Below, in pieces: positions 1 through 64,000 of a DNA stretch of 64,000 nt. The stretch is from NCBI GenBank assembly GCA_947450225.1, contig CANFUO010000002.1, positions 35,882-99,881 on the forward strand, written 5' to 3'. The notes beneath the pieces were generated by a model that did not search any database, had not been told where the DNA came from, and saw only the letters and a list, made by a program, of their open reading frames with translations. The translations under genes and the position numbers were made by a program. The stretch's first letter is position 1. The number at the start of each line of letters is the position of its first letter. This DNA comes from Burkholderiaceae bacterium. Its GTDB lineage: Bacteria; Pseudomonadota; Gammaproteobacteria; Burkholderiales; Burkholderiaceae.

Positions 1-2
1 AT

Positions 3-1076
3 GGTTTACATAGTCAAGAATTAAAGTATCGTCAACGTTATGTGGATTTGATTGTTTCTCCTGAAACACGTCAAACCTTCATCGAAAGAAGTAAGGCGAT
101 GTCAGCCATTCGTGAATATATGCAAAATGCTGGCTTTATGGAAGTAGAAACTCCGATGTTGCATGTTATTCCTGGTGGCGCTTCCGCCAAACCATTTATT
201 ACGCACCACAATGCGCTTGATATGCAAATGTTTATGCGGATTGCTCCTGAACTTTATCTTAAACGTCTAGTTGTTGGAGGGTTTGAACGGGTATTTGAAA
301 TTAATCGCAACTTCAGAAACGAAGGTGTAAGCCCTCGTCATAATCCAGAATTTACCATGATGGAGTTTTATGCCGCCTATACGGATTATCAGTGGCTCAT
401 GAACTTTACAGAAGAATTAATTAGAGAAGTTGCCATCAAAGCTCATGGCACAGCCAAACTTACCTACCAAGGTAAGGAACTAGATTTAAGCAAACCTTTT
501 GCTCGGCATACGATTACTGAGGCGATTCAAAAATACGGTCCGCTTTCTGGTAAAAATTACACTTCCGAACAATTAATTGATATTGCCTTTATTCGTAATG
601 AACTTAAATTAGCGGGTGAACATATTGATGGTCCTGCCCTCAAAAATGCTGGGCTAGGTGCGTTGCAACTTGCACTATTTGAAACTTGTGCTGAAGAACA
701 CTTATGGGACCCGACCTACATCATTGATTACCCGATTGAAGTAAGTCCGCTTGCACGTGAATCCGACACACGGCCTGGTATTACAGAACGTTATGAACTG
801 TTCATTACTGGTCGTGAAATCGCTAACGGCTTCTCAGAGCTCAATGATTCTGAAGATCAAGCAAATCGCTTCGCCCAACAAGTAGCTCAAAAAGATGCTG
901 GTGATGAAGAAGCTATGTTCTTTGATCATGACTTTATCCGCGCTCTAGAGTATGGCTTACCTCCAACAGGGGGTTGTGGTATCGGCATCGATCGCTTGAT
1001 GATGTTAATCACAGATTCCCCCAACATCCGAGATGTTATTTTATTCCCGCATCTCAGACGAGAAGAAAATTTATAG
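3..1076 (+). CDS. lysS: Lysine--tRNA ligase, class II, C-terminal part (truncated by window edge)
   Basis: Frame is open from base 3 ([23 protein letters not shown]...); class II aaRS motifs [20 protein letters not shown] and [12 protein letters not shown]. Confidence 0.95.
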
Positions 1077-1085
1077 GAATTAGCA

Positions 1086-1889
1086 ATGAAAATGAAGTTA
1101 CCGTTATTTTTAGGGTTGTTGACCGTAACTTTTTTCCAGATCGCTAGCGCCCATCCTTTATCTAATCCCGCTCTGAAGTCACCAGAGTCCGCCTCATCTT
1201 ATCGACAGTACTGTAGTCACTGTCACTCGGGAAGTGCTCCAAGTGCACCGCGTGTAGGAGATACCAAAGATTGGTCTGTAAGGCTTTTAAGTGGCTTTGA
1301 TTATTTGTATCATTCTGCAATCTACGGCATCCCCAACACCGCGATGTTAGCTAAAGGTGGACACCCAGAGCTAAGTGATGATCAAATTAAAGATCTCGTG
1401 GGATATATGCTGATTTCCAGCAAAGTTTCATCTGTAACCATTGAAAAAGCCTTAAAGTATGATGGCTTTTTGATCGCTGATCGAGAATTTATCCACCTTG
1501 ATACAAACAAAAATGCCTTCTTAGAAAAGAAGGAACTTCAATCAGAAAATGCTTTTTTAAAGCTCTTTGATGAGTTCGATAAAAATCAAGATACGCGCCT
1601 ATCCCCTGCGGAATTTATTGATCTCAGATCTTCCCTAGAATTACTTCGACAGACACAAAATTTAACTGATGAAGAAATTATGAATCAAGTAAATGCTACC
1701 CTTGCTAATGTTAAAGGGATGCCGCCAAGCGGCATTAGGGTTAACTCCAAAAATGGCACTCTGAGCATTGCTGGCGTTGTGGGAAGTAATACGATTATTG
1801 ACCAAATTTGGCGCTCCATCCGCTGGATTCCTGGAATTAAGGTAATTGATAATAGATTAATGACCTCAGAAATGCTAGCATTTGACTAG
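1086..1889 (+). CDS. Exported c-type cytochrome with EF-hand pair and C-terminal BON-like domain
   Basis: Signal peptide; CSHCH haem motif; EF-hand loops DTNKNAFLEKKE and DKNQDTRLSPAE; C-term GIRVNSKNGTLSIAGVV...GIKVIDNRLM resembles BON. Confidence 0.8.
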   Translation: MKMKLPLFLGLLTVTFFQIASAHPLSNPALKSPESASSYRQYCSHCHSGSAPSAPRVGDTKDWSVRLLSGFDYLYHSAIYGIPNTAMLAKGGHPELSDDQIKDLVGYMLISSKVSSVTIEKALKYDGFLIADREFIHLDTNKNAFLEKKELQSENAFLKLFDEFDKNQDTRLSPAEFIDLRSSLELLRQTQNLTDEEIMNQVNATLANVKGMPPSGIRVNSKNGTLSIAGVVGSNTIIDQIWRSIRWIPGIKVIDNRLMTSEMLAFD

Positions 1890-1931
1890 CTGTAAAAACA
1901 TCATCATCTGACTTATCTAAAGGAGACCATA

Positions 1932-3443
1932 ATGAGTATGTTAAGTCCTGAAGAGTTGGCTTCTCTACTGCCAGCTGAATCGAGTATTTTCCCAGCGCCA
2001 ATTCCTGTGCAATGTGTTTCTAGTGATGAATTCATGCCTCAGCAACAAACCCCCAAACAAAAAGAGTATGAGGCTCGAGTTAAATCCATCGGTGCTGAAT
2101 TATCCCAACACCAAGGCGTATCACGCCGTAAGTTCTTTAAATCCGCTTCTGGTATGGCTGCTGCATTTTTAGCCATGAATCAAACATATGGCCCCATGTT
2201 TGGAGTCAGTGAGGCGGAAGCAGCAACACCTGAAATGGCCAATGAACGCGCTAGTGCCTTATCAGGTCAATTCATTATGGATATGCATACGCATTTCTTA
2301 AGAGATGACACTAGAATCCAATCCTTCTTACAGCAACGTTTAGCGGTAGGTAAAGCCGGTTGGAATCCTGCACTTGTAGAAAAACCACAAACGATTGATG
2401 ATTTGAAATTTGCTAATTACATCAAAGAAATGTTTTTAGATAGTGATACGAAGGTGGTCTGTATTAGTGGCGCCCCTTCTGAAATTAAAGAAGATTGGTT
2501 TTTAACCAACGACATGAAAATCAATAGTCGTGCAACGATCAATAAAATAGCGGGCACCAAGCGTGCCTTTGCACATGCTATTTTCACTCCCGGTTACGAC
2601 GGCTGGATGGATGAAATTGATCGTGCTATCGAGGTTCTCAAACCGGATTCATTTAAGGGTTACACGATTGGCGACAATACCCATAAAGATCTTTCCAAAC
2701 ATCCCTGGAGACTTGATAACGAGAAATTAGTGTACCCAGCTTATGCTAAATTTCAAAAAGCTGGCCTGAAGAATGTTTGTATCCATAAAGGTTTATTTCC
2801 ACCGTCCGTAGAAGCACGATTTCCTCATCTATTAAATCATTGCAATGTAAGCGACGTTGCCAAAGCAGCTAAAGATTGGCCGGATCTGAACTTCATTATT
2901 TATCATGGTGGTTATCGTTACGCTGGTGGTGGTCGCGCCGAGGATGCATGGGCACAATTTGAAAGAACGGGTCGAATCGATTGGGTTTCTGATCTAGCTG
3001 ATATTCCTGGAAAATATGGCGTAAAAAATGTGTATGCGGACGTTGGTCAATTATTTGCACAAACAACCATCGTTGATCCACGATTAACTGCAGTGATGAT
3101 GGGGCTTCTAATTAAGGGCCTTGGATCATCAAATGTTGTGTGGGGAACCGATGCAATCTGGACTGGTGCTCCACAATGGCAAATTGAAGCTTTTAGACGT
3201 TTAGAGATTCCTGAAGAATTACAAAAACGTTATGGCTATGCTCCTTTAGGTGCTGCAAATGGCGCTGTGAAGAATGCTATTTTTGGGGAGAATAATGCGC
3301 GTTTATATAACTTCACAGCACAACAACGGGCATCATTAAGTGACGATAAAATCACAGCTGCTAAATATGTCTATGATCGCGAAGGAGATGGTAGAACGAA
3401 TATGGCTTATGGGTATGTCAACAAAGGCACACATCAGTCCTAA
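1932..3443 (+). CDS. Tat-exported amidohydrolase-family (amidohydrolase 2-like) protein
   Basis: SRRKFFKSASGMAAAFLAMN Tat-type motif after a ~65 aa N-extension; MDMHTHFL metal motif; WGTDAIW near C-terminus. Confidence 0.8.
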   Translation: MSMLSPEELASLLPAESSIFPAPIPVQCVSSDEFMPQQQTPKQKEYEARVKSIGAELSQHQGVSRRKFFKSASGMAAAFLAMNQTYGPMFGVSEAEAATPEMANERASALSGQFIMDMHTHFLRDDTRIQSFLQQRLAVGKAGWNPALVEKPQTIDDLKFANYIKEMFLDSDTKVVCISGAPSEIKEDWFLTNDMKINSRATINKIAGTKRAFAHAIFTPGYDGWMDEIDRAIEVLKPDSFKGYTIGDNTHKDLSKHPWRLDNEKLVYPAYAKFQKAGLKNVCIHKGLFPPSVEARFPHLLNHCNVSDVAKAAKDWPDLNFIIYHGGYRYAGGGRAEDAWAQFERTGRIDWVSDLADIPGKYGVKNVYADVGQLFAQTTIVDPRLTAVMMGLLIKGLGSSNVVWGTDAIWTGAPQWQIEAFRRLEIPEELQKRYGYAPLGAANGAVKNAIFGENNARLYNFTAQQRASLSDDKITAAKYVYDREGDGRTNMAYGYVNKGTHQS

Positions 3444-3461
3444 TAAAAGCTTTTACTTATT

Positions 3462-3495
3462 AAAAACAGGTTCGTATAGAACCTGTTTTTTTATT
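3462..3495. terminator. Rho-independent terminator, possibly bidirectional
   Basis: AAAAACAGGTTC-GTATA-GAACCTGTTTTTTT between convergent genes. Confidence 0.9.
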
Positions 3496-3497
3496 CC

Positions 3498-4454
3498 TTA
3501 CTGGTTAACCTGACTCGCTATAAATTCTTTGACTGTCTTTCTTGCAATATCTGTTTGTAGTCCCTCTTTAGCAACCCACTCATGATCGCTATCCGGAAAT
3601 ATTTTTAATTGAATAGCACCACCTGCAGCGCGGTAACTTTTTACAAACTTTTCTTGTATCTCTGGAACAACATTGTCATCATTTGCACCAACAATAATGA
3701 GCATTGGCGGTTTAGAAATTGGATCCTTCCGATCTAATATATATTGCGGATTTGCCCAGGAAATCGTCGACCATGGCTTGAAATAGGTGTGGTGATTATT
3801 AATCATTCTTTCCCGCTGATGTTTGACCGCATTTTGATAACGCGCTAAGGGGTCGCTAATCGGAGATCTTGCAGCGATATATTGAATCCTAGCATCTAAC
3901 TGCGGAGCCTCTGGAAAAGGAATCGCTGCATATTCTGGATCAAAAGGTTTCATACCAATCAACTCTGCTACATGACCACCAGTTGAACTTCCATAGATCC
4001 CAAGTGTTTTAGGATCTCCCTTCCATGCTTTGGCGTGGTATTTAAGCCAACGAATGGCGTAATGTGCATCTTGCAAATTCGCGGGATAAGCAGACTCAGT
4101 GGCGACTGTCATATCTATAGCTACCACGAGTACGCCACTCTTTGCTAATGCCAAATCCATCGGTTGCTCGGCCTTCCGATCTTTATTATTCCAAGCACCA
4201 CCGTGTAAATCCATCACTACGGGAAAAAGACCTTCGCCTTGTGGTTGATAAATTCTAGCTATCAGGTCACGTCCAGCTGCGTTTTTTCGATAAACAACTT
4301 CAGTAATCTTGATTTCATATTGCGCGTTTGGGTTGTACAGAGCAATATCATTCCTCGAAACACTCAGGGAGATAGCCTGGTCACTCCAAAGCATCATTGG
4401 AATAACCACCATCAGTATATGAAAATATCGAGTAAATCCTTTTTTAATTTTCAT
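3498..4454 (-). CDS. Exported alpha/beta hydrolase (esterase/lipase-like)
   Basis: Signal peptide; DLHGGAW oxyanion region; GSSTGGH nucleophile elbow; C-term DSDHEW. Confidence 0.8.
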   Translation of the reverse strand: MKIKKGFTRYFHILMVVIPMMLWSDQAISLSVSRNDIALYNPNAQYEIKITEVVYRKNAAGRDLIARIYQPQGEGLFPVVMDLHGGAWNNKDRKAEQPMDLALAKSGVLVVAIDMTVATESAYPANLQDAHYAIRWLKYHAKAWKGDPKTLGIYGSSTGGHVAELIGMKPFDPEYAAIPFPEAPQLDARIQYIAARSPISDPLARYQNAVKHQRERMINNHHTYFKPWSTISWANPQYILDRKDPISKPPMLIIVGANDDNVVPEIQEKFVKSYRAAGGAIQLKIFPDSDHEWVAKEGLQTDIARKTVKEFIASQVNQ

Positions 4455-4499
4455 TTTAAGTCTTCTTTTATCTATTCATTTGTTGATGAATACGAATGC

Positions 4500-5486
4500 T
4501 TACTCAACCTTTGCCCCAGAGCTAACCACCACTGCAGCCCATTTTTTAACTTCACTTTGTAAAAAGCTACCAAATTGAGCAGATGTATTTTTCGTCGACT
4601 CCATTCCCTGTAAGACGAACTTTTCTTTTGCCTCAGGTGTTTCCATAGCTCGGTTAATTGCCGCATTCATCTGCTCAACTAAGGCGGGTGGTGTATTGAG
4701 GGGCACAAAGAAACCAACCCATGTGTAGTCATCAAAATCTTTATATCCAAACTCTGTAACTGAGGGCACATCAGGCAACAATGTAGAACGCTTAGCGCTC
4801 GTGACAGCAATCGCCCTAACATTTCCAGCTTTAATTTGCTGAACTGCTGGCGGCATCGATGTTGAAGAGATTTGCGTATGACCAGCAACTGCTGCTCCTA
4901 CAGCTTGTGCTGGTTGATACGGCACATGTGTAATATCCACATGGGCAGCGGTCTTTAATCGCTCCATCGATAAGTGTGTTGTCGTTCCAATACCTGAAGA
5001 CGCATAACTTAAAGGCTCTTTTTTTGCCAACTCAATTAATTCTTTTAAATCTTTTACTGGCACCTTTGGATTGACCGTAATAATATTTGGTGTTCTTGGC
5101 CCTAAAGCTAAAGGAACAAAATCTTTGACCGCATCATATCCTGCATTTGGGTATAAAGAAGGATTTACAGCGTAAGCAACACTATGTACCAAAATCGAAT
5201 AACCATCCGCTGGCGCTCTCTTCACATATTGTGTGGCAATATTACCCCCTGCTCCCGGCTTATTTTCAACAACAAAGTTTCCTCCTGTTGTTTTAGCGAG
5301 CTCTTGCCCAACAATTCTGGCAATCACATCAGTAAATGCTCCTGGTGCAAAGGCGACATAAATCGTGACATTTTTAGCCTTAGGCCAATCAGTCTGTGCT
5401 GATGCAGATGAAATGAATAATACGGAAATTGCCGCAAAGGCCATCAGTCTTTTGAATTGCATTAATTGCTGAAATGACTTGAACAT
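4500..5486 (-). CDS. Tripartite tricarboxylate transporter substrate-binding protein (Bug/TctC family)
   Basis: Signal peptide; Bug hallmarks FAPGAFTDVIARIVGQELAK...VVENKPGAGGNIA, APADGY, SYASSGIGTTTHLS. Confidence 0.92.
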   Translation of the reverse strand: MFKSFQQLMQFKRLMAFAAISVLFISSASAQTDWPKAKNVTIYVAFAPGAFTDVIARIVGQELAKTTGGNFVVENKPGAGGNIATQYVKRAPADGYSILVHSVAYAVNPSLYPNAGYDAVKDFVPLALGPRTPNIITVNPKVPVKDLKELIELAKKEPLSYASSGIGTTTHLSMERLKTAAHVDITHVPYQPAQAVGAAVAGHTQISSTSMPPAVQQIKAGNVRAIAVTSAKRSTLLPDVPSVTEFGYKDFDDYTWVGFFVPLNTPPALVEQMNAAINRAMETPEAKEKFVLQGMESTKNTSAQFGSFLQSEVKKWAAVVVSSGAKVE

Positions 5487-5550
5487 TTCTAGTCTCCTTG
5501 AAGTAATAGGAGATAGTTTAATACACTAATCAGTCTAGATTACGGATTTC

Positions 5551-5889
5551 TTAGTGATTTTCTTTGGCGTGATTAATTGAATATTTTGGTATTTCTATCA
5601 CCAAGTCTTGTTGTGCAACGATGGCTTGGCAGGAAAGCCTGGAAACAGGGGTTAACCCCCATGCACGGTCTAATAAATCATCCTCATTCTCATCGCTAGG
5701 ATTAAGAGATTGAAAACCCTCACGGACAATGACATGACACGTTGTACACGCACACGATAGTTCACATGCATGCTCAATTGGAATATCATTTTCTAGCAGC
5801 GCTTCACAAATTGAAGTCCCAGCAGGCACTTCAATCACAGATCCTTCTGGACAATACTCTTCGTTAGGAAGAATTACAATTTGGGTCAT
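5551..5889 (-). CDS. fdx: ISC-type [2Fe-2S] ferredoxin
   Basis: CELSCACTTCHVIV cluster motif; end of isc operon. Confidence 0.95.
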   Translation of the reverse strand: MTQIVILPNEEYCPEGSVIEVPAGTSICEALLENDIPIEHACELSCACTTCHVIVREGFQSLNPSDENEDDLLDRAWGLTPVSRLSCQAIVAQQDLVIEIPKYSINHAKENH

Positions 5890-5901
5890 AAATTACTCAC
5901 T

Positions 5902-7770
5902 TCATTCAATTTCAGAAAGATTTTTTCCGGTTAACGCGCGCCGAATATTGGCGTTCATTCTTCTTGCAGCAAATTCTTCAGTCGCTTGTGATAAAGATTC
6001 AATTGCTTTTCGTAAATCATCAACACTTTCAGAGTGCGGTTGCAATTGCTCAAGATGCTGTAAGGGTTCTTCAATCAACTGTAATTCTTCATCGCTGAGC
6101 AAATGACGATCTGTTTGTAGGGAATTTTTAACCGCATCAAGTAAGCGTAAAGCCTCAACTTGCTCTTCTCTTAATGCTCGAATATGCATGTCTGCCTCTG
6201 CGCTTTGAAATCCTTCACGCAGCATATTTGCAATATCTCCATCGGCAAGACCATAACTTGGCTTGACCGTAATCGATGTATTAACCCCTGAAACTTCCTC
6301 ACGAGCACTCACAGAAAGTAAACCATCTGCGTCTACTTGATAGGTAACCCTAATTCTCGCAGCGCCAGCAACCATCGGTGGTATGCCGCGTAATTCAAAT
6401 TTCGCTAGCGATCTACAATCCTGAGCTAACTCTCTCTCACCTTGAACTACATGGATAGCCATCGCGGTTTGTCCATCTTTAAAGGTCGTAAAGTCCTGAG
6501 CTTTAGCCACTGGTATTGGGCTGTTGCGTGGGATTATTTTTTCAACAAGCCCACCCATCATTTCTACTCCTAAAGAAAGTGGTATGACATCTAACAATAA
6601 CCACTCATCATTTTTATTTTTATTTCCTACCAATAAATCAGCCTGACGCGCAGCCCCTAAAGCAACTACTTCATCCGGGTTGAGATTATTTAAAGGTGTT
6701 TTCTTAAAATATTCCTCTACAGCCTTTTGAATAGGGGGCATCCGGGTTGAACCCCCTACCATCACCACACCTTGTACCTCATCAATCGAGATACTCGCAT
6801 CGCGCATGGCTTTTTTAACGCTAATAAGCGTTTTTTGTACCAAGCTTTGTGTAATGGTTGAAAATATTTCTTGAGAAATACTTAACTGGATCGATTGATG
6901 GTTGGAAAATTGATATTCCAACAACACCGCAGAATGCGTACTGAGAGTTTCTTTTACATCTCGACACTTTAGCAATAATGAGCGTTGATCTTTTGCATCT
7001 AATGTAGTCATTTTTACAGAATCAAGCACATGCTGCATGAGCGCATGATCAAAATCATCTCCCCCTAAAGCAGAATCACCACCTGTAGAAAGAACTTCAA
7101 ATACGCCCTTACTTAATCGCAGAATAGAGATATCAAAGGTACCTCCGCCTAAATCAAATATTGCATAGACGCCTTCTGAACCATGGTCAAGTCCATATGC
7201 TAAGGCAGCAGCTGTAGGCTCATTTAATAGTCGCAGGACATGGATACCCGCTAACTGGGCTGCATCCTTTGTCGCTTGACGCTGAGCATCATCAAAATAG
7301 GCTGGCACTGTGATCACAGCACCTTCAATCTCATCAGAAAATGAGTCCTCAGCCTGTTGACGAAGTCTTGCTAAAATTTCAGCAGAAACTTCTATAGGAC
7401 TTTTTTCTCCTTGAACTGTATTGATTTTAAGCATGCCTGATGCATCTACAAAATCATACGGTAAGCTTTTTGAATGGCGAATATCACCAAGAGCTCGCCC
7501 CATAAAACGCTTGACGGAAATGATAGTGTTTTTAGGATCCAATATTGCCTGCGCCAAAGCTTCATAACCTGCTTGTGTTTTTCCATTGGGCAAATAGCGA
7601 ACTATCGATGGCATCATCGTATGTCCCGCTTCACTTTGCAAAATCACAGGTATAGAATTTTTCATACTGGCAACGAGTGAATTCGTTGTACCTAAATCAA
7701 TGCCAATGGCAATCCTTCTTTCGTGTGGATTACGTGATTGTCCTGGTTCCGCAATTTGCAATAAAGCCAT
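5902..7770 (-). CDS. hscA: Fe-S cluster chaperone HscA (Hsp70)
   Basis: [13 protein letters not shown]; Hsp70 signatures; adjacent hscB/fdx. Confidence 0.97.
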
Positions 7771-7772
7771 GT

Positions 7773-8324
7773 TTAACTCAATTCAGAAATACGATAATCA
7801 ATTTCTTCAATAAAACGCTCTAAAAATAAAGCGGCACGAAGACGTTCAAGTGCTATTGTTACATTCTTCTCTTGGTCGAACTGTTCTCCGATAGTCAGAA
7901 TATATTGATTGAGTTGGTTTTGCACCTGATTCTGTAGTCGACTAAGCACTGTTAAATCACCTTTAGCATCATCCATTGCCTCTCGCAACTCCATTTGTTG
8001 CATCAAAAACTCAGCTGGCATCGATGTATTTGTTTCTAACTCAGGATCCAATCCTGCTAACTCGCACAAATAAAAACCTCTTTTCAGAGGTTGCTTGAGG
8101 GTCTGATATGCAGTATTTGCAAAGGTTGCGATCTGTAATGACTGACGCTTCTCTGAATCTGACCCTGTGGCGTGACGATCTGGATGAACCTCTTGCTGAA
8201 CTTTTAAATAGGCTTGATCAAGAAGAGGCCGGTCAATACCAAATTGTTTCGGAAGTTGAAAAAACTCAAAGTAATTAACAAAACCACCCTTAGACTCTGA
8301 AAGATTCACCACACCCACACTCAT
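7773..8324 (-). CDS. hscB: Fe-S co-chaperone HscB (J-domain; start ambiguous)
   Basis: [15 protein letters not shown]...HPDRHA; position between iscA and hscA. Confidence 0.93.
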
Positions 8325-8613
8325 CCTTCACGTTGGGGTTTTGAAATTTAAACCCTTCATTTAAACCTTCTCTTGCAAAATCTAACTCTGTTCCATCAAT
8401 ATAAGGAAGACTTTTAGGATCAACAAAGACTTTAATTCCCTGCGTTTCAAACATTTGATCTTCCGTCGATGGCTCATCCACGTACTCAATCTCATAGGCC
8501 AGACCAGAGCATCCGGTCGTTCTAACTCCGAGACGCAAACCAATCCCCTTACCTCGTTTTTGGAGATTTTGGTTTACATGTTTTGCCGCTTTTTCTGTCA
8601 AACTAATTGCCAT
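8290..8613 (-). CDS. iscA: Iron-sulfur cluster assembly protein IscA (start trimmed to MAISLTEK)
   Basis: [13 protein letters not shown] and CGCGESF cysteine motifs. Confidence 0.95.
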
Positions 8614-8623
8614 AAACGTTCTT

Positions 8624-9013
8624 TCAACTTTCCTGAGCGTGCTTCTCACGATAATCTTTTACAGCAGCTTTAATTGCATCTTCAGCCAAAATAGAACAAT
8701 GGATTTTTACTGGTGGCAGGGCTAGCTCTTCGGCAATTTGCGCATTTTTAATTTCTAATGCCTGATCAAGCGTTTTCCCTTTTACCCACTCAGTCACAAG
8801 TGAGGAAGAGGCAATTGCTGATCCACATCCATAGGTTTTAAACTTGGCATCTTCAATAATGCCGTTTTCATTGACCCGAATTTGCAGCTTCATTACATCA
8901 CCACAGGCCGGCGCACCAACCATGCCAGTTCCTACGGCTTCATCACCTTTTTCAAATGACCCAACATTGCGGGGATTTTCGTAATGATCAACTACTTTAT
9001 CGCTATATGCCAT
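8624..9013 (-). CDS. iscU: Fe-S cluster scaffold IscU
   Basis: [39 protein letters not shown]. Confidence 0.97.
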
Positions 9014-9034
9014 GCTATTTCCTTTAAATATATA

Positions 9035-10294
9035 TTAGTGCGCTGCCCATTGAATCGTACTTAAATCGATGCCATCTTTAAACATTTCCCAAAGTGGTGA
9101 GAGTTCTCTTAATTTGGCAATCTTGTCCTTAATTAAATCAACCGTGAAATCAACTTCTTCAATCGTCGTAAATCGACCCACGCTAAAACGAATGGAACTG
9201 TGCGCTAATTCGTCATTACGCCCCAATGCGCGTAAGACAAAAGAAGGTTCCAGTGATGCTGATGTACATGCTGAGCCTGAAGATATCGCAACATCTTTAA
9301 GAGCCATCAACATCGATTCACCTTCCACATAATTAAAACTTACATTTAAATTATGCGGGACACGATAGTCCATATCACCATTTAAGTAAACTTCTTCAAT
9401 CGTTGATAAACCTGCCCACAAGCGGTCACGTAACATACGAATGCGCTCATTCTCCGTGCCCATTTCTAAACGCGCTAATCGAAATGCTTCTCCCATGCCA
9501 ACAATCTGATGCGTTGGTAGAGTTCCAGAGCGCATACCACGCTCGTGTCCACCACCGTGGATTTGTGCTTCGATACGAATTCTTGGCTTACGTCTAACAA
9601 ATAAAGCGCCAACGCCTTTTGGTCCATAGGTTTTATGCGCACAAAAACTCATTAAATCGACCTTCAAATCAGCCAGATTAATAGCAACTTTTCCTGTTGC
9701 CTGAGCTGCATCAACGTGATAAATAATGCCTTTTTCACGACATATCTCCCCGATGGAGGCAATATCTTGAATCACTCCAATTTCATTATTGACGTAGAGT
9801 ATCGAAACTAACATGGTGTCTGGACGTATTTGCCCCTTAAAGTAATCAAGATCCAAAAGACCGTTCTCTTGCACGTCTAAATAAGTAACGTCAAAACCTT
9901 CACGCTCTAACTCTCTGCATGTATCAAGTGTGGCTTTATGCTCAGTTTTGAGCGTCATGATATGTTTGCCCTTGTCTTTGTAAAAATGGGCAGCACCTTT
10001 TAACGCTAAATTGATACTTTCTGTGGCGCCACTTGTCCAAACAATTTCACGAGGATCCGCACCTACGAGTAGCGCAACTTCAGAACGCGCCTCTTCTACA
10101 GCTTCTTCAGCTTCCCAACCATAGGCATGACTTCTTGAAGCGGGATTGCCAAATTGCTCGCGTAAATAAGGAATCATCTTATCGACCACACGCGGATCAA
10201 TTGGTGTTGTGGCCGAATAATCCATATAAACAGGAAAATGACGTGCACTAAACATAGGTAGTGGATTAAGTTTTGGGGTGTTATGTTGGCTCAT
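9035..10294 (-). CDS. iscS: Cysteine desulfurase IscS
   Basis: [42 protein letters not shown]. Confidence 0.97.
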
Positions 10295-10312
10295 ATTAAT
10301 ATCTTAAATTTT

Positions 10313-10897
10313 TTAGTTTTGTTGCGCTAGATTGAATACTGAATTCACAATAAATCGCTTTGGTGCAGTGTCTCTTTTCTGAGATTTTGCATCAACGACA
10401 TTGAGCGATGGATGTTTTTCAGGAGAAACTTGCGCTGGTTTATTGTGGTTAATAAATGGAGATAAAACTGAAACGTTTCGATTTTGCTGAGCGAATACTA
10501 AATCACTCAAGGTAACTGATTGTAAATAATCCACCATTTTTTTGTTGAGATTGGACCATAAGTCATGCGTCATACATTGCGTATTGTGATCATCCTGACC
10601 ATTGCAATTCCCCTTGCCACCGCATTGCGTAGCGTCAATTGGTTCATCCACTGCCGTGATAATGTCAGCAACAGTAATGGTCGCACCATCTCTACTTAAG
10701 GTATACCCGCCACCAGGACCGCGCGTGCTCTCAACAATCTGATCGCGACGAAGCTTTCCAAAGAGTTGCTCTAGGTAGGATAGAGAAATTTTTTGTCTTT
10801 TACTAATGCCCGCCAACGTTACGGGACCCTCGGCTTGGCGCATGGCCAAGTCGATCATAGCGGTTACTGCAAAACGGCCTTTTGTGGTTAATCTCAT
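10313..10897 (-). CDS. iscR: Rrf2-family Fe-S regulator IscR with extended C-terminus
   Basis: MRLTTKGRFAVTAMIDLA; three-Cys region CGGKGNCNGQDDHNTQC; upstream of iscS. Confidence 0.95.
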   Translation of the reverse strand: MRLTTKGRFAVTAMIDLAMRQAEGPVTLAGISKRQKISLSYLEQLFGKLRRDQIVESTRGPGGGYTLSRDGATITVADIITAVDEPIDATQCGGKGNCNGQDDHNTQCMTHDLWSNLNKKMVDYLQSVTLSDLVFAQQNRNVSVLSPFINHNKPAQVSPEKHPSLNVVDAKSQKRDTAPKRFIVNSVFNLAQQN

Positions 10898-10977
10898 TTT
10901 TACTCTTATCTTTCAATAATTTAGCTAAAATCCAGAATGGTTTCTGGTACCTCTAAATATCTCCGTAAATATGGGTA

Positions 10978-11002
10978 ATACCTGACGGATTAACTCAAGT
11001 AT
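10978..11002 (-). promoter_or_regulatory. IscR type-1-like binding site upstream of isc operon
   Basis: Minus strand ATACTTGAGTTAATCCGTCAGGTAT compared with recalled type-1 consensus ATASYYGACTRWWWYAGTCRRSTAT. Confidence 0.6.
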
Positions 11003-11030
11003 ACCAAATACTTGAGTATTTTTCTCGGGA

Positions 11031-13151
11031 CTACGATAAGGGATGATCAGGAGTCAATGCACCAAAAGCCATTGCCCTGATTTTACTTAAGCGATCGCGC
11101 GCATTGGCGGCTTTTTCGAATTCAAGGTTACGTGCAAAATCTAACATTTCTTTTTCTAAACGCTTAATTTCCTTAGCTAATTCTTTTTCACCCATGTCTT
11201 CATACCTGGCTTTTTCTTTTTGTGATTGCCAGAGTACTTTTTCATCTTCTACGTCATAAACACCATCAATAATGTCTTTAATACGCTTACTTACCCCTAC
11301 TGGCGTTATGCCATTAAGTTCGTTGTGAGCCGTTTGTTTGGCGCGTCGTCTTTGTGTCTCAGCGATGGCTCTTTGCATGGAACCTGTAATACGATCTGCA
11401 TACAAAATCGCTTTCCCATTAATGTTTCTGGCTGCACGCCCAATGGTCTGTATCAAACTTCGCTCTGATCGCAAGAACCCTTCTTTATCCGCGTCCAAAA
11501 TTGCCACTAAAGATACCTCTGGGATATCTAATCCTTCACGTAATAAATTAATTCCGACCAAAACATCAAACATACCTAAGCGCAAATCACGGATGATCTC
11601 GACGCGTTCAACTGTATCAATATCAGAGTGTACATACCGTACTTTGACGCCATGATCAGACAAAAAATCAGTTAACTGCTCTGCCATGCGCTTGGTTAGT
11701 ACTGTAACTAAGACGCGCTCTGCCTTATCTACGCGAAGCTTGATTTGATCAAGTAAATCATCTACCTGTGTAGTCGCAGGGAGAACTTCAATCTCAGGGT
11801 CAATGAGACCTGTTGGTCTTACTACCTGCTCAACAACATTTCCTGTTTTCGTATTTTCGTAATCCGCTGGCGTCGCACTGACAAAAATGGTTTGGCGCAT
11901 TTTGGTTTCAAACTCATTAAACTTTAATGGGCGATTATCTAATGCTGATGGTAAGCGAAATCCAAAATCCACTAAAGTCACCTTACGTGCCCGGTCTCCG
12001 TTATACATACCATTGAACTGACCTATCAACACATGCGATTCGTCAAGGAACATTAACGCATCTTGGGGTAAATAATCAATCAGTGTCGGCGGCGCATCTC
12101 CAGGCTTTCCTCCTGACAAGTGCCTTGAATAATTTTCAATACCTTTACAAAAACCTAACTCAGCCATCATTTCAAGATCGAAACGTGTTCTTTGCTCAAG
12201 ACGCTGGGCTTCAACTAATTTATTTTGCGAAATTAATTCTGCCAGTCTTTCTCGTAATTCCACTTTGATATCTTCAACCGCTCGCAATATTGTTTCCCGC
12301 GGTGTGACATAGTGGGATCCAGGATAGACTGTAAAACGAGCAATCTTTTGTTTTGTCTTTCCCGTTAGTGGGTCAAAGAATTGCAATGTATCAACTTGAT
12401 CATCAAATAGTTCAAGGCGGATCGCCAACTCATTATGCTCAGCTGGAAAGATATCAATGGTGTCACCGCGCACACGAAAAGTTCCACGAGAGAAATCGAT
12501 TTCATTTCGGTCATACTGCATAGCGACTAATCGCTTGACGACATCACTTTGGGATAATTTGTCACCTTGGCGGAGTGTTAAAACCATTTTATGGTAATCG
12601 CCAGGATTACCAATACCATAGATTGCTGACACACTGGCAACAATAATGACATCTCGACGCTCAAGTAAACTTTTGGTAGCCGAGAGTCGCATCTGTTCAA
12701 TATGCTCATTAATCGATGAGTCTTTTTCAATAAATAAATCCCGCTGCGGAACGTATGCCTCTGGTTGGTAATAATCGTAATAACTCACGAAGTATTCGAC
12801 CGCATTGCGTGGAAAGAATTCTCTGAATTCGCTATATAACTGGGCTGCTAATGTTTTATTTGGGGCAAAAATAATGGCTGGCCGACCTTCCCTCGCAATG
12901 ACATTGGCCATGGTATAGGTCTTTCCAGACCCAGTAACGCCTAATAATGTTTGAAAAGATAAGCCGTCATGAATACCCTCCACCAAAGCATGAATGGCCG
13001 TCGGTTGGTCTCCTGCTGGCAAAAACGGCTGGTACAAATGGTAAGGGGAATTTGGGAATTCTACGAACTTAGACTCATCTAATTGCACCGCAGCAATCGG
13101 CGCACTGCGCTCAGATTTACCGTTTTTACCTTTAGATTGCCGAGAAGCCAT
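11031..13151 (-). CDS. uvrB: Excinuclease ABC subunit B
   Basis: [31 protein letters not shown]-terminal UVR motif. Confidence 0.98.
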
Positions 13152-13304
13152 AGAGTTTGTTTAAAATAGAACTAATGTTTTTGTATAGCCTTACATTATT
13201 GCAGTTTTTTTAAGATTTTTATTTTGTAATGAGGCTTTCTTGATGAAGGCTTACATTGAATTCTGAACTATTTTTTGACATCTATTGAATCGATATAACA
13301 ACCT

Positions 13305-14501
13305 ATGACACTCTTTTCCGCCGTTGAATTAGCCCCACGTGATCCTATTCTTGGTCTTTATGAAACATTTAACGCCGACACTCGCACCACGAAAGTCAAT
13401 TTAGGCGTTGGCGTCTACTTTACGGATGAGGGCAAAATTCCTTTGCTCAGAGCTGTTCAGGTTGCTGAAAAACAGATCCTAGAAAATCCTAAGTCCCGTG
13501 GCTATCTTCCAATTGAAGGAATTGCTACCTATAACAGTGCTGTACAAAATTTAGTCTTTGGTAGCGATAGTGCCCTTATTGCTGATCATCGAGCCGTTAC
13601 TTTTGAAGGTCTGGGTGGAACTGGTGCTCTCAAAATTGGCGCCGACTTCATTAAACGCTTAAAACCTCATACCCAAGTCGCTATTAGCGACCCGAGTTGG
13701 GAAAATCACCGTGGCTTATTTGAAGGTGCTGGGTTCCCTGTAATTAACTATCCTTACTATGACCCTCAAACGCGTGGTGTTAACTTTGGTGCAATGCAGG
13801 CTTTCCTAAAAACACTACCCGCTGATAGTGTCATTGTTCTGCATGCCTGCTGTCATAATCCAACCGGGGCTGATATGTCTGCCGACCAATGGCAAACGGT
13901 GGTTCAAATATGCCAACAAAACCATTTGATTCCATTTTTAGATATGGCCTACCAGGGTTTTGCAGAAGGTATTTATGAAGATGGTTTAGCTGTTCGTCTG
14001 TTTGCTCAGTCAGGCTTGTCTTTTTTCATTTCTAGCTCTTTCTCGAAGTCTTTTTCACTGTATGGCGAGCGTGTAGGTGCGCTCACAATCGTTACGCAAA
14101 ATGCAGGTGAGTCGGCAAATGTTGCCTCTCAGGTCAAACGTGTCATTCGTACTAATTACTCAAATCCTCCAACTCACGGTGGAACCATTGTCTCGACAGT
14201 TCTCAATTCAAATGAATTAAGAACAATGTGGGAAGAAGAACTTGGTCAAATGCGCAATCGAATTAAACAAATGCGTACACAATTAATCGCTGAACTTAAA
14301 GCTGCTGGCGCTACAAAAGATTTTTCTTTCATCCAAGAGCAGCGTGGCATGTTTTCTTATACTGGCCTATCAAAAGAGCAGGTGGATCATTTAATTACCG
14401 ATCATGGCGTATATGCGGTGAGTACTGGTCGTATTTGCGTGGCCTCACTAAATACGAAGAATATTGCTCACGTGGCTAAAGCAATTGCGGCAGTTTTGTA
14501 G
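13305..14501 (+). CDS. Aromatic/aspartate amino acid aminotransferase (class I)
   Basis: VELAPRDPILGLYETFNADTRTTKVNLGVGVY; SFSKSFSLYGERVGAL PLP-lysine motif. Confidence 0.92.
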   Translation: MTLFSAVELAPRDPILGLYETFNADTRTTKVNLGVGVYFTDEGKIPLLRAVQVAEKQILENPKSRGYLPIEGIATYNSAVQNLVFGSDSALIADHRAVTFEGLGGTGALKIGADFIKRLKPHTQVAISDPSWENHRGLFEGAGFPVINYPYYDPQTRGVNFGAMQAFLKTLPADSVIVLHACCHNPTGADMSADQWQTVVQICQQNHLIPFLDMAYQGFAEGIYEDGLAVRLFAQSGLSFFISSSFSKSFSLYGERVGALTIVTQNAGESANVASQVKRVIRTNYSNPPTHGGTIVSTVLNSNELRTMWEEELGQMRNRIKQMRTQLIAELKAAGATKDFSFIQEQRGMFSYTGLSKEQVDHLITDHGVYAVSTGRICVASLNTKNIAHVAKAIAAVL

Positions 14502-14515
14502 CACTCAATAGCATG

Positions 14516-14551
14516 GTCAATCAAATGACACTAAAAAATCATTTGATTGAC
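14516..14551. terminator. 13-bp perfect hairpin, probable terminator of the aminotransferase gene
   Basis: GTCAATCAAATGA-CACTAAAAAA-TCATTTGATTGAC followed by GCCTTTTCT. Confidence 0.75.
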
Positions 14552-14575
14552 GCCTTTTCTAGTGTAATATTCTAT

Positions 14576-14588
14576 TGTTGCATTGCAA
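14576..14588. promoter_or_regulatory. PhbF/PhaR-type operator candidate upstream of phaZ
   Basis: TGTTGCATTGCAA fits TG[N]TGC[N]3GCAA; 60 bp upstream of the PHA depolymerase start. Confidence 0.55.
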
Positions 14589-14647
14589 TATACGGCACTG
14601 GACGTTTTTCAGAGCCTTTCTCCTAATCGTTGTAAAGGGTCGATGTT

Positions 14648-16045
14648 ATGTTGTATCAACTCCAAGAATTCCAACGCGCTATGCTTGAGCCCTTGAGCTC
14701 ATGGGCGCAAACAACTGCTAAAGCATTTAGTAATCCGAATAATCCCCTCTCCTATTACCCTGTTTCGCAAAGAATTGCCGCGGGATATGAATTGTTGTAT
14801 CGCTTGGGTAAAGAGTACGAAAAACCTGAATTTGGCGTTAGAGCGGTTGAAGTTCTTGGTAAAAATGTCACAGTTACTGAATTTTCTTCTTTAAAAAAGC
14901 CATTTTGTAATTTAGTTCGCTTCAAACGTTACTCTGATGATGTTGAAGTCATTAAAGCGATGAAGAAGGAACCTATCGTATTGGTGGTGGCGCCTTTATC
15001 AGGTCATCATTCTTCTTTGTTAAGAGATACAGTTAAAGTCCTTCTTCAAAACCATAAAGTCTATTTAACCGACTGGGTTGATGCGCGTCTTGTGCCAACT
15101 TCCGAAGGCAAGTTCCATCTCGATGACTATGTAAGCTATATCCAAGAGTTTATTCGTTATATTGGTGCAGAAAATTTACATATCATCTCCGTTTGTCAAC
15201 CAACGGTGCCAGTTTTAGCTGCGATTTCATTAATGGCCAGTAATGGTGAAAAAACTCCTGTAACGATGACGATGATGGGTGGCCCCATCGATGCCAGAAA
15301 ATCGCCTACTGCGGTTAATTCACTTGCTATGACGAAGTCTTTTGAGTGGTTTGAAAACAATGTCATCTATACCGTGCCTCCGAATCATCCTGGAGCTGGT
15401 AGGAAAGTTTATCCTGGTTTTTTACAACACGCTGGCTTTGTTGCCATGAATCCTGATCGTCATCTGCGCTCACACTGGGACTATTTCCAGGATTTACTGA
15501 AGGGCGACGCACCTGATGCCGACGCTCATCGTAAATTCTATGATGAATATAACGCTGTCCTCGATATGGACTCCGCCTATTACCTTGAAACTATCAAAAC
15601 TGTTTTTCAAGAATTTGCGCTCCCTAAAGGCACATGGGTAGTAAATGGACAACTTGTCCGTCCACAAGATATTAAACATACTGCTCTTTTGGCTATTGAG
15701 GGTGAACTCGATGATATTTCTGGAAGTGGTCAAACCAGCGCCGCTATCGAATTATGTTCTGGTATTCCAAAAGCCAATAAAGAAGGCTTTGAAGTACAAG
15801 GTGCTGGACACTACGGTATATTTTCGGGTCGTCGTTGGCGTGATGTGGTTTATCCGAGAATTAGTGAATTTATTCGTAAACATCCAGGAGCTAGCTCTCA
15901 ATCAACACCTAAAGCTAATCCAGTTAAAAAAGTGAGTTCTCCTACTCCAAGCAAAAAAACTGTTGTGTCTAAAGTAATCGCTAAGAAGCCAGCAGTTACA
16001 GCTCCAAAGAAATCAACACGCACTTCTATTAGGTCAAAGGCCTAA
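14648..16045 (+). CDS. phaZ: Intracellular polyhydroxyalkanoate depolymerase with Lys/Pro/Ala-rich C-terminal tail
   Basis: MLYQLQEFQRAMLEPLSSWA; HIISVCQPTVPVLA; HYGIFSGRRWRD; C-term basic tail. Confidence 0.92.
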   Translation: MLYQLQEFQRAMLEPLSSWAQTTAKAFSNPNNPLSYYPVSQRIAAGYELLYRLGKEYEKPEFGVRAVEVLGKNVTVTEFSSLKKPFCNLVRFKRYSDDVEVIKAMKKEPIVLVVAPLSGHHSSLLRDTVKVLLQNHKVYLTDWVDARLVPTSEGKFHLDDYVSYIQEFIRYIGAENLHIISVCQPTVPVLAAISLMASNGEKTPVTMTMMGGPIDARKSPTAVNSLAMTKSFEWFENNVIYTVPPNHPGAGRKVYPGFLQHAGFVAMNPDRHLRSHWDYFQDLLKGDAPDADAHRKFYDEYNAVLDMDSAYYLETIKTVFQEFALPKGTWVVNGQLVRPQDIKHTALLAIEGELDDISGSGQTSAAIELCSGIPKANKEGFEVQGAGHYGIFSGRRWRDVVYPRISEFIRKHPGASSQSTPKANPVKKVSSPTPSKKTVVSKVIAKKPAVTAPKKSTRTSIRSKA

Positions 16046-16058
16046 ACTCTTCTGTAGA

Positions 16059-16757
16059 GTGAATACAAGCATTTTGAATCCTCTCTCATCTAGTTTGCTA
16101 AAACAACTAGATGAGACTCTTCCTCAAACACAATGTACCAAATGTGGCTACCCTGATTGTCATGCCTATGCCAAAGCAATGTCTCTTGATGAAGCTGAGC
16201 ATAATCGCTGTCCCCCAGGCGGCCAAGAAGGTATCGTTCGACTAGCAAAGATATTAGGGAAGTCTGAAATCCCTCTTGATATCAGTCGCGGTCTAGAGCG
16301 TGTTCGCCCTTTAGCTGTCATCAACGAGATGGAATGTATTGGGTGTACGCTTTGTATCAAAGCTTGCCCTGTTGATGCTATTGTTGGCGCTCCTAAGCAA
16401 CTTCACTTAGTGGTCAATGATCGATGTACTGGCTGCGATCTGTGTGTGCCACCGTGTCCTGTGGATTGTATTACGATGGTGCCAATCACTGAGACCAAAA
16501 CCGGCTGGGATGCCTGGTCTGATCTTCAGGCCAAATCATCTAAACAATATTATGACTCTCGCAAGATTCGATTAGAGCGAGAAAAAAATGATTTATTAAA
16601 ACGTCAAACAGCAAAAGCAAAATCCAAGCTCAAGTCTTTAAGTAAAGAGACCTCTTCCGAACAAACTGTTATCAATGAGGCTGCTCGTAAAAAAGCAATT
16701 ATTGAAGCGGCAATTGCACGTGCTACAGAAAAATTAGATCAACGCAATATTAAATAA
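16059..16757 (+). CDS. RnfB/RsxB-like ferredoxin (Fe-S domain plus 2x[4Fe-4S]), GTG start
   Basis: TQCTKCGYPDCHAYA...NRCPPGG; CIGCTLCIKACPVDAI; CTGCDLCVPPCPVDCI. Confidence 0.9.
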   Translation: MNTSILNPLSSSLLKQLDETLPQTQCTKCGYPDCHAYAKAMSLDEAEHNRCPPGGQEGIVRLAKILGKSEIPLDISRGLERVRPLAVINEMECIGCTLCIKACPVDAIVGAPKQLHLVVNDRCTGCDLCVPPCPVDCITMVPITETKTGWDAWSDLQAKSSKQYYDSRKIRLEREKNDLLKRQTAKAKSKLKSLSKETSSEQTVINEAARKKAIIEAAIARATEKLDQRNIK

Positions 16758-17175
16758 GTTGATTTAACTCTTCAAGGTAGGTATGCATATTAGGTTCTTC
16801 TCCTGACCTTGAGGATTCCCACAAAACTTTTCCTAAACACTCCATCATCTGATGATGCGCTGTGTGCTCATCATCAAATCTTGTCATTAATTGCTGATGA
16901 ATCTTTCTAATACCTTTTGGTTGATCTATTTGTATTTGCTCTGATAAGCTCATATGCATGGACAAATGCAAAAAAGGATTTGTCTGACCATTTTCTACTG
17001 AGAAATCCTGCGCTTTTGCTTCTTCAGGCTCATTCAGAAGGGCATGATACTCGGGGTGCTCTACCATCCACCTTGCCGCGATCGATTCTAAGGGTGTCAA
17101 CACACCAGCATCTTGATACTTATTCCAAGCCTGACAAAAAAACTCACGAACTTGATCTTTTGTTGGATTAAACAT
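16750..17175 (-). CDS. DUF1841 family protein
   Basis: MFNPTKDQVREFFCQAW...NPFLHLSMHMSLSEQ; adjacent to nth. Confidence 0.75.
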   Translation of the reverse strand: MFNPTKDQVREFFCQAWNKYQDAGVLTPLESIAARWMVEHPEYHALLNEPEEAKAQDFSVENGQTNPFLHLSMHMSLSEQIQIDQPKGIRKIHQQLMTRFDDEHTAHHQMMECLGKVLWESSRSGEEPNMHTYLEELNQLI

Positions 17176-17821
17176 CTTCTAGGTTTTTATCTTTATATTG
17201 ACATACTGGGGCTACTGGACAATTTGCGCACAAAGGCGTTCTTGCCTTACAAATATAACGTCCAAGCAAGATCAACCAATGATGGGCATTGATTAAATAG
17301 TGAGCAGGTACCCTTTTGAGTAATTTTTTTTCTACCTCAATAACATCTTTTCCAGGTGCCAAGCCGGTTCGATTAGACAGCCGAAAAATATGGGTATCTA
17401 CTGCCATGGTGGGTTGCCCAAAGGCTGTATTAAGAACGACATTCGCGGTTTTACGACCAACGCCTGGCAGTGCTTCAAGTGACTCACGATCTTGGGGAAC
17501 GATTCCACCATGTTCACTAACTAAAATTTGGCAAGCTTGGATTAAATGCTTAGCCTTAGAACGATACAGCCCAATCGTCTGAATATGTTGCATCAATTTT
17601 TTTTCACCAAGCTTTAAGATCGCCTCAGGTGTATTGGCGATGGGAAATAGTTTTCTAGTGGCTTTATTGACTGAGATATCTGTTGCTTGCGCTGATAAGA
17701 GTACTGCGGCTAATAATTCAAAGTCGGAAGTGTATTCAAGTTCTGTTTTAGGATGCGGATTAATTTTTTGTAACGTCGCAAAAAAGGCCTCGCGTTGCTC
17801 AGGATTCATCAGCTTAGGCAT
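17168..17821 (-). CDS. nth: Endonuclease III
   Basis: HhH LEALPGVGRKTANVVL; VDTHIFRLSNR; CKARTPLCANCPVAPVC Fe-S motif; start trimmed to MPKLMNPEQR. Confidence 0.95.
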   Translation of the reverse strand: MPKLMNPEQREAFFATLQKINPHPKTELEYTSDFELLAAVLLSAQATDISVNKATRKLFPIANTPEAILKLGEKKLMQHIQTIGLYRSKAKHLIQACQILVSEHGGIVPQDRESLEALPGVGRKTANVVLNTAFGQPTMAVDTHIFRLSNRTGLAPGKDVIEVEKKLLKRVPAHYLINAHHWLILLGRYICKARTPLCANCPVAPVCQYKDKNLEDV

Positions 17822-18257
17822 TGTATTTACTTTTGAAATCAAAACTACGAATTGCTTCATAGAGGTCCTGCGCTTGCTGGTGCCTCTCCTTCAATAGATC
17901 CGCGGGGATTTCACGTAACTTTTTTCCCCAAATCGATTCCGGAAAATAAGAATCATCTTCCCACCTAGGAATAATGTGCCAATGAAGATGTGGCACAAAA
18001 TTACCAAAGCTAGCTAGATTAATTTTATGCGGGTTCAATACATCACGAATCAGTTGCTCTACTTGACAGACCACTTGCATTAATGCACTTCTATGCTGTG
18101 GAGATAAGTCAGTCATTTCACCAATGTGAAGGTTCCAAACTACGCGCACAAGACCAGGAAACTCAGGCTCATCGGGGGCAATAATTCGCAATACCGCATT
18201 AGAGGCTAAGATTTCACCTCCATCGTGGGTGCATAAATGACATGTAGGATTATTCAT
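17814..18257 (-). CDS. HIT-family protein
   Basis: FVPHLHWHIIPRW histidine triad. Confidence 0.88.
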   Translation of the reverse strand: MNNPTCHLCTHDGGEILASNAVLRIIAPDEPEFPGLVRVVWNLHIGEMTDLSPQHRSALMQVVCQVEQLIRDVLNPHKINLASFGNFVPHLHWHIIPRWEDDSYFPESIWGKKLREIPADLLKERHQQAQDLYEAIRSFDFKSKYNA

Positions 18258-18332
18258 TCCATCAGTTTACCAAGAGACTATAGAAATGAATGATTTGTTT
18301 GGACTGAAATATTCTGATAATTAAAATTAAAA

Positions 18333-18357
18333 AACCCGAGGATTGTGTCCTCGGGTT
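18333..18357 (-). terminator. Rho-independent terminator of aceA
   Basis: AACCCGAGGA-TTGTG-TCCTCGGGTT; T-run on minus strand. Confidence 0.92.
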
Positions 18358-18392
18358 GCTCTTCATTTGCAGATAAGCAAATATTGATAACT

Positions 18393-19691
18393 TTAGTGAA
18401 ACTGCTCTTCTTCAGTTGATCCAGTGAGTGCTGTTACTGAGGATTTACCACCTTGGATAACTGTTGTGACGTCGTCGAAGTAACCTGTACCAACTTCTTG
18501 CTGATGAGATACAAAGGTATATCCACGTTCACGAGCAGCAAATTCTGGCTCTTGAACTTTTTCAACATAAGCTGACATGCCACGCTGAGCATAATCTTGG
18601 GCTAAGTCATACATGTTGTACCACATCGAATGGATACCCGCCAATGTAATAAATTGATATTTATAACCCATCGCACCTAGTTCACGTTGGAATTTTGCAA
18701 TCGTTGCATCATCTAAATTCTTTCTCCAGTTAAATGACGGTGAGCAGTTATACGCCAATAATTTTCCAGGATACTTCGAGCGAATAGCCTCGGCAAATTT
18801 TTGTGCAAATGCCAAATCAGGCGTCCCAGTTTCACACCAAACCATATCAGCATAGGCAGCGTAAGCCACACCTCTTGAGATCGCTTGATCTAAGCCTTTA
18901 CGTGTTTTGTAAAATCCTTCAGCAGTTCTTTCACCAGTAACAAATGGTATGTCATTAGCATCATAATCGGAGGTCAATAAATCAGCGGCCTCAGCATCCG
19001 TTCTGGCTAAAATTAATGTAGGAACGCCTAATACATCTGCTGCAAGACGCGCTGAATTTAATTTTTGAACTGCCTCTTGTGTTGGGACTAAAACCTTACC
19101 ACCCATGTGGCCACATTTTTTAACAGATGCTAATTGATCTTCAAAGTGTACGCCTGCTGCCCCGGCTTCAATCATCGACTTCATCAGTTCAAAACCATTT
19201 AAAACTCCACCAAAGCCTGCTTCAGCATCGGCAACAATCGGTGCGAAATAATCAATATAACCAGCATCGCCAGGGTTTAAACCTTTTGACCACTGGATCT
19301 CATCAGCGCGTTTAAAGGTATTGTTAATACGTTCAACAACCTTAGGAACTGAGTCAACTGGATAGAGTGATTGATCTGGATACATTTCAGCACCACTATT
19401 AGCATCAGCAGCTACTTGCCATCCTGACAAATAAATAGCTTTGATACCAGCTTTTACTTGTTGCATTGCTTGACCACCAGTCAAAGCACCCAAACAATTG
19501 ATATAGGCCTCGTTATTCACCATATTCCAGAGCTTTTGGGCACCATGTTTAGCTAGTGTGTGCTCAATGTGCAAAGAGCCTCTTAAACGGACAACATCAT
19601 CCGCAGTGTAATTACGTTTGATACCTTGCCAACGTGGATTGGTATCCCAGTCTTTCTGAATTTCTGCTGCAGCTTCTTGACGTGTTTTCAT
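18393..19691 (-). CDS. aceA: Isocitrate lyase
   Basis: [38 protein letters not shown]. Confidence 0.98.
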
Positions 19692-19745
19692 TTATTTCTC
19701 CAAAATATATTACAAAGGTTTCATTCAAAATCAGGAATTTGATAT

Positions 19746-19763
19746 AAGTCTTATATAAGACTT
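19746..19763. promoter_or_regulatory. Perfect 18-bp palindromic operator candidate upstream of aceA
   Basis: AAGTCTTATATAAGACTT, 55 bp upstream of the aceA start. Confidence 0.5.
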
Positions 19764-19957
19764 TATGAATTTTTGCTCTGCAACACAATATGGAAAACAA
19801 CTTATTTTAATATTATTTAACTTAAACAAATCAATTACTTATAAAAATAATTTCACATTAAGAAATGAAAAATCATCATTTAAGATTTTTTAATGAGTCT
19901 GATCTCTAGGTATTTTTACTAATGAAAATAGCATTTCACAATGTGGAATATTGTGAG

Positions 19958-21169
19958 CTAGGCCTGAATTAAAGCAGCCTTATTTTTGTTGTATTGATTC
20001 AGTAGATGCGCAACCAATACAGCTATTAATTGAAGGGCGGCGATCGAGTAGAAAATAATTTCTGGGCTTTTCCAGTCCATAAATAATCCAAATAAAAGTG
20101 GCCCAGAAGCAGCCCCAAAGTCAATTCCAGAGTACACCAAACCAAATACACGCCCCGAAGCCCCCTTAGGGGTTCCAGCGCGAACCATTAAATCTCGAGC
20201 AGGTCCAGCCATGCCGCCTCCAAAACCCATTAATGCAAACAAAATAGGCACTGTCCAGCCTGGAAAAATGCCTAGCCCAGTAATAATGGCTACAACACCA
20301 GACAAAAAGAAAGCCGTCGTAATGACATGATCTGGATTGGCAATCTTTGTCGCAACAAAACCTCCTGCAATCAACCCCACTGCACTCGATATCATGAAAA
20401 GGGTATAGGAAGATGCTGTCAAACTAATAGGTATTTGGTATATATCAATGAGTGCGCTGGAGGAAAAACTTTGGATACCAGCAAATCCAAATGCCGTTAA
20501 GTAAAAAAATAACCAACTCATCCACATGCTGGGTAATTTAAAAATCTCTAGCGTCGGAATTGGGATGACGGGCTCTTCAGGATTTTCAATGATGGCATGT
20601 TCCGCTAATTGATCGCGTCGATACATCATAATAATTAGTACTATTCCGGCGAGGATGGACGCCCCAAATAGAGCAACTCGCCAACTATCAAATAAAGCCG
20701 TCAAACTTAATAAGAATAAAGGTGCAGCCGCCCAGCCTAAATAACCAGTTACACCATGTATAGAATAGGCATGCGCTAAATTTTGTGGCTTAACTAGGTT
20801 GTTTATCATGGTGTAATCAACTGGATGAAACACACCATTGCCCAGGCCAGCAACTGCGACGCCAATGATTAACATTGTATAGCTTTGGGAGAACCCAAGT
20901 ATGAGCGCACTAATACACAACAAAAAAATCCCAAGAAATAAAATAGGACGCGCACCATATCGATCAACAAAAACACCGCTTGTAGTTTGAATCACTGAAG
21001 AGACCATATAAAAGACGGTCATCAATAAACCAAGCTCAGCATAGCTAAGACCAAACTCAACTTTGATCCATGGGAATAATGGCGCAATAATTAAATGGAA
21101 AAAATGCGAGATGCTATGTGCTAGCCCGATCAGGCTAATAAGCTCCACATCTTTTTTATTGGTAATCAT
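19958..21169 (-). CDS. MFS transporter
   Basis: Multiple hydrophobic helices; GVFVDRYGARPILF motif A-like loop. Confidence 0.88.
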   Translation of the reverse strand: MITNKKDVELISLIGLAHSISHFFHLIIAPLFPWIKVEFGLSYAELGLLMTVFYMVSSVIQTTSGVFVDRYGARPILFLGIFLLCISALILGFSQSYTMLIIGVAVAGLGNGVFHPVDYTMINNLVKPQNLAHAYSIHGVTGYLGWAAAPLFLLSLTALFDSWRVALFGASILAGIVLIIMMYRRDQLAEHAIIENPEEPVIPIPTLEIFKLPSMWMSWLFFYLTAFGFAGIQSFSSSALIDIYQIPISLTASSYTLFMISSAVGLIAGGFVATKIANPDHVITTAFFLSGVVAIITGLGIFPGWTVPILFALMGFGGGMAGPARDLMVRAGTPKGASGRVFGLVYSGIDFGAASGPLLFGLFMDWKSPEIIFYSIAALQLIAVLVAHLLNQYNKNKAALIQA

Positions 21170-21184
21170 CCCACTATTTTACAA

Positions 21185-23773
21185 TCAGTGCACCTTTCTT
21201 GTGAAAACAAACTCATTATTTTCAACATCAATCGGTATCAAATCTTTTGGCCCAAATTTACCCTCTAAGATCAATTTAGATATCGGATTTTCAATCGATT
21301 GCTGAATAGCCCTCTTTAGTGGTCTAGCCCCAAAGACAGGATCAAATCCAGCATCTGCAATTTTGGCGAGCGCTGCATCACTTACATCTAATTGCATCTC
21401 CATTTTTGCCAAACGCTCTGTCAATCGCTTGAGTTGAATCTTCGCAATTGAGCTAATTTGATTTTTACTCAATGCATGAAAAACAACAACCTCGTCAATG
21501 CGATTTAAAAATTCTGGGCGGAAATGCTCTTTCACTTCTTCCCATACCGCGTCATGAATTTCGTCTTGTGCTTGTCCAACCATCGCTTGAATAATATGCG
21601 AGCCTAAATTACTTGTCATCACAATCACTGTATTTTTAAAATCCACAGTGCGTCCTTGGCCATCGGTCATACGACCATCATCAAGTACTTGAAGCAATAC
21701 ATTGAAAACATCTGGGTGAGCTTTCTCAATTTCATCAAGCAAAATCACACTGTATGGCTTACGCCTGACTAATTCGGTTAAATAGCCACCCTCCTCGTAA
21801 CCAACATATCCTGGAGGCGCACCAATGAGCCTGGAAACACTATGCTTTTCCATGAACTCACTCATGTCAATCCGTATCATGTGCTCATCACTATCAAATA
21901 AAAATGAGGCTAGGGCTTTACATAATTCGGTTTTACCTACGCCTGTTGGCCCTAGAAATAAGAAGGAACCATAAGGTTTTCCTTCATCTGACAATCCTGC
22001 ACGCGAACGCCGAATTGCATTCGCCACTGCAGCTATAGCGTCATTTTGACCAATGACGCGTTCATGCAGTTTCTCTTCCATGCTAAGCAATTTATCTCGC
22101 TCACCTTGCATCATTTTTGAAACAGGTATGCCTGTCGCCCTGGAAACTACTTCAGCAATTTCTTCAGCCCCAACTTGAGTTCGTAAGAGTTTGTTCTTTT
22201 TACTGCCTGGAGCTTGTTCGGCTGTGGCAGCACTTTTTAATTTACCTTCTAATTCTGGTAATTTTCCATACTGTAGCTCAGCAACCTTATCCAACTTACC
22301 TTCACGCTGCAAGCGAATAATCTCTGCACGAACACGGTCAATCTCTTCTTTAATATGAGCGGTTCCTTGAGCAGCACCTTTTTCAGATTTCCATATCTCT
22401 TCTAAATCAGCTAATTCTTTTCCAAGTCGACTAATTTCTTCCTCAATTAAATCAAATCGCTTGATCGAAGCTTCATCTTTTTCTTTTTTGACGGCTTCGC
22501 GCTCAATCTTTAATTGAATAATACGTCGCTCAAGTTTATCCATCACCTCTGGCTTGGAATCAATTTCCATTTTGATTCTTGAGGCTGCTTCATCGATTAA
22601 ATCAATCGCTTTATCAGGCAGGAAACGATCTGTAATATACCGCTGAGATAGCTCCGCGGCAGCCACGATTGCTGGGTCAGTGATTTCTACTCCATGGTGT
22701 AATTCATAACGTTCTTGTAATCCGCGTAATATCGCTATAGTCGCCTCGACACTTGGCTCGTCTACTAATACCTTTTGAAAACGACGCTCAAGAGCCGCAT
22801 CTTTTTCAATATATTTCCTGTATTCATCAAGGGTTGTAGCGCCAATACAATGCAACTCTCCCCTAGCCAAAGCTGGCTTTAACATATTGCCAGCATCCAT
22901 TGACCCTTCTGTTTTTCCAGCACCAACCATCGTATGAATTTCATCAATAAATACAATCGTCTGTCCTTCGTCTTTTGCAATGTCGGATAATACCGCTTTT
23001 AAACGCTCTTCAAATTCACCTCTAAATTTAGCGCCTGCTAACAAGAGCGCCATATCTAATACAAGCACCCGTTTGTTTTTGAGTGATTCAGGAACTTCCC
23101 CATTCACGATACGTTGCGCTAGACCCTCTACAATCGCTGTTTTACCAACCCCCGGCTCTCCTATCAAAACTGGATTATTCTTCGTTCTCCGCATAAGTAT
23201 CTGAATCGCACGACGAATCTCATCGTCTCGTCCGATAACGGGGTCTAATTTACCTAATCGTGCGCGCTCTGTTAAATCGACAGTGTATTTCTTTAATGCT
23301 TCGCGTTGGTTTTCAGCATCATTACTATCCACAGTCTGACCTCCACGAACTGCATTAATCGTTGTTTCTAAACTTTTTCGTGATAAACCAGCAGCTTTTG
23401 CCGCCTTACCTAACTCGCCCTTATCATCTGCTAATACGAGAAGAAATAATTCAATCGCAACAAATTGATCCCCACGCTTATTTGCTTCTTTTTCAGTCAG
23501 ATTGAGCCATGCCCCAAGACTACGTCCAACCTGGACATCGCCTGATCCTTCAATTTGTGGTATTTTTTTAGCAATCAGATCTAGACTATTTTCAAGTCCA
23601 ACAACATTCACTCCTGACCGCGTTAATAAGTTTCTAGCAGCTCCATCTTTATCACGTAGTAATGCGAGTAAAACGTGCTCAGGCTCTATAAACTGATTAT
23701 CAGCATTGACGGCCAAACTTTGACCTTCTGCCAAAGCCTCTTGAAATTTAGTCGTTAATTTTTCAATTCTCAT
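21185..23773 (-). CDS. clpB: ATP-dependent chaperone ClpB (start [10 protein letters not shown])
   Basis: Two Walker A motifs GEPGVGKT and GPTGVGKT; middle coiled coil; Clp N-domain. Confidence 0.97.
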
Positions 23774-23810
23774 TAGATTCCCCATTCAAAAAGAATTTTT
23801 CTTATTCTTT

Positions 23811-23838
23811 ATATTGGTCCAAACTCCCAAATTTCAAG
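23811..23838 (-). promoter_or_regulatory. Heat-shock sigma32-like promoter for clpB
   Basis: Minus strand CTTGAAA-N14-CCAATAT, 38 bp upstream of the clpB start. Confidence 0.55.
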
Positions 23839-23858
23839 AGCCCATCTAAAATAGATTC

Positions 23859-24125
23859 ATGAAAAAAGAATCAATTTTAATTAAATCTTGGTGTGTTTAT
23901 TTACTGGAATGTAGGGACGGTAGTTTATATACTGGAATTACCAATGATTTAGAGAACAGATTAGCTAGCCACAACGCTGGCTTAGGCGCTAAATATACTA
24001 GGGGGCGCACACCTGTGAAGTTACTTGAATTCAAGTACGTAGAAAACCAATCTGAAGCCCTAAAGCTGGAATATCAAATCAAACAATTACCACGACTAAA
24101 AAAAAGACTGCTTTTTAAATCTTAG
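23859..24125 (+). CDS. GIY-YIG nuclease domain protein (UPF0213/YhbQ-like)
   Basis: CVYLLECRDGSLYTGITNDLENRLASHN. Confidence 0.92.
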   Translation: MKKESILIKSWCVYLLECRDGSLYTGITNDLENRLASHNAGLGAKYTRGRTPVKLLEFKYVENQSEALKLEYQIKQLPRLKKRLLFKS

Positions 24126-24131
24126 TGACAA

Positions 24132-24854
24132 TTACTTTGACCAGGCTTGTAACTCATATCTCAAAAAATCTTCTCTGCCGTCAACTCTTCTTGAACCAGC
24201 CATATAAAAATATTTTCCATCTGTCTCACGAACAACCCAACGACCGATTTCTGGGGAATACCAATATCTGTCGGTGCGAGTTGAGTCTATCCGAGTTGAA
24301 TCATTGTGCTGAAACCTAATCACTTTATCAATTTTCATTGCAATATAAGTCCCACTTGAAATTGTGATGCTTTCCCATCCATGCTGGCGAATAGTGACGC
24401 CAATTGGTAAACGATAGGATGAATTACCTACTTGATAGGATGTCTGAATCGTTGCCGAGATATTCGTTTGATTCAGGTCAAGATATAGAGGAATAGCCGA
24501 CTGATAGGTTTGATTATTATCCCAGTCTGAGTCTGTCAATAATTTGCCAAATGGAGACTGTATTTCATTACCTAAGTTTTGACTTTTTTGACCTTTGCGG
24601 GAAATGATAATCTGCCCATTCTCAATAGAGCTAATCTGTTCGTCAATTAATTCAACTGGGTCAGAGTTAAATTGATTTATTTTTAAATATTTCCAAGACT
24701 GACCAACTTTAGCCTCACGAACATTTAAAGGATTTGGTGAAATCGCCGGTGCAGTCTTTAATGATGGTAATGATTGAATACTGCATCCAATAAGGGGCAG
24801 ACTTAAAGACAAACTTGCCGACTGTATTAAAAAACCTCTTCTTGATTCTTTCAT
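24132..24854 (-). CDS. Tat-type lipoprotein of unknown function
   Basis: MKESRRGFLIQSASLSLSLPLIGC (twin-Arg plus lipobox); start overlaps moaE stop (TAATG). Confidence 0.65.
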   Translation of the reverse strand: MKESRRGFLIQSASLSLSLPLIGCSIQSLPSLKTAPAISPNPLNVREAKVGQSWKYLKINQFNSDPVELIDEQISSIENGQIIISRKGQKSQNLGNEIQSPFGKLLTDSDWDNNQTYQSAIPLYLDLNQTNISATIQTSYQVGNSSYRLPIGVTIRQHGWESITISSGTYIAMKIDKVIRFQHNDSTRIDSTRTDRYWYSPEIGRWVVRETDGKYFYMAGSRRVDGREDFLRYELQAWSK

Positions 24855-25306
24855 TACTCTATCCATTTCTTTAAACGCTCTTCATCACTAGTTCTTGCAT
24901 CAACCCATCTTGATCCATCTGGAGTATGTTCTTTTTTCCAAAATGGCGCCGAGGTTTTCAGATAGTCCATCATAAATTCACAAGCAGCATAAGCATCACC
25001 TCTATGAGTGCTGGCAACAGCAACCAATACGATTTGATCAGTGGGCTGCAGTTTACCAACACGGTGAATGATCGTGAAGTTTAAAATATCATAGCGTTTT
25101 TTCGCTTGCTCCACAATCTCTTGAAGCGCTTTTTCTGTCATACCAGGATAGTGTTCGAGTTCCATCGATTGAACTTCATCACCTTGATGCGTGTCGCGAA
25201 CTGTTCCTACAAAGATATTAATGCCTCCAATACCTGGTAAATCTTTTCTTAGTAACTGTAATTCTGTGGATACATCAAAATCTTCTTGCTGAATCGAGAT
25301 TTTCAT
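24854..25306 (-). CDS. moaE: Molybdopterin synthase catalytic subunit
   Basis: GGINIFVGTVRDTHQG; WKKEHTPDGSRWV. Confidence 0.95.
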   Translation of the reverse strand: MKISIQQEDFDVSTELQLLRKDLPGIGGINIFVGTVRDTHQGDEVQSMELEHYPGMTEKALQEIVEQAKKRYDILNFTIIHRVGKLQPTDQIVLVAVASTHRGDAYAACEFMMDYLKTSAPFWKKEHTPDGSRWVDARTSDEERLKKWIE

Positions 25307-25564
25307 TTATCCCCCTGTTACAGGTGGAAAAAAAGCAATTTCAGCGCCATCGCGAATAGCTGTATCCATACTCACCATTTCTAGATCTTGTGCCGCTCGA
25401 ATGTTTTTATGTGCGCCAAATACTTCTGTCGATATGGCATCTTGTTTTGACAAGAAGCCTTTCAGGTCACCGATGGTTTTGATCGAATCCGGGATTTCTA
25501 ATTCGATTTGATCTTTTTTTAAAGCCTCTTTGAGAGAAGCAAAAAAACGTATAGAGACCTTCAT
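25307..25564 (-). CDS. moaD: Molybdopterin synthase sulfur carrier subunit
   Basis: Ubiquitin-like with C-terminal VTGG. Confidence 0.94.
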   Translation of the reverse strand: MKVSIRFFASLKEALKKDQIELEIPDSIKTIGDLKGFLSKQDAISTEVFGAHKNIRAAQDLEMVSMDTAIRDGAEIAFFPPVTGG

Positions 25565-25570
25565 TGATCT

Positions 25571-26809
25571 TTAGCCTAATAGTTGTGTGAAAGGTATATA
25601 TCGCACAGTATCACCTTTTTTGATAGCTTGCCCTGCGGGGATATCTGCTAAACCATCCCCCCACGCTGCACTAGTTAATACCCCAGAACTTTGATTTGGG
25701 AAAAGATCTAATCTGCCCTCTTGATTAATCTTGACGCGTAAGAATTCATTGCGCTTATCAGGCTTAACCCAATCAAAATCTGCTTTTAATTGGTAGTGGG
25801 GGTCAATGCGTGCTTGCCTCCCCTGCAGCGCGCCGATGAATGGTTTTACAAACAATAAAAAGGTAACAAAACTCGACACTGGATTTCCAGGCAAACCCAT
25901 AAACCAGGTTGGATGAGATCCACTGCCCTGAATTGACCCAAATGCTAAAGGCTTACCAGGTTTGATAGCGATTTGCCACATATCCAATTGTCCCTCAGCC
26001 TCAACCGCAGGTTTAATATGATCTTCTTCACCTACCGATACTCCACCTGAGGTAACGATTAAATCATGCTCTATGGCTGCCTCGCGCAAAGTTGCTCTAG
26101 TCGCTGCTAAGGTGTCAGGCACAATTCCAAAATCGGTATAGTCACAACCAAGTGCCCTCACACAAGCGATTAAGGTATCGCGATTGGAGTTGTATATTCC
26201 GCCTGGCTTGAGGGGATGTCCTGGAAGAGTTAATTCATCACCCGTAAAAAATAAAGCAACTCGTATACGCTTTTTCACTTCAAGGTGTGTCACACCTGCA
26301 GATGCTGCAACACCTAACTCTTGAGGTCGAAGAAAGGTTCCTTCTTTGAGGATAACAGTTTGTTCACGAATATCTTCGCCTTTTTCTCGCACCCACTCGC
26401 CTACTTTGGGGACATGATTAATCTTGATTTGATAATTAACACCCTTCGCATCTGGAGAACCTAAAACTTCACAATCTTCTTGCATCACGACTGCATTGGC
26501 ACCCTCTGGAATCGAAGCCCCAGTAAAAATTCTTGCGGCTGTTTTTGGCTCTAAAGCATGCCCAATGTAACCAGCAGGGATTCGTTGTGAAACCACCAAA
26601 ATAGTTCCTACTTCAGGAACATCTTGCGAGCGCATGACGTAACCATCCATTTGCGTGTTATCTAAAGGGGGGACATTAACTGTGCTGTTGAGGTCTTGCC
26701 CGAGTACTCGCCCTAGAGCATCTTGAAGAGAAACTGTTTCGGTAGTCTTGATTGCCTTGGCTTGCGAGAGTAATATTTCAAGTGCCTGAGTAGCAGTCTT
26801 CATGCTCAT
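25571..26809 (-). CDS. moeA: Molybdopterin molybdenumtransferase
   Basis: PPLDNTQMDGYV; VTSGGVSVGEEDH; GLPGNPVSSFVTF. Confidence 0.96.
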   Translation of the reverse strand: MSMKTATQALEILLSQAKAIKTTETVSLQDALGRVLGQDLNSTVNVPPLDNTQMDGYVMRSQDVPEVGTILVVSQRIPAGYIGHALEPKTAARIFTGASIPEGANAVVMQEDCEVLGSPDAKGVNYQIKINHVPKVGEWVREKGEDIREQTVILKEGTFLRPQELGVAASAGVTHLEVKKRIRVALFFTGDELTLPGHPLKPGGIYNSNRDTLIACVRALGCDYTDFGIVPDTLAATRATLREAAIEHDLIVTSGGVSVGEEDHIKPAVEAEGQLDMWQIAIKPGKPLAFGSIQGSGSHPTWFMGLPGNPVSSFVTFLLFVKPFIGALQGRQARIDPHYQLKADFDWVKPDKRNEFLRVKINQEGRLDLFPNQSSGVLTSAAWGDGLADIPAGQAIKKGDTVRYIPFTQLLG

Positions 26810-28248
26810 TTGGCATTCCCTACAATAAAGTTTTTAATCGCTTGTACATCTGGATTCATTGCAAAAACCCGCTGAGGAAGTTTCTCAATATTGATAAATG
26901 CCTTTGGACGATCGGGTTTGAAACCTAAAGCAAGCTCAATTGTTTCTGAAAATTTAACAGGTAAAGCTGTTTCTAAAACGAGCATCTTGATGCCAGGCTC
27001 TAAGTTTTGGCGTGCGACCTGCATACCATCTGCCGTATGGGTATCAACCACCACGCCATATTTTCGAGATACTTGCTTAATCGTCTCTAGTCGATTCTCA
27101 TGGGTACTTTTTCCGGAAACAAAACCGTAGTCTTGAATTTTTTGACGCGCAGGATGATTTGAATAATCAAACCCTCCTTCAGTCTCTACTTTCGCAAAAA
27201 GATCCTTTACCAATTGTCCATCACGTCCTAACCAATCGAATACAAATCGCTCAAAGTTACTTGCCTTTGAAATGTCCATGGAAGGACTTGATGTGTGAAA
27301 TGTCTCAGCTGCTTTTCTGGCACGATAATGACCTGTTTTAAAAAACTCATCAAGAACATCATTTTCATTGGTGGCAACAACTAATTTTTGGATAGGTAAA
27401 CCCATCATGCGCGCAATATGCCCTGCGCATACGTTGCCAAAGTTTCCGGATGGAACACAAAAAGAAACTTTTTCTTCGCTCGTCTTCGTTGCTCTTAAAT
27501 AACCCGCAAAATAATACACAACCTGAGCCACAACTCTTGCCCAATTGATTGAATTGACGGTACCGATTTTATGGGTCGACTTAAATTCCAAATCGTTACT
27601 TACCGCTTTAACCATATCTTGAGCGTCATCAAATACTCCTTTGATAGCAATATTAAAGATATTAGGATCTTGCAATGAGTACATTTGCGCACATTGAAAT
27701 GCACTCATTTTCCCTTCAGGTGACAGCATAAATACACGTATCCCTTTTTTGCCACGCATGGCGTATTCGGCAGCACTGCCTGTATCTCCTGATGTCGCCC
27801 CCAGAATATTAAGCTCTCGGTTTTGCTTTGCTAGAGCATACTCAAAAAGATTGCCAAGCAATTGCATCGCCATATCTTTAAATGCTAAGGTGGGGCCGTT
27901 GGATAAACTCAGTAGGCCAATGGAAGTGCCGCCCTCCTCCCCCAACCAGTGTATCGGCGTAATATCGCTTGCAGCGTCGTCTTGACGTCCATTGCAATAG
28001 ACTTTAGATGTATAGGTTTTATGAGTCAACTCCCTCAGATCCTGGGCAGGGATATCGTCTGAGAACAGTTGTAATATTTCAAAGGCCAAATCTGCATAGC
28101 TGAGCCCTCGCCATGAATCTAATGTTGACTTTGAAATCTGTGGGTATGCCACTGGCATATACAGTCCACCATCTGGAGCTAAGCCGGCTAATAAGATTTC
28201 TAAAAAAGAGAGTTGTGCTGTGTCGCCACGCGTCGATACATATTTCAT
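26806..28248 (-). CDS. thrC: Threonine synthase
   Basis: MKYVSTRGDTAQLSFLEILLAGLAPDGGLYMP; SNGPTLAFKDMAMQ. Confidence 0.96.
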   Translation of the reverse strand: MKYVSTRGDTAQLSFLEILLAGLAPDGGLYMPVAYPQISKSTLDSWRGLSYADLAFEILQLFSDDIPAQDLRELTHKTYTSKVYCNGRQDDAASDITPIHWLGEEGGTSIGLLSLSNGPTLAFKDMAMQLLGNLFEYALAKQNRELNILGATSGDTGSAAEYAMRGKKGIRVFMLSPEGKMSAFQCAQMYSLQDPNIFNIAIKGVFDDAQDMVKAVSNDLEFKSTHKIGTVNSINWARVVAQVVYYFAGYLRATKTSEEKVSFCVPSGNFGNVCAGHIARMMGLPIQKLVVATNENDVLDEFFKTGHYRARKAAETFHTSSPSMDISKASNFERFVFDWLGRDGQLVKDLFAKVETEGGFDYSNHPARQKIQDYGFVSGKSTHENRLETIKQVSRKYGVVVDTHTADGMQVARQNLEPGIKMLVLETALPVKFSETIELALGFKPDRPKAFINIEKLPQRVFAMNPDVQAIKNFIVGNAK

Positions 28249-28255
28249 GAGAATC

Positions 28256-29566
28256 CTAGCTTAACTCTTCTAACCGAATCTTAGTAACAGCCCCTTTGAC
28301 TGTCTCTAACTTTTCGATGGCATGGATAGCTGTGAGCATATGCTTTTCTTGCGTTTGATGCGTCAGTATGACTAGATCTGTTTGACTCTCACCTTGCGCA
28401 GCTTCTTTTTGCAAAAGCGCATCAATCGAAATATTATTATCTGCCAGTAATTTCGTAATATTAGCTAGTACACCAGTCTCGTCTGAGACTTTTAATCGGA
28501 GGTAATAACTCGTAGTAATCTCACCAATCGGCATGACCACAGTAGGCATTACCTTATCTTCTTGGAAAGCGAGGTAAGGCACGCGTTTACTTGGGGTGAC
28601 AGATTCATATCGAATCACATCGACTAAGTCGGCAATCACCGCAGACGCAGTAGGCTCTGATCCAGCACCTTTGCCATAGTAAAGGGTAGTGCCAACCGCG
28701 TCACCAAATACTTGGACAGCATTCATGGCACCTTCAACACTGGCAATGAGTCGCTTTGAGGGTATTAAAGTAGGATGAACACGCAACTCAATCCCATGAC
28801 TTGTTTTTTTAGTAATACCTAGTAATTTAATTCGGTAACCCAGTTGCTCTGCGTATTTGATATCAATAGGCTCTAGTTTTGTAATCCCTTCAATATGGGC
28901 TTTATCAAACTGTACTGGAACACCAAAAGCAATCGCACTCATAATCGAAGCTTTATGAGCCGCGTCAATGCCTTCAATATCAAATGTTGGATCCGCTTCA
29001 GCGTATCCTAAAGCTTGGGCTTGTTTGAGTACTTCGTCAAAGGAGGATCCTTTGTCTCTCATTTCTGAAAGAATGAAGTTGGTAGTGCCATTAATAATGC
29101 CTGCAATCCATTCAATCCGATTGGCAGTAAGCCCTTCTCTCAAGGCTTTGATAATAGGAATTCCACCCGCCACAGCTGCTTCAAATGCAACAATGACGCC
29201 TTTTTCTTTTGCTGCTGCAAAAATCTCATTGCCATGAACGGCAATTAAGGCTTTATTAGCGGTTACCACATGCTTGCCATTGGCAATCGCGGCCATCACT
29301 AATTCTTTTGCAATTCCATACCCACCAATTAATTCAATAACAACATCAATGTCAGGGTGATTAATCACGGTGTATGCATCGGTTACGATTTGAGCTCGCC
29401 CCTGGACGATCTCCTCGGCACGGGCCACATTAATATCTGCCACCATCTTGATTTGAATATCACGACCAGCGCGGCGCTCTATTTCACTATGGTTACGCTG
29501 CAGAACGTTAAATACTCCGCCACCAACAGTTCCTGCGCCAAGAAGACCAACTTGTAAAGGTTTCAT
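28256..29566 (-). CDS. hom: Homoserine dehydrogenase with ACT domain
   Basis: MKPLQVGLLGAGTVGGGV; GTTNFILSEM; C-terminal ACT. Confidence 0.96.
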   Translation of the reverse strand: MKPLQVGLLGAGTVGGGVFNVLQRNHSEIERRAGRDIQIKMVADINVARAEEIVQGRAQIVTDAYTVINHPDIDVVIELIGGYGIAKELVMAAIANGKHVVTANKALIAVHGNEIFAAAKEKGVIVAFEAAVAGGIPIIKALREGLTANRIEWIAGIINGTTNFILSEMRDKGSSFDEVLKQAQALGYAEADPTFDIEGIDAAHKASIMSAIAFGVPVQFDKAHIEGITKLEPIDIKYAEQLGYRIKLLGITKKTSHGIELRVHPTLIPSKRLIASVEGAMNAVQVFGDAVGTTLYYGKGAGSEPTASAVIADLVDVIRYESVTPSKRVPYLAFQEDKVMPTVVMPIGEITTSYYLRLKVSDETGVLANITKLLADNNISIDALLQKEAAQGESQTDLVILTHQTQEKHMLTAIHAIEKLETVKGAVTKIRLEELS

Positions 29567-29605
29567 TGCAATAAGCCTATTAAGATTCAACAACTATGAT
29601 AAAAA

Positions 29606-30856
29606 TTATTTATTTGCTATTTTAAGGGAGTTCGTTGACGCCCGTTGACGGTAGCGCTCCAAGAATTTAGCCAGTCGAGAAATCGCTTCGCGAAGAACAT
29701 CTTCGTTCGGCAAAAATACTAAACGAAAGTGATCGGGATAGGGCCAATTAAATCCAGATCCTTGTACTAAAAGAACCTTTTCTTCTTTGAGTAACTCTGC
29801 AATGAAATCTTGATCGTTCTCAATCGGATACATATCAGGATCTAGCTTTGGAAATAAATAAAGTGCTGCATCTGGCTTCACGCAGGTCACTCCCGGGATT
29901 TGCGTAATCAAGTCATACGCTAAGTCACGCTGCCTTCGTAAACGACCACCTTTACCCACTAACTCATTAATGCTTTGATAGCCTCCAAGCGCTGTTTGGA
30001 TGGCCCACTGCCCTGGAACATTGGAGCACAGTCGCATCGATGAGAGCATATTTAAACCCTCAATATAATCATGCGCAAACTCTTTATTCCCAGAAAGAAC
30101 CATCCAACCTGCGCGATACCCGCAAGAACGATAGTTCTTTGATAAACCATTAAACGTAATCATCAAAACGTCTTCTGATAGAGATGCTATCGAGGTGTGC
30201 GTTTTACCTTCATAGAGGGTCTTATCATAAATTTCATCGGCAAAAATGATCAGGTCAAATTCTTTTGCTAAATCAACAATATCTTGTAGGGTTTGATCGC
30301 TATAAATTGCCCCTGTCGGATTATTGGGGTTGATGACGACAATACCTTTGGTCTTTGAGCTTATCTTGGAGCGCATATCTTTTACATCAGGCGCCCAATT
30401 TTTTCCTTCATCACATAAATAATGAATAGGTGTACCACCAGACAAGCTAACTGCTGCAGTCCACAACGGATAATCGGGAGCTGGCACTAGAATTTCATCG
30501 CCATTATTTAATAGTGCATTCATGGCAAGCACAATCAGTTCAGATACGCCATTACCAGTATAAATATCATCCAAACCTACCCCACGAATATTTTTTTCTT
30601 GCGAGTAATGCATGATGGCTTTACGTGCAGTAAATATGCCTTTTGAATCTGAATAAGCCGCTGAATTAACTAAATTTCGAATCATGTCCTGCTGAATCTC
30701 TTCAGGTGGATCAAAGCCAAAAACACCCACATTACCGATGTTGAGCTTAATAATCTTTTGACCCTCTTCCTCCATCTTTGAGGCTAGCTCAAGAACGGGT
30801 CCACGGATGTCGTAACAGACATTGTTTAATTTGTCAGATTTTAAGAATTTTTTCAC
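29606..30856 (-). CDS. alaA: Alanine transaminase-like PLP aminotransferase
   Basis: YDIRGPVLELASKMEEEGQKIIKLNIGNVGVFGF; NGLSKNYRSCGYRAGW. Confidence 0.88.
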   Translation of the reverse strand: MKKFLKSDKLNNVCYDIRGPVLELASKMEEEGQKIIKLNIGNVGVFGFDPPEEIQQDMIRNLVNSAAYSDSKGIFTARKAIMHYSQEKNIRGVGLDDIYTGNGVSELIVLAMNALLNNGDEILVPAPDYPLWTAAVSLSGGTPIHYLCDEGKNWAPDVKDMRSKISSKTKGIVVINPNNPTGAIYSDQTLQDIVDLAKEFDLIIFADEIYDKTLYEGKTHTSIASLSEDVLMITFNGLSKNYRSCGYRAGWMVLSGNKEFAHDYIEGLNMLSSMRLCSNVPGQWAIQTALGGYQSINELVGKGGRLRRQRDLAYDLITQIPGVTCVKPDAALYLFPKLDPDMYPIENDQDFIAELLKEEKVLLVQGSGFNWPYPDHFRLVFLPNEDVLREAISRLAKFLERYRQRASTNSLKIANK

Positions 30857-30932
30857 AATAGATATTCAGTTTAAAGTTCCGGTACGTCATCAACGCTAGC
30901 TATAATGTCTATATTATGACAGAGCAAGCGCC

Positions 30933-31310
30933 GTGAAACTACAACCTGATCCAAAACAATCTCTTAATACGGTAACGCGCTACGATGCTCACTTCATTGA
31001 GATTAATGAGGTCTGCTTCAAAAACTCGGTATTGGTCATGCCACAAGGGGATGTTCAAGCCTGGGGACCCAATCGTTTTGAGGATCTAGATCAAGCTGCT
31101 TTTAGACTTATTCTGGAGAAAACCCCTGCTTTGGTCATTTTTGGGAGCGGTCATCGCCTTCGCTTTCCTCCTCCTTCAGTTTTTCAAGATTTAATTGCTG
31201 CTCGCATCGGCTTTGAAACCATGGATACACAAGCAGCTTGTCGAACCTACAATATTTTGATGAGTGAGGGTCGTTTAGTGCTCGGTGCATTTTTAATTGA
31301 GCAAACATAA
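30933..31310 (+). CDS. Mth938/DUF498-like domain protein
   Basis: LVIFGSGHRLRFP; MDTQAACRTYNILMSEGR. Confidence 0.85.
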   Translation: MKLQPDPKQSLNTVTRYDAHFIEINEVCFKNSVLVMPQGDVQAWGPNRFEDLDQAAFRLILEKTPALVIFGSGHRLRFPPPSVFQDLIAARIGFETMDTQAACRTYNILMSEGRLVLGAFLIEQT

Positions 31311-31312
31311 AT

Positions 31313-33031
31313 ATGCCCAACTTCAAATCAGATGCCTCTTTTTTTTCTAATAAAAATTTAGGCTGGAGCCATGTGGCTTGGATGTTGCTAATTGCACTCG
31401 TGTGGCTGGGTTTTTTAGATGCGCGTCATTTAATCCCCTCCGATGAGGGTCGTTACGCTGAAATCGCCCGCGAAATGCTTGTCAGTGGCGATTGGATTGT
31501 GCCGCGTTACAACGACTATCTGTATTTTGAAAAGCCACCTCTTCAAATGTGGGCGACTGCCATAGTTTTTCATCTATTTGGACTCGGGGAGTGGCAAGCC
31601 AGAGCTTGGACTGGCATTGCTTCTTTACTGAATCTGTTTTTAATCGGTTACACCAGTTATCGCCTGTGGGGTATCCGGGCGGGAACGATTGCCGCTCTTG
31701 TCTTAGCTTCTTCCCCTTTATGGGTCATTGGGGGTCACTTTAATTCTTTAGATATGGGTGTTGCTTTTTTTATGTCAGGTGCTCTGTGTTCACTGATATT
31801 AGCCCTGCATGCCCCGGTTTCTTCCTCTACTGAAAAAAAATGGATGATGGCTTGCTGGGCAATGATGGCCTTATCCGTTCTATCCAAGGGTTTAATTGGG
31901 GTTGTTTTACCTGGCTTGGTTTTGCTTGTCTACTCCATCTCTGGAAAAGATTGGCTTTCTTGGAAGCGACTCCATTGGTTCAAGGGCTTAGTATTATTTT
32001 TACTCATTACATTGCCCTGGTTTGTCTTGATTATTCAAAAACACCCTAGTTTTTTTGATTTTTTCTTCATCCATGAACATTTTGCAAGATTTTCAAGTGA
32101 TGAGCATCAACGAAGCGCCGCATGGTATTTCTTCTTACCACTATTAACTGCTGGTTTTATCCCGTGGTTATTGCACCTTCCTCAAGCTGTCATCTTAAGT
32201 TTTGAGGATCGTTCGAACTCCTCAAGCTCTTTTAAACCTTTATGGCTGTGTTTAACTTGGGTTATCGTCATTACTGTATTTTTTAGCCTTTCGCACTCCA
32301 AATTACCCGGTTACATCTTCCCGGTAATCCCAGCCCTTGCCCTTTTGGCTGGTAAATCCATATTACATCTCTTCGAAAATAAAAATCGATTAAGTTCACT
32401 TGGCTCAAATATATGGCAAATTCAACTCATTATTTTTGGTCTACTATTTCTTATAGGCTTCTTCTTTTTACCGCAAATCGCTAGAACCGGTGAGTCTTAT
32501 GAAGCAAGTTCCTATGCTGCTTATGCAAAAATTATCGGCGCATCCCTGTTAATTGGTCTATTGGGGTGTTTTTGTGCCTGGTGGTTACGTCAAGATGCGA
32601 TTAAAAGCTTTTTAATTTTTTCAAGCACCATGATTCTTGTTGCTCTGACTGCCGGAACAGGGCATGAATCGGTTGGAAGACTTCTATCGGGGTACGATTT
32701 AGCCATGCAAGCAAAACCTATCATTCGTCAAAACGACCCTCTATATGGTATTAAAATGCTAGATCATACAATTCCATTTTATTTAGAGCATCCGCTGATC
32801 ATGGTGGAATTTAAAGATGAACTGGCCTTTGGCATTGGTGAAGAACCAGAGCGATGGATTCCGACAGAGGCAGAGTGGATGAAGCTCTGGCTTGCTCATC
32901 CAGAAACACCTGCCTATGCCCTGATGAGTAAGATTACTTATGAGCAGCTTCTTAAACAACACTTGCCTATGGAAGTCATTGCACAAGATCCTTTACGAAT
33001 CATTGTAGGTAAACCGGTAAAAAATAATTGA
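31313..33031 (+). CDS. arnT: ArnT-like lipid A glycosyltransferase (PMT/GT83 family)
   Basis: DEGRYAEIAREMLVSGDWIVPRYNDYLYFEKPPLQMW; multi-TM; heads arn operon. Confidence 0.88.
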   Translation: MPNFKSDASFFSNKNLGWSHVAWMLLIALVWLGFLDARHLIPSDEGRYAEIAREMLVSGDWIVPRYNDYLYFEKPPLQMWATAIVFHLFGLGEWQARAWTGIASLLNLFLIGYTSYRLWGIRAGTIAALVLASSPLWVIGGHFNSLDMGVAFFMSGALCSLILALHAPVSSSTEKKWMMACWAMMALSVLSKGLIGVVLPGLVLLVYSISGKDWLSWKRLHWFKGLVLFLLITLPWFVLIIQKHPSFFDFFFIHEHFARFSSDEHQRSAAWYFFLPLLTAGFIPWLLHLPQAVILSFEDRSNSSSSFKPLWLCLTWVIVITVFFSLSHSKLPGYIFPVIPALALLAGKSILHLFENKNRLSSLGSNIWQIQLIIFGLLFLIGFFFLPQIARTGESYEASSYAAYAKIIGASLLIGLLGCFCAWWLRQDAIKSFLIFSSTMILVALTAGTGHESVGRLLSGYDLAMQAKPIIRQNDPLYGIKMLDHTIPFYLEHPLIMVEFKDELAFGIGEEPERWIPTEAEWMKLWLAHPETPAYALMSKITYEQLLKQHLPMEVIAQDPLRIIVGKPVKNN

Positions 33032-33402
33032 TGAACTTAACGACTTTTTCTTACTTATTCGCTGGCATTTTGCTCAATGCCGGTGCACAACTGCTGCTTA
33101 AAGCCGGCACCCTGCGCTTAGGTGAGGTTTCTCTTGCCCCTAGCACTCTAATCCCAACACTTGGAGAACTCGCTACCAACCTACCAATTATTGCGGGTTT
33201 ATGTTTGTATGCATTTTCAGTGATTACTTGGATCGCAGGCCTCTCAAGAGTAGATGTTTCTATCGCTTACCCTCTTCTTTCTCTTGGTTATGTTGTCAAT
33301 GCTATTGCTGCTTATTATTTATTTGATGAAGCACTAAGTCCCCAAAGATTGGTAGCTATTGGTATTATTCTTCTGGGTGTATTTATCTTAGCTCGTTCTT
33401 AA
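33028..33402 (+). CDS. EamA/SMR-like small membrane protein (ArnE-like flippase subunit)
   Basis: Four predicted TM; AGILLNAGAQLLLKAG; overlaps arnT stop. Confidence 0.8.
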   Translation: MMNLTTFSYLFAGILLNAGAQLLLKAGTLRLGEVSLAPSTLIPTLGELATNLPIIAGLCLYAFSVITWIAGLSRVDVSIAYPLLSLGYVVNAIAAYYLFDEALSPQRLVAIGIILLGVFILARS

Positions 33403-33414
33403 AGAGATCCTCAT

Positions 33415-34581
33415 ATGAATCATTCGAACGCACCATTTTTACCTTTTACCAAACCCACCATCGATGAAGAAACGATTTCAGCGGTCGGGGATGTTTTGCG
33501 CTCAGGCTGGATTACAACAGGGCCTAAATGTCTCGAGTTCGAAAAAATACTATCCACCTATTTTGGAGGAAGGCCAGTTCGCTGTTTTGCTAACGGTACA
33601 GCGACCATGGAAGTCGCTCTCAAAATTGCCGGTATTGGGCCAGGTGATGAAGTTATTACAACGCCTATTTCATGGGTTTCTACATCCAATGTTATTTTGG
33701 CAGTCGGTGCTAGGCCAGTTTTTGTGGATGTTGATCCTCTAACTAGAAATATCAATCTCGATCTGATTGAGGATGCTATTACACCATCGACAAAAGCAAT
33801 TTTGCCAGTGTATTTGTCAGGCCTTCCTGTGGATATCGTGCGTCTTTATGATATTGCTCATCGACATGGCCTTCGCGTCATTGAAGATGCTGCTCAAGCC
33901 ATAGGGTCATCTTGGCTTGGGGAATCTATTGGAAACGCGACCAAGCTTCCTTCGGATTTAGTGAGTTTTAGTTTTCAAGCGAATAAAAATGTTACGACAA
34001 TCGAAGGTGGTTGTCTGGTCATGAATGACGAGACTGAAGCGCTATTAGCTCAGAAACTTCGTATTCAGGGCGTTACCAAAAGTGGCCTAGATGGTATGGA
34101 GGTCGACGTTCTTGGTGGTAAATTTAATTTAACTGATATCAATGCAGTGATTGGTATTGCACAAATGAAACATTTGCCTGAGTTTCTTGTTAAACGTCGC
34201 GCCCTTGCAGAACACTATTTTGCTTGCCTACGTCAAACACAATTGATAACCAAAGGCTTAGAATTACCTGTAGAAGACTTCGAGCACTCCAATTGGCACA
34301 TGTTTCAGGTGGTTTTACCCATTGAAAAATTACATGCTTTAGGTATGAACCGCGCTGATATTATGCAAAAGCTCAAGGATATGAATGTCGGTACTGGAGT
34401 TCATTATCCGCTCATTAATGAGTTCAAACTCTATCGAGATCTTGGTTATAACTCGAGTAATACTCCAATCGCCAAACGAATCAGCTCTGCTATCCTAACA
34501 TTACCCCTCTTCCCATTAATGAGTCTGGCAGATGTGGAGCGCGTCGTGTCCGCCCTTGAGCTTGCTCTTCATGAAATTTGA
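33415..34581 (+). CDS. arnB: UDP-4-amino-4-deoxy-L-arabinose--oxoglutarate aminotransferase (DegT/DnrJ/EryC1)
   Basis: PFTKPTIDEETISAVGDVLRSGWITTGPKC; operon context. Confidence 0.9.
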   Translation: MNHSNAPFLPFTKPTIDEETISAVGDVLRSGWITTGPKCLEFEKILSTYFGGRPVRCFANGTATMEVALKIAGIGPGDEVITTPISWVSTSNVILAVGARPVFVDVDPLTRNINLDLIEDAITPSTKAILPVYLSGLPVDIVRLYDIAHRHGLRVIEDAAQAIGSSWLGESIGNATKLPSDLVSFSFQANKNVTTIEGGCLVMNDETEALLAQKLRIQGVTKSGLDGMEVDVLGGKFNLTDINAVIGIAQMKHLPEFLVKRRALAEHYFACLRQTQLITKGLELPVEDFEHSNWHMFQVVLPIEKLHALGMNRADIMQKLKDMNVGTGVHYPLINEFKLYRDLGYNSSNTPIAKRISSAILTLPLFPLMSLADVERVVSALELALHEI

Positions 34582-34620
34582 TTTTTTTGGATTTTCTTGA
34601 AATAGTCATAAAATCTAGAC

Positions 34621-35622
34621 ATGCAGCCAAAAACTGATTTACTCCTTCGAATAACTCCGACTATACCTAGTCATCCTTTGGTATCTATTGTGATACCGGT
34701 TTATAACGAGGAGGATGGTCTTGATGAGCTCTTTACCCGCCTTTATTTAGCGCTAGATCAAATGGCGAAAGATCTACAGGTTCGCTATGAGGTTGTGTTT
34801 GTGAACGATGGCAGCAGGGATCAATCTGCCGCTAAATTGGCCACTCAATTTGAAAAGCGCCCAGATTCAACCCGTGTCGTCCTTTTTAATGGCAACTTTG
34901 GTCAACACATGGCCATTATGGCTGGGTTTAGCTATGCCAAAGGCGATTTTGTAGTCACACTCGATGCTGATTTACAAAATCCACCGGAAGAAATTAGCCA
35001 CATTGTTAAATACATGCTCAGTGGTCATGATTATGTAGGTACGATTCGTGTTGCTAGAAAAGATTCTCGTTTTCGTCGCTATGCTTCAAAAGCGATGAAC
35101 CAATTACGCGATCGTATTACAAAAATCACAATGACTGATCAGGGCTGTATGATGCGTGGCTATAGTCGCCGCATCGTGAACCTGATGAAAAAAAGTAAGG
35201 AACTCAATACATTTATTCCCGCTCTGGGTTTTACCTACGCAAGCAACCCTATCGAAATTAACATCAATCACGAAGAGCGCTTTGCTGGCGAATCCAAATA
35301 TTCTTTCTATCAATTAATTCGTCTTAACTTTGATTTGGTCACCGGCTTCTCGGTTTTACCGCTTCAAGCCTTCTCATTAATCGGCTTTTTCTTAGCGCTT
35401 GGGTCTGCGACTCTATTTACATACTTAATCGTCCGCAGATTTTTAATCGGCGCCGAGGTTGAGGGAGTTTTTACGCTCTTTGCCTTAAATTTTTTCCTCT
35501 TAGGTGTTTTACTGTTTGGCTTAGGACTACTTGGCGAATATGTTGGTCGTATCTATCAACAAGTCAGAAAACGTCCCCGTTATGTCGTCATGGGCGTATT
35601 GGAGCAGGATGAATCGCAATAA
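34621..35622 (+). CDS. arnC: Undecaprenyl-phosphate L-Ara4FN transferase-like GT2
   Basis: VSIVIPVYNEEDGLDELF; TLDADLQNPPEE; two C-terminal TM. Confidence 0.9.
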   Translation: MQPKTDLLLRITPTIPSHPLVSIVIPVYNEEDGLDELFTRLYLALDQMAKDLQVRYEVVFVNDGSRDQSAAKLATQFEKRPDSTRVVLFNGNFGQHMAIMAGFSYAKGDFVVTLDADLQNPPEEISHIVKYMLSGHDYVGTIRVARKDSRFRRYASKAMNQLRDRITKITMTDQGCMMRGYSRRIVNLMKKSKELNTFIPALGFTYASNPIEININHEERFAGESKYSFYQLIRLNFDLVTGFSVLPLQAFSLIGFFLALGSATLFTYLIVRRFLIGAEVEGVFTLFALNFFLLGVLLFGLGLLGEYVGRIYQQVRKRPRYVVMGVLEQDESQ

Positions 35623-36535
35623 GGCAGTTGTCTTTGCATATCACACGGTCGGTGTGGAATGCCTCACGACACTCCTGAGCCATGGCTTTGATGTTCCTTT
35701 AGTCCTCACTCACGAAGATTCCCCATCAGAAAATATTTGGTTTAAATCCGTGCGCGACTTATGCTGCGAGCGGCAGATTCCGTTTATTACACCATCAGAC
35801 CTGAGTGATCCCGAAGTCATTCGCAGAATTGAAGAGATCGCGCCAGATTATCTGTTTTCTTTTTACTATCGATTCATGATCCCGAGCAATATTCTTCAGT
35901 TGGCAAGTGTTTGTGCTCTTAATATGCATGGCTCTTTACTGCCTAAATATCGCGGCCGTGTCCCTATTAATTGGGCTGTTCTTCATGGCGAAACTAAAAC
36001 TGGTGCAACCCTTCATGTTATGGAGGATAAACCTGATGCTGGCGATATTGTGAACCAAAAATCCGTGCCCATTTTGCCGGATGAAACTGCCTATGATGTA
36101 TTTAATAAAGTTGCCGAAATTGCAAAAATTGCTTTAGAGGAAGTGATTCCTGATTTACTTCAGGGTGAATTTCCAAGACGTCCCAATCGATTGCAAGAAG
36201 GTAGTTATTTTGGCGGTCGTCAACCAGACGATGGTCGCATCAATTGGGACCAAAGTGCTCAAGACGTCTATAACTTGGTGCGTGCGGTGGCCCCTCCCTA
36301 TCCTGGTGCATTTACTGAAATAGCGAATGTTCGCTATATTGTTACAAAAGCAATGTTGGCAAGCCCTCCTTTTCGTCAAACCACGCCTTTATTAGGTTTG
36401 CAGGTAATTGATAATCGTATTTATGGCTTTTGCGGGGATGGCCGCGCCATTTTAATTATTCAGTTAATTGGCGACGATAAGGAAGTCATCCCTTCAGATC
36501 TTCAACAAATTCTTTTAAACGCAACAAAAGAATAA
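35609..36535 (+). CDS. ArnA-type formyltransferase, stand-alone (start trimmed to MNRNKAVVFAYH)
   Basis: NMHGSLLPKYRGRVPINWAVLHGE formyltransferase motif; overlaps arnC end. Confidence 0.9.
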   Translation: MNRNKAVVFAYHTVGVECLTTLLSHGFDVPLVLTHEDSPSENIWFKSVRDLCCERQIPFITPSDLSDPEVIRRIEEIAPDYLFSFYYRFMIPSNILQLASVCALNMHGSLLPKYRGRVPINWAVLHGETKTGATLHVMEDKPDAGDIVNQKSVPILPDETAYDVFNKVAEIAKIALEEVIPDLLQGEFPRRPNRLQEGSYFGGRQPDDGRINWDQSAQDVYNLVRAVAPPYPGAFTEIANVRYIVTKAMLASPPFRQTTPLLGLQVIDNRIYGFCGDGRAILIIQLIGDDKEVIPSDLQQILLNATKE

Positions 36536-36566
36536 AATAGTATCAACTTAATAACGGAATTCATTC

Positions 36567-37613
36567 ATGAGCAAAAAGATCTTAATCTTAGGTGTCAATG
36601 GCTTTATCGGTCACCATCTGTCCAAACGTATCTTAGATAAAACAGATTGGGATGTCTATGGCATGGATATGCAAAATGATCGCTTAGGTGATCTTGCCGA
36701 TCATCCAAGAATGCACTTCTTTGAGGGTGATATCACGATTAATAAAGAATGGGTTGAATACCACATTCGTAAGTGTGATGTGATTCTACCCTTGGTCGCA
36801 ATCGCTACACCAGCGACGTATGTAAAGGAACCCTTAAAAGTGTTTGAACTTGATTTTGAGGCTAACCTCCCGATTGTGCGTTCCGCCCATAAATACGGTA
36901 AACACCTTGTTTTCCCTTCAACTTCAGAAGTCTATGGCATGAGCCCTGATGCAGAATTTGATCCAGAGTCATCGCCACTCGTATATGGGCCGATTAATAA
37001 ACCCCGCTGGATCTATGCCTGCGCTAAACAACTCATGGATCGGGTCATTTGGGGATATGGTATGGAGGGCTTACGCTTTACACTGTTCAGACCCTTTAAC
37101 TGGATTGGTCCTGGTCTTGATAGTATCTATACTTCAAAAGAAGGTTCTTCTCGTGTGGTAACGCAGTTTTTAGGTCATATCGCTCGTGGTGAACCCATTA
37201 ATTTAGTCGACGGTGGCTCGCAAAAAAGAGCCTTTACTTATATTGATGATGGTATTGATGCTTTGTCACTCATTCTTGAGAATAAAAATGATATTGCGAA
37301 TGGCAAAATTTACAACATTGGCAATCCGTTAAATAATCATTCTGTCAAAGAATTAGCCAACATGATGATGGCGATCGCTAACCGTATTCCTGAATATCAA
37401 GAATCCGCTAAACAAGTTGTCATCCAAGAAACAAGCTCTGTCCAATATTATGGCAATGGTTATCAGGATGTTCAGAACCGTGTTCCTAAAATCGACAATA
37501 CGATGCAGGACTTGGGCTGGAAACCAAGCACAACAATGGCCCATGCTCTTGAACATATTTTTGAAGCTTATCGTTTTGACGTCGTTAAAGCAAGACGTTT
37601 AGTCGATCATTAA
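36567..37613 (+). CDS. ArnA C-terminal-type UDP-glucuronate decarboxylase/dehydrogenase, stand-alone
   Basis: ILGVNGFIGHHLSKRIL; FPSTSEVYGM; YACAKQLMDRVIWGYG. Confidence 0.92.
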   Translation: MSKKILILGVNGFIGHHLSKRILDKTDWDVYGMDMQNDRLGDLADHPRMHFFEGDITINKEWVEYHIRKCDVILPLVAIATPATYVKEPLKVFELDFEANLPIVRSAHKYGKHLVFPSTSEVYGMSPDAEFDPESSPLVYGPINKPRWIYACAKQLMDRVIWGYGMEGLRFTLFRPFNWIGPGLDSIYTSKEGSSRVVTQFLGHIARGEPINLVDGGSQKRAFTYIDDGIDALSLILENKNDIANGKIYNIGNPLNNHSVKELANMMMAIANRIPEYQESAKQVVIQETSSVQYYGNGYQDVQNRVPKIDNTMQDLGWKPSTTMAHALEHIFEAYRFDVVKARRLVDH

Positions 37614-37617
37614 TTGC

Positions 37618-38544
37618 ATGGGAAGTATTGCACTCAAGATCGATGTTGACACCCTTCGCGGAACTCTCGAGGGTGTTCCTCGGCTACAACACGAACTTGG
37701 GCATTTAGGCATTGCTGCAAGTTTTTTATTTAGTCTTGGCCCTGACCACACCGGCTGGGCCTTAAAGCGCATCTTTCGCCCTGGTTTTTTTAAAAAAGTC
37801 TCTCGTACATCCGTTGTTGAACACTATGGACTTAAAACATTAAGCTATGGAGTTTTACTTCCAGCGCCTGATATTGGCATCAAGGCAAGACACGTGATGC
37901 AAGAAGTGGCAAAAGCAGGCTTTGAAGTGGGTATCCATACTTGGGATCATATTGTCTGGCACGATCAAGTCCGACATGCCAATCCACAATGGACGCAATC
38001 TCAAATGAAAAAATCATTTGATCGCTTTGTAGATATCTTTGGGCATGCTCCAACTTCGCATGGAGCTGCTGGCTGGCAAATGAATGTAGCCGCCTTAGAA
38101 CAACTCGACGCTTGGGAAATCCCTTATTCGTCAGATGGTCGTGCACCTCTGAATCTTGTTCCCTATCGCGTGCAACTAGCCAATGGCTCATCGCGTCATA
38201 TTCAATATCCAACTACCCTACCTACGTTTGATGAGCTATTAGGGGTAAATAATATGTCAGCTGATGATGCTGTAGAACACCTATTGCAACTCACTGCACA
38301 AAACCCAAATGATCAAGTTTTTACCCTGCATGCTGAACTCGAGGGACAAAAACTGTTACCTTCCTTTATCAAGCTTGTCAAAGGCTGGATCAATCAAGGA
38401 CATTCGTGCGTGGACATGCGAGCCCTTCATCACTCATGGCAAGCAACAGGCCAAACAAAACATCTCATCACGCTACCTTTATTTTTTAATGAAGTTGCCA
38501 ATCGTAGTGGTGAGCTAATGATGATGCCAACAAACCCTATTTAG
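37618..38544 (+). CDS. arnD: 4-deoxy-4-formamido-L-arabinose-phospho-UND deformylase-like
   Basis: MGSIALKIDVDTLRGTLEGVPRL; GVLLPAPDIG; EVGIHTWDHIVWHD. Confidence 0.92.
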   Translation: MGSIALKIDVDTLRGTLEGVPRLQHELGHLGIAASFLFSLGPDHTGWALKRIFRPGFFKKVSRTSVVEHYGLKTLSYGVLLPAPDIGIKARHVMQEVAKAGFEVGIHTWDHIVWHDQVRHANPQWTQSQMKKSFDRFVDIFGHAPTSHGAAGWQMNVAALEQLDAWEIPYSSDGRAPLNLVPYRVQLANGSSRHIQYPTTLPTFDELLGVNNMSADDAVEHLLQLTAQNPNDQVFTLHAELEGQKLLPSFIKLVKGWINQGHSCVDMRALHHSWQATGQTKHLITLPLFFNEVANRSGELMMMPTNPI

Positions 38545-38609
38545 GGGATGTTATAAAAGTCTCATACAATAGAGTGCTTTAATTTGAAAATTTATAGGAG
38601 ATTGAAAGA

Positions 38610-39077
38610 ATGACCGTCAAAATTGGTGAGGCAATTCCGCAGTGTGATATCCCCGCTACATCTGGGCTTGTTTTTTCTCCTTCCTCTTGCCTAGGGAAAA
38701 ATCTCGTCTTGTATTTTTATCCAAAAGATGCAACTCCAGGCTGTACGATTGAAGCAGGTAATTTTCGTGATCAAATCGAGTCATTTACTAAAGCCAATAC
38801 AGTCGTTATCGGTGTTTCTAGAGATACCTTGAAGTCCCATGAAAGCTTTAAAACAAAATATGAATTACCTTTTGAACTGATTTCGGATACAGATGAGACT
38901 TTATGTCAGTTTTTTGACGTAATTAAACTCAAAAATATGTACGGAAAACAGGTTCGCGGGGTAGAAAGAAGTACTTTCATCTTTGATTCTAAAGGTATTT
39001 TACGTCACGAATGGAGAGGCCTTAAGGTTGCAGGTCATGTTGAAGAAGTTTTAAGAACGGCGCTTGCAATGTCTTGA
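38610..39077 (+). CDS. bcp: Thioredoxin-dependent peroxiredoxin (Bcp/PrxQ)
   Basis: YFYPKDATPGCTIEAGNFRD. Confidence 0.95.
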   Translation: MTVKIGEAIPQCDIPATSGLVFSPSSCLGKNLVLYFYPKDATPGCTIEAGNFRDQIESFTKANTVVIGVSRDTLKSHESFKTKYELPFELISDTDETLCQFFDVIKLKNMYGKQVRGVERSTFIFDSKGILRHEWRGLKVAGHVEEVLRTALAMS

Positions 39078-39220
39078 AATTTGCGTTAAGTTATAGTTAA
39101 TGCAAAGAAATCGAAGTTTGTTCACTGTTTTACAGCATCTTGATACCACTTCTCGAGATAGGCAAACTTCCCTCCAAGTTTTACTGCAATTTCTAACTCC
39201 AACGCAATCCTATTTTGTAG

Positions 39221-39251
39221 AAAAATCGCGCCTTGAAATGCGATTTTTTTT
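39221..39251 (+). terminator. Rho-independent terminator between bcp and phoH
   Basis: AAAAATCGC-GCCTTGAAAT-GCGATTTTTTTT. Confidence 0.8.
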
Positions 39252-39302
39252 CGCCCCTTTTCCAATCACATTTTTTCCTACATTTACCTAAGGAGCTAGT
39301 GC

Positions 39303-40973
39303 ATGCCTCTCCCCCCAGCACCAACACAAACAGCTGATGAAATTAATTTACCGAGAATAAAAAAACCAGAACTAAGTAAACCACCTACACCCCAAGCTAT
39401 TAACGCTGTTGCTGAAGATGAAGCTGAAATCGAAGATGTTGAATCAATTCTAGAGATTGATACGCCAGCACCCGCTTCACATATCGCTCGCGATACGATT
39501 AATAAAATGAAACAAGTTGCGCCTACTAAACCAACGCGTAGCAATAATAAAGGTAAACGAACCGGGCAAGAAACTAAATTACGCTTGTTTGTTTTGGATA
39601 CCAATGTATTAATGCATGACCCCTCTTCCTTATTTCGCTTTGAAGAGCACGATATTTACTTACCTATGACGACTCTTGAGGAGTTGGATAATCACAAAAA
39701 AGGGATGAGTGAGGTTGCTCGTAATGCCCGAATGGTAAGCCGCGCACTGGATGGCTTAATCGATGGCACTAGCGGCTCTTTAGATGAAGGTATTCCTCTA
39801 TCTAAACTCGGCAACAAAGATGCGACTGGGAAATTATTTTTCCAAACTGATTTAAAAGAAATGAAATTGCCTGAGGGTCTTCCTGAGGGTAAAGGCGACA
39901 ATATGATTCTGAGTGTGGTTCGCTCACTTCAAGAAACGCACAAGAATTATGATGAGGTCGTATTGGTTTCGAAAGACATCAATATGCGAATCAAAGCAAG
40001 AGCCTTAGGACTGCCTGCTGAAGACTATTTTAATGATCAAGTTCTCGAAGATCGAGATCTTATGTATGCCGGTGTCTTGGCTCTCCCGATTGATTTTTGG
40101 CCAAAACATGGCAAAGGCATGGAGAGTTGGAGTGATGGTAAATCCGGTACGATGTATTACCGCATTACAGGTCCCCTCGTCTCATCAATGATGGTGAATC
40201 AATTTGTGTATCAAGAAAATACCGATGGTAGCACTCCTTTTTATGCTCAAGTAAAAGAAATCAATGGCAAAACAGCTCTCTTACAAACGCTGAAAGATTT
40301 CTCCCACCAAAAAAATAATGTCTGGAGTATTACTGCACGTAACCGTGAACAAAACTTTGCGCTGAATTTACTCATGAATCCCGAGATTGATTTTGTCACA
40401 TTGCTAGGACAAGCAGGTACTGGTAAAACTTTACTTGCTCTTGCTGCAGGTCTTGAACAAGTGCTGGATAGTAAGCGTTATAACGAGATCATTATCACTA
40501 GAGCTACCGTTCCTGTTGGTGAAGATATCGGTTTCCTACCGGGGACTGAAGAAGAAAAAATGCAACCTTGGATGGGCGCGTTTGATGATAATCTTGAAGT
40601 ACTTCACCGGAGCGATGATTCTGCTGGTGAGTGGGGACGTGCTGCTACTCAAGAATTAATTCGTTCACGCATTAAGGTCAAGAGCATGAACTTTATGAGG
40701 GGTAGAACCTTTGTCAGTAAGTTCGTTATTATCGATGAGGCACAAAACCTCACGCCAAAACAAATGAAAACTTTAGTCACTCGTGCTGGTCCTGGTACTA
40801 AATTAATTTGTCTTGGTAATATTGCACAAATTGACACTCCCTACTTAACAGAAGGCTCATCTGGTCTTACCTATGTGGTTGATCGCTTCAAAGGTTGGCG
40901 ACATGGTGGTCACGTAACCCTTGCTAGAGGTGAGCGCTCTCGCTTAGCAGATCATGCGGCGGATATTTTATAA
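39303..40973 (+). CDS. PhoH-like ATPase with N-terminal PIN domain
   Basis: FVLDTNVLMHDPSSLF; GQAGTGKTLLALAAGLE; FVIIDEAQNLTPKQMK. Confidence 0.95.
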   Translation: MPLPPAPTQTADEINLPRIKKPELSKPPTPQAINAVAEDEAEIEDVESILEIDTPAPASHIARDTINKMKQVAPTKPTRSNNKGKRTGQETKLRLFVLDTNVLMHDPSSLFRFEEHDIYLPMTTLEELDNHKKGMSEVARNARMVSRALDGLIDGTSGSLDEGIPLSKLGNKDATGKLFFQTDLKEMKLPEGLPEGKGDNMILSVVRSLQETHKNYDEVVLVSKDINMRIKARALGLPAEDYFNDQVLEDRDLMYAGVLALPIDFWPKHGKGMESWSDGKSGTMYYRITGPLVSSMMVNQFVYQENTDGSTPFYAQVKEINGKTALLQTLKDFSHQKNNVWSITARNREQNFALNLLMNPEIDFVTLLGQAGTGKTLLALAAGLEQVLDSKRYNEIIITRATVPVGEDIGFLPGTEEEKMQPWMGAFDDNLEVLHRSDDSAGEWGRAATQELIRSRIKVKSMNFMRGRTFVSKFVIIDEAQNLTPKQMKTLVTRAGPGTKLICLGNIAQIDTPYLTEGSSGLTYVVDRFKGWRHGGHVTLARGERSRLADHAADIL

Positions 40974-41475
40974 AGCGCATCTCCTGACAGTCCTGATAGC
41001 TTTGCTATCAGGCTGTAGTTCTTTTGTCGAAAAAAAACAAACTCTGCCAGGTAATTTATTTTCTAATTTACCTGATTTTTCTGTTGAAAAAAATGCGGGC
41101 TTAGATGATGTTTCACTTGCGGCAATGAGCTTAATTGGAACACCCTATCGCTGGGGTGGCAATACTCCTCAAACGGGTTTTGATTGTAGTGGTCTAGTTG
41201 TTTACGTTATAAAAAATACACGTCAAAAAAATGTGCCTCGCACAACATCTGAACTTGGAAAGTACGGTCAATCACTTTCTTTAGAAACACCAGCTCCTGG
41301 AGATTTGGTGTTTTTTAATACGCTAGGAGAAAGCCATTCACATGTGGGAATTTATGTGGGGCAAGGACGATTCGTCCATGCCCCTACCACAGGGGGCACC
41401 GTGCGGATTGAGGAGATCAAAAATCCGTACTGGGCTCCTCGTTACACAGAAGCCAGGAGAGTTATAACACCTTAG
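40954..41475 (+). CDS. NlpC/P60 family lipoprotein (C40 peptidase)
   Basis: LLSGCSS lipobox; FDCSGLVVYV; SHVGIYVG. Confidence 0.92.
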   Translation: MRRIFYKAHLLTVLIALLSGCSSFVEKKQTLPGNLFSNLPDFSVEKNAGLDDVSLAAMSLIGTPYRWGGNTPQTGFDCSGLVVYVIKNTRQKNVPRTTSELGKYGQSLSLETPAPGDLVFFNTLGESHSHVGIYVGQGRFVHAPTTGGTVRIEEIKNPYWAPRYTEARRVITP

Positions 41476-42287
41476 CTATCAAATGAGCCATCATCAACAA
41501 AGTCATCATCTTCAAGCCCAAAAAACTCAACCAAGTGTTGGTTAAAGATGTCTGTTTGTTCCACATTGGAGATATGAGAAGCATCTGGAATAATATGTAA
41601 CACCGAGTCTTTAATTTGCGAATGAATTTTTTTCGCCATCTCAGGTGGTGTGCCATGATCTTCTATACCAACAATAATCATCGTTGGGCAATTAATTTCT
41701 TTTAAACGATCAAAAGTGTCAATATGGGCAATAGCACTACTGCATCCAGCAAATCCTTCAACTGGTGTTTCTAATATACCTTTAGCGATTTTTTGTAACT
41801 TCGCTGAATTTGCCTCGATATAGGGCTGCGTAAACCATCGTGTAAGGGTGCTCTCTAATAAACCCTGCATACCTTGCTCACGAGCCATCTTGGCGCGATC
41901 TGCCCACATTTGTACGGCATTTTCAGGACGTCTACTTGTGGTATCTGCAAGGACGAGTGATAAAAAGAGTTGCGGCCATTTTAAAGCCATGGTCTGACCA
42001 ATCATACCCCCCATGGATAAACCCATCCAATGCGTTCTTTGTATACCGAGTTCTAAAAACAATTCCACTACATCTTGTCCTAATGCATCTAACGTATAGG
42101 GTGCTGCAGGTACATGACTTTTACCATGCCCTCGGGTATCAAAACGCAATACCTTGAAATGCTTGGTTAATAATTCCATTTGTGGATCCCACATGTGTAA
42201 ATCACATGCCAGTGAATGAGACAGGGTCAGCCATGGACCTTCACCTTCAATTTCATAGTACAACCCATTTTTACTGGTGCCTTGCAT
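41472..42287 (-). CDS. Alpha/beta hydrolase (3-oxoadipate enol-lactonase-like)
   Basis: GLSMGGMIGQ nucleophile elbow; DTRGHGKS; C-term DASHISNVE. Confidence 0.85.
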   Translation of the reverse strand: MQGTSKNGLYYEIEGEGPWLTLSHSLACDLHMWDPQMELLTKHFKVLRFDTRGHGKSHVPAAPYTLDALGQDVVELFLELGIQRTHWMGLSMGGMIGQTMALKWPQLFLSLVLADTTSRRPENAVQMWADRAKMAREQGMQGLLESTLTRWFTQPYIEANSAKLQKIAKGILETPVEGFAGCSSAIAHIDTFDRLKEINCPTMIIVGIEDHGTPPEMAKKIHSQIKDSVLHIIPDASHISNVEQTDIFNQHLVEFFGLEDDDFVDDGSFDS

Positions 42288-42301
42288 TTCTTCTCCTTAA
42301 T

Positions 42302-43273
42302 TTATTCAGCGGTAATCTTTGCGGATCTTGCAATACGTGTGAATTCAGTTACTTCACTCTTGATCATTTTGTCAAATTCATCGGGTGTATTTGACACCGG
42401 ATCAAGCCCGAGGCCTGCATAACGCTCTTTCACATCAGAAAATTCGTTAATCTTTTTTACTTCTTGCGCAATCTGCTGCAATATTTCCTTAGGGGTATGC
42501 ATAGGTGCAATTAAGCCATACCAAAATTCCCACTTATAACCTGGAACTGTTTCAGCTACCGTAGGTAATTGTGGAAATTCTTTTCCTCTTTGTAACGATG
42601 TAATAGCAATGGCTTTCGCACGACCATCCCGAACCATATTAATTGCACTTGCATAGGGGCTAATAAAAAAGTCAACCCGACCAGATAATACTTCTGTTAT
42701 ACCCTCTGGTATTCCTTTAGTGGGAACGTGCAAAAACTCCGTACCTGTCTTTGCTTTTAAAATCTCAACCGCAAAATGAGATCCACTGCCAATGCCGGCT
42801 GAACTAAATGTGTACTTACCTGGATCTTTTTTTGCTAATGCAATTAATTCTGCCATCGTGGTAATTTTTAAATTAGGCGATATTAAAACTAATGCTGAAC
42901 CAGTCGCGGTTAATGTAACGCCCTCAAGATCCTTTAAGGTATCAAAGGGTAACTTACTGTATATCGCTGGTGCTATCGCAAATGCATTCGAAACGGATAA
43001 TAAGGTATATCCATCTGGCTTTGCAGTAGCAACTACCTGCGTAGCAATATTAGATCCAGCACCTGGTCGGTTTTCTACAACCACAGACTGACCCCATTTT
43101 TCTGTCAATTTTTGACCAATGGTCCTAGCAGCTATGTCCGGTCCGCCTCCAGGGGAAAATCCAACAACAATTTTAATGGGCTTGTTGGGGTAATTTTGTG
43201 CATGAGCACTACTGTTCATGAGACAAATTAGGCTTAATACCAAAAATAAACGATGCATTACATTTTTATACAT
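42302..43273 (-). CDS. Bug/TctC family substrate-binding protein
   Basis: YPNKPIKIVVGFSPGGGPDIAARTIGQKL; VVENRPGAGSNIA. Confidence 0.93.
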   Translation of the reverse strand: MYKNVMHRLFLVLSLICLMNSSAHAQNYPNKPIKIVVGFSPGGGPDIAARTIGQKLTEKWGQSVVVENRPGAGSNIATQVVATAKPDGYTLLSVSNAFAIAPAIYSKLPFDTLKDLEGVTLTATGSALVLISPNLKITTMAELIALAKKDPGKYTFSSAGIGSGSHFAVEILKAKTGTEFLHVPTKGIPEGITEVLSGRVDFFISPYASAINMVRDGRAKAIAITSLQRGKEFPQLPTVAETVPGYKWEFWYGLIAPMHTPKEILQQIAQEVKKINEFSDVKERYAGLGLDPVSNTPDEFDKMIKSEVTEFTRIARSAKITAE

Positions 43274-43348
43274 AGGGGCTCCTCAGATATCCTTATAATA
43301 CTGAATGATTTAGAAACACTTGAATTTTTCTCTAAAAGATTGCGCTAA

Positions 43349-44332
43349 ATGACTCCAAAAAAACACAATATCGCCCGATTTTTCATCAGTTTTATGTTTA
43401 TTTTGCCTGGTTTACTGAACCAGGTTTTAGCTGATACTTATCCTTCTAAAACTATCGTTATTGTGGTTCCTACTTCTCCAGGAGGGGCTAATGATGCCAT
43501 GGCAAGAATTATTGCCCAAGGTCTTAGCCAAAAACTTGGTCAACCCGTTGTTGTAGAAAACCGCGCTGGGGCTAATGGTGCTATTGCGAGTGAGTTTGTT
43601 GCGCGTGCTCCTGCTGATGGCTATACCTTAATGTTTGGCTATATTGCAACCCATGCAATTAATCCTGCATTGCAAAAACTACGTTATGACCCCATTAAAA
43701 GCTTCGAACCTATTTCATTGGTTGCCACTTCTCCAACACTGGTTGTAGCGAATAACAATTTACCTATTAAAAACGCCAAAGATTTAGTGGCGCTTCTAAA
43801 AACCCAACCAGGGAAAATTTCTTACGCATCTTCTGGCAAGGGCACCGCCCCTCACCTCAGTGGCGAACTTTTTAAATTAAATACTGGGACAGATATGCTT
43901 CATGTGCCATATAAGGGTTCATCTCCAGCCATTTTAGATACGATTGGTGGGACAACCCAAGTGATGTTCCCCAGCTTATTTACAGCCTATCCTCAAGTGA
44001 AAGGTAATAAATTAATCGCTCTGGGAATCGCCGGGAAAAAACGCTCGCCAGTATTGCCTAATGTGCCTACACTAGCTGAACAGGGTATCCCTAATGTAGA
44101 AATCGATCAATGGTATGCCATGTTTGCTCCTGCTGGCACACCAAAAGCCATTATTCAACTGTTAAATAAAGATTTAATTGCTGTTTTAAATGAAAAATCA
44201 AATGAATCAAAAATTGAGGAGCAAGGAGCCACTGTAGACACATCAACTCCCGAAGAACTCGGCGAACTTGTAAAAAAAGAAGTTGCGCGTTGGAAAAAAG
44301 TAGTCGACTCTGCAAAAATAACCGTGGATTAA
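43349..44332 (+). CDS. Bug/TctC family substrate-binding protein
   Basis: YPSKTIVIVVPTSPGGANDAMARIIAQGL; VVENRAGANGAIA. Confidence 0.93.
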   Translation: MTPKKHNIARFFISFMFILPGLLNQVLADTYPSKTIVIVVPTSPGGANDAMARIIAQGLSQKLGQPVVVENRAGANGAIASEFVARAPADGYTLMFGYIATHAINPALQKLRYDPIKSFEPISLVATSPTLVVANNNLPIKNAKDLVALLKTQPGKISYASSGKGTAPHLSGELFKLNTGTDMLHVPYKGSSPAILDTIGGTTQVMFPSLFTAYPQVKGNKLIALGIAGKKRSPVLPNVPTLAEQGIPNVEIDQWYAMFAPAGTPKAIIQLLNKDLIAVLNEKSNESKIEEQGATVDTSTPEELGELVKKEVARWKKVVDSAKITVD

Positions 44333-44334
44333 TT

Positions 44335-45066
44335 ATGTCAAATCAAACTCTTTCTGTTATCACATCTGGTGCCTTCGCTGCCGCACTTAAACTTCTTGCC
44401 CCTATGTATGAAAAAAAATCTGGGCATACAGTAAAGCTCTCTTTTGGGTCTTCTATGGGTTCAGCGCCTGACTCCATTCCAACGAGACTGAGTCAAGGAG
44501 AGGTCTTTGATGTTCTGGTATTAGCAGGTCCAGCGTTAGATCATTTTATGCTTCAGGGGGTGATTTCTTCGGGATCTAAAGTTGATTTAGCTGGTTCAAA
44601 AATGGCAGCTGCGGTTCGCTCAGGTGAGCCTGTCCCAGATTTATCAAATGTGGATTCTTTTAAACACACCCTACTGCATACCGCTCGTATTGCATACTCT
44701 GCTAGTGCTAGTGGCACTTATTTGTCTGAGGAGATCTTTCCTCGGCTAGGAATTGCAGACCAGATGGCCATTAGCGCAAAAAAAATCTTTGGGGAACGCG
44801 TTGGTACTATCTTGATGCGTCATGAAACTGATCTTGGGTTTCAACAATACTCAGAATTACTTCCGATTGCAGGGATTGATATTATTCGTGATCTGCCACC
44901 TGAAATTCAGAAAACGTTTTTCTTTTCCGCAGGTATCGGCGTAAAAAGCGCACAGTTGTCTCTTGCGCAAGAGTTTATCGCCTATTTAGCCTCTGAAGAA
45001 GCCGCTCCTACAGTAAGAGAAACAGGGCTAGACGCTGTTTTATCCTCTCTGCCCTGGAAGTCATAG
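44335..45066 (+). CDS. ModA-like type 2 periplasmic-binding-fold protein without recognisable signal peptide
   Basis: LSVITSGAFAAALKLLAPMYEKKSGHTVKLSFGSS; start MSNQTLS 3 bp after Bug stop. Confidence 0.8.
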   Translation: MSNQTLSVITSGAFAAALKLLAPMYEKKSGHTVKLSFGSSMGSAPDSIPTRLSQGEVFDVLVLAGPALDHFMLQGVISSGSKVDLAGSKMAAAVRSGEPVPDLSNVDSFKHTLLHTARIAYSASASGTYLSEEIFPRLGIADQMAISAKKIFGERVGTILMRHETDLGFQQYSELLPIAGIDIIRDLPPEIQKTFFFSAGIGVKSAQLSLAQEFIAYLASEEAAPTVRETGLDAVLSSLPWKS

Positions 45067-45173
45067 TCTTCTTAATTCAGTGGAAACACTCATAGGCTAA
45101 TTACCTATAGATTGCAACAATTTTCTCCATTACATTAGCTTACTATTAATTTATCTAAGATAAGGCTTTTGTC

Positions 45174-45482
45174 ATGGCAATTCTTTGTGTCAATGGACAA
45201 TTTGTTGAAGTTGCCGCAAATCCGAGTACTCCATTAATTTGGATACTAAGGGAACAACTTGGCCTAATAGCCACTAAATACGGCTGTGATAACTTCGTAT
45301 GTGGAGCCTGCTCAGTGGTGGTTAATGGGAAAACAATCCGCTCTTGTTCATTCCCTTTAAGTTCTATTAATGAAGGTGATGAAATCATGACGGTCGAAGG
45401 CTTTTCAAATCAGAATCAAGCCATCTCAAAACAATTGCCAGTTTCAACTGTAAATTTTAAGGTCGCTCTTGATGCTGGATAG
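45174..45482 (+). CDS. Stand-alone plant-type [2Fe-2S] domain ORF, probably truncated hydroxylase small subunit
   Basis: GCDNFVCGACSVVVNGKTIRSC; lacks the C-terminal CGYC...CRCG domain seen in 51162..51635. Confidence 0.6.
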   Translation: MAILCVNGQFVEVAANPSTPLIWILREQLGLIATKYGCDNFVCGACSVVVNGKTIRSCSFPLSSINEGDEIMTVEGFSNQNQAISKQLPVSTVNFKVALDAG

Positions 45483-45852
45483 CGTCGTCTAATATTTCAT
45501 GCCATTCTGCTTTACTGCCTACAAAGATATGCGCTCCAACTTTTTCAGAAATACGATCATCTAATGTTCCCAAACGAACACGCATGATGAGGGGAGTAGT
45601 CTCTCTTTGACTATATAGTTGTGAACCACAATGCGAACAGAAAAAACGATCTACTGCCCCGGGATTTGGGTAGCGCTTAATCAAATCTTGACCTTCTATT
45701 ACCTCAAAATCGGCTCGACTAATTTCTGTTGATGTAACAAACGCAGATCCACTCGACTTTCGACAACGCTGGCAATGACAATAAATAATTGGCCCTAATT
45801 GATGATGAATCTGGTATTTAATACCTCCACATAAACAACTTCCTCGTATCAT
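45457..45852 (-). CDS. GFA family (glutathione-dependent formaldehyde-activating enzyme-like) protein
   Basis: GSCLCGGIKYQI; CHCQRCRKSSGSAF; FFCSHCGSQLY. Confidence 0.9.
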   Translation of the reverse strand: MIRGSCLCGGIKYQIHHQLGPIIYCHCQRCRKSSGSAFVTSTEISRADFEVIEGQDLIKRYPNPGAVDRFFCSHCGSQLYSQRETTPLIMRVRLGTLDDRISEKVGAHIFVGSKAEWHEILDDAIQHQERP

Positions 45853-47246
45853 GATGCCTCCTTGATGAATGCTGTTGGGGGTAAGCGTCGATGCCAATCG
45901 GTCTGTGTTTGATATGCATGCGCAATCGTAAGTAGCTTGTCTTCGGAGAAATCACGCCCAACTAATTGAAAGCCAACGGGCATTCCTTGTTCCGAAAATC
46001 CTCCGGGTACGCTTATTGAAGGATAACCTAAATAATTCATCGCTTTCGTAACGTGAGTCAATCGCCCGACACCTTTGAGAACATCTTCTAAGCTGCCTCG
46101 AGTACTTCCCTCAATAGACGGGGTATGCACTTGAATCGTTGGAATAAATAACACATCACAGGTGCCAAAAACTTTTTCATCAAATTGCTGACGATAAAAC
46201 TTCCGCATGTCTAGTGCTTTTCGGTAATCTTCATCAGAGTATTGATATCCTAATTCAATCCGAGCTCGAACTTGATCCGCATAGTCTTCACTGCGCTGCT
46301 TTAACCATTCATGATGGACTTCTAGCGCTTCCACTGCCATAACAATGGCCATCATGTCATTGATTGGTTGCATTAATGGATTATCGATGTCAACTATGTG
46401 CATTCCTAAGGCTTTAAAAACTGGAATGTTTTCAAGAAGTACGTCTTGTATGTTTGTATCTAGACCTTCCCAAAAATAATGTTGAGGTATGCCTACTTTG
46501 AAGCCAGCTACTGAACTTGATAGGCTGAGTTCGTAATTCTTATCTTGGTGTGTGAGTACGGTTAACATCTTCGCACAGTCCCTAGCACTTTGAGCCAATG
46601 GTCCAATACAATCCAGTGTATGCGCTAACGGAAATGTTCCTTCAATATTGACGAGCGCACTCGTTGGCTTAAGTCCTGTAACTCCACACATTGTTGCTGG
46701 ATGACGTATGGAGCCTCCGGTATCACTGCCAATCGCTCCAAATACTAGACGCGCACTAACTGCAATAGCAGATCCACTGGAGGAGCCTCCACAGACCATT
46801 TTTTCATTCCAAGGATTTTTTGCATGCCCATAATGCCGGTTAAATCCTGTCGGCCCGAGCGCAAACTCAGTCATGTGCAAAGAACCACAATACACCTGTC
46901 CTGCCGCCTCAAAATAATCCATCACCACTGCATTTTTTTCTGGGATATTTTTCTTTAAAATTTTAGAACCGATATGCGCGCTTCTACCTGCCATCAAAAT
47001 TAAATCTTTATGGGCAAATGGAACGCCATGAAGCATCCCTAGGGGGCGATGATGCGCCTGTAAATCATCCAAAACATGGGCGCGCTTGAGAGCACTTTCT
47101 TCATCTAATCGAAAAACCGCATTAAGTGTCCCCCCAATTTTTTTTAATCGTTGAATTGACCACTGCGTTAATTCGTATGAACTAATTTTTTTGTCTTTGA
47201 TGGCATCAACCGCAGTGCATAAATCCCAATGCAAAATATCATTCAT
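45849..47246 (-). CDS. Amidase signature family enzyme
   Basis: FAHKDLIL; GGSSSGSAIAVSARLVFGAIGSDTGGSIRHPA. Confidence 0.93.
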   Translation of the reverse strand: MNDILHWDLCTAVDAIKDKKISSYELTQWSIQRLKKIGGTLNAVFRLDEESALKRAHVLDDLQAHHRPLGMLHGVPFAHKDLILMAGRSAHIGSKILKKNIPEKNAVVMDYFEAAGQVYCGSLHMTEFALGPTGFNRHYGHAKNPWNEKMVCGGSSSGSAIAVSARLVFGAIGSDTGGSIRHPATMCGVTGLKPTSALVNIEGTFPLAHTLDCIGPLAQSARDCAKMLTVLTHQDKNYELSLSSSVAGFKVGIPQHYFWEGLDTNIQDVLLENIPVFKALGMHIVDIDNPLMQPINDMMAIVMAVEALEVHHEWLKQRSEDYADQVRARIELGYQYSDEDYRKALDMRKFYRQQFDEKVFGTCDVLFIPTIQVHTPSIEGSTRGSLEDVLKGVGRLTHVTKAMNYLGYPSISVPGGFSEQGMPVGFQLVGRDFSEDKLLTIAHAYQTQTDWHRRLPPTAFIKEAS

Positions 47247-47247
47247 A

Positions 47248-48126
47248 TTATTCTGGATAAGCTTGGTTGTACCAATTGTAGATTTCTTCTCCATTCATAT
47301 GCACAACGCCTTCATGACGATTAATATGCTCATACACCTTTTTAAGGTAAGCAATTCTAAACGGCATACCACTAATATATGGATGTATCGCTATCGATAA
47401 AATTTTGGGGCGCTCTTGTGCTTCCATGTAATATTGATCAAAGGTATCGATACATTTTTGTGTCCAATAATTAGCTTCATGGTGCTGCACAATCATCATT
47501 GGTATATCGTTATTTTCGACGGTATAGGGAAGTGTTACTAATGATCCACTTTCTGTCTTAATGCGGGTTGGCTCATCATCGTAAGGAAAATCACCTACAT
47601 ATTTCACGCCAGCTTTGGCTAATAAGTCAGGGGTTTCAAATGTTTGTGTCAATCCAGGCCCTAACCAACCAACTGGTCGTTTACCTGTAAATGTCTCAAT
47701 CGTGTTCATTGATTTTGCAATCATCTCTGCTTGATTTTCGACTTTATGAATCGGCATCTGCTCATACGAATGCCCCATAAATTCCCAACCAGCATCTAAA
47801 CATGCCTGTGCTACACGGGGATAGTCTATGCAGACCCTGGCATTTAATGCTAATGTTGGTTTAATATTTAAAGAATCGTATAAGCTTTTAAAACGCCAAA
47901 ATCCTACGCGCATACCGTATTCATGCCATGCCCAATTTGGCACATCCGGAAGTAATGGAACACCAGTAGGCGCAGGGATGACTTGCCTTGCCATGGGTCT
48001 TGATATATCCCAAACTTCTAAATTAACAATACTCCAAACAATCACCTTCGCCCCCCCAGGAAACTTCAGTGGTGGACGATCGACGATTGCAGAGAATGGG
48101 GCTCTTTCAGAGGGTTGCATTGACAT
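47248..48126 (-). CDS. Polysaccharide deacetylase-fold hydrolase (PuuE allantoinase/cyclic imide hydrolase-like)
   Basis: KFPGGAKVIVWSIVNLEVW; WEFMGHSYEQM; GWLGPGLTQTFETPDLL; IAIHPYISGMPFR; start trimmed to MSMQPSERAP. Confidence 0.75.
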   Translation of the reverse strand: MSMQPSERAPFSAIVDRPPLKFPGGAKVIVWSIVNLEVWDISRPMARQVIPAPTGVPLLPDVPNWAWHEYGMRVGFWRFKSLYDSLNIKPTLALNARVCIDYPRVAQACLDAGWEFMGHSYEQMPIHKVENQAEMIAKSMNTIETFTGKRPVGWLGPGLTQTFETPDLLAKAGVKYVGDFPYDDEPTRIKTESGSLVTLPYTVENNDIPMMIVQHHEANYWTQKCIDTFDQYYMEAQERPKILSIAIHPYISGMPFRIAYLKKVYEHINRHEGVVHMNGEEIYNWYNQAYPE

Positions 48127-48137
48127 ACATTTACTTT

Positions 48138-48815
48138 CTATAACGGGGTTGAACGATAAGACTGAAAACCTTGTTGAATAATTTGCTGCAAAGTGCAATA
48201 TAAATATTTTGCACCTTTCTGAGTCAGTTGCTGCTGTGTTTCTAATTGCCCTGGAATACCCCAAATGCGTTGATGCTTTTGTAATTCAAAAATCACGCGA
48301 TCGATGGCGTCCCATAATTGTGGGGATTTTAAATCCCCCTTAAATCCCATACTATGTGAAAGATCATTAGGTCCAATTAAAAAACTATCAACACAGCTAG
48401 ATGCTGCTAATGCTTCAATATTTTGCACGGCTAACTTGGATTCAATCTGAGCAATCGCCATAAATTGATCACGATTACCTTTACTAACATAGTCAATCAC
48501 TTGCGATATTTGCTCGAACTCTTCCAGCGTATCTGTATGGGGAACGACAATACCGTCAATACCGCGATCTAAATAGCGAATTAATGTTTCTGCTTGTTTA
48601 TTTTCGCTTCTGAGCATCGTCAACATACCGTGACTTTTTGCAGCCCGCACAATTGGTCCTACACTTTCAATATGAATCGCTGTTCTTTCACAATCAATAA
48701 AAAGACATTTCGCACCTGCCGCAGCAAGCATGTCCACATTATCCAGAGAGGGGCCACCTACATTAATGGCCCAAGTTAAGGGATGATTCGTTAAATGCAA
48801 TAGCAAAGAATTCAT
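48138..48815 (-). CDS. HpcH/HpaI aldolase/citrate lyase family protein
   Basis: KCLFIDCERTAI; AIAQIESKLAVQNIEAL; FLIGPNDLSHSMG. Confidence 0.85.
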   Translation of the reverse strand: MNSLLLHLTNHPLTWAINVGGPSLDNVDMLAAAGAKCLFIDCERTAIHIESVGPIVRAAKSHGMLTMLRSENKQAETLIRYLDRGIDGIVVPHTDTLEEFEQISQVIDYVSKGNRDQFMAIAQIESKLAVQNIEALAASSCVDSFLIGPNDLSHSMGFKGDLKSPQLWDAIDRVIFELQKHQRIWGIPGQLETQQQLTQKGAKYLYCTLQQIIQQGFQSYRSTPL

Positions 48816-48867
48816 ACTGACCTAGTTATATATGACGGACTTCATCCCTTAATTCACTCTGAACCGA

Positions 48868-51153
48868 TCAAACGATCAACGCCTTTAAACGCGCAGGAGT
48901 TAGTGGGTATTGACGGACTCTCACTTGCGTAGCATTAAAAATAGCATTTGCAATCGCCGCCGGTAATGAAACTAAACCGGGTTCTGCTACCCCACCTGAA
49001 GGTTTATCTGGACGATTGAGCATCACAATATCTACCTGCCCTGGTATATCCTTCATCGAAGCAATACGATAGGTATTCCAATCAACACTTGTAACGCGGT
49101 TATCGTCAAACTTGATCTCTTCATACAAAGCACGACTAATGCCTTGCATAACTTGACCCTCTAATGCCGCTTTAACACCAGCTGGGTTAATAATGAGTCC
49201 ACAATCCATACCAACGACAATACGCTTGACCCATACCCTACCTGTTTTTTTATTGACCTCTACTTCGCATGCTACTGCAGCATAAGACTGGTAGCCGTTA
49301 TACAGTGCTACGCCTCTACCTGTTTGGATGTCACCCGATTTCTTCGGCTTGTAATTACTATCCCAGCCAAATTTTTTAACGACTGCTTCTAAGATCTCTT
49401 TTTCTCTTGGCTCTTGAATGTGTTTTAAACGAAATGCCACCGGGTCCATATTGCCTGCCATCGCAACTTCGTCAATAAAACACTCTTGTGCAAAACGCGT
49501 TTGCATTTCTTGAGGTGCTCTAAGATGCGCAGTTCTTAGCGGCGATGCCTGTTCTACATAAGGTGCAACCGTCTCCCACCAATGCACGTGATTAGCAAAT
49601 TTATAACTTTCCTCAGGAATATTGTAGTTATAAGCTGTCCATTTTTTGTGTCCCGTTTGCATACCTACAAGGGTATGCTCAGGGCTCTCAGCATTAAACT
49701 TAATATCCCAGCCATTAAACCCTTTTGCTTTAAATAACCAGGCTGAAACATTATTTTTATCATCTAAGCCCGCTTTCATAGAAATAATTGCTGCAGGCCC
49801 CTTTGGACTCCACGCAATGCCTTCTTCCCTCGACCACTGCACTCGTACAGGCTGTCCATACTCTTTTGACAATAATGCAGCTTCATAAGGTGCTTCATCA
49901 GCATCTGATCGACCATAAGAACCAGCTCCGTGCATCCATTTTGCTTGCACTATCTCAGGATCAATATTCAAAAACTTAGCAATTCCCTGCCTTTGAAAAT
50001 GTGGCTTTTGTGTATCTGTCCATATTTGCACACTATCACTCTTCACATCAACCACTCCGCAAGAAGGTGCAATGCGGGCATGCGCTTGAAATGGTGCAAA
50101 GTATTCGGATTCAATCACTTTTGCTGAGGTTTTTAGAGCGTCTAATGTAGGTTGTGCGTTGTAGTCTTTCTTACCAAAGAACATGGGCACTGCATTTGTA
50201 AAGGTGGGGGTGGCATTTTTAATGTAGTTATACATCTCTTTATCGCCACCTTTTAATGGACGATTTTCTGTTGTCCATTTAACCTTTAATGCCCGAGCAG
50301 CTCGCACAGCATCCCACTCGGTTTGTGCAACGACAGCGACAAAATTATCTTTATGAAACACTTTTACATTGGGCACAAATGCAACTGAATTTTTATCCAC
50401 TGAAATCACTGAGGCTCCTGCCTGAGGAGGACGAATCGCTCTGCCATGCAAGAGATTGTCAGGACGAATATGCGCTGTGAAGTGCTCTTTTGCTAAGACA
50501 TGATCCTTAATGTCTCTTCTTGCTGCGTCTTTACCTACAATCTTGTAATCTGCTACATTCTTAGGCTTTGCAAGGCCTGTTACATTTAAATCATTGCCAA
50601 TCTTTTTATTCCATTCCAAACTAGTAGAAAATTCTTTATTCGCAATCAGTTGTGCATAGGTGACTGACTTACTTGGATTGTCTTTGATGAAGACTTTTCC
50701 ATCAACAACGTCTAACTGCTCAGGCTTAACCCCTAACTCTTGCGCTGCTAGCCCTACTAAAACTCGGCGTGCCTCTGCGGCTGCATTTCTAATAGGAACA
50801 GCACCTTGACGGATTCCAGAACTCGCACTACCTCCACCTTGATTCGCGGAACTTCTTGTATCGCCAAATAAAACAATCACCTGACTTAATGGTACGTCTA
50901 ACTCTTCTGCAGCAATTTGCGAATAGGCAACGTCTAAGCCTTGGCCGCAATCCATCTTGCCTGAGTTAATAGTCACTAAGCCATCTTTACCTATCTTGAT
51001 CCAAGTATCTAATTGCGATGGGTTAGGGCCCAATATTTTGGGCGCAGCATTTTGCGCAAGCGCGTCAAATGCTGGCAATGCCCCGGATACTCCAACGACA
51101 AGGGCACTAGAACTTTGTAAAAATTCACGTCGTGTAATGTTGGTTGAGTTCAT
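48868..51153 (-). CDS. Tat-signal molybdenum hydroxylase large subunit (isoquinoline/nicotinate dehydrogenase-like)
   Basis: TRREFLQSSSALVVGVSGALPAF; GSASSGIRQGAVPIRNAA; GGVAEPGLVSLPAAIANAIF. Confidence 0.92.
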   Translation of the reverse strand: MNSTNITRREFLQSSSALVVGVSGALPAFDALAQNAAPKILGPNPSQLDTWIKIGKDGLVTINSGKMDCGQGLDVAYSQIAAEELDVPLSQVIVLFGDTRSSANQGGGSASSGIRQGAVPIRNAAAEARRVLVGLAAQELGVKPEQLDVVDGKVFIKDNPSKSVTYAQLIANKEFSTSLEWNKKIGNDLNVTGLAKPKNVADYKIVGKDAARRDIKDHVLAKEHFTAHIRPDNLLHGRAIRPPQAGASVISVDKNSVAFVPNVKVFHKDNFVAVVAQTEWDAVRAARALKVKWTTENRPLKGGDKEMYNYIKNATPTFTNAVPMFFGKKDYNAQPTLDALKTSAKVIESEYFAPFQAHARIAPSCGVVDVKSDSVQIWTDTQKPHFQRQGIAKFLNIDPEIVQAKWMHGAGSYGRSDADEAPYEAALLSKEYGQPVRVQWSREEGIAWSPKGPAAIISMKAGLDDKNNVSAWLFKAKGFNGWDIKFNAESPEHTLVGMQTGHKKWTAYNYNIPEESYKFANHVHWWETVAPYVEQASPLRTAHLRAPQEMQTRFAQECFIDEVAMAGNMDPVAFRLKHIQEPREKEILEAVVKKFGWDSNYKPKKSGDIQTGRGVALYNGYQSYAAVACEVEVNKKTGRVWVKRIVVGMDCGLIINPAGVKAALEGQVMQGISRALYEEIKFDDNRVTSVDWNTYRIASMKDIPGQVDIVMLNRPDKPSGGVAEPGLVSLPAAIANAIFNATQVRVRQYPLTPARLKALIV

Positions 51154-51161
51154 TTTATCCC

Positions 51162-51635
51162 CTATGCTTTCATTGTTTCACGTGCACTTTTAACCGCTCT
51201 TAAAATGGCGATATGCGAACCACAACGACATTGCAAGTTATCCAAACCTTGAATGATTTGCTCATCAGTCGCCCGAGGATTTTTTTCTAATAGCGCAATA
51301 GACTGCATAATCCAGCCATTCGTGCAATACCCACACTGGGCTGCTTGCTCTTGGATAAATGCTGTTTGCATCGGATGTAATTGATTGCCCTGGGCCAATC
51401 CATCTAATGTACGAATTTTTGATGCTGAATTCGCAACTGCACTTGTTGGTGTAACACAAGAGCGTACAGCTTGATTATTGACCAAAACAGTACATGTCCC
51501 ACATTGGGCTAGGCCACAACCAAATCGAGGACCTTTGAATTTCAATTGATCGGTTAATGTATACAATAGTGGCTGATCAGATGGGACATCAACTACGTGC
51601 GTACTCCCATCAATTTGCAAGGTCATTTTGGACAT
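51162..51635 (-). CDS. Molybdenum hydroxylase [2Fe-2S] small subunit
   Basis: GCGLAQCGTCTVLVNNQAVRSC; CGYCTNGWIMQ; LQCRCGSHIAI. Confidence 0.95.
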   Translation of the reverse strand: MSKMTLQIDGSTHVVDVPSDQPLLYTLTDQLKFKGPRFGCGLAQCGTCTVLVNNQAVRSCVTPTSAVANSASKIRTLDGLAQGNQLHPMQTAFIQEQAAQCGYCTNGWIMQSIALLEKNPRATDEQIIQGLDNLQCRCGSHIAILRAVKSARETMKA

Positions 51636-51693
51636 ATTGTCTCCTCATGTTGTTTTATTTTTCTGCTTTTACTATCTTAATACTTTCCTGACT

Positions 51694-52560
51694 TTAGCTG
51701 GGGAAATATTTTGCTAACCATTGAGTGATAACGCCCTCAACCCTTGGGTCTGACTCACCCATCATAAAATGCTCAACATCATCAAATAAATGTAATTCAG
51801 TTGGTTTTTTAGCTAATTTAAACATTTCAATGGACTCTGATGTTGGAGTCACGGAATCAATGGCCGCATGCAAAAGTAGTAAGGGTCTGGGTGCCAACTG
51901 AGCCAATTTTTTTTCAGGCATGAAGTCAAAGATACTTTGTGCTGTGTCTACAGAAAAATCCATCACTGAGTTACTAGGCAATCCTTGTCTTAAGTGCAGT
52001 GGAATTGGAACAATGTCAAAACGCGATACCATCATCGGCTTGCTATGTTCTTTGCGATATGCTTTTCCTGCAGCCAACATATCTGTAAATTTTTGCCATG
52101 CCTCTTTTCCAGGATGCTGACCTTGCAGTTTTCTGTCACCATTCCCCCAACCACCAGCAGAAATAACCGCGCCAACTCTTGGATCATCCCCGCCTGTATA
52201 AATGGCGACTGCCGCCCCAAAACTTGATCCTGATAAGGCAATTTTCTCTGCATGAATTTCGCTTCGTGTTTGCACATAAGTGATCACGTCTTTGGTGTTC
52301 TTGACCTGATCTTCGCAAAGCACCATCCCCAAAGCCCCACCACTCTCGCCGCAAGACTGCATATCAAATCGTAAGGCAAAATACCCTAATTTATTATATA
52401 AAGCACATGGAACTCTTACATTAGCTCCGTCTTTGTTCGACCCAAAGCCATGCAAGACAATGATGCATGGGTACTTTTGTCCTTCAACATAATTACTTGG
52501 ATAATGCAAAATTGCTGAAAGTAAAATGCCATTTGATGGTATGGAAAGATTTTCTTGCAT
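51694..52560 (-). CDS. Alpha/beta hydrolase
   Basis: IIVLHGFGSNKDG; LSGSSFGAAVAI; DDVEHFMMG. Confidence 0.85.
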   Translation of the reverse strand: MQENLSIPSNGILLSAILHYPSNYVEGQKYPCIIVLHGFGSNKDGANVRVPCALYNKLGYFALRFDMQSCGESGGALGMVLCEDQVKNTKDVITYVQTRSEIHAEKIALSGSSFGAAVAIYTGGDDPRVGAVISAGGWGNGDRKLQGQHPGKEAWQKFTDMLAAGKAYRKEHSKPMMVSRFDIVPIPLHLRQGLPSNSVMDFSVDTAQSIFDFMPEKKLAQLAPRPLLLLHAAIDSVTPTSESIEMFKLAKKPTELHLFDDVEHFMMGESDPRVEGVITQWLAKYFPS

Positions 52561-52670
52561 ATGACTGCCCCCTATAGAATGTTTGTTATATTCGTAGTAT
52601 AAATAAGAAAAAGAGATTGGTTAGATTCATTACATCAATTATTTCAATCTTCAATTATTAGAGACAACCC

Positions 52671-53633
52671 ATGAAAATCATTCAAGGCATTGTATTTTTT
52701 ATTGCATTTCTTTCTTCATCTGCATTTTGTAGCGACTATCCATCTAGGCCAATTAAAATTATTCAACCCCTTGGCATTGGTACCCCTGCTGATATTTTCT
52801 CTCGAGCTATCGGACAACAACTTTCTGAAAAATTTGGGCAAGCTGTTATCGTAGAAAATAAAGTAGGTGCTAATGGTGTCATTGGCATGGATGCTTGTGC
52901 AAAAGCCCCGCCAGATGGTTATACGATTTGTATTCCAAGCTTTAGCCAAGTGTCATTAAATCCTGTTGTTTATCCTAATATTCCTTATGAGCCATTAAGG
53001 GATTTTTCTCCAGTGGTATTTGTTGGCTTAATTACATCATCTATCTCAGTGAGCTCTACTCTGCCTGTTAATAACTTAAAAGAGCTCATAGAACTTGCAA
53101 AAGCCAAGCCAGATACGATCAATTGGAGCTCATGGGGCATTGGTAGCTTTTCACATTTATATCTAGCTTGGTTAGAGAGTACTACGGGCGCAAAATTTAA
53201 ACATATTCCCTATAAAACAATTGATCAAGCTCTGACTGCAACTCTGGCAGGTGAAACACAAGTATTTATGAATACCCCAGGTTTGGTGCAACCCCATGTC
53301 AAATCAGGAAAATTAAAGACGCTAGCTATTGCAGGCCCTAAACGTACCCCATTATTACCAGATGTTCCGACACTAAAAGAACAAGGTTTTAATGCGGAGT
53401 TTGTCAGTTGGATTGGTGTCACTGTCCCTGTGGGCACTCCAAAGGAAATTATTCAAAAACTCAATATTGAAATGAATAAAGCGATCGCTGACCCTAAATT
53501 TGTGGAAAAAGTGTTGACACCTGTTTCAGTCGAAGCTGTTGGTGGTACTCCTGAAGAATTTGCGTCTTTTATGAAGTTAGATCGTGAGCTTGCTACAAAA
53601 CTCGCAAAAATCGCGAAAATAAATGCTAACTGA
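52671..53633 (+). CDS. Bug/TctC family substrate-binding protein
   Basis: YPSRPIKIIQPLGIGTPADIFSRAIGQQL; IVENKVGANGVIG. Confidence 0.92.
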   Translation: MKIIQGIVFFIAFLSSSAFCSDYPSRPIKIIQPLGIGTPADIFSRAIGQQLSEKFGQAVIVENKVGANGVIGMDACAKAPPDGYTICIPSFSQVSLNPVVYPNIPYEPLRDFSPVVFVGLITSSISVSSTLPVNNLKELIELAKAKPDTINWSSWGIGSFSHLYLAWLESTTGAKFKHIPYKTIDQALTATLAGETQVFMNTPGLVQPHVKSGKLKTLAIAGPKRTPLLPDVPTLKEQGFNAEFVSWIGVTVPVGTPKEIIQKLNIEMNKAIADPKFVEKVLTPVSVEAVGGTPEEFASFMKLDRELATKLAKIAKINAN

Positions 53634-53638
53634 TTAAC

Positions 53639-55087
53639 CTAAAAAGGGACGTTAGAATTATTACTGGATGTGCTTTTTTGAAATGGTGGAGTATAACCAA
53701 GCGCAAGATTATCAAATTTCGTAAACTCTCCCTGCCATGATAATTTGACTGGTCCTATTGGGCCATTACGCTGTTTACCAATAATGACCTCAGCAATACC
53801 AACAGCATCCGTTTCGGGATGATAAACCTCGTCCCTGTAGATAAATAAGATCACATCAGCATCCTGCTCAATCGCGCCAGATTCTCGCAAGTCCGACATC
53901 ATGGGGCGTTTGTTTTCTCTGTTTTCTAAACTACGATTGAGCTGTGATAATGCCATGACTGGACATTGCATTTCTTTTGCAAGTGATTTTAAGGAACGCG
54001 AAATCTCAGAAATTTCAGTAGCACGATTTTCTGATGGTCCACTTCCTTTTCCTGCCATTAACTGTAAATAATCAATAACAATCAGCCCTACGTTGCCATA
54101 TTTTCTTGCCATTCTTCTCGCGCGAGCTCTTAACTCGAGTGAGTTCAATGAACCTGTTTCATCGATGAGCATTGGTGCTTTTGTTAATAACCCGATAGAC
54201 TGTGTAACACGTGGCCATTCTTCATCGGTCAACTTACCTGTGCGTAGTCGGCCTTGATTCACTCGACCAACTGACCCAAGCATTCTTGCGGCTAATTGGG
54301 TAGCAGACATTTCCATTGAAAAAATTAAAACGGGTAAACCTTCTTTAATAGCAACATGCTCTGCAATATTCATCGCAAAAGATGTCTTACCCATACTTGG
54401 CCGACCTGCAACAATGACTAAGTCGCCTTTTTGTAAACCACTCGTCATTTTGTCTAAGTCAATAAAACCAGTAGCAACACCAGTGATTTCATTTGATCCA
54501 CCGCGAGCATATAACTCTTGTATACGCTCTACCGTTTCTTTCATGAGCACTTCTATCTCATGGAATTCATTTTGGCGACCACCTTCTTGGCCAATCGCAA
54601 GAATGCGAGCTTCCGCTTCATCTAATAAAGTACGAACACCTTTTTCATGAGAAAAAGCTGAGTTGGCAATGCTGTCTGCTGTTTGTATTAAACGCCGCAA
54701 AATACTACGGTCGTTAATGATTTGCGCATAGCCTCGAATGTTGGCTGAACTTGGCGTATTTGATGCTAATTCATTGAGATAGGTTATGCCAAAATTCTCG
54801 GCAATGCCGAAGGATTTTAATTCTTCATGCACCGTGAGAACATCAGCAGGCTTATTGTCGTTGACTAGTTTAGAAATTGCTTGAAAGATGATTGCGTGTT
54901 CAGATCGATAAAAATCAACTTCACGCAATATTGGCGCAACGAAGTCTAAGGAGTTGTTATCCAATAACAAAGCCCCTAAGACAGATTGTTCAGCCTCAAC
55001 AGAATGAGGCGGAACTTTTAATCCTTGAACAGCCCGGTCCTCTTCACCCGTGGGTGTCAGTATTCGGAGCGGGCCTGCTTCAGGCAT
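53639..55087 (-). CDS. dnaB: Replicative DNA helicase DnaB
   Basis: VPPHSVEAEQSVLGALL; AGRPSMGKTSFAMNIA; no intein. Confidence 0.97.
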   Translation of the reverse strand: MPEAGPLRILTPTGEEDRAVQGLKVPPHSVEAEQSVLGALLLDNNSLDFVAPILREVDFYRSEHAIIFQAISKLVNDNKPADVLTVHEELKSFGIAENFGITYLNELASNTPSSANIRGYAQIINDRSILRRLIQTADSIANSAFSHEKGVRTLLDEAEARILAIGQEGGRQNEFHEIEVLMKETVERIQELYARGGSNEITGVATGFIDLDKMTSGLQKGDLVIVAGRPSMGKTSFAMNIAEHVAIKEGLPVLIFSMEMSATQLAARMLGSVGRVNQGRLRTGKLTDEEWPRVTQSIGLLTKAPMLIDETGSLNSLELRARARRMARKYGNVGLIVIDYLQLMAGKGSGPSENRATEISEISRSLKSLAKEMQCPVMALSQLNRSLENRENKRPMMSDLRESGAIEQDADVILFIYRDEVYHPETDAVGIAEVIIGKQRNGPIGPVKLSWQGEFTKFDNLALGYTPPFQKSTSSNNSNVPF

Positions 55088-55117
55088 CTGTCTGTTCTGT
55101 TGAGTTTGTATAAAAGA

Positions 55118-55570
55118 TTAAGCAGCTTCGCCAATAACTTTTACAACCACTTCAGAAACAACGTCAGTGTGTAATGAAATCACAACTGGGTACTCACCAA
55201 CAGCCTTCAAGGGACCATTTGGTAGGCGAACAGCACCTTTTTCAATGGTGAAACCTTTTTGAGTTAACTGTTCTGCGATATCGTGATTCGTTACAGAACC
55301 AAACAAGCGACCATCAACTCCTGCTTTTTGACGAATCTCAACAACTGTTCCTTGCATTTTTTCACCAATCGCTTGGCTTGCCGCTAATTTTTCAGCAGCA
55401 ACTTTTTCTAACTCAGCACGACGTGCTTCAAAGTCAGCAATAGCTGTTTCAGTTGCACGACGCGCTTTGCGTTGCGGAATTAAGAAGTTACGTGCAAAAC
55501 CATCTTTCACACGAACTACATCACCTAAATTGCCTAAATTGGCTACTTTTTCAAGAAGAATGACTTGCAT
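55118..55570 (-). CDS. rplI: Ribosomal protein bL9
   Basis: [32 protein letters not shown]. Confidence 0.98.
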
Positions 55571-55584
55571 GAATATATCTCCAA

Positions 55585-55860
55585 TTAGTGTTTGTGTTGA
55601 TCAGTGAATGGCAAGAACGCTAAAAAACGAGCACGCTTGATGGCTGTATCTAATTGGCGCTGATACTTAGCTTTTGTTCCTGTCAAACGAGCAGGAGTAA
55701 TTTTGCCATTTTCACCAATGAAATCTTTTAATGTGTCTACATCTTTGTAATCAATTTGATCAACTTTTGCTACTGTGAAACGGCAAAAACGCTTACGTTT
55801 AAAGAGCGGGTTTTGTGCCGGCTTCTTTTTGAGATCAATATTTTTTTTACCAAAAGCCAT
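55585..55860 (-). CDS. rpsR: Ribosomal protein bS18
   Basis: KRKRFCRFT...[24 protein letters not shown]. Confidence 0.98.
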
Positions 55861-55870
55861 GTTAGTTCCT

Positions 55871-56179
55871 TTAAATAGAAATAGAAGTTATGTGAAAGAC
55901 AAGAGCTTGACGTCGAATACTCTGGTGCGCAATAAAACCTTGAAAATTTCCTGATTGACCAATTTGCATGAGTTCGAGGGTTTTAATCTCCCCACCAATT
56001 GCAATCGCTAGCATATTTAAATCCACTTTTCGTTCCACTCCCGCTTCAACTACAGTCCCCGAATATGCTAATTGACATTCAAGAACTGCTTGCCCTGCTG
56101 GTGTATACCGAATTGTTTCTTTGTTAACTAATCTAGCTGTCAGTCGAAAATCATTCAATTGCTGACCAGACTCCGTCAT
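55871..56179 (-). CDS. priB: Primosomal replication protein N (PriB)
   Basis: OB-fold protein between rpsF and rps[30 protein letters not shown]. Confidence 0.92.
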
Positions 56180-56550
56180 TAAGCTGCAGGCGCCTCCACT
56201 TGTTGATTTTTACGAGACTCTTCACGCTGAACTTCCTTCATCATGATAGAAGGCTCAGTTTCTGCTTTTTTCATTTGAATAATCAAATGACGTAAAACAG
56301 CATCGTTAAATTTAAATGCATGCTCAAGTTCAGTAAGCGTTGGCTGATCACATTCAATGTTCATACAAACATAATGGGCTTTTGCTAGTTTATTGATAAG
56401 GTAAGCCATCTGACGACGACCCCAATCTTCAATACGATGGACCTTACCATTGGCTGCAGTTAATACTGCTTTATAGCGGTCTATCATCGCGGGCACTTGC
56501 TCGCTTTGGTCCGGATGGACGATAAATACGATTTCATAATGACGCATCAA
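56179..56550 (-). CDS. rpsF: Ribosomal protein bS6
   Basis: [38 protein letters not shown]. Confidence 0.98.
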
Positions 56551-56741
56551 ACACTCCTTATGGTTAAAAGCTACCTGGGCGCCAGTTCTCTGTTTAAGAA
56601 CAGTCAGTGTAGCAAGGGTGAAAACTTAAATTTACAAAATGTAAATTAGCCTTACATTCTATCAAATATAGCTACCTTTACCAAGTTCTATTTTGTTTTT
56701 AAACACTTTCCTTATAAATAACTTGCACTTAGGAGATAAAA

Positions 56742-56757
56742 CTGTATACAATTACAG
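56742..56757. promoter_or_regulatory. LexA box (autoregulatory)
   Basis: CTGTATACAATTACAG = CTGT-N8-ACAG, 31 bp before the lexA start. Confidence 0.85.
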
Positions 56758-56787
56758 TGTGTATATAAATTCAGGTGAAAATTTATC

Positions 56788-57462
56788 ATGAATCAGCCCT
56801 TACCCAAGTTAACAGCCCGTCAAGAAGAAATTTTGCAACTCGTCCAGGATTCGATTGCCGAAAATGGCGCCCCGCCAACACGTTCAGAAATTGCTCAAAG
56901 ATTAGGCTTTGCTTCTGCAAATGCCGCTGAAGAGCATCTCAAGGCTTTGGCTAAAAAAGGCTACCTAGAGTTAAGCCCTGGAACCTCAAGGGGTATCAAA
57001 ATTCGTGAATCACTTCGTCAAACAGCTAAACAACTTAGTCTCCCTTCTCAAATGATTGCGCAACTCACCCTGCCCTTGATAGGAAGAGTAGCGGCAGGTT
57101 CTCCCATCCTCGCTATGGAGCATGTTGAAAAACAAGTCCCAGTTGATCCCTCGTTGTTCTCGCAAGGCGCTGATTATTTATTAAAAGTAAAAGGCCTCAG
57201 TATGCGCGATGCTGGAATCTTAGATGGCGACTACTTGGCGGTTAAAAAAGCGTCTGAAGCACGCAACGGCGATATTGTTGTCGCACGCATTGATGATGAG
57301 GTTACCGTGAAGCGTTGGCTCAAAACGAAAACAAGTAAGGGCATCCAAATCCAACTCATTGCAGAAAACCCAGACTTTGACCCCATCATTATTGAAAACG
57401 ATGGTAGAGACTTTTCTATAGAGGGTCTTGCTGTAGGACTTATTCGACCCAACGGTCTTTGA
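56788..57462 (+). CDS. lexA: SOS repressor LexA
   Basis: [38 protein letters not shown] cleavage region; [15 protein letters not shown]. Confidence 0.97.
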
Positions 57463-57468
57463 TAATAA

Positions 57469-57492
57469 AAAACTGGGCTATTGCCCAGTTTT
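57469..57492 (+). terminator. Rho-independent terminator of lexA
   Basis: AAAACTGGGC-TATT-GCCCAGTTTT. Confidence 0.92.
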
Positions 57493-57535
57493 CTATTACT
57501 CATTAATGAAACGTTACCCTACATTATTCATTGGA

Positions 57536-58120
57536 TTACCGGCGTTCAGACTTTCTGATGTCTTTTTCGTCTTGCCACTCATATGTGCCAGTTTCGTTGT
57601 TAATGAGTCGTAAAGTTAGGTTATAAAAAACATCTTTGACATTTTTATCTGATTTAACGATGGAAGAGATCTCTCCTTCAATACGATACTTCGCTCCGTC
57701 CATATTACCTATTTTGCTTGCATTTTCTTTGTTATACATGCCTGAATTTTGACGCGTTAACTCTCCAACTTGATTGGTCATATCGGTTGCTTTAACAGCA
57801 AAACGAACTTGACCACTTTTCAATAATTGCGTCTCAATTTTGTTCGTTATTAAACTGGTATCGATATATTCGTTTGTTTTGTTTTTTACAGGGGCCACTG
57901 TTACTAATGGCGGCACTGGCGAGTTCATGATGACTCTTGTTTGCAAAAGGGACCTTGTCATCGACTCAGCCAACATTTGCAAGTCTGTCACGCCATATGT
58001 CGCCGAGATTGTTTCAATCTTATTAGGATCCTGATAAGAAACCTTTGGCTCAGAAGCACACCCAAACAAAACTAGGCAACTAACTCCGATGAACGTTAAC
58101 TTCAATCTACATGTTTGCAT
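57536..58120 (-). CDS. LpoB-like penicillin-binding protein activator lipoprotein
   Basis: LFGCAS lipobox; ARNN-terminal pattern ITNKIETQLLKSGQVRF; MDGAKYRIEGEISSI. Confidence 0.82.
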   Translation of the reverse strand: MQTCRLKLTFIGVSCLVLFGCASEPKVSYQDPNKIETISATYGVTDLQMLAESMTRSLLQTRVIMNSPVPPLVTVAPVKNKTNEYIDTSLITNKIETQLLKSGQVRFAVKATDMTNQVGELTRQNSGMYNKENASKIGNMDGAKYRIEGEISSIVKSDKNVKDVFYNLTLRLINNETGTYEWQDEKDIRKSERR

Positions 58121-58137
58121 AAATACCTCAGTCTTGA

Positions 58138-58527
58138 TTAATAAGAATCTAGTTCAATTTTATATTCAGAAGCTTCTAAGGAAGGTGCTACACCCTCAAT
58201 CATCGCAGTGCGACCTTCAGGAATGACAAGCGGCTTCCAGGCCTCATCTCCCCAAACCCTCTCTCCTTTATCCCCAAACCATTGGAAACGATATTGCACT
58301 GGTTTTGAATTGCCGTTATTTTTGATCGTTGCCTGAGCAATCAATAAGCCATTTCGATCAAAACCTCTCATGTCCACAATCTTGATATCGCCGGTCTTAC
58401 CCATTTTTACCGAATGCTTATCAACATAAGAAGAGCATCCTGAAATTGCTATAACAAGGCTAATTAATGCAACTTGCAGTACATTGTTTTTCTTCATTTT
58501 TAGACCATTATGGTTAATTTCATTCAC
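58138..58527 (-). CDS. YcfL (DUF1425) family lipoprotein
   Basis: ISGCSS lipobox; YRFQWFGDKGERV; downstream of COG3014 and upstream of lpoB-like. Confidence 0.8.
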   Translation of the reverse strand: MNEINHNGLKMKKNNVLQVALISLVIAISGCSSYVDKHSVKMGKTGDIKIVDMRGFDRNGLLIAQATIKNNGNSKPVQYRFQWFGDKGERVWGDEAWKPLVIPEGRTAMIEGVAPSLEASEYKIELDSY

Positions 58528-58548
58528 ATTATCGACAAATTTAGCATA

Positions 58549-60120
58549 TTAACGCTTGAGCTCTATGATTGGTTGACTGGGCGGCGGAATTAAAGGAGTA
58601 CTAGGACTTTTTTGCACAAAAGCAATTGGTTGCCCAAATGATGCATACCCTGCTTGAACATCATTACTTGCCATCATACTAACCCGATCCCTAAATACCC
58701 GAAGATAGACAACCGTTTTTTCGCCCTGAAAACTAAATGGTCGACCTACCATCGCACCACCAGGCGTTCGAATCAACAAATCTTGTACGCCATTGGGTAT
58801 TTGTGCACGTGTCAGAAAAATATTTGCTGGCAAATTAGACCAATGCCGCACGTCTGCTGAACTAATCTCCGCCATCGTCAGACCTGTCACTAAGCCAGCT
58901 ATGGCTCCTAGCGTTGCCTGATTAGAGTTATTGGGGTTATTGCCTTGGATGGCGCGTTGGGTGCCCACTTGAGCTAAAACCTGCGCAACGGCTCGACTAG
59001 CCCCTCGCAACATATAGCCTGGCATCTCATCACGTAGATCACGCCGTGCCATGCTATCGATACTAGTGATCATATTTAAGTTGAGTAACTGACCACCAAT
59101 AGCGATCTGGCCTGGGTTAAATAACTCTGTATTGGGGGCAATATACGGGTAAGAAACGGTGGCAAATCTAATTTGACCACCAATCGGAATGGGAAGATTG
59201 ACTTTAAAGTTATCAATAAAAGGTAAAAAACCTGTCTCCACTATAAATAGAGTATCCGTCGTTCCCGTTGGTGAGGTGTTAATCGGCCTTGTACTATTGG
59301 CATCGACATTTTTTAGACCTTCTTGTAAAAATGGGATCTCTGGTCGCAACTCAATCGCTAACCGATAACCCGGCGCCGCAAGTGAGGGCTCCCGTAACTT
59401 TTCAAATATAAAACCCGCTAAGTAATGCGCCGCTGCACTTTGATAAGAGTTTTTTAAACTTAAGGTTTGTGGGTCTGAAATTGAGTTAACTGGATAACCA
59501 TTGATCACAGGATTGCCTTGCATTACCCGATTATCAATGGTGCCTTGCATGCCTTTAACGCCTTGATTCCTGGCATCAGCAAGTGCTTGATACTTGGCTT
59601 CATTAAAACTGGCAACATCTTGTTCGCGTTTCACCATTTTCATAACTTCAACCCTAGCGTTATCCCAATCTCCGACTAAGACATGGTTTAACGCAATCGA
59701 GTATGCCAATAAGCTCCCCTCAAAACCCTTTAAAACATAATCCTTACCAATACCCTCTGCTAAAAAATACCCGCCAACACTTGATAGGGATGATTTGATA
59801 CTGGCGCGTGTTAATTCATTTTGCCGAAGGATGGCATCAGCAGCTAAAAATTCTTTAGTACTTTGACTGATTCTATTCACACCCATGAGACGCAAAATAC
59901 TCCCCTGCTCGAGGTTATATACATTATTTTTAGATGGGATAGATTGTTCAATCGCTACCGAAGCCGCTCCTAAGTTACCCATTGCAAAAATTTGGCGTGA
60001 TTGATTTACCTTAGTTTGCTGACTTGCACAACCAGTCAAGAAAATCACTAGAAAAATGAGGCTTATATAAAGTCGAGAGGCAATCGTAGGCATTTGGGGC
60101 GAATGTTGAAAACTCTTCAT
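58549..60120 (-). CDS. COG3014-like lipoprotein (TPR-like) of unknown function
   Basis: FLTGCAS lipobox; [31 protein letters not shown]. Confidence 0.75.
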
Positions 60121-60200
60121 CGTATAAAGTTAACATGGTTTTCATGATAAATCATGGAAGCGCCCATAAAAGCTCTGAATCGCTTAAAATAGAAGCCTAT

Positions 60201-62537
60201 ATGAATGCCCCACGCTCACTTTTCTCTATCCCAACTGCACCTCATCTCAATGCTTATCCTAAATATTGGGCTGAGTGTTACGGACGAGCCCCCTTTCTGC
60301 CGATGTCTAGAAAAGAAATGGACACCCTTGGATGGGATAGTTGTGACATTATCATCGTCACCGGTGACGCATATGTGGATCACCCTAGTTTTGGTATGGC
60401 TATTATTGGCCGTTTACTTGAATCACAAGGCTTTCGCGTTGGGATCATTTCCCAGCCAGATTGGCAATCTGCCGACCCCTTTAAAGCCCTCGGTCAACCC
60501 AATCTGTATTTCGGTGTTACCGCCGGAAATATGGACTCGATGATCAATGCTTACACAGCTGATCGCAAAATTCGTAAAGATGATGCTTATACTGCCGGTG
60601 GCTTGAGTGGTAAACGCCCCGATCGTTGTTCTCTCGTCTACGCCCAGCGTTGTAAAGAAGCTTATCCTCAATCGCCCATTATTATGGGTGGTATCGAAGC
60701 TTCACTACGCCGCATTGCGCACTACGATTATTGGCAAGATAAAGTTCGGCGCTCAATTCTGATAGATGCTAAAGCCGATATCTTGCTATACGGTAACGCT
60801 GAACGTGCTTTAGTAGAAATTACCCACCGCCTTTCTAAAGGTGAAAAAATTCAAGAAATTACTGATGTTCGTGGTACTGCTTTTGTAAGACGTACAACTG
60901 CAACTCAATTCCTCGAGATTAACTCGAGCGAAGTTGATGAACCCGGAAAAGTTGAAGTCCCCATTAATCCTTACCTCATGCCAGATGAGCAAGCTGCTGC
61001 TCAGGGTGAGACGTGTGCAAAATCATCTGACCCTTCAGACAAAACTGTTGTAATTGAACAGCCTATTCAGTTTCAAATTCCAAAAAAACAAAAATTAGAA
61101 CGTGACTTCACGGTGATACGCCTTCCTAGCTATGAAGCCGTCAAACGTGATGCAGTTCTTTATGCACATGCCAATCGGGTTCTTCACATGGAAACCAATC
61201 CAGGCAATGCCCGTGCCCTCGTTCAACAACATGGCGAAGGAGCTTCTATTCGTGATGTCTGGTTAAATGCGCCACCGATTCCTCTGACTACAGATGAAAT
61301 GGACTTTGTGTTTGACCAACCTTACGCAAGAGCTCCTCACCCAAGTTATGGTGATGCAAAAATTCCAGCATGGGATATGATTCGATTTTCTGTCAACATC
61401 ATGCGTGGTTGTTTTGGTGGTTGTACGTTTTGCTCGATCACTGAACATGAAGGCCGTATCATCCAAAATCGTTCCTCAGATTCTATTATTCGCGAAATAG
61501 AAGATATTCGCGATAAGGTGCCTGGCTTTACTGGCGTGATTTCTGACCTAGGTGGGCCAACTGCCAATATGTATCGTATTGCTTGTAAATCACCAGAGAT
61601 AGAAGCGCATTGCCGCAAACCCTCGTGTGTTTTTCCGGATATCTGTCCTAATCTCAATACCGACCACACCCCATTGATTCAGTTATATCGCAGAGCTCGA
61701 ACTGTTCGTGGTGTGAAAAAGATTCTCATTAGCTCAGGATTAAGATATGACCTCGCCATCAAAGCACCTGCGTACATTAAAGAACTAGTAACCCACCATG
61801 TAGGTGGTTATTTAAAAATTGCTCCCGAACATACAGAGTCTGGCCCTCTCACTAAGATGATGAAACCAGGTATTGGTAGTTATGACAAGTTTAAAGAACT
61901 CTTTGATAAATATTCTAAAGAAGCCGGTAAAGAGCAATATCTGATTCCGTACTTCATTGCTGCTCATCCTGGTACGAGTGATGAAGATATGATGCACTTA
62001 GCTTTGTGGCTGAAGTCGAATGGCTTTCGTGCGGATCAAGTTCAAACATTTTATCCTTCACCCATGGCGACTGCCACTGCGATGTACCACACGAATAAAA
62101 ATCCTCTCAGAAAAGTAACCCGTGATAGTGAAACTGTAGATATTGTTCGTGGTGAAAAAAGACGTCGTTTACATAAAGCGTTTTTGCGTTATCACGATGC
62201 TAATAATTGGCCCTTACTCCGTGAAGCGCTCAAAAAAATGGGGCGTGCTGATTTAATCGGCAATGGTAAACATCAACTTATTCCTAGTTATCAACCTAGA
62301 ATAGATGGAACGTATCAAAGCGCCCGGAGAAAAAACTCTACTGCACCTACTGGCATCAATGTGGGCGCCCGTGCTCGACTCTCGACTAAAGTAATCAATA
62401 ATCCTCGGGATTTCACAATCCCTGAGAATGAACAACGCGCAGCTTCAAGAACCGCCAAAGGAAAAATCCTGACACAACATACAGGGCTTCCTCCTCGCGC
62501 AAGTATTCGCACACCGCGTAAAAAAATAAAAAGTTAA
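60201..62537 (+). CDS. YgiQ family radical SAM protein (start probably [12 protein letters not shown] open from 60135)
   Basis: [44 protein letters not shown] radical SAM motif. Confidence 0.95.
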
Positions 62538-62542
62538 TTAGT

Positions 62543-63064
62543 ATGTGGCAAGTTATTCAAGCATATTGCGCAATGTTTCCTCAAGAAGCTTCGAAACTGT
62601 TGAGTCAAACGCAATTTTTAGAGTCTATCGATGACCCATTTCCTCGCGTCCTCTTGCCCGGACATATTACTGGTAGCGGAATTTTGATTCGTGAACAAAA
62701 AATGTTGTTGATTCAACACCGTTATCTGAAAGAATGGTTTCAACCTGGAGGTCATATTGATTCTGGTGAGTCACCACTGAGTGGCGCTATTCGCGAAGTT
62801 CTTGAAGAGACTGGCTGGCAAACTATCCTCTCACCGCTATGCACTAATAACTTACCCTTTGATATCGACGTGCATGTCATCCCTGCAAACCCTATCAAAA
62901 ATGAAGCTGAACACCTTCATATTGATTTTGCGTATTTATTAGAGCCGATTCATCACGGCCAAGCTAGCGACCCTGAAACTGTCGCATGGGTTGAGTTAGC
63001 TCAGTGCACAGCTCCTCGACTGGCCCGCTGCGTAGAAAAATATAAGCATCTAAAAAGAGCCTAA
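62543..63064 (+). CDS. NUDIX hydrolase
   Basis: GGHIDSGESPLSGAIREVLEETGW Nudix box. Confidence 0.93.
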   Translation: MWQVIQAYCAMFPQEASKLLSQTQFLESIDDPFPRVLLPGHITGSGILIREQKMLLIQHRYLKEWFQPGGHIDSGESPLSGAIREVLEETGWQTILSPLCTNNLPFDIDVHVIPANPIKNEAEHLHIDFAYLLEPIHHGQASDPETVAWVELAQCTAPRLARCVEKYKHLKRA

Positions 63065-63640
63065 TACACCAGTAGCTCCAATCATGGCACCTACTCCTAA
63101 TAGCCACAATATATGAATGTTGGTTGCCCAAACCAGTATCATGGTTGCGGAGGCAATTAACCAAATCTGCCAATTGTGAGCTAGGACAAAATCTCCTCGT
63201 ACAATCACCCAACTTGAAACCAACATCGATCCAATCACCACAGCTGCTAAGCCTTGCTTAAAAGCAATGACACCTTGTTTCTCACTATTTTTTTGTACCC
63301 ACCGAGTAGCGGTAAAGGTTAAAACACACGACGGAGTCAATGCGCAGAGCAAACACAACACAAATCCCATCACGGCAAATAGATAATGCGAATAACCTTC
63401 TGGTGTGGCATTCATGCCAAAATTCCAGCCCATCATGGCGAGCATGAGTGCATTAGGCCCTGGCGATGCTTGTGCCAAAGCAATGCCAGAGGAAAATTGT
63501 GATTCACTTAACCAAGCATGTTCATCAATAAAAAAACGATGAAACTCCGGAATCAAGGCAATCGCGCCACCAACGGCAAATACTGACATCGAGGCAAATT
63601 GCCACATGACGGTCAACCAATCACTCCAAACAATATTCAT
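63050..63640 (-). CDS. Chromate transporter (short-chain, C-type half)
   Basis: FASMSVFAVGGAIALIPEFHRFFI; ASPGPNALMLAMMGW. Confidence 0.85.
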   Translation of the reverse strand: MNIVWSDWLTVMWQFASMSVFAVGGAIALIPEFHRFFIDEHAWLSESQFSSGIALAQASPGPNALMLAMMGWNFGMNATPEGYSHYLFAVMGFVLCLLCALTPSCVLTFTATRWVQKNSEKQGVIAFKQGLAAVVIGSMLVSSWVIVRGDFVLAHNWQIWLIASATMILVWATNIHILWLLGVGAMIGATGVLGSF

Positions 63641-64000
63641 GGACGATCCTTGGATGGCGAACGGTGTTTAATTTTCAAATAGGTAAGAAATACAGACCCA
63701 CTTCCCATAACTAGCAATACTGGTATTAATGGAAACCTAAAAACAGCCATAAGAATAAAAGTACATACGGTAAATGAGATAGCACCCAAAAATGTGAGGG
63801 GATGATTTTTTAAACTACTCGCCATTTTTAAAGATGTGCCTGCAATAAGCCCCGCAGAGACTGCCCCCATCCCATGCAGAGCACCCGAAATAGCAGGATA
63901 GTCCCGAAATTGTTCAAAAAAGACAGCAACTAATATCAGTAAAAGAGCTAGCATCGAAAAAATACCAGCTACTGCAACAAAGGCCCCCATCGGACCAAAA
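63637..64000 (-). CDS. Chromate transporter half, N-terminal part outside window
   Basis: Frame open to the window edge (FGPMGAFVAVAGIF); hydrophobic; overlaps partner gene. Confidence 0.75.
   Translation of the reverse strand, partial: FGPMGAFVAVAGIFSMLALLLILVAVFFEQFRDYPAISGALHGMGAVSAGLIAGTSLKMASSLKNHPLTFLGAISFTVCTFILMAVFRFPLIPVLLVMGSGSVFLTYLKIKHRSPSKDRP

Follow-up and report, generated by a model that had tools for sequence, protein, structure and literature searches.

Do the seven adjacent minus-strand genes at positions 45457 to 52560 of the window, by which we mean the whole 64,000-nucleotide stretch of DNA analysed here, encode one catabolic pathway, or were they assembled around a smaller core? 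A preliminary description had proposed a single four-step route of a kind not recognised as characterised, in which an N-heterocycle is hydroxylated by a molybdenum hydroxylase, opened by a deacetylase-fold enzyme, deamidated by an amidase and finally split by a pyruvate-type aldolase.

A compact operon next to dnaB

All seven genes were intact, and the order, coordinates and family assignments previously given were confirmed by a check of the open reading frames in the window and by profile matches. In order of transcription, the genes encode an alpha/beta hydrolase of 288 amino acids with a Hydrolase_4 domain above the cut-off (here called ABH, 51694..52560), the two-domain [2Fe-2S] subunit of a molybdenum hydroxylase of 157 amino acids with Fer2 and Fer2_2 domains above the cut-off (FES, 51162..51635), a molybdopterin large subunit of 761 amino acids with the twin-arginine N-terminus TRREFLQ (MOL, 48868..51153), an HpaI-fold protein of 225 amino acids (ALDO, 48138..48815), a predicted PuuE-like cyclic-amide hydrolase of 292 amino acids with a polysaccharide-deacetylase fold (DEAC, 47248..48126), an amidase-signature enzyme of 465 amino acids (AMID, 45849..47246) and a small GFA-fold protein of 131 amino acids (GFA, 45457..45852).

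The gaps from ABH to GFA measured 58, 8, 52, 11, 1 and -4 bp, in line with the earlier estimate of about 60 bp or less, and the 2 stop/start junctions that had been noted at 47246/47248 and 45849/45852 were both real. The DEAC termination codon (47250-47248) was separated by 1 bp from the ATG of AMID at 47246, while the termination codon of AMID overlapped the start of GFA as a 4-bp ATGA at 45852-45849, with GGAGG located upstream. The likely start of DEAC was the ATG at 48126, located 11 bp past the ALDO stop, rather than the TTG at 48264, and the likely starts of AMID and GFA were at 47246 and 45852, rather than at 47294 and 45897. Scans for promoters and terminators in the operon gave no signal above the shuffled background. 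As judged from the sequence, the seven genes are a real operon.

The operon is separated by a divergent gene for a TctC-type receptor (52671..53633, plus strand) from dnaB (53639..55087, minus strand), a constant chromosomal neighbour by which the site can be recognised. The convergent neighbours on the other side (43349..45482, plus strand) encode a TctC protein, a ModA-like protein without a signal peptide and a stand-alone [2Fe-2S] open reading frame.

A PuuE-like hydrolase paired with an amidase

The structure model of DEAC (pLDDT 89.7) was closest in fold to the PuuE group (3s6o, 1z7a and 3cl6, with TM values of about 0.8, and 0.82 to PuuE 3cl6), followed by HpPgdA (3qbu), and the scores against DEAC were 86.2 bits for PuuE and 59.6 bits for HpPgdA. 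The PuuE residues N35, E37, H119, D183 and H248 were retained, and the second histidine of the classical HxxxH metal motif was missing (H119-S-Y-E-Q123), as in PuuE. DEAC and PuuE (TIGR03212; 3cl6, 1z7a) share the fold, the catalytic-pocket residues and the lack of the classical metal motif, but they are only about 25% identical and differ in specificity segments and gene neighbours. The match in modelled fold and pocket residues suggests that DEAC works like the PuuE-like hydrolases of small cyclic amides. According to the title of Ramazzina 2008 (in PMC3084791), PuuE was itself recruited from polysaccharide deacetylases.

Since the best solved relatives of DEAC by sequence and fold are PuuE proteins, the operon might be taken to serve purine or allantoin breakdown, with DEAC as the allantoinase and AMID acting on a ureide. 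However, DEAC scored 110.8 bits against the model for PuuE allantoinase (TIGR03212), for which the cut-off is 424.6 bits, and the PuuE-specific segments (TGR-SPNTRRL and the long second loop) were absent from the protein. Furthermore, a true PuuE (510 bits) is encoded on contig C61 of the same genome; we rejected DEAC as an allantoinase, and consider the allantoin reading very improbable. A role of DEAC as a true polysaccharide or peptidoglycan deacetylase, in an operon for cell-wall or glycan turnover, would agree with the match of its long open reading frame to Polysacc_deac_1, which was barely above the cut-off (24.9 versus 23.1 bits). This is scarcely credible given that the CE4 HxxxH metal motif is not kept, for which reason this candidate was also rejected, that no signal peptide was seen in DEAC, that the closest folds are those of PuuE and HpPgdA-like enzymes for small substrates, and that the partner genes encode small-molecule enzymes.

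The adjoining AMID protein belongs to the amidase-signature family (PF01425, 311.5 bits, above the cut-off), and the motifs of its Lys, cis-Ser and Ser nucleophile triad were conserved (AHKD, GGSSSGS and DTGGSIR). The fold, the pocket residues and the amidase motifs support the earlier suggestion that a PuuE-like enzyme for the opening of small rings is encoded beside an amidase. By description, the pair resembles the imidase and half-amidase route of Blastobacter, in which a cyclic imide is converted to a half-amide, followed by amide hydrolysis. In the nicotinate breakdown pathway of Aspergillus nidulans, HxnM, a cyclic imide hydrolase with a deacetylase fold that opens 3-hydroxypiperidine-2,6-dione and is related to the imidase AAY98498 of P. 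putida and to HpPgdA, is followed by the amidase HxnN (PMC9304392). The Hxn pathway is similar to DEAC-AMID in that an imide hydrolase with a deacetylase fold acts before an amidase-signature enzyme, downstream of the nicotinate hydroxylase HxnS, but it is eukaryotic, the ring is first reduced by other enzymes, and no counterparts of ALDO, GFA and ABH have been reported. This precedent favors ring opening followed by deamidation for DEAC and AMID. However, the metal-binding HpPgdA branch is the one closer to HxnM-type imidases (PMC9304392), and PuuE is the one closer to DEAC; imide specificity is therefore not established for DEAC.

An HpaI-fold protein with an invariant arginine

The ALDO protein was similar in fold to the HpcH/HpaI family (TM 0.87), and its metal ligands, E125 and D151, were invariant, which places it in the HpaI fold. 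However, it contains the motif FIDCER, with Arg44, where GarL and HpaI have the D-G-E-H motif that includes the catalytic histidine. Arginine was found at this position in all 18 relatives of ALDO linked to DEAC and in 8 of 8 further matches, and the sole protein with a D-G-E-H motif in the set was a distant one, with 25% sequence identity. In HpaI of E. coli, both His45 and Arg70 are reportedly important for cleavage (PMC8560999); ALDO keeps the counterpart of the arginine (R69), but not of the histidine. Thus, in comparison with the class II pyruvate aldolases HpaI and GarL (2v5k, 4b5s, 1dxe), ALDO has the same fold and shares E125, D151, R69 and Q123, but it is shorter and the catalytic histidine is replaced by an invariant Arg44 across the clade. 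Since this replacement was seen in every near relative found, the aldol cleavage of the HpaI type previously assigned to ALDO is doubtful; from the residues present, plain aldolase activity is neither to be assumed nor excluded. The change from histidine to arginine marks a clade within the HpaI fold with a chemistry that is worth measuring.

Gene content at the dnaB site is layered

A scan of species genomes for DEAC yielded 80 loci, onto which all proteins in the window were mapped. Nine loci, including the window, were located at one and the same site, flanked by dnaB on one side and by genes for ModA-like, TctC, TctC, ABHr, NlpC and PhoH proteins on the other, and their gene content was nested. 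Three of them (L056-L058) contained only DEAC-AMID-GFA, one (L047) contained ALDO-DEAC-AMID-GFA, another (L048) contained FES-MOL-ALDO-DEAC-AMID-GFA, and the window and its closest relatives (L049-L051) contained all seven genes plus the divergent gene for the TctC receptor. Since the order is retained in these relatives, the arrangement is not a product of chance. At this site, ABH was confined to these closest relatives, the TctC receptor was found where ABH was found, and GFA recurred only here among the 80 loci. The proposal that the seven genes represent a single conserved pathway is therefore not supported, and the nested series points to DEAC and AMID as the conserved core. That the outer genes were gained rather than lost is inferred from the same series, which suggests how a catabolic operon may grow stepwise.

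The best conserved gene in the operon was DEAC, with 95% to 96% identity to L048 and L049, and the least conserved was ALDO, with 71% identity. All seven genes are under purifying selection, with dN/dS values (Nei-Gojobori) of 0.009 to 0.12 where computable, although these ratios indicate constraint rather than exact values since dS was saturated in most comparisons. The genome from which the window was taken is an assembly of 2.46 Mb in 173 contigs from a small, Polynucleobacter-like betaproteobacterium of the freshwater type, and DEAC was absent from all 14 genomes sampled from the same genus, from which we conclude that the operon is accessory. The nearest named matches to DEAC were in metagenome-assembled genomes of Burkholderiaceae and in Polynucleobacter species.

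The FES and MOL proteins were confirmed as a molybdenum hydroxylase, with PF02738, PF20256, PF00111 and PF01799 above the cut-off and a [2Fe-2S] subunit with 2 clusters. The best solved relative of MOL was the large subunit of an aldehyde dehydrogenase (8gy3, 1.2e-49), which similarly consists of a [2Fe-2S] subunit and a large subunit with a Tat signal, with no FAD subunit. The isoquinoline oxidoreductase IorAB is likewise a two-subunit, Tat-exported molybdenum hydroxylase. The operon contains neither an FAD nor a cytochrome subunit gene, and the absence of the latter sets it apart from the two-subunit enzymes of this type. Outside the dnaB site, the closest relatives of MOL (64%, 55%, 45% and 43% identical) were accompanied by a FES partner but not by DEAC or AMID, a situation seen for FES-MOL relatives in four other genomes. 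The pair looks like a later addition to the operon, and its placement as a step in a shared pathway is weakened accordingly.

The outermost genes were also compared with named families. The GFA protein was rejected as an S-(hydroxymethyl)glutathione synthase (TIGR02820; 31.4 bits versus a cut-off of 234.55), as was ABH as the AHL lactonase UilS (85.8 bits versus a cut-off of 400). Relatives of ABH on Rhizobium plasmids had FAA and Ldh-type genes as neighbors. FES-MOL, ABH and GFA are best treated as additions with a putative functional tie to the core.

The core recurs in a wider cluster

The lack of a shared neighborhood had been named beforehand as one finding that would refute the proposed pathway; DEAC, AMID and ALDO, at least, were found side by side again at sites unrelated to this one. 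A larger cluster in Burkholderiales and alphaproteobacteria contained DEAC, a homolog of AMID and an ALDO of the same unusual kind, and also genes for an alpha/beta hydrolase, an isochorismatase, an FAA hydrolase, a second DEAC, an ABC transporter and, often, an unrelated molybdenum hydroxylase. DEAC was accompanied by an alpha/beta hydrolase of 410 amino acids (ABH2) and/or an isochorismatase-family amidohydrolase at 31 of the 80 loci, and by a LivHMKGF-type transporter, the receptor of which is nearest to urea receptors, at 29 of the 80. The best solved relative of ABH2 was a hydrolase of a nicotine pathway (2jbw), and the isochorismatase was nearest to biuret hydrolase. The fullest arrangement (L089, L085 and L091) was ABH2-isochorismatase-ALDO-OsmC-DEAC-FAA hydrolase-DEAC2-LivHMKGF-AMID-dehydrogenase-FES. 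At 4 loci (L065-L067 and L071), the cluster ended with a molybdenum hydroxylase of a different branch, only about 30% identical to MOL. An Amidohydro_2 protein was often encoded between the wider cluster and this molybdenum hydroxylase. Among the named strains with the wider cluster were Polynucleobacter kasalickyi VK13, P. rarus, Limnohabitans 2KL-17 and 2KL-51, and Ramlibacter alkalitolerans.

The FIDCER-type ALDO adjoined DEAC at 18 other loci and in genome G255. When the DEAC proteins were grouped at 90% identity, an amidase was found in 7 and ALDO in 3 of the 7 groups that shared 78% identity or more with the DEAC of the window, whereas each was found in 1 of the 12 groups with 70% to 78% identity, and the groups below 70% contained an amidase in 0 of 23 and ALDO in 1 of 23; these counts are lower bounds, since many contigs end inside the flank. 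Co-conservation was thus strong near the DEAC of the window and faded with distance, and since DEAC proteins at 64% to 78% identity often lacked the amidase, DEAC can act in other settings. When 399 genomes from the order were scanned independently, relatives of ALDO were found in nine, and were located beside DEAC in the genome of the window and in G255, while in 2 others for which the regions were read (G161 and G208) they were located away from DEAC, with TctC. In G208, a maleate-isomerase-like gene was also found nearby. Close amidase homologs in the 399 genomes were mostly not located near DEAC.

No description of the wider cluster was found in the open-access literature, where HpPgdA and the Hxn pathway of fungi were the sole close leads. 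The view that the pathway is not a characterised one thus agrees with these papers, provisionally so, since the search covered open-access sources only. Likewise, no characterised pathway was found among the plasmid neighborhoods of the FAA-DEAC2-MFS-TauE-amidohydrolase type in Variovorax and Streptomyces, those in Mesorhizobium, and those of ABH in Rhizobium.

Proposed function and alternatives

We propose, with about an even chance of being right, that the locus is an accessory operon with a catabolic function, built up layer by layer around a DEAC-AMID core that performs ring opening and then deamidation. DEAC, probably metal-free like PuuE, would act in the cytoplasm and open the ring of a small amide, imide or ureide, and AMID would hydrolyse the open-chain half-amide with release of ammonia. 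ALDO may act on the carbon skeleton, more likely in a C-C or C-O reaction that differs from the plain aldol cleavage yielding pyruvate. As the later addition, FES-MOL may work outside the cytoplasm, where it would oxidise an aldehyde or an N-heterocycle as a precursor, with ABH and GFA being presumably peripheral. In other bacteria, the homologous set is accompanied by a separate ABC importer and by further hydrolases. We infer the two reactions, their order and the class of substrate by analogy. On chemical grounds, tetrapyrrole maleimides, succinimide, hydantoins and citrazinate-like glutaconimides are candidate substrates; the evidence favors none of these, nor does it fix an N-heterocycle as the substrate.

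Of the four-step route, the pair of ring hydrolase and amidase has stood, whereas the molybdenum hydroxylase and aldol steps are weak. The gene order and tight spacing, the recurrence of a molybdenum hydroxylase, albeit a non-orthologous one, as the last member of the wider cluster, and the hydroxylase, deacetylase-fold imidase and amidase of fungal nicotinate breakdown would all fit a single pathway of seven genes. However, a Tat signal was seen on MOL and on none of the other enzymes, FES-MOL relatives occur apart from DEAC or AMID, the core occurs without FES-MOL at L047 and L056-L058, and the catalytic histidine is missing in ALDO, all of which makes the full route distinctly unlikely. It is also conceivable, if on balance rather unlikely, that DEAC-AMID-GFA, ALDO, FES-MOL and ABH landed successively behind one promoter at a permissive site, and that only DEAC and AMID, perhaps with ALDO, cooperate. 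The nested series at one site would be explained in this manner, as would the relatives of FES-MOL and ABH in unrelated settings elsewhere, in a genome as rich in such genes as this one, which encodes about 17 large subunits of molybdenum hydroxylases and has 148 matches to TctC within 2.46 Mb. Mere accretion is, however, difficult to reconcile with the order, spacing and purifying selection that were kept across metagenome-assembled genomes despite saturated dS, and with the fact that the wider cluster, too, has a molybdenum hydroxylase beside DEAC.

With the layered operon and its DEAC-AMID core as the preferred reading, we tentatively suggest, at somewhat less than an even chance, that DEAC-AMID-ALDO represents a pared-down version of a widely shared system that is as yet undescribed. 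Such a system would mineralise, in fresh water and in soil, a cyclic amide or imide that is common in nature, and would include a new reaction of the HpaI fold. The components of this putative system would be ABH2, the isochorismatase, the DCER-type HpaI-fold enzyme, two PuuE-like hydrolases, the FAA hydrolase, a dedicated Urt/Liv-type importer, the amidase and a molybdenum hydroxylase. If the reading of the core is true, PuuE-like hydrolases have been repeatedly recruited for small cyclic amides beyond allantoin, and the cluster conserved in cultivated Polynucleobacter, Limnohabitans and Ramlibacter would provide a route for dissolved organic nitrogen that can be put to the test.

It was also noted that the genome of the window contains two DEAC paralogs (48% identical; C2:23062 and C18:8196) and a more distant third on C153. 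The gene at C2:23062 was located beside another amidase gene, and the gene at C18:8196 was located beside genes for a molybdenum hydroxylase and a Liv transporter.

Genes flanking the operon

On the GFA side, the two nearest neighbours of the operon are plus-strand genes. The nearer one (45174-45482, +) is a stand-alone [2Fe-2S] N-terminal domain ORF without the second cluster domain, the 3' end of which overlaps with that of the GFA gene by 26 bp in the window. This ORF, of 94 to 102 amino acids, was kept in L047 to L051, the loci with four to seven of the operon genes. The second gene (44332-45066, +) encodes a ModA-like solute-binding fold with no apparent signal peptide, and it adjoined the operon site in every case, including the three loci that contain only DEAC-AMID-GFA (L056 to L058). 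L058 lies on a contig from a record entitled Thermoflexus hugenholtzii, and the gene order and match of this contig were identical to those of the betaproteobacterial L056; the record is probably mislabelled or a mixed bin.

Related genes in other settings

The 2.46-Mb genome contained two paralogues (48%) of the PuuE-like hydrolase DEAC, located at C2:23062-23922 and C18:8196-9062. One adjoins another amidase and a TctC gene; the neighbours of the other encode a Liv transporter and a Mo-hydroxylase with three subunits. Genome-wide, there were about 17 genes for Mo-hydroxylase large subunits and 148 matches to TctC, the Bug-type receptor. In a first look, the 152 TctC candidates were the highest number among the listed genomes of the genus, the others having 4 to 146. 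Expanded TctC sets have been described previously, as in Rhodoplanes with 434 (PMC5994714), and quinolinate is reported as a ligand of Bug27/Bug69 (PMC11452294).

It was also noted that an operon in G208, another genome of the order (C21, ~9.6-12.1 kb, L187), encodes a DCER-type homolog of the HpaI-fold protein ALDO, TctC, and a maleate-isomerase/arylmalonate-decarboxylase-like protein. Plasmids of Variovorax and Streptomyces (L146, L147) contained a cluster, common to different phyla, that encodes an FAA hydrolase, a hydrolase of the DEAC2 type, an amidohydrolase, and transporters of the MFS and TauE/SafE families.
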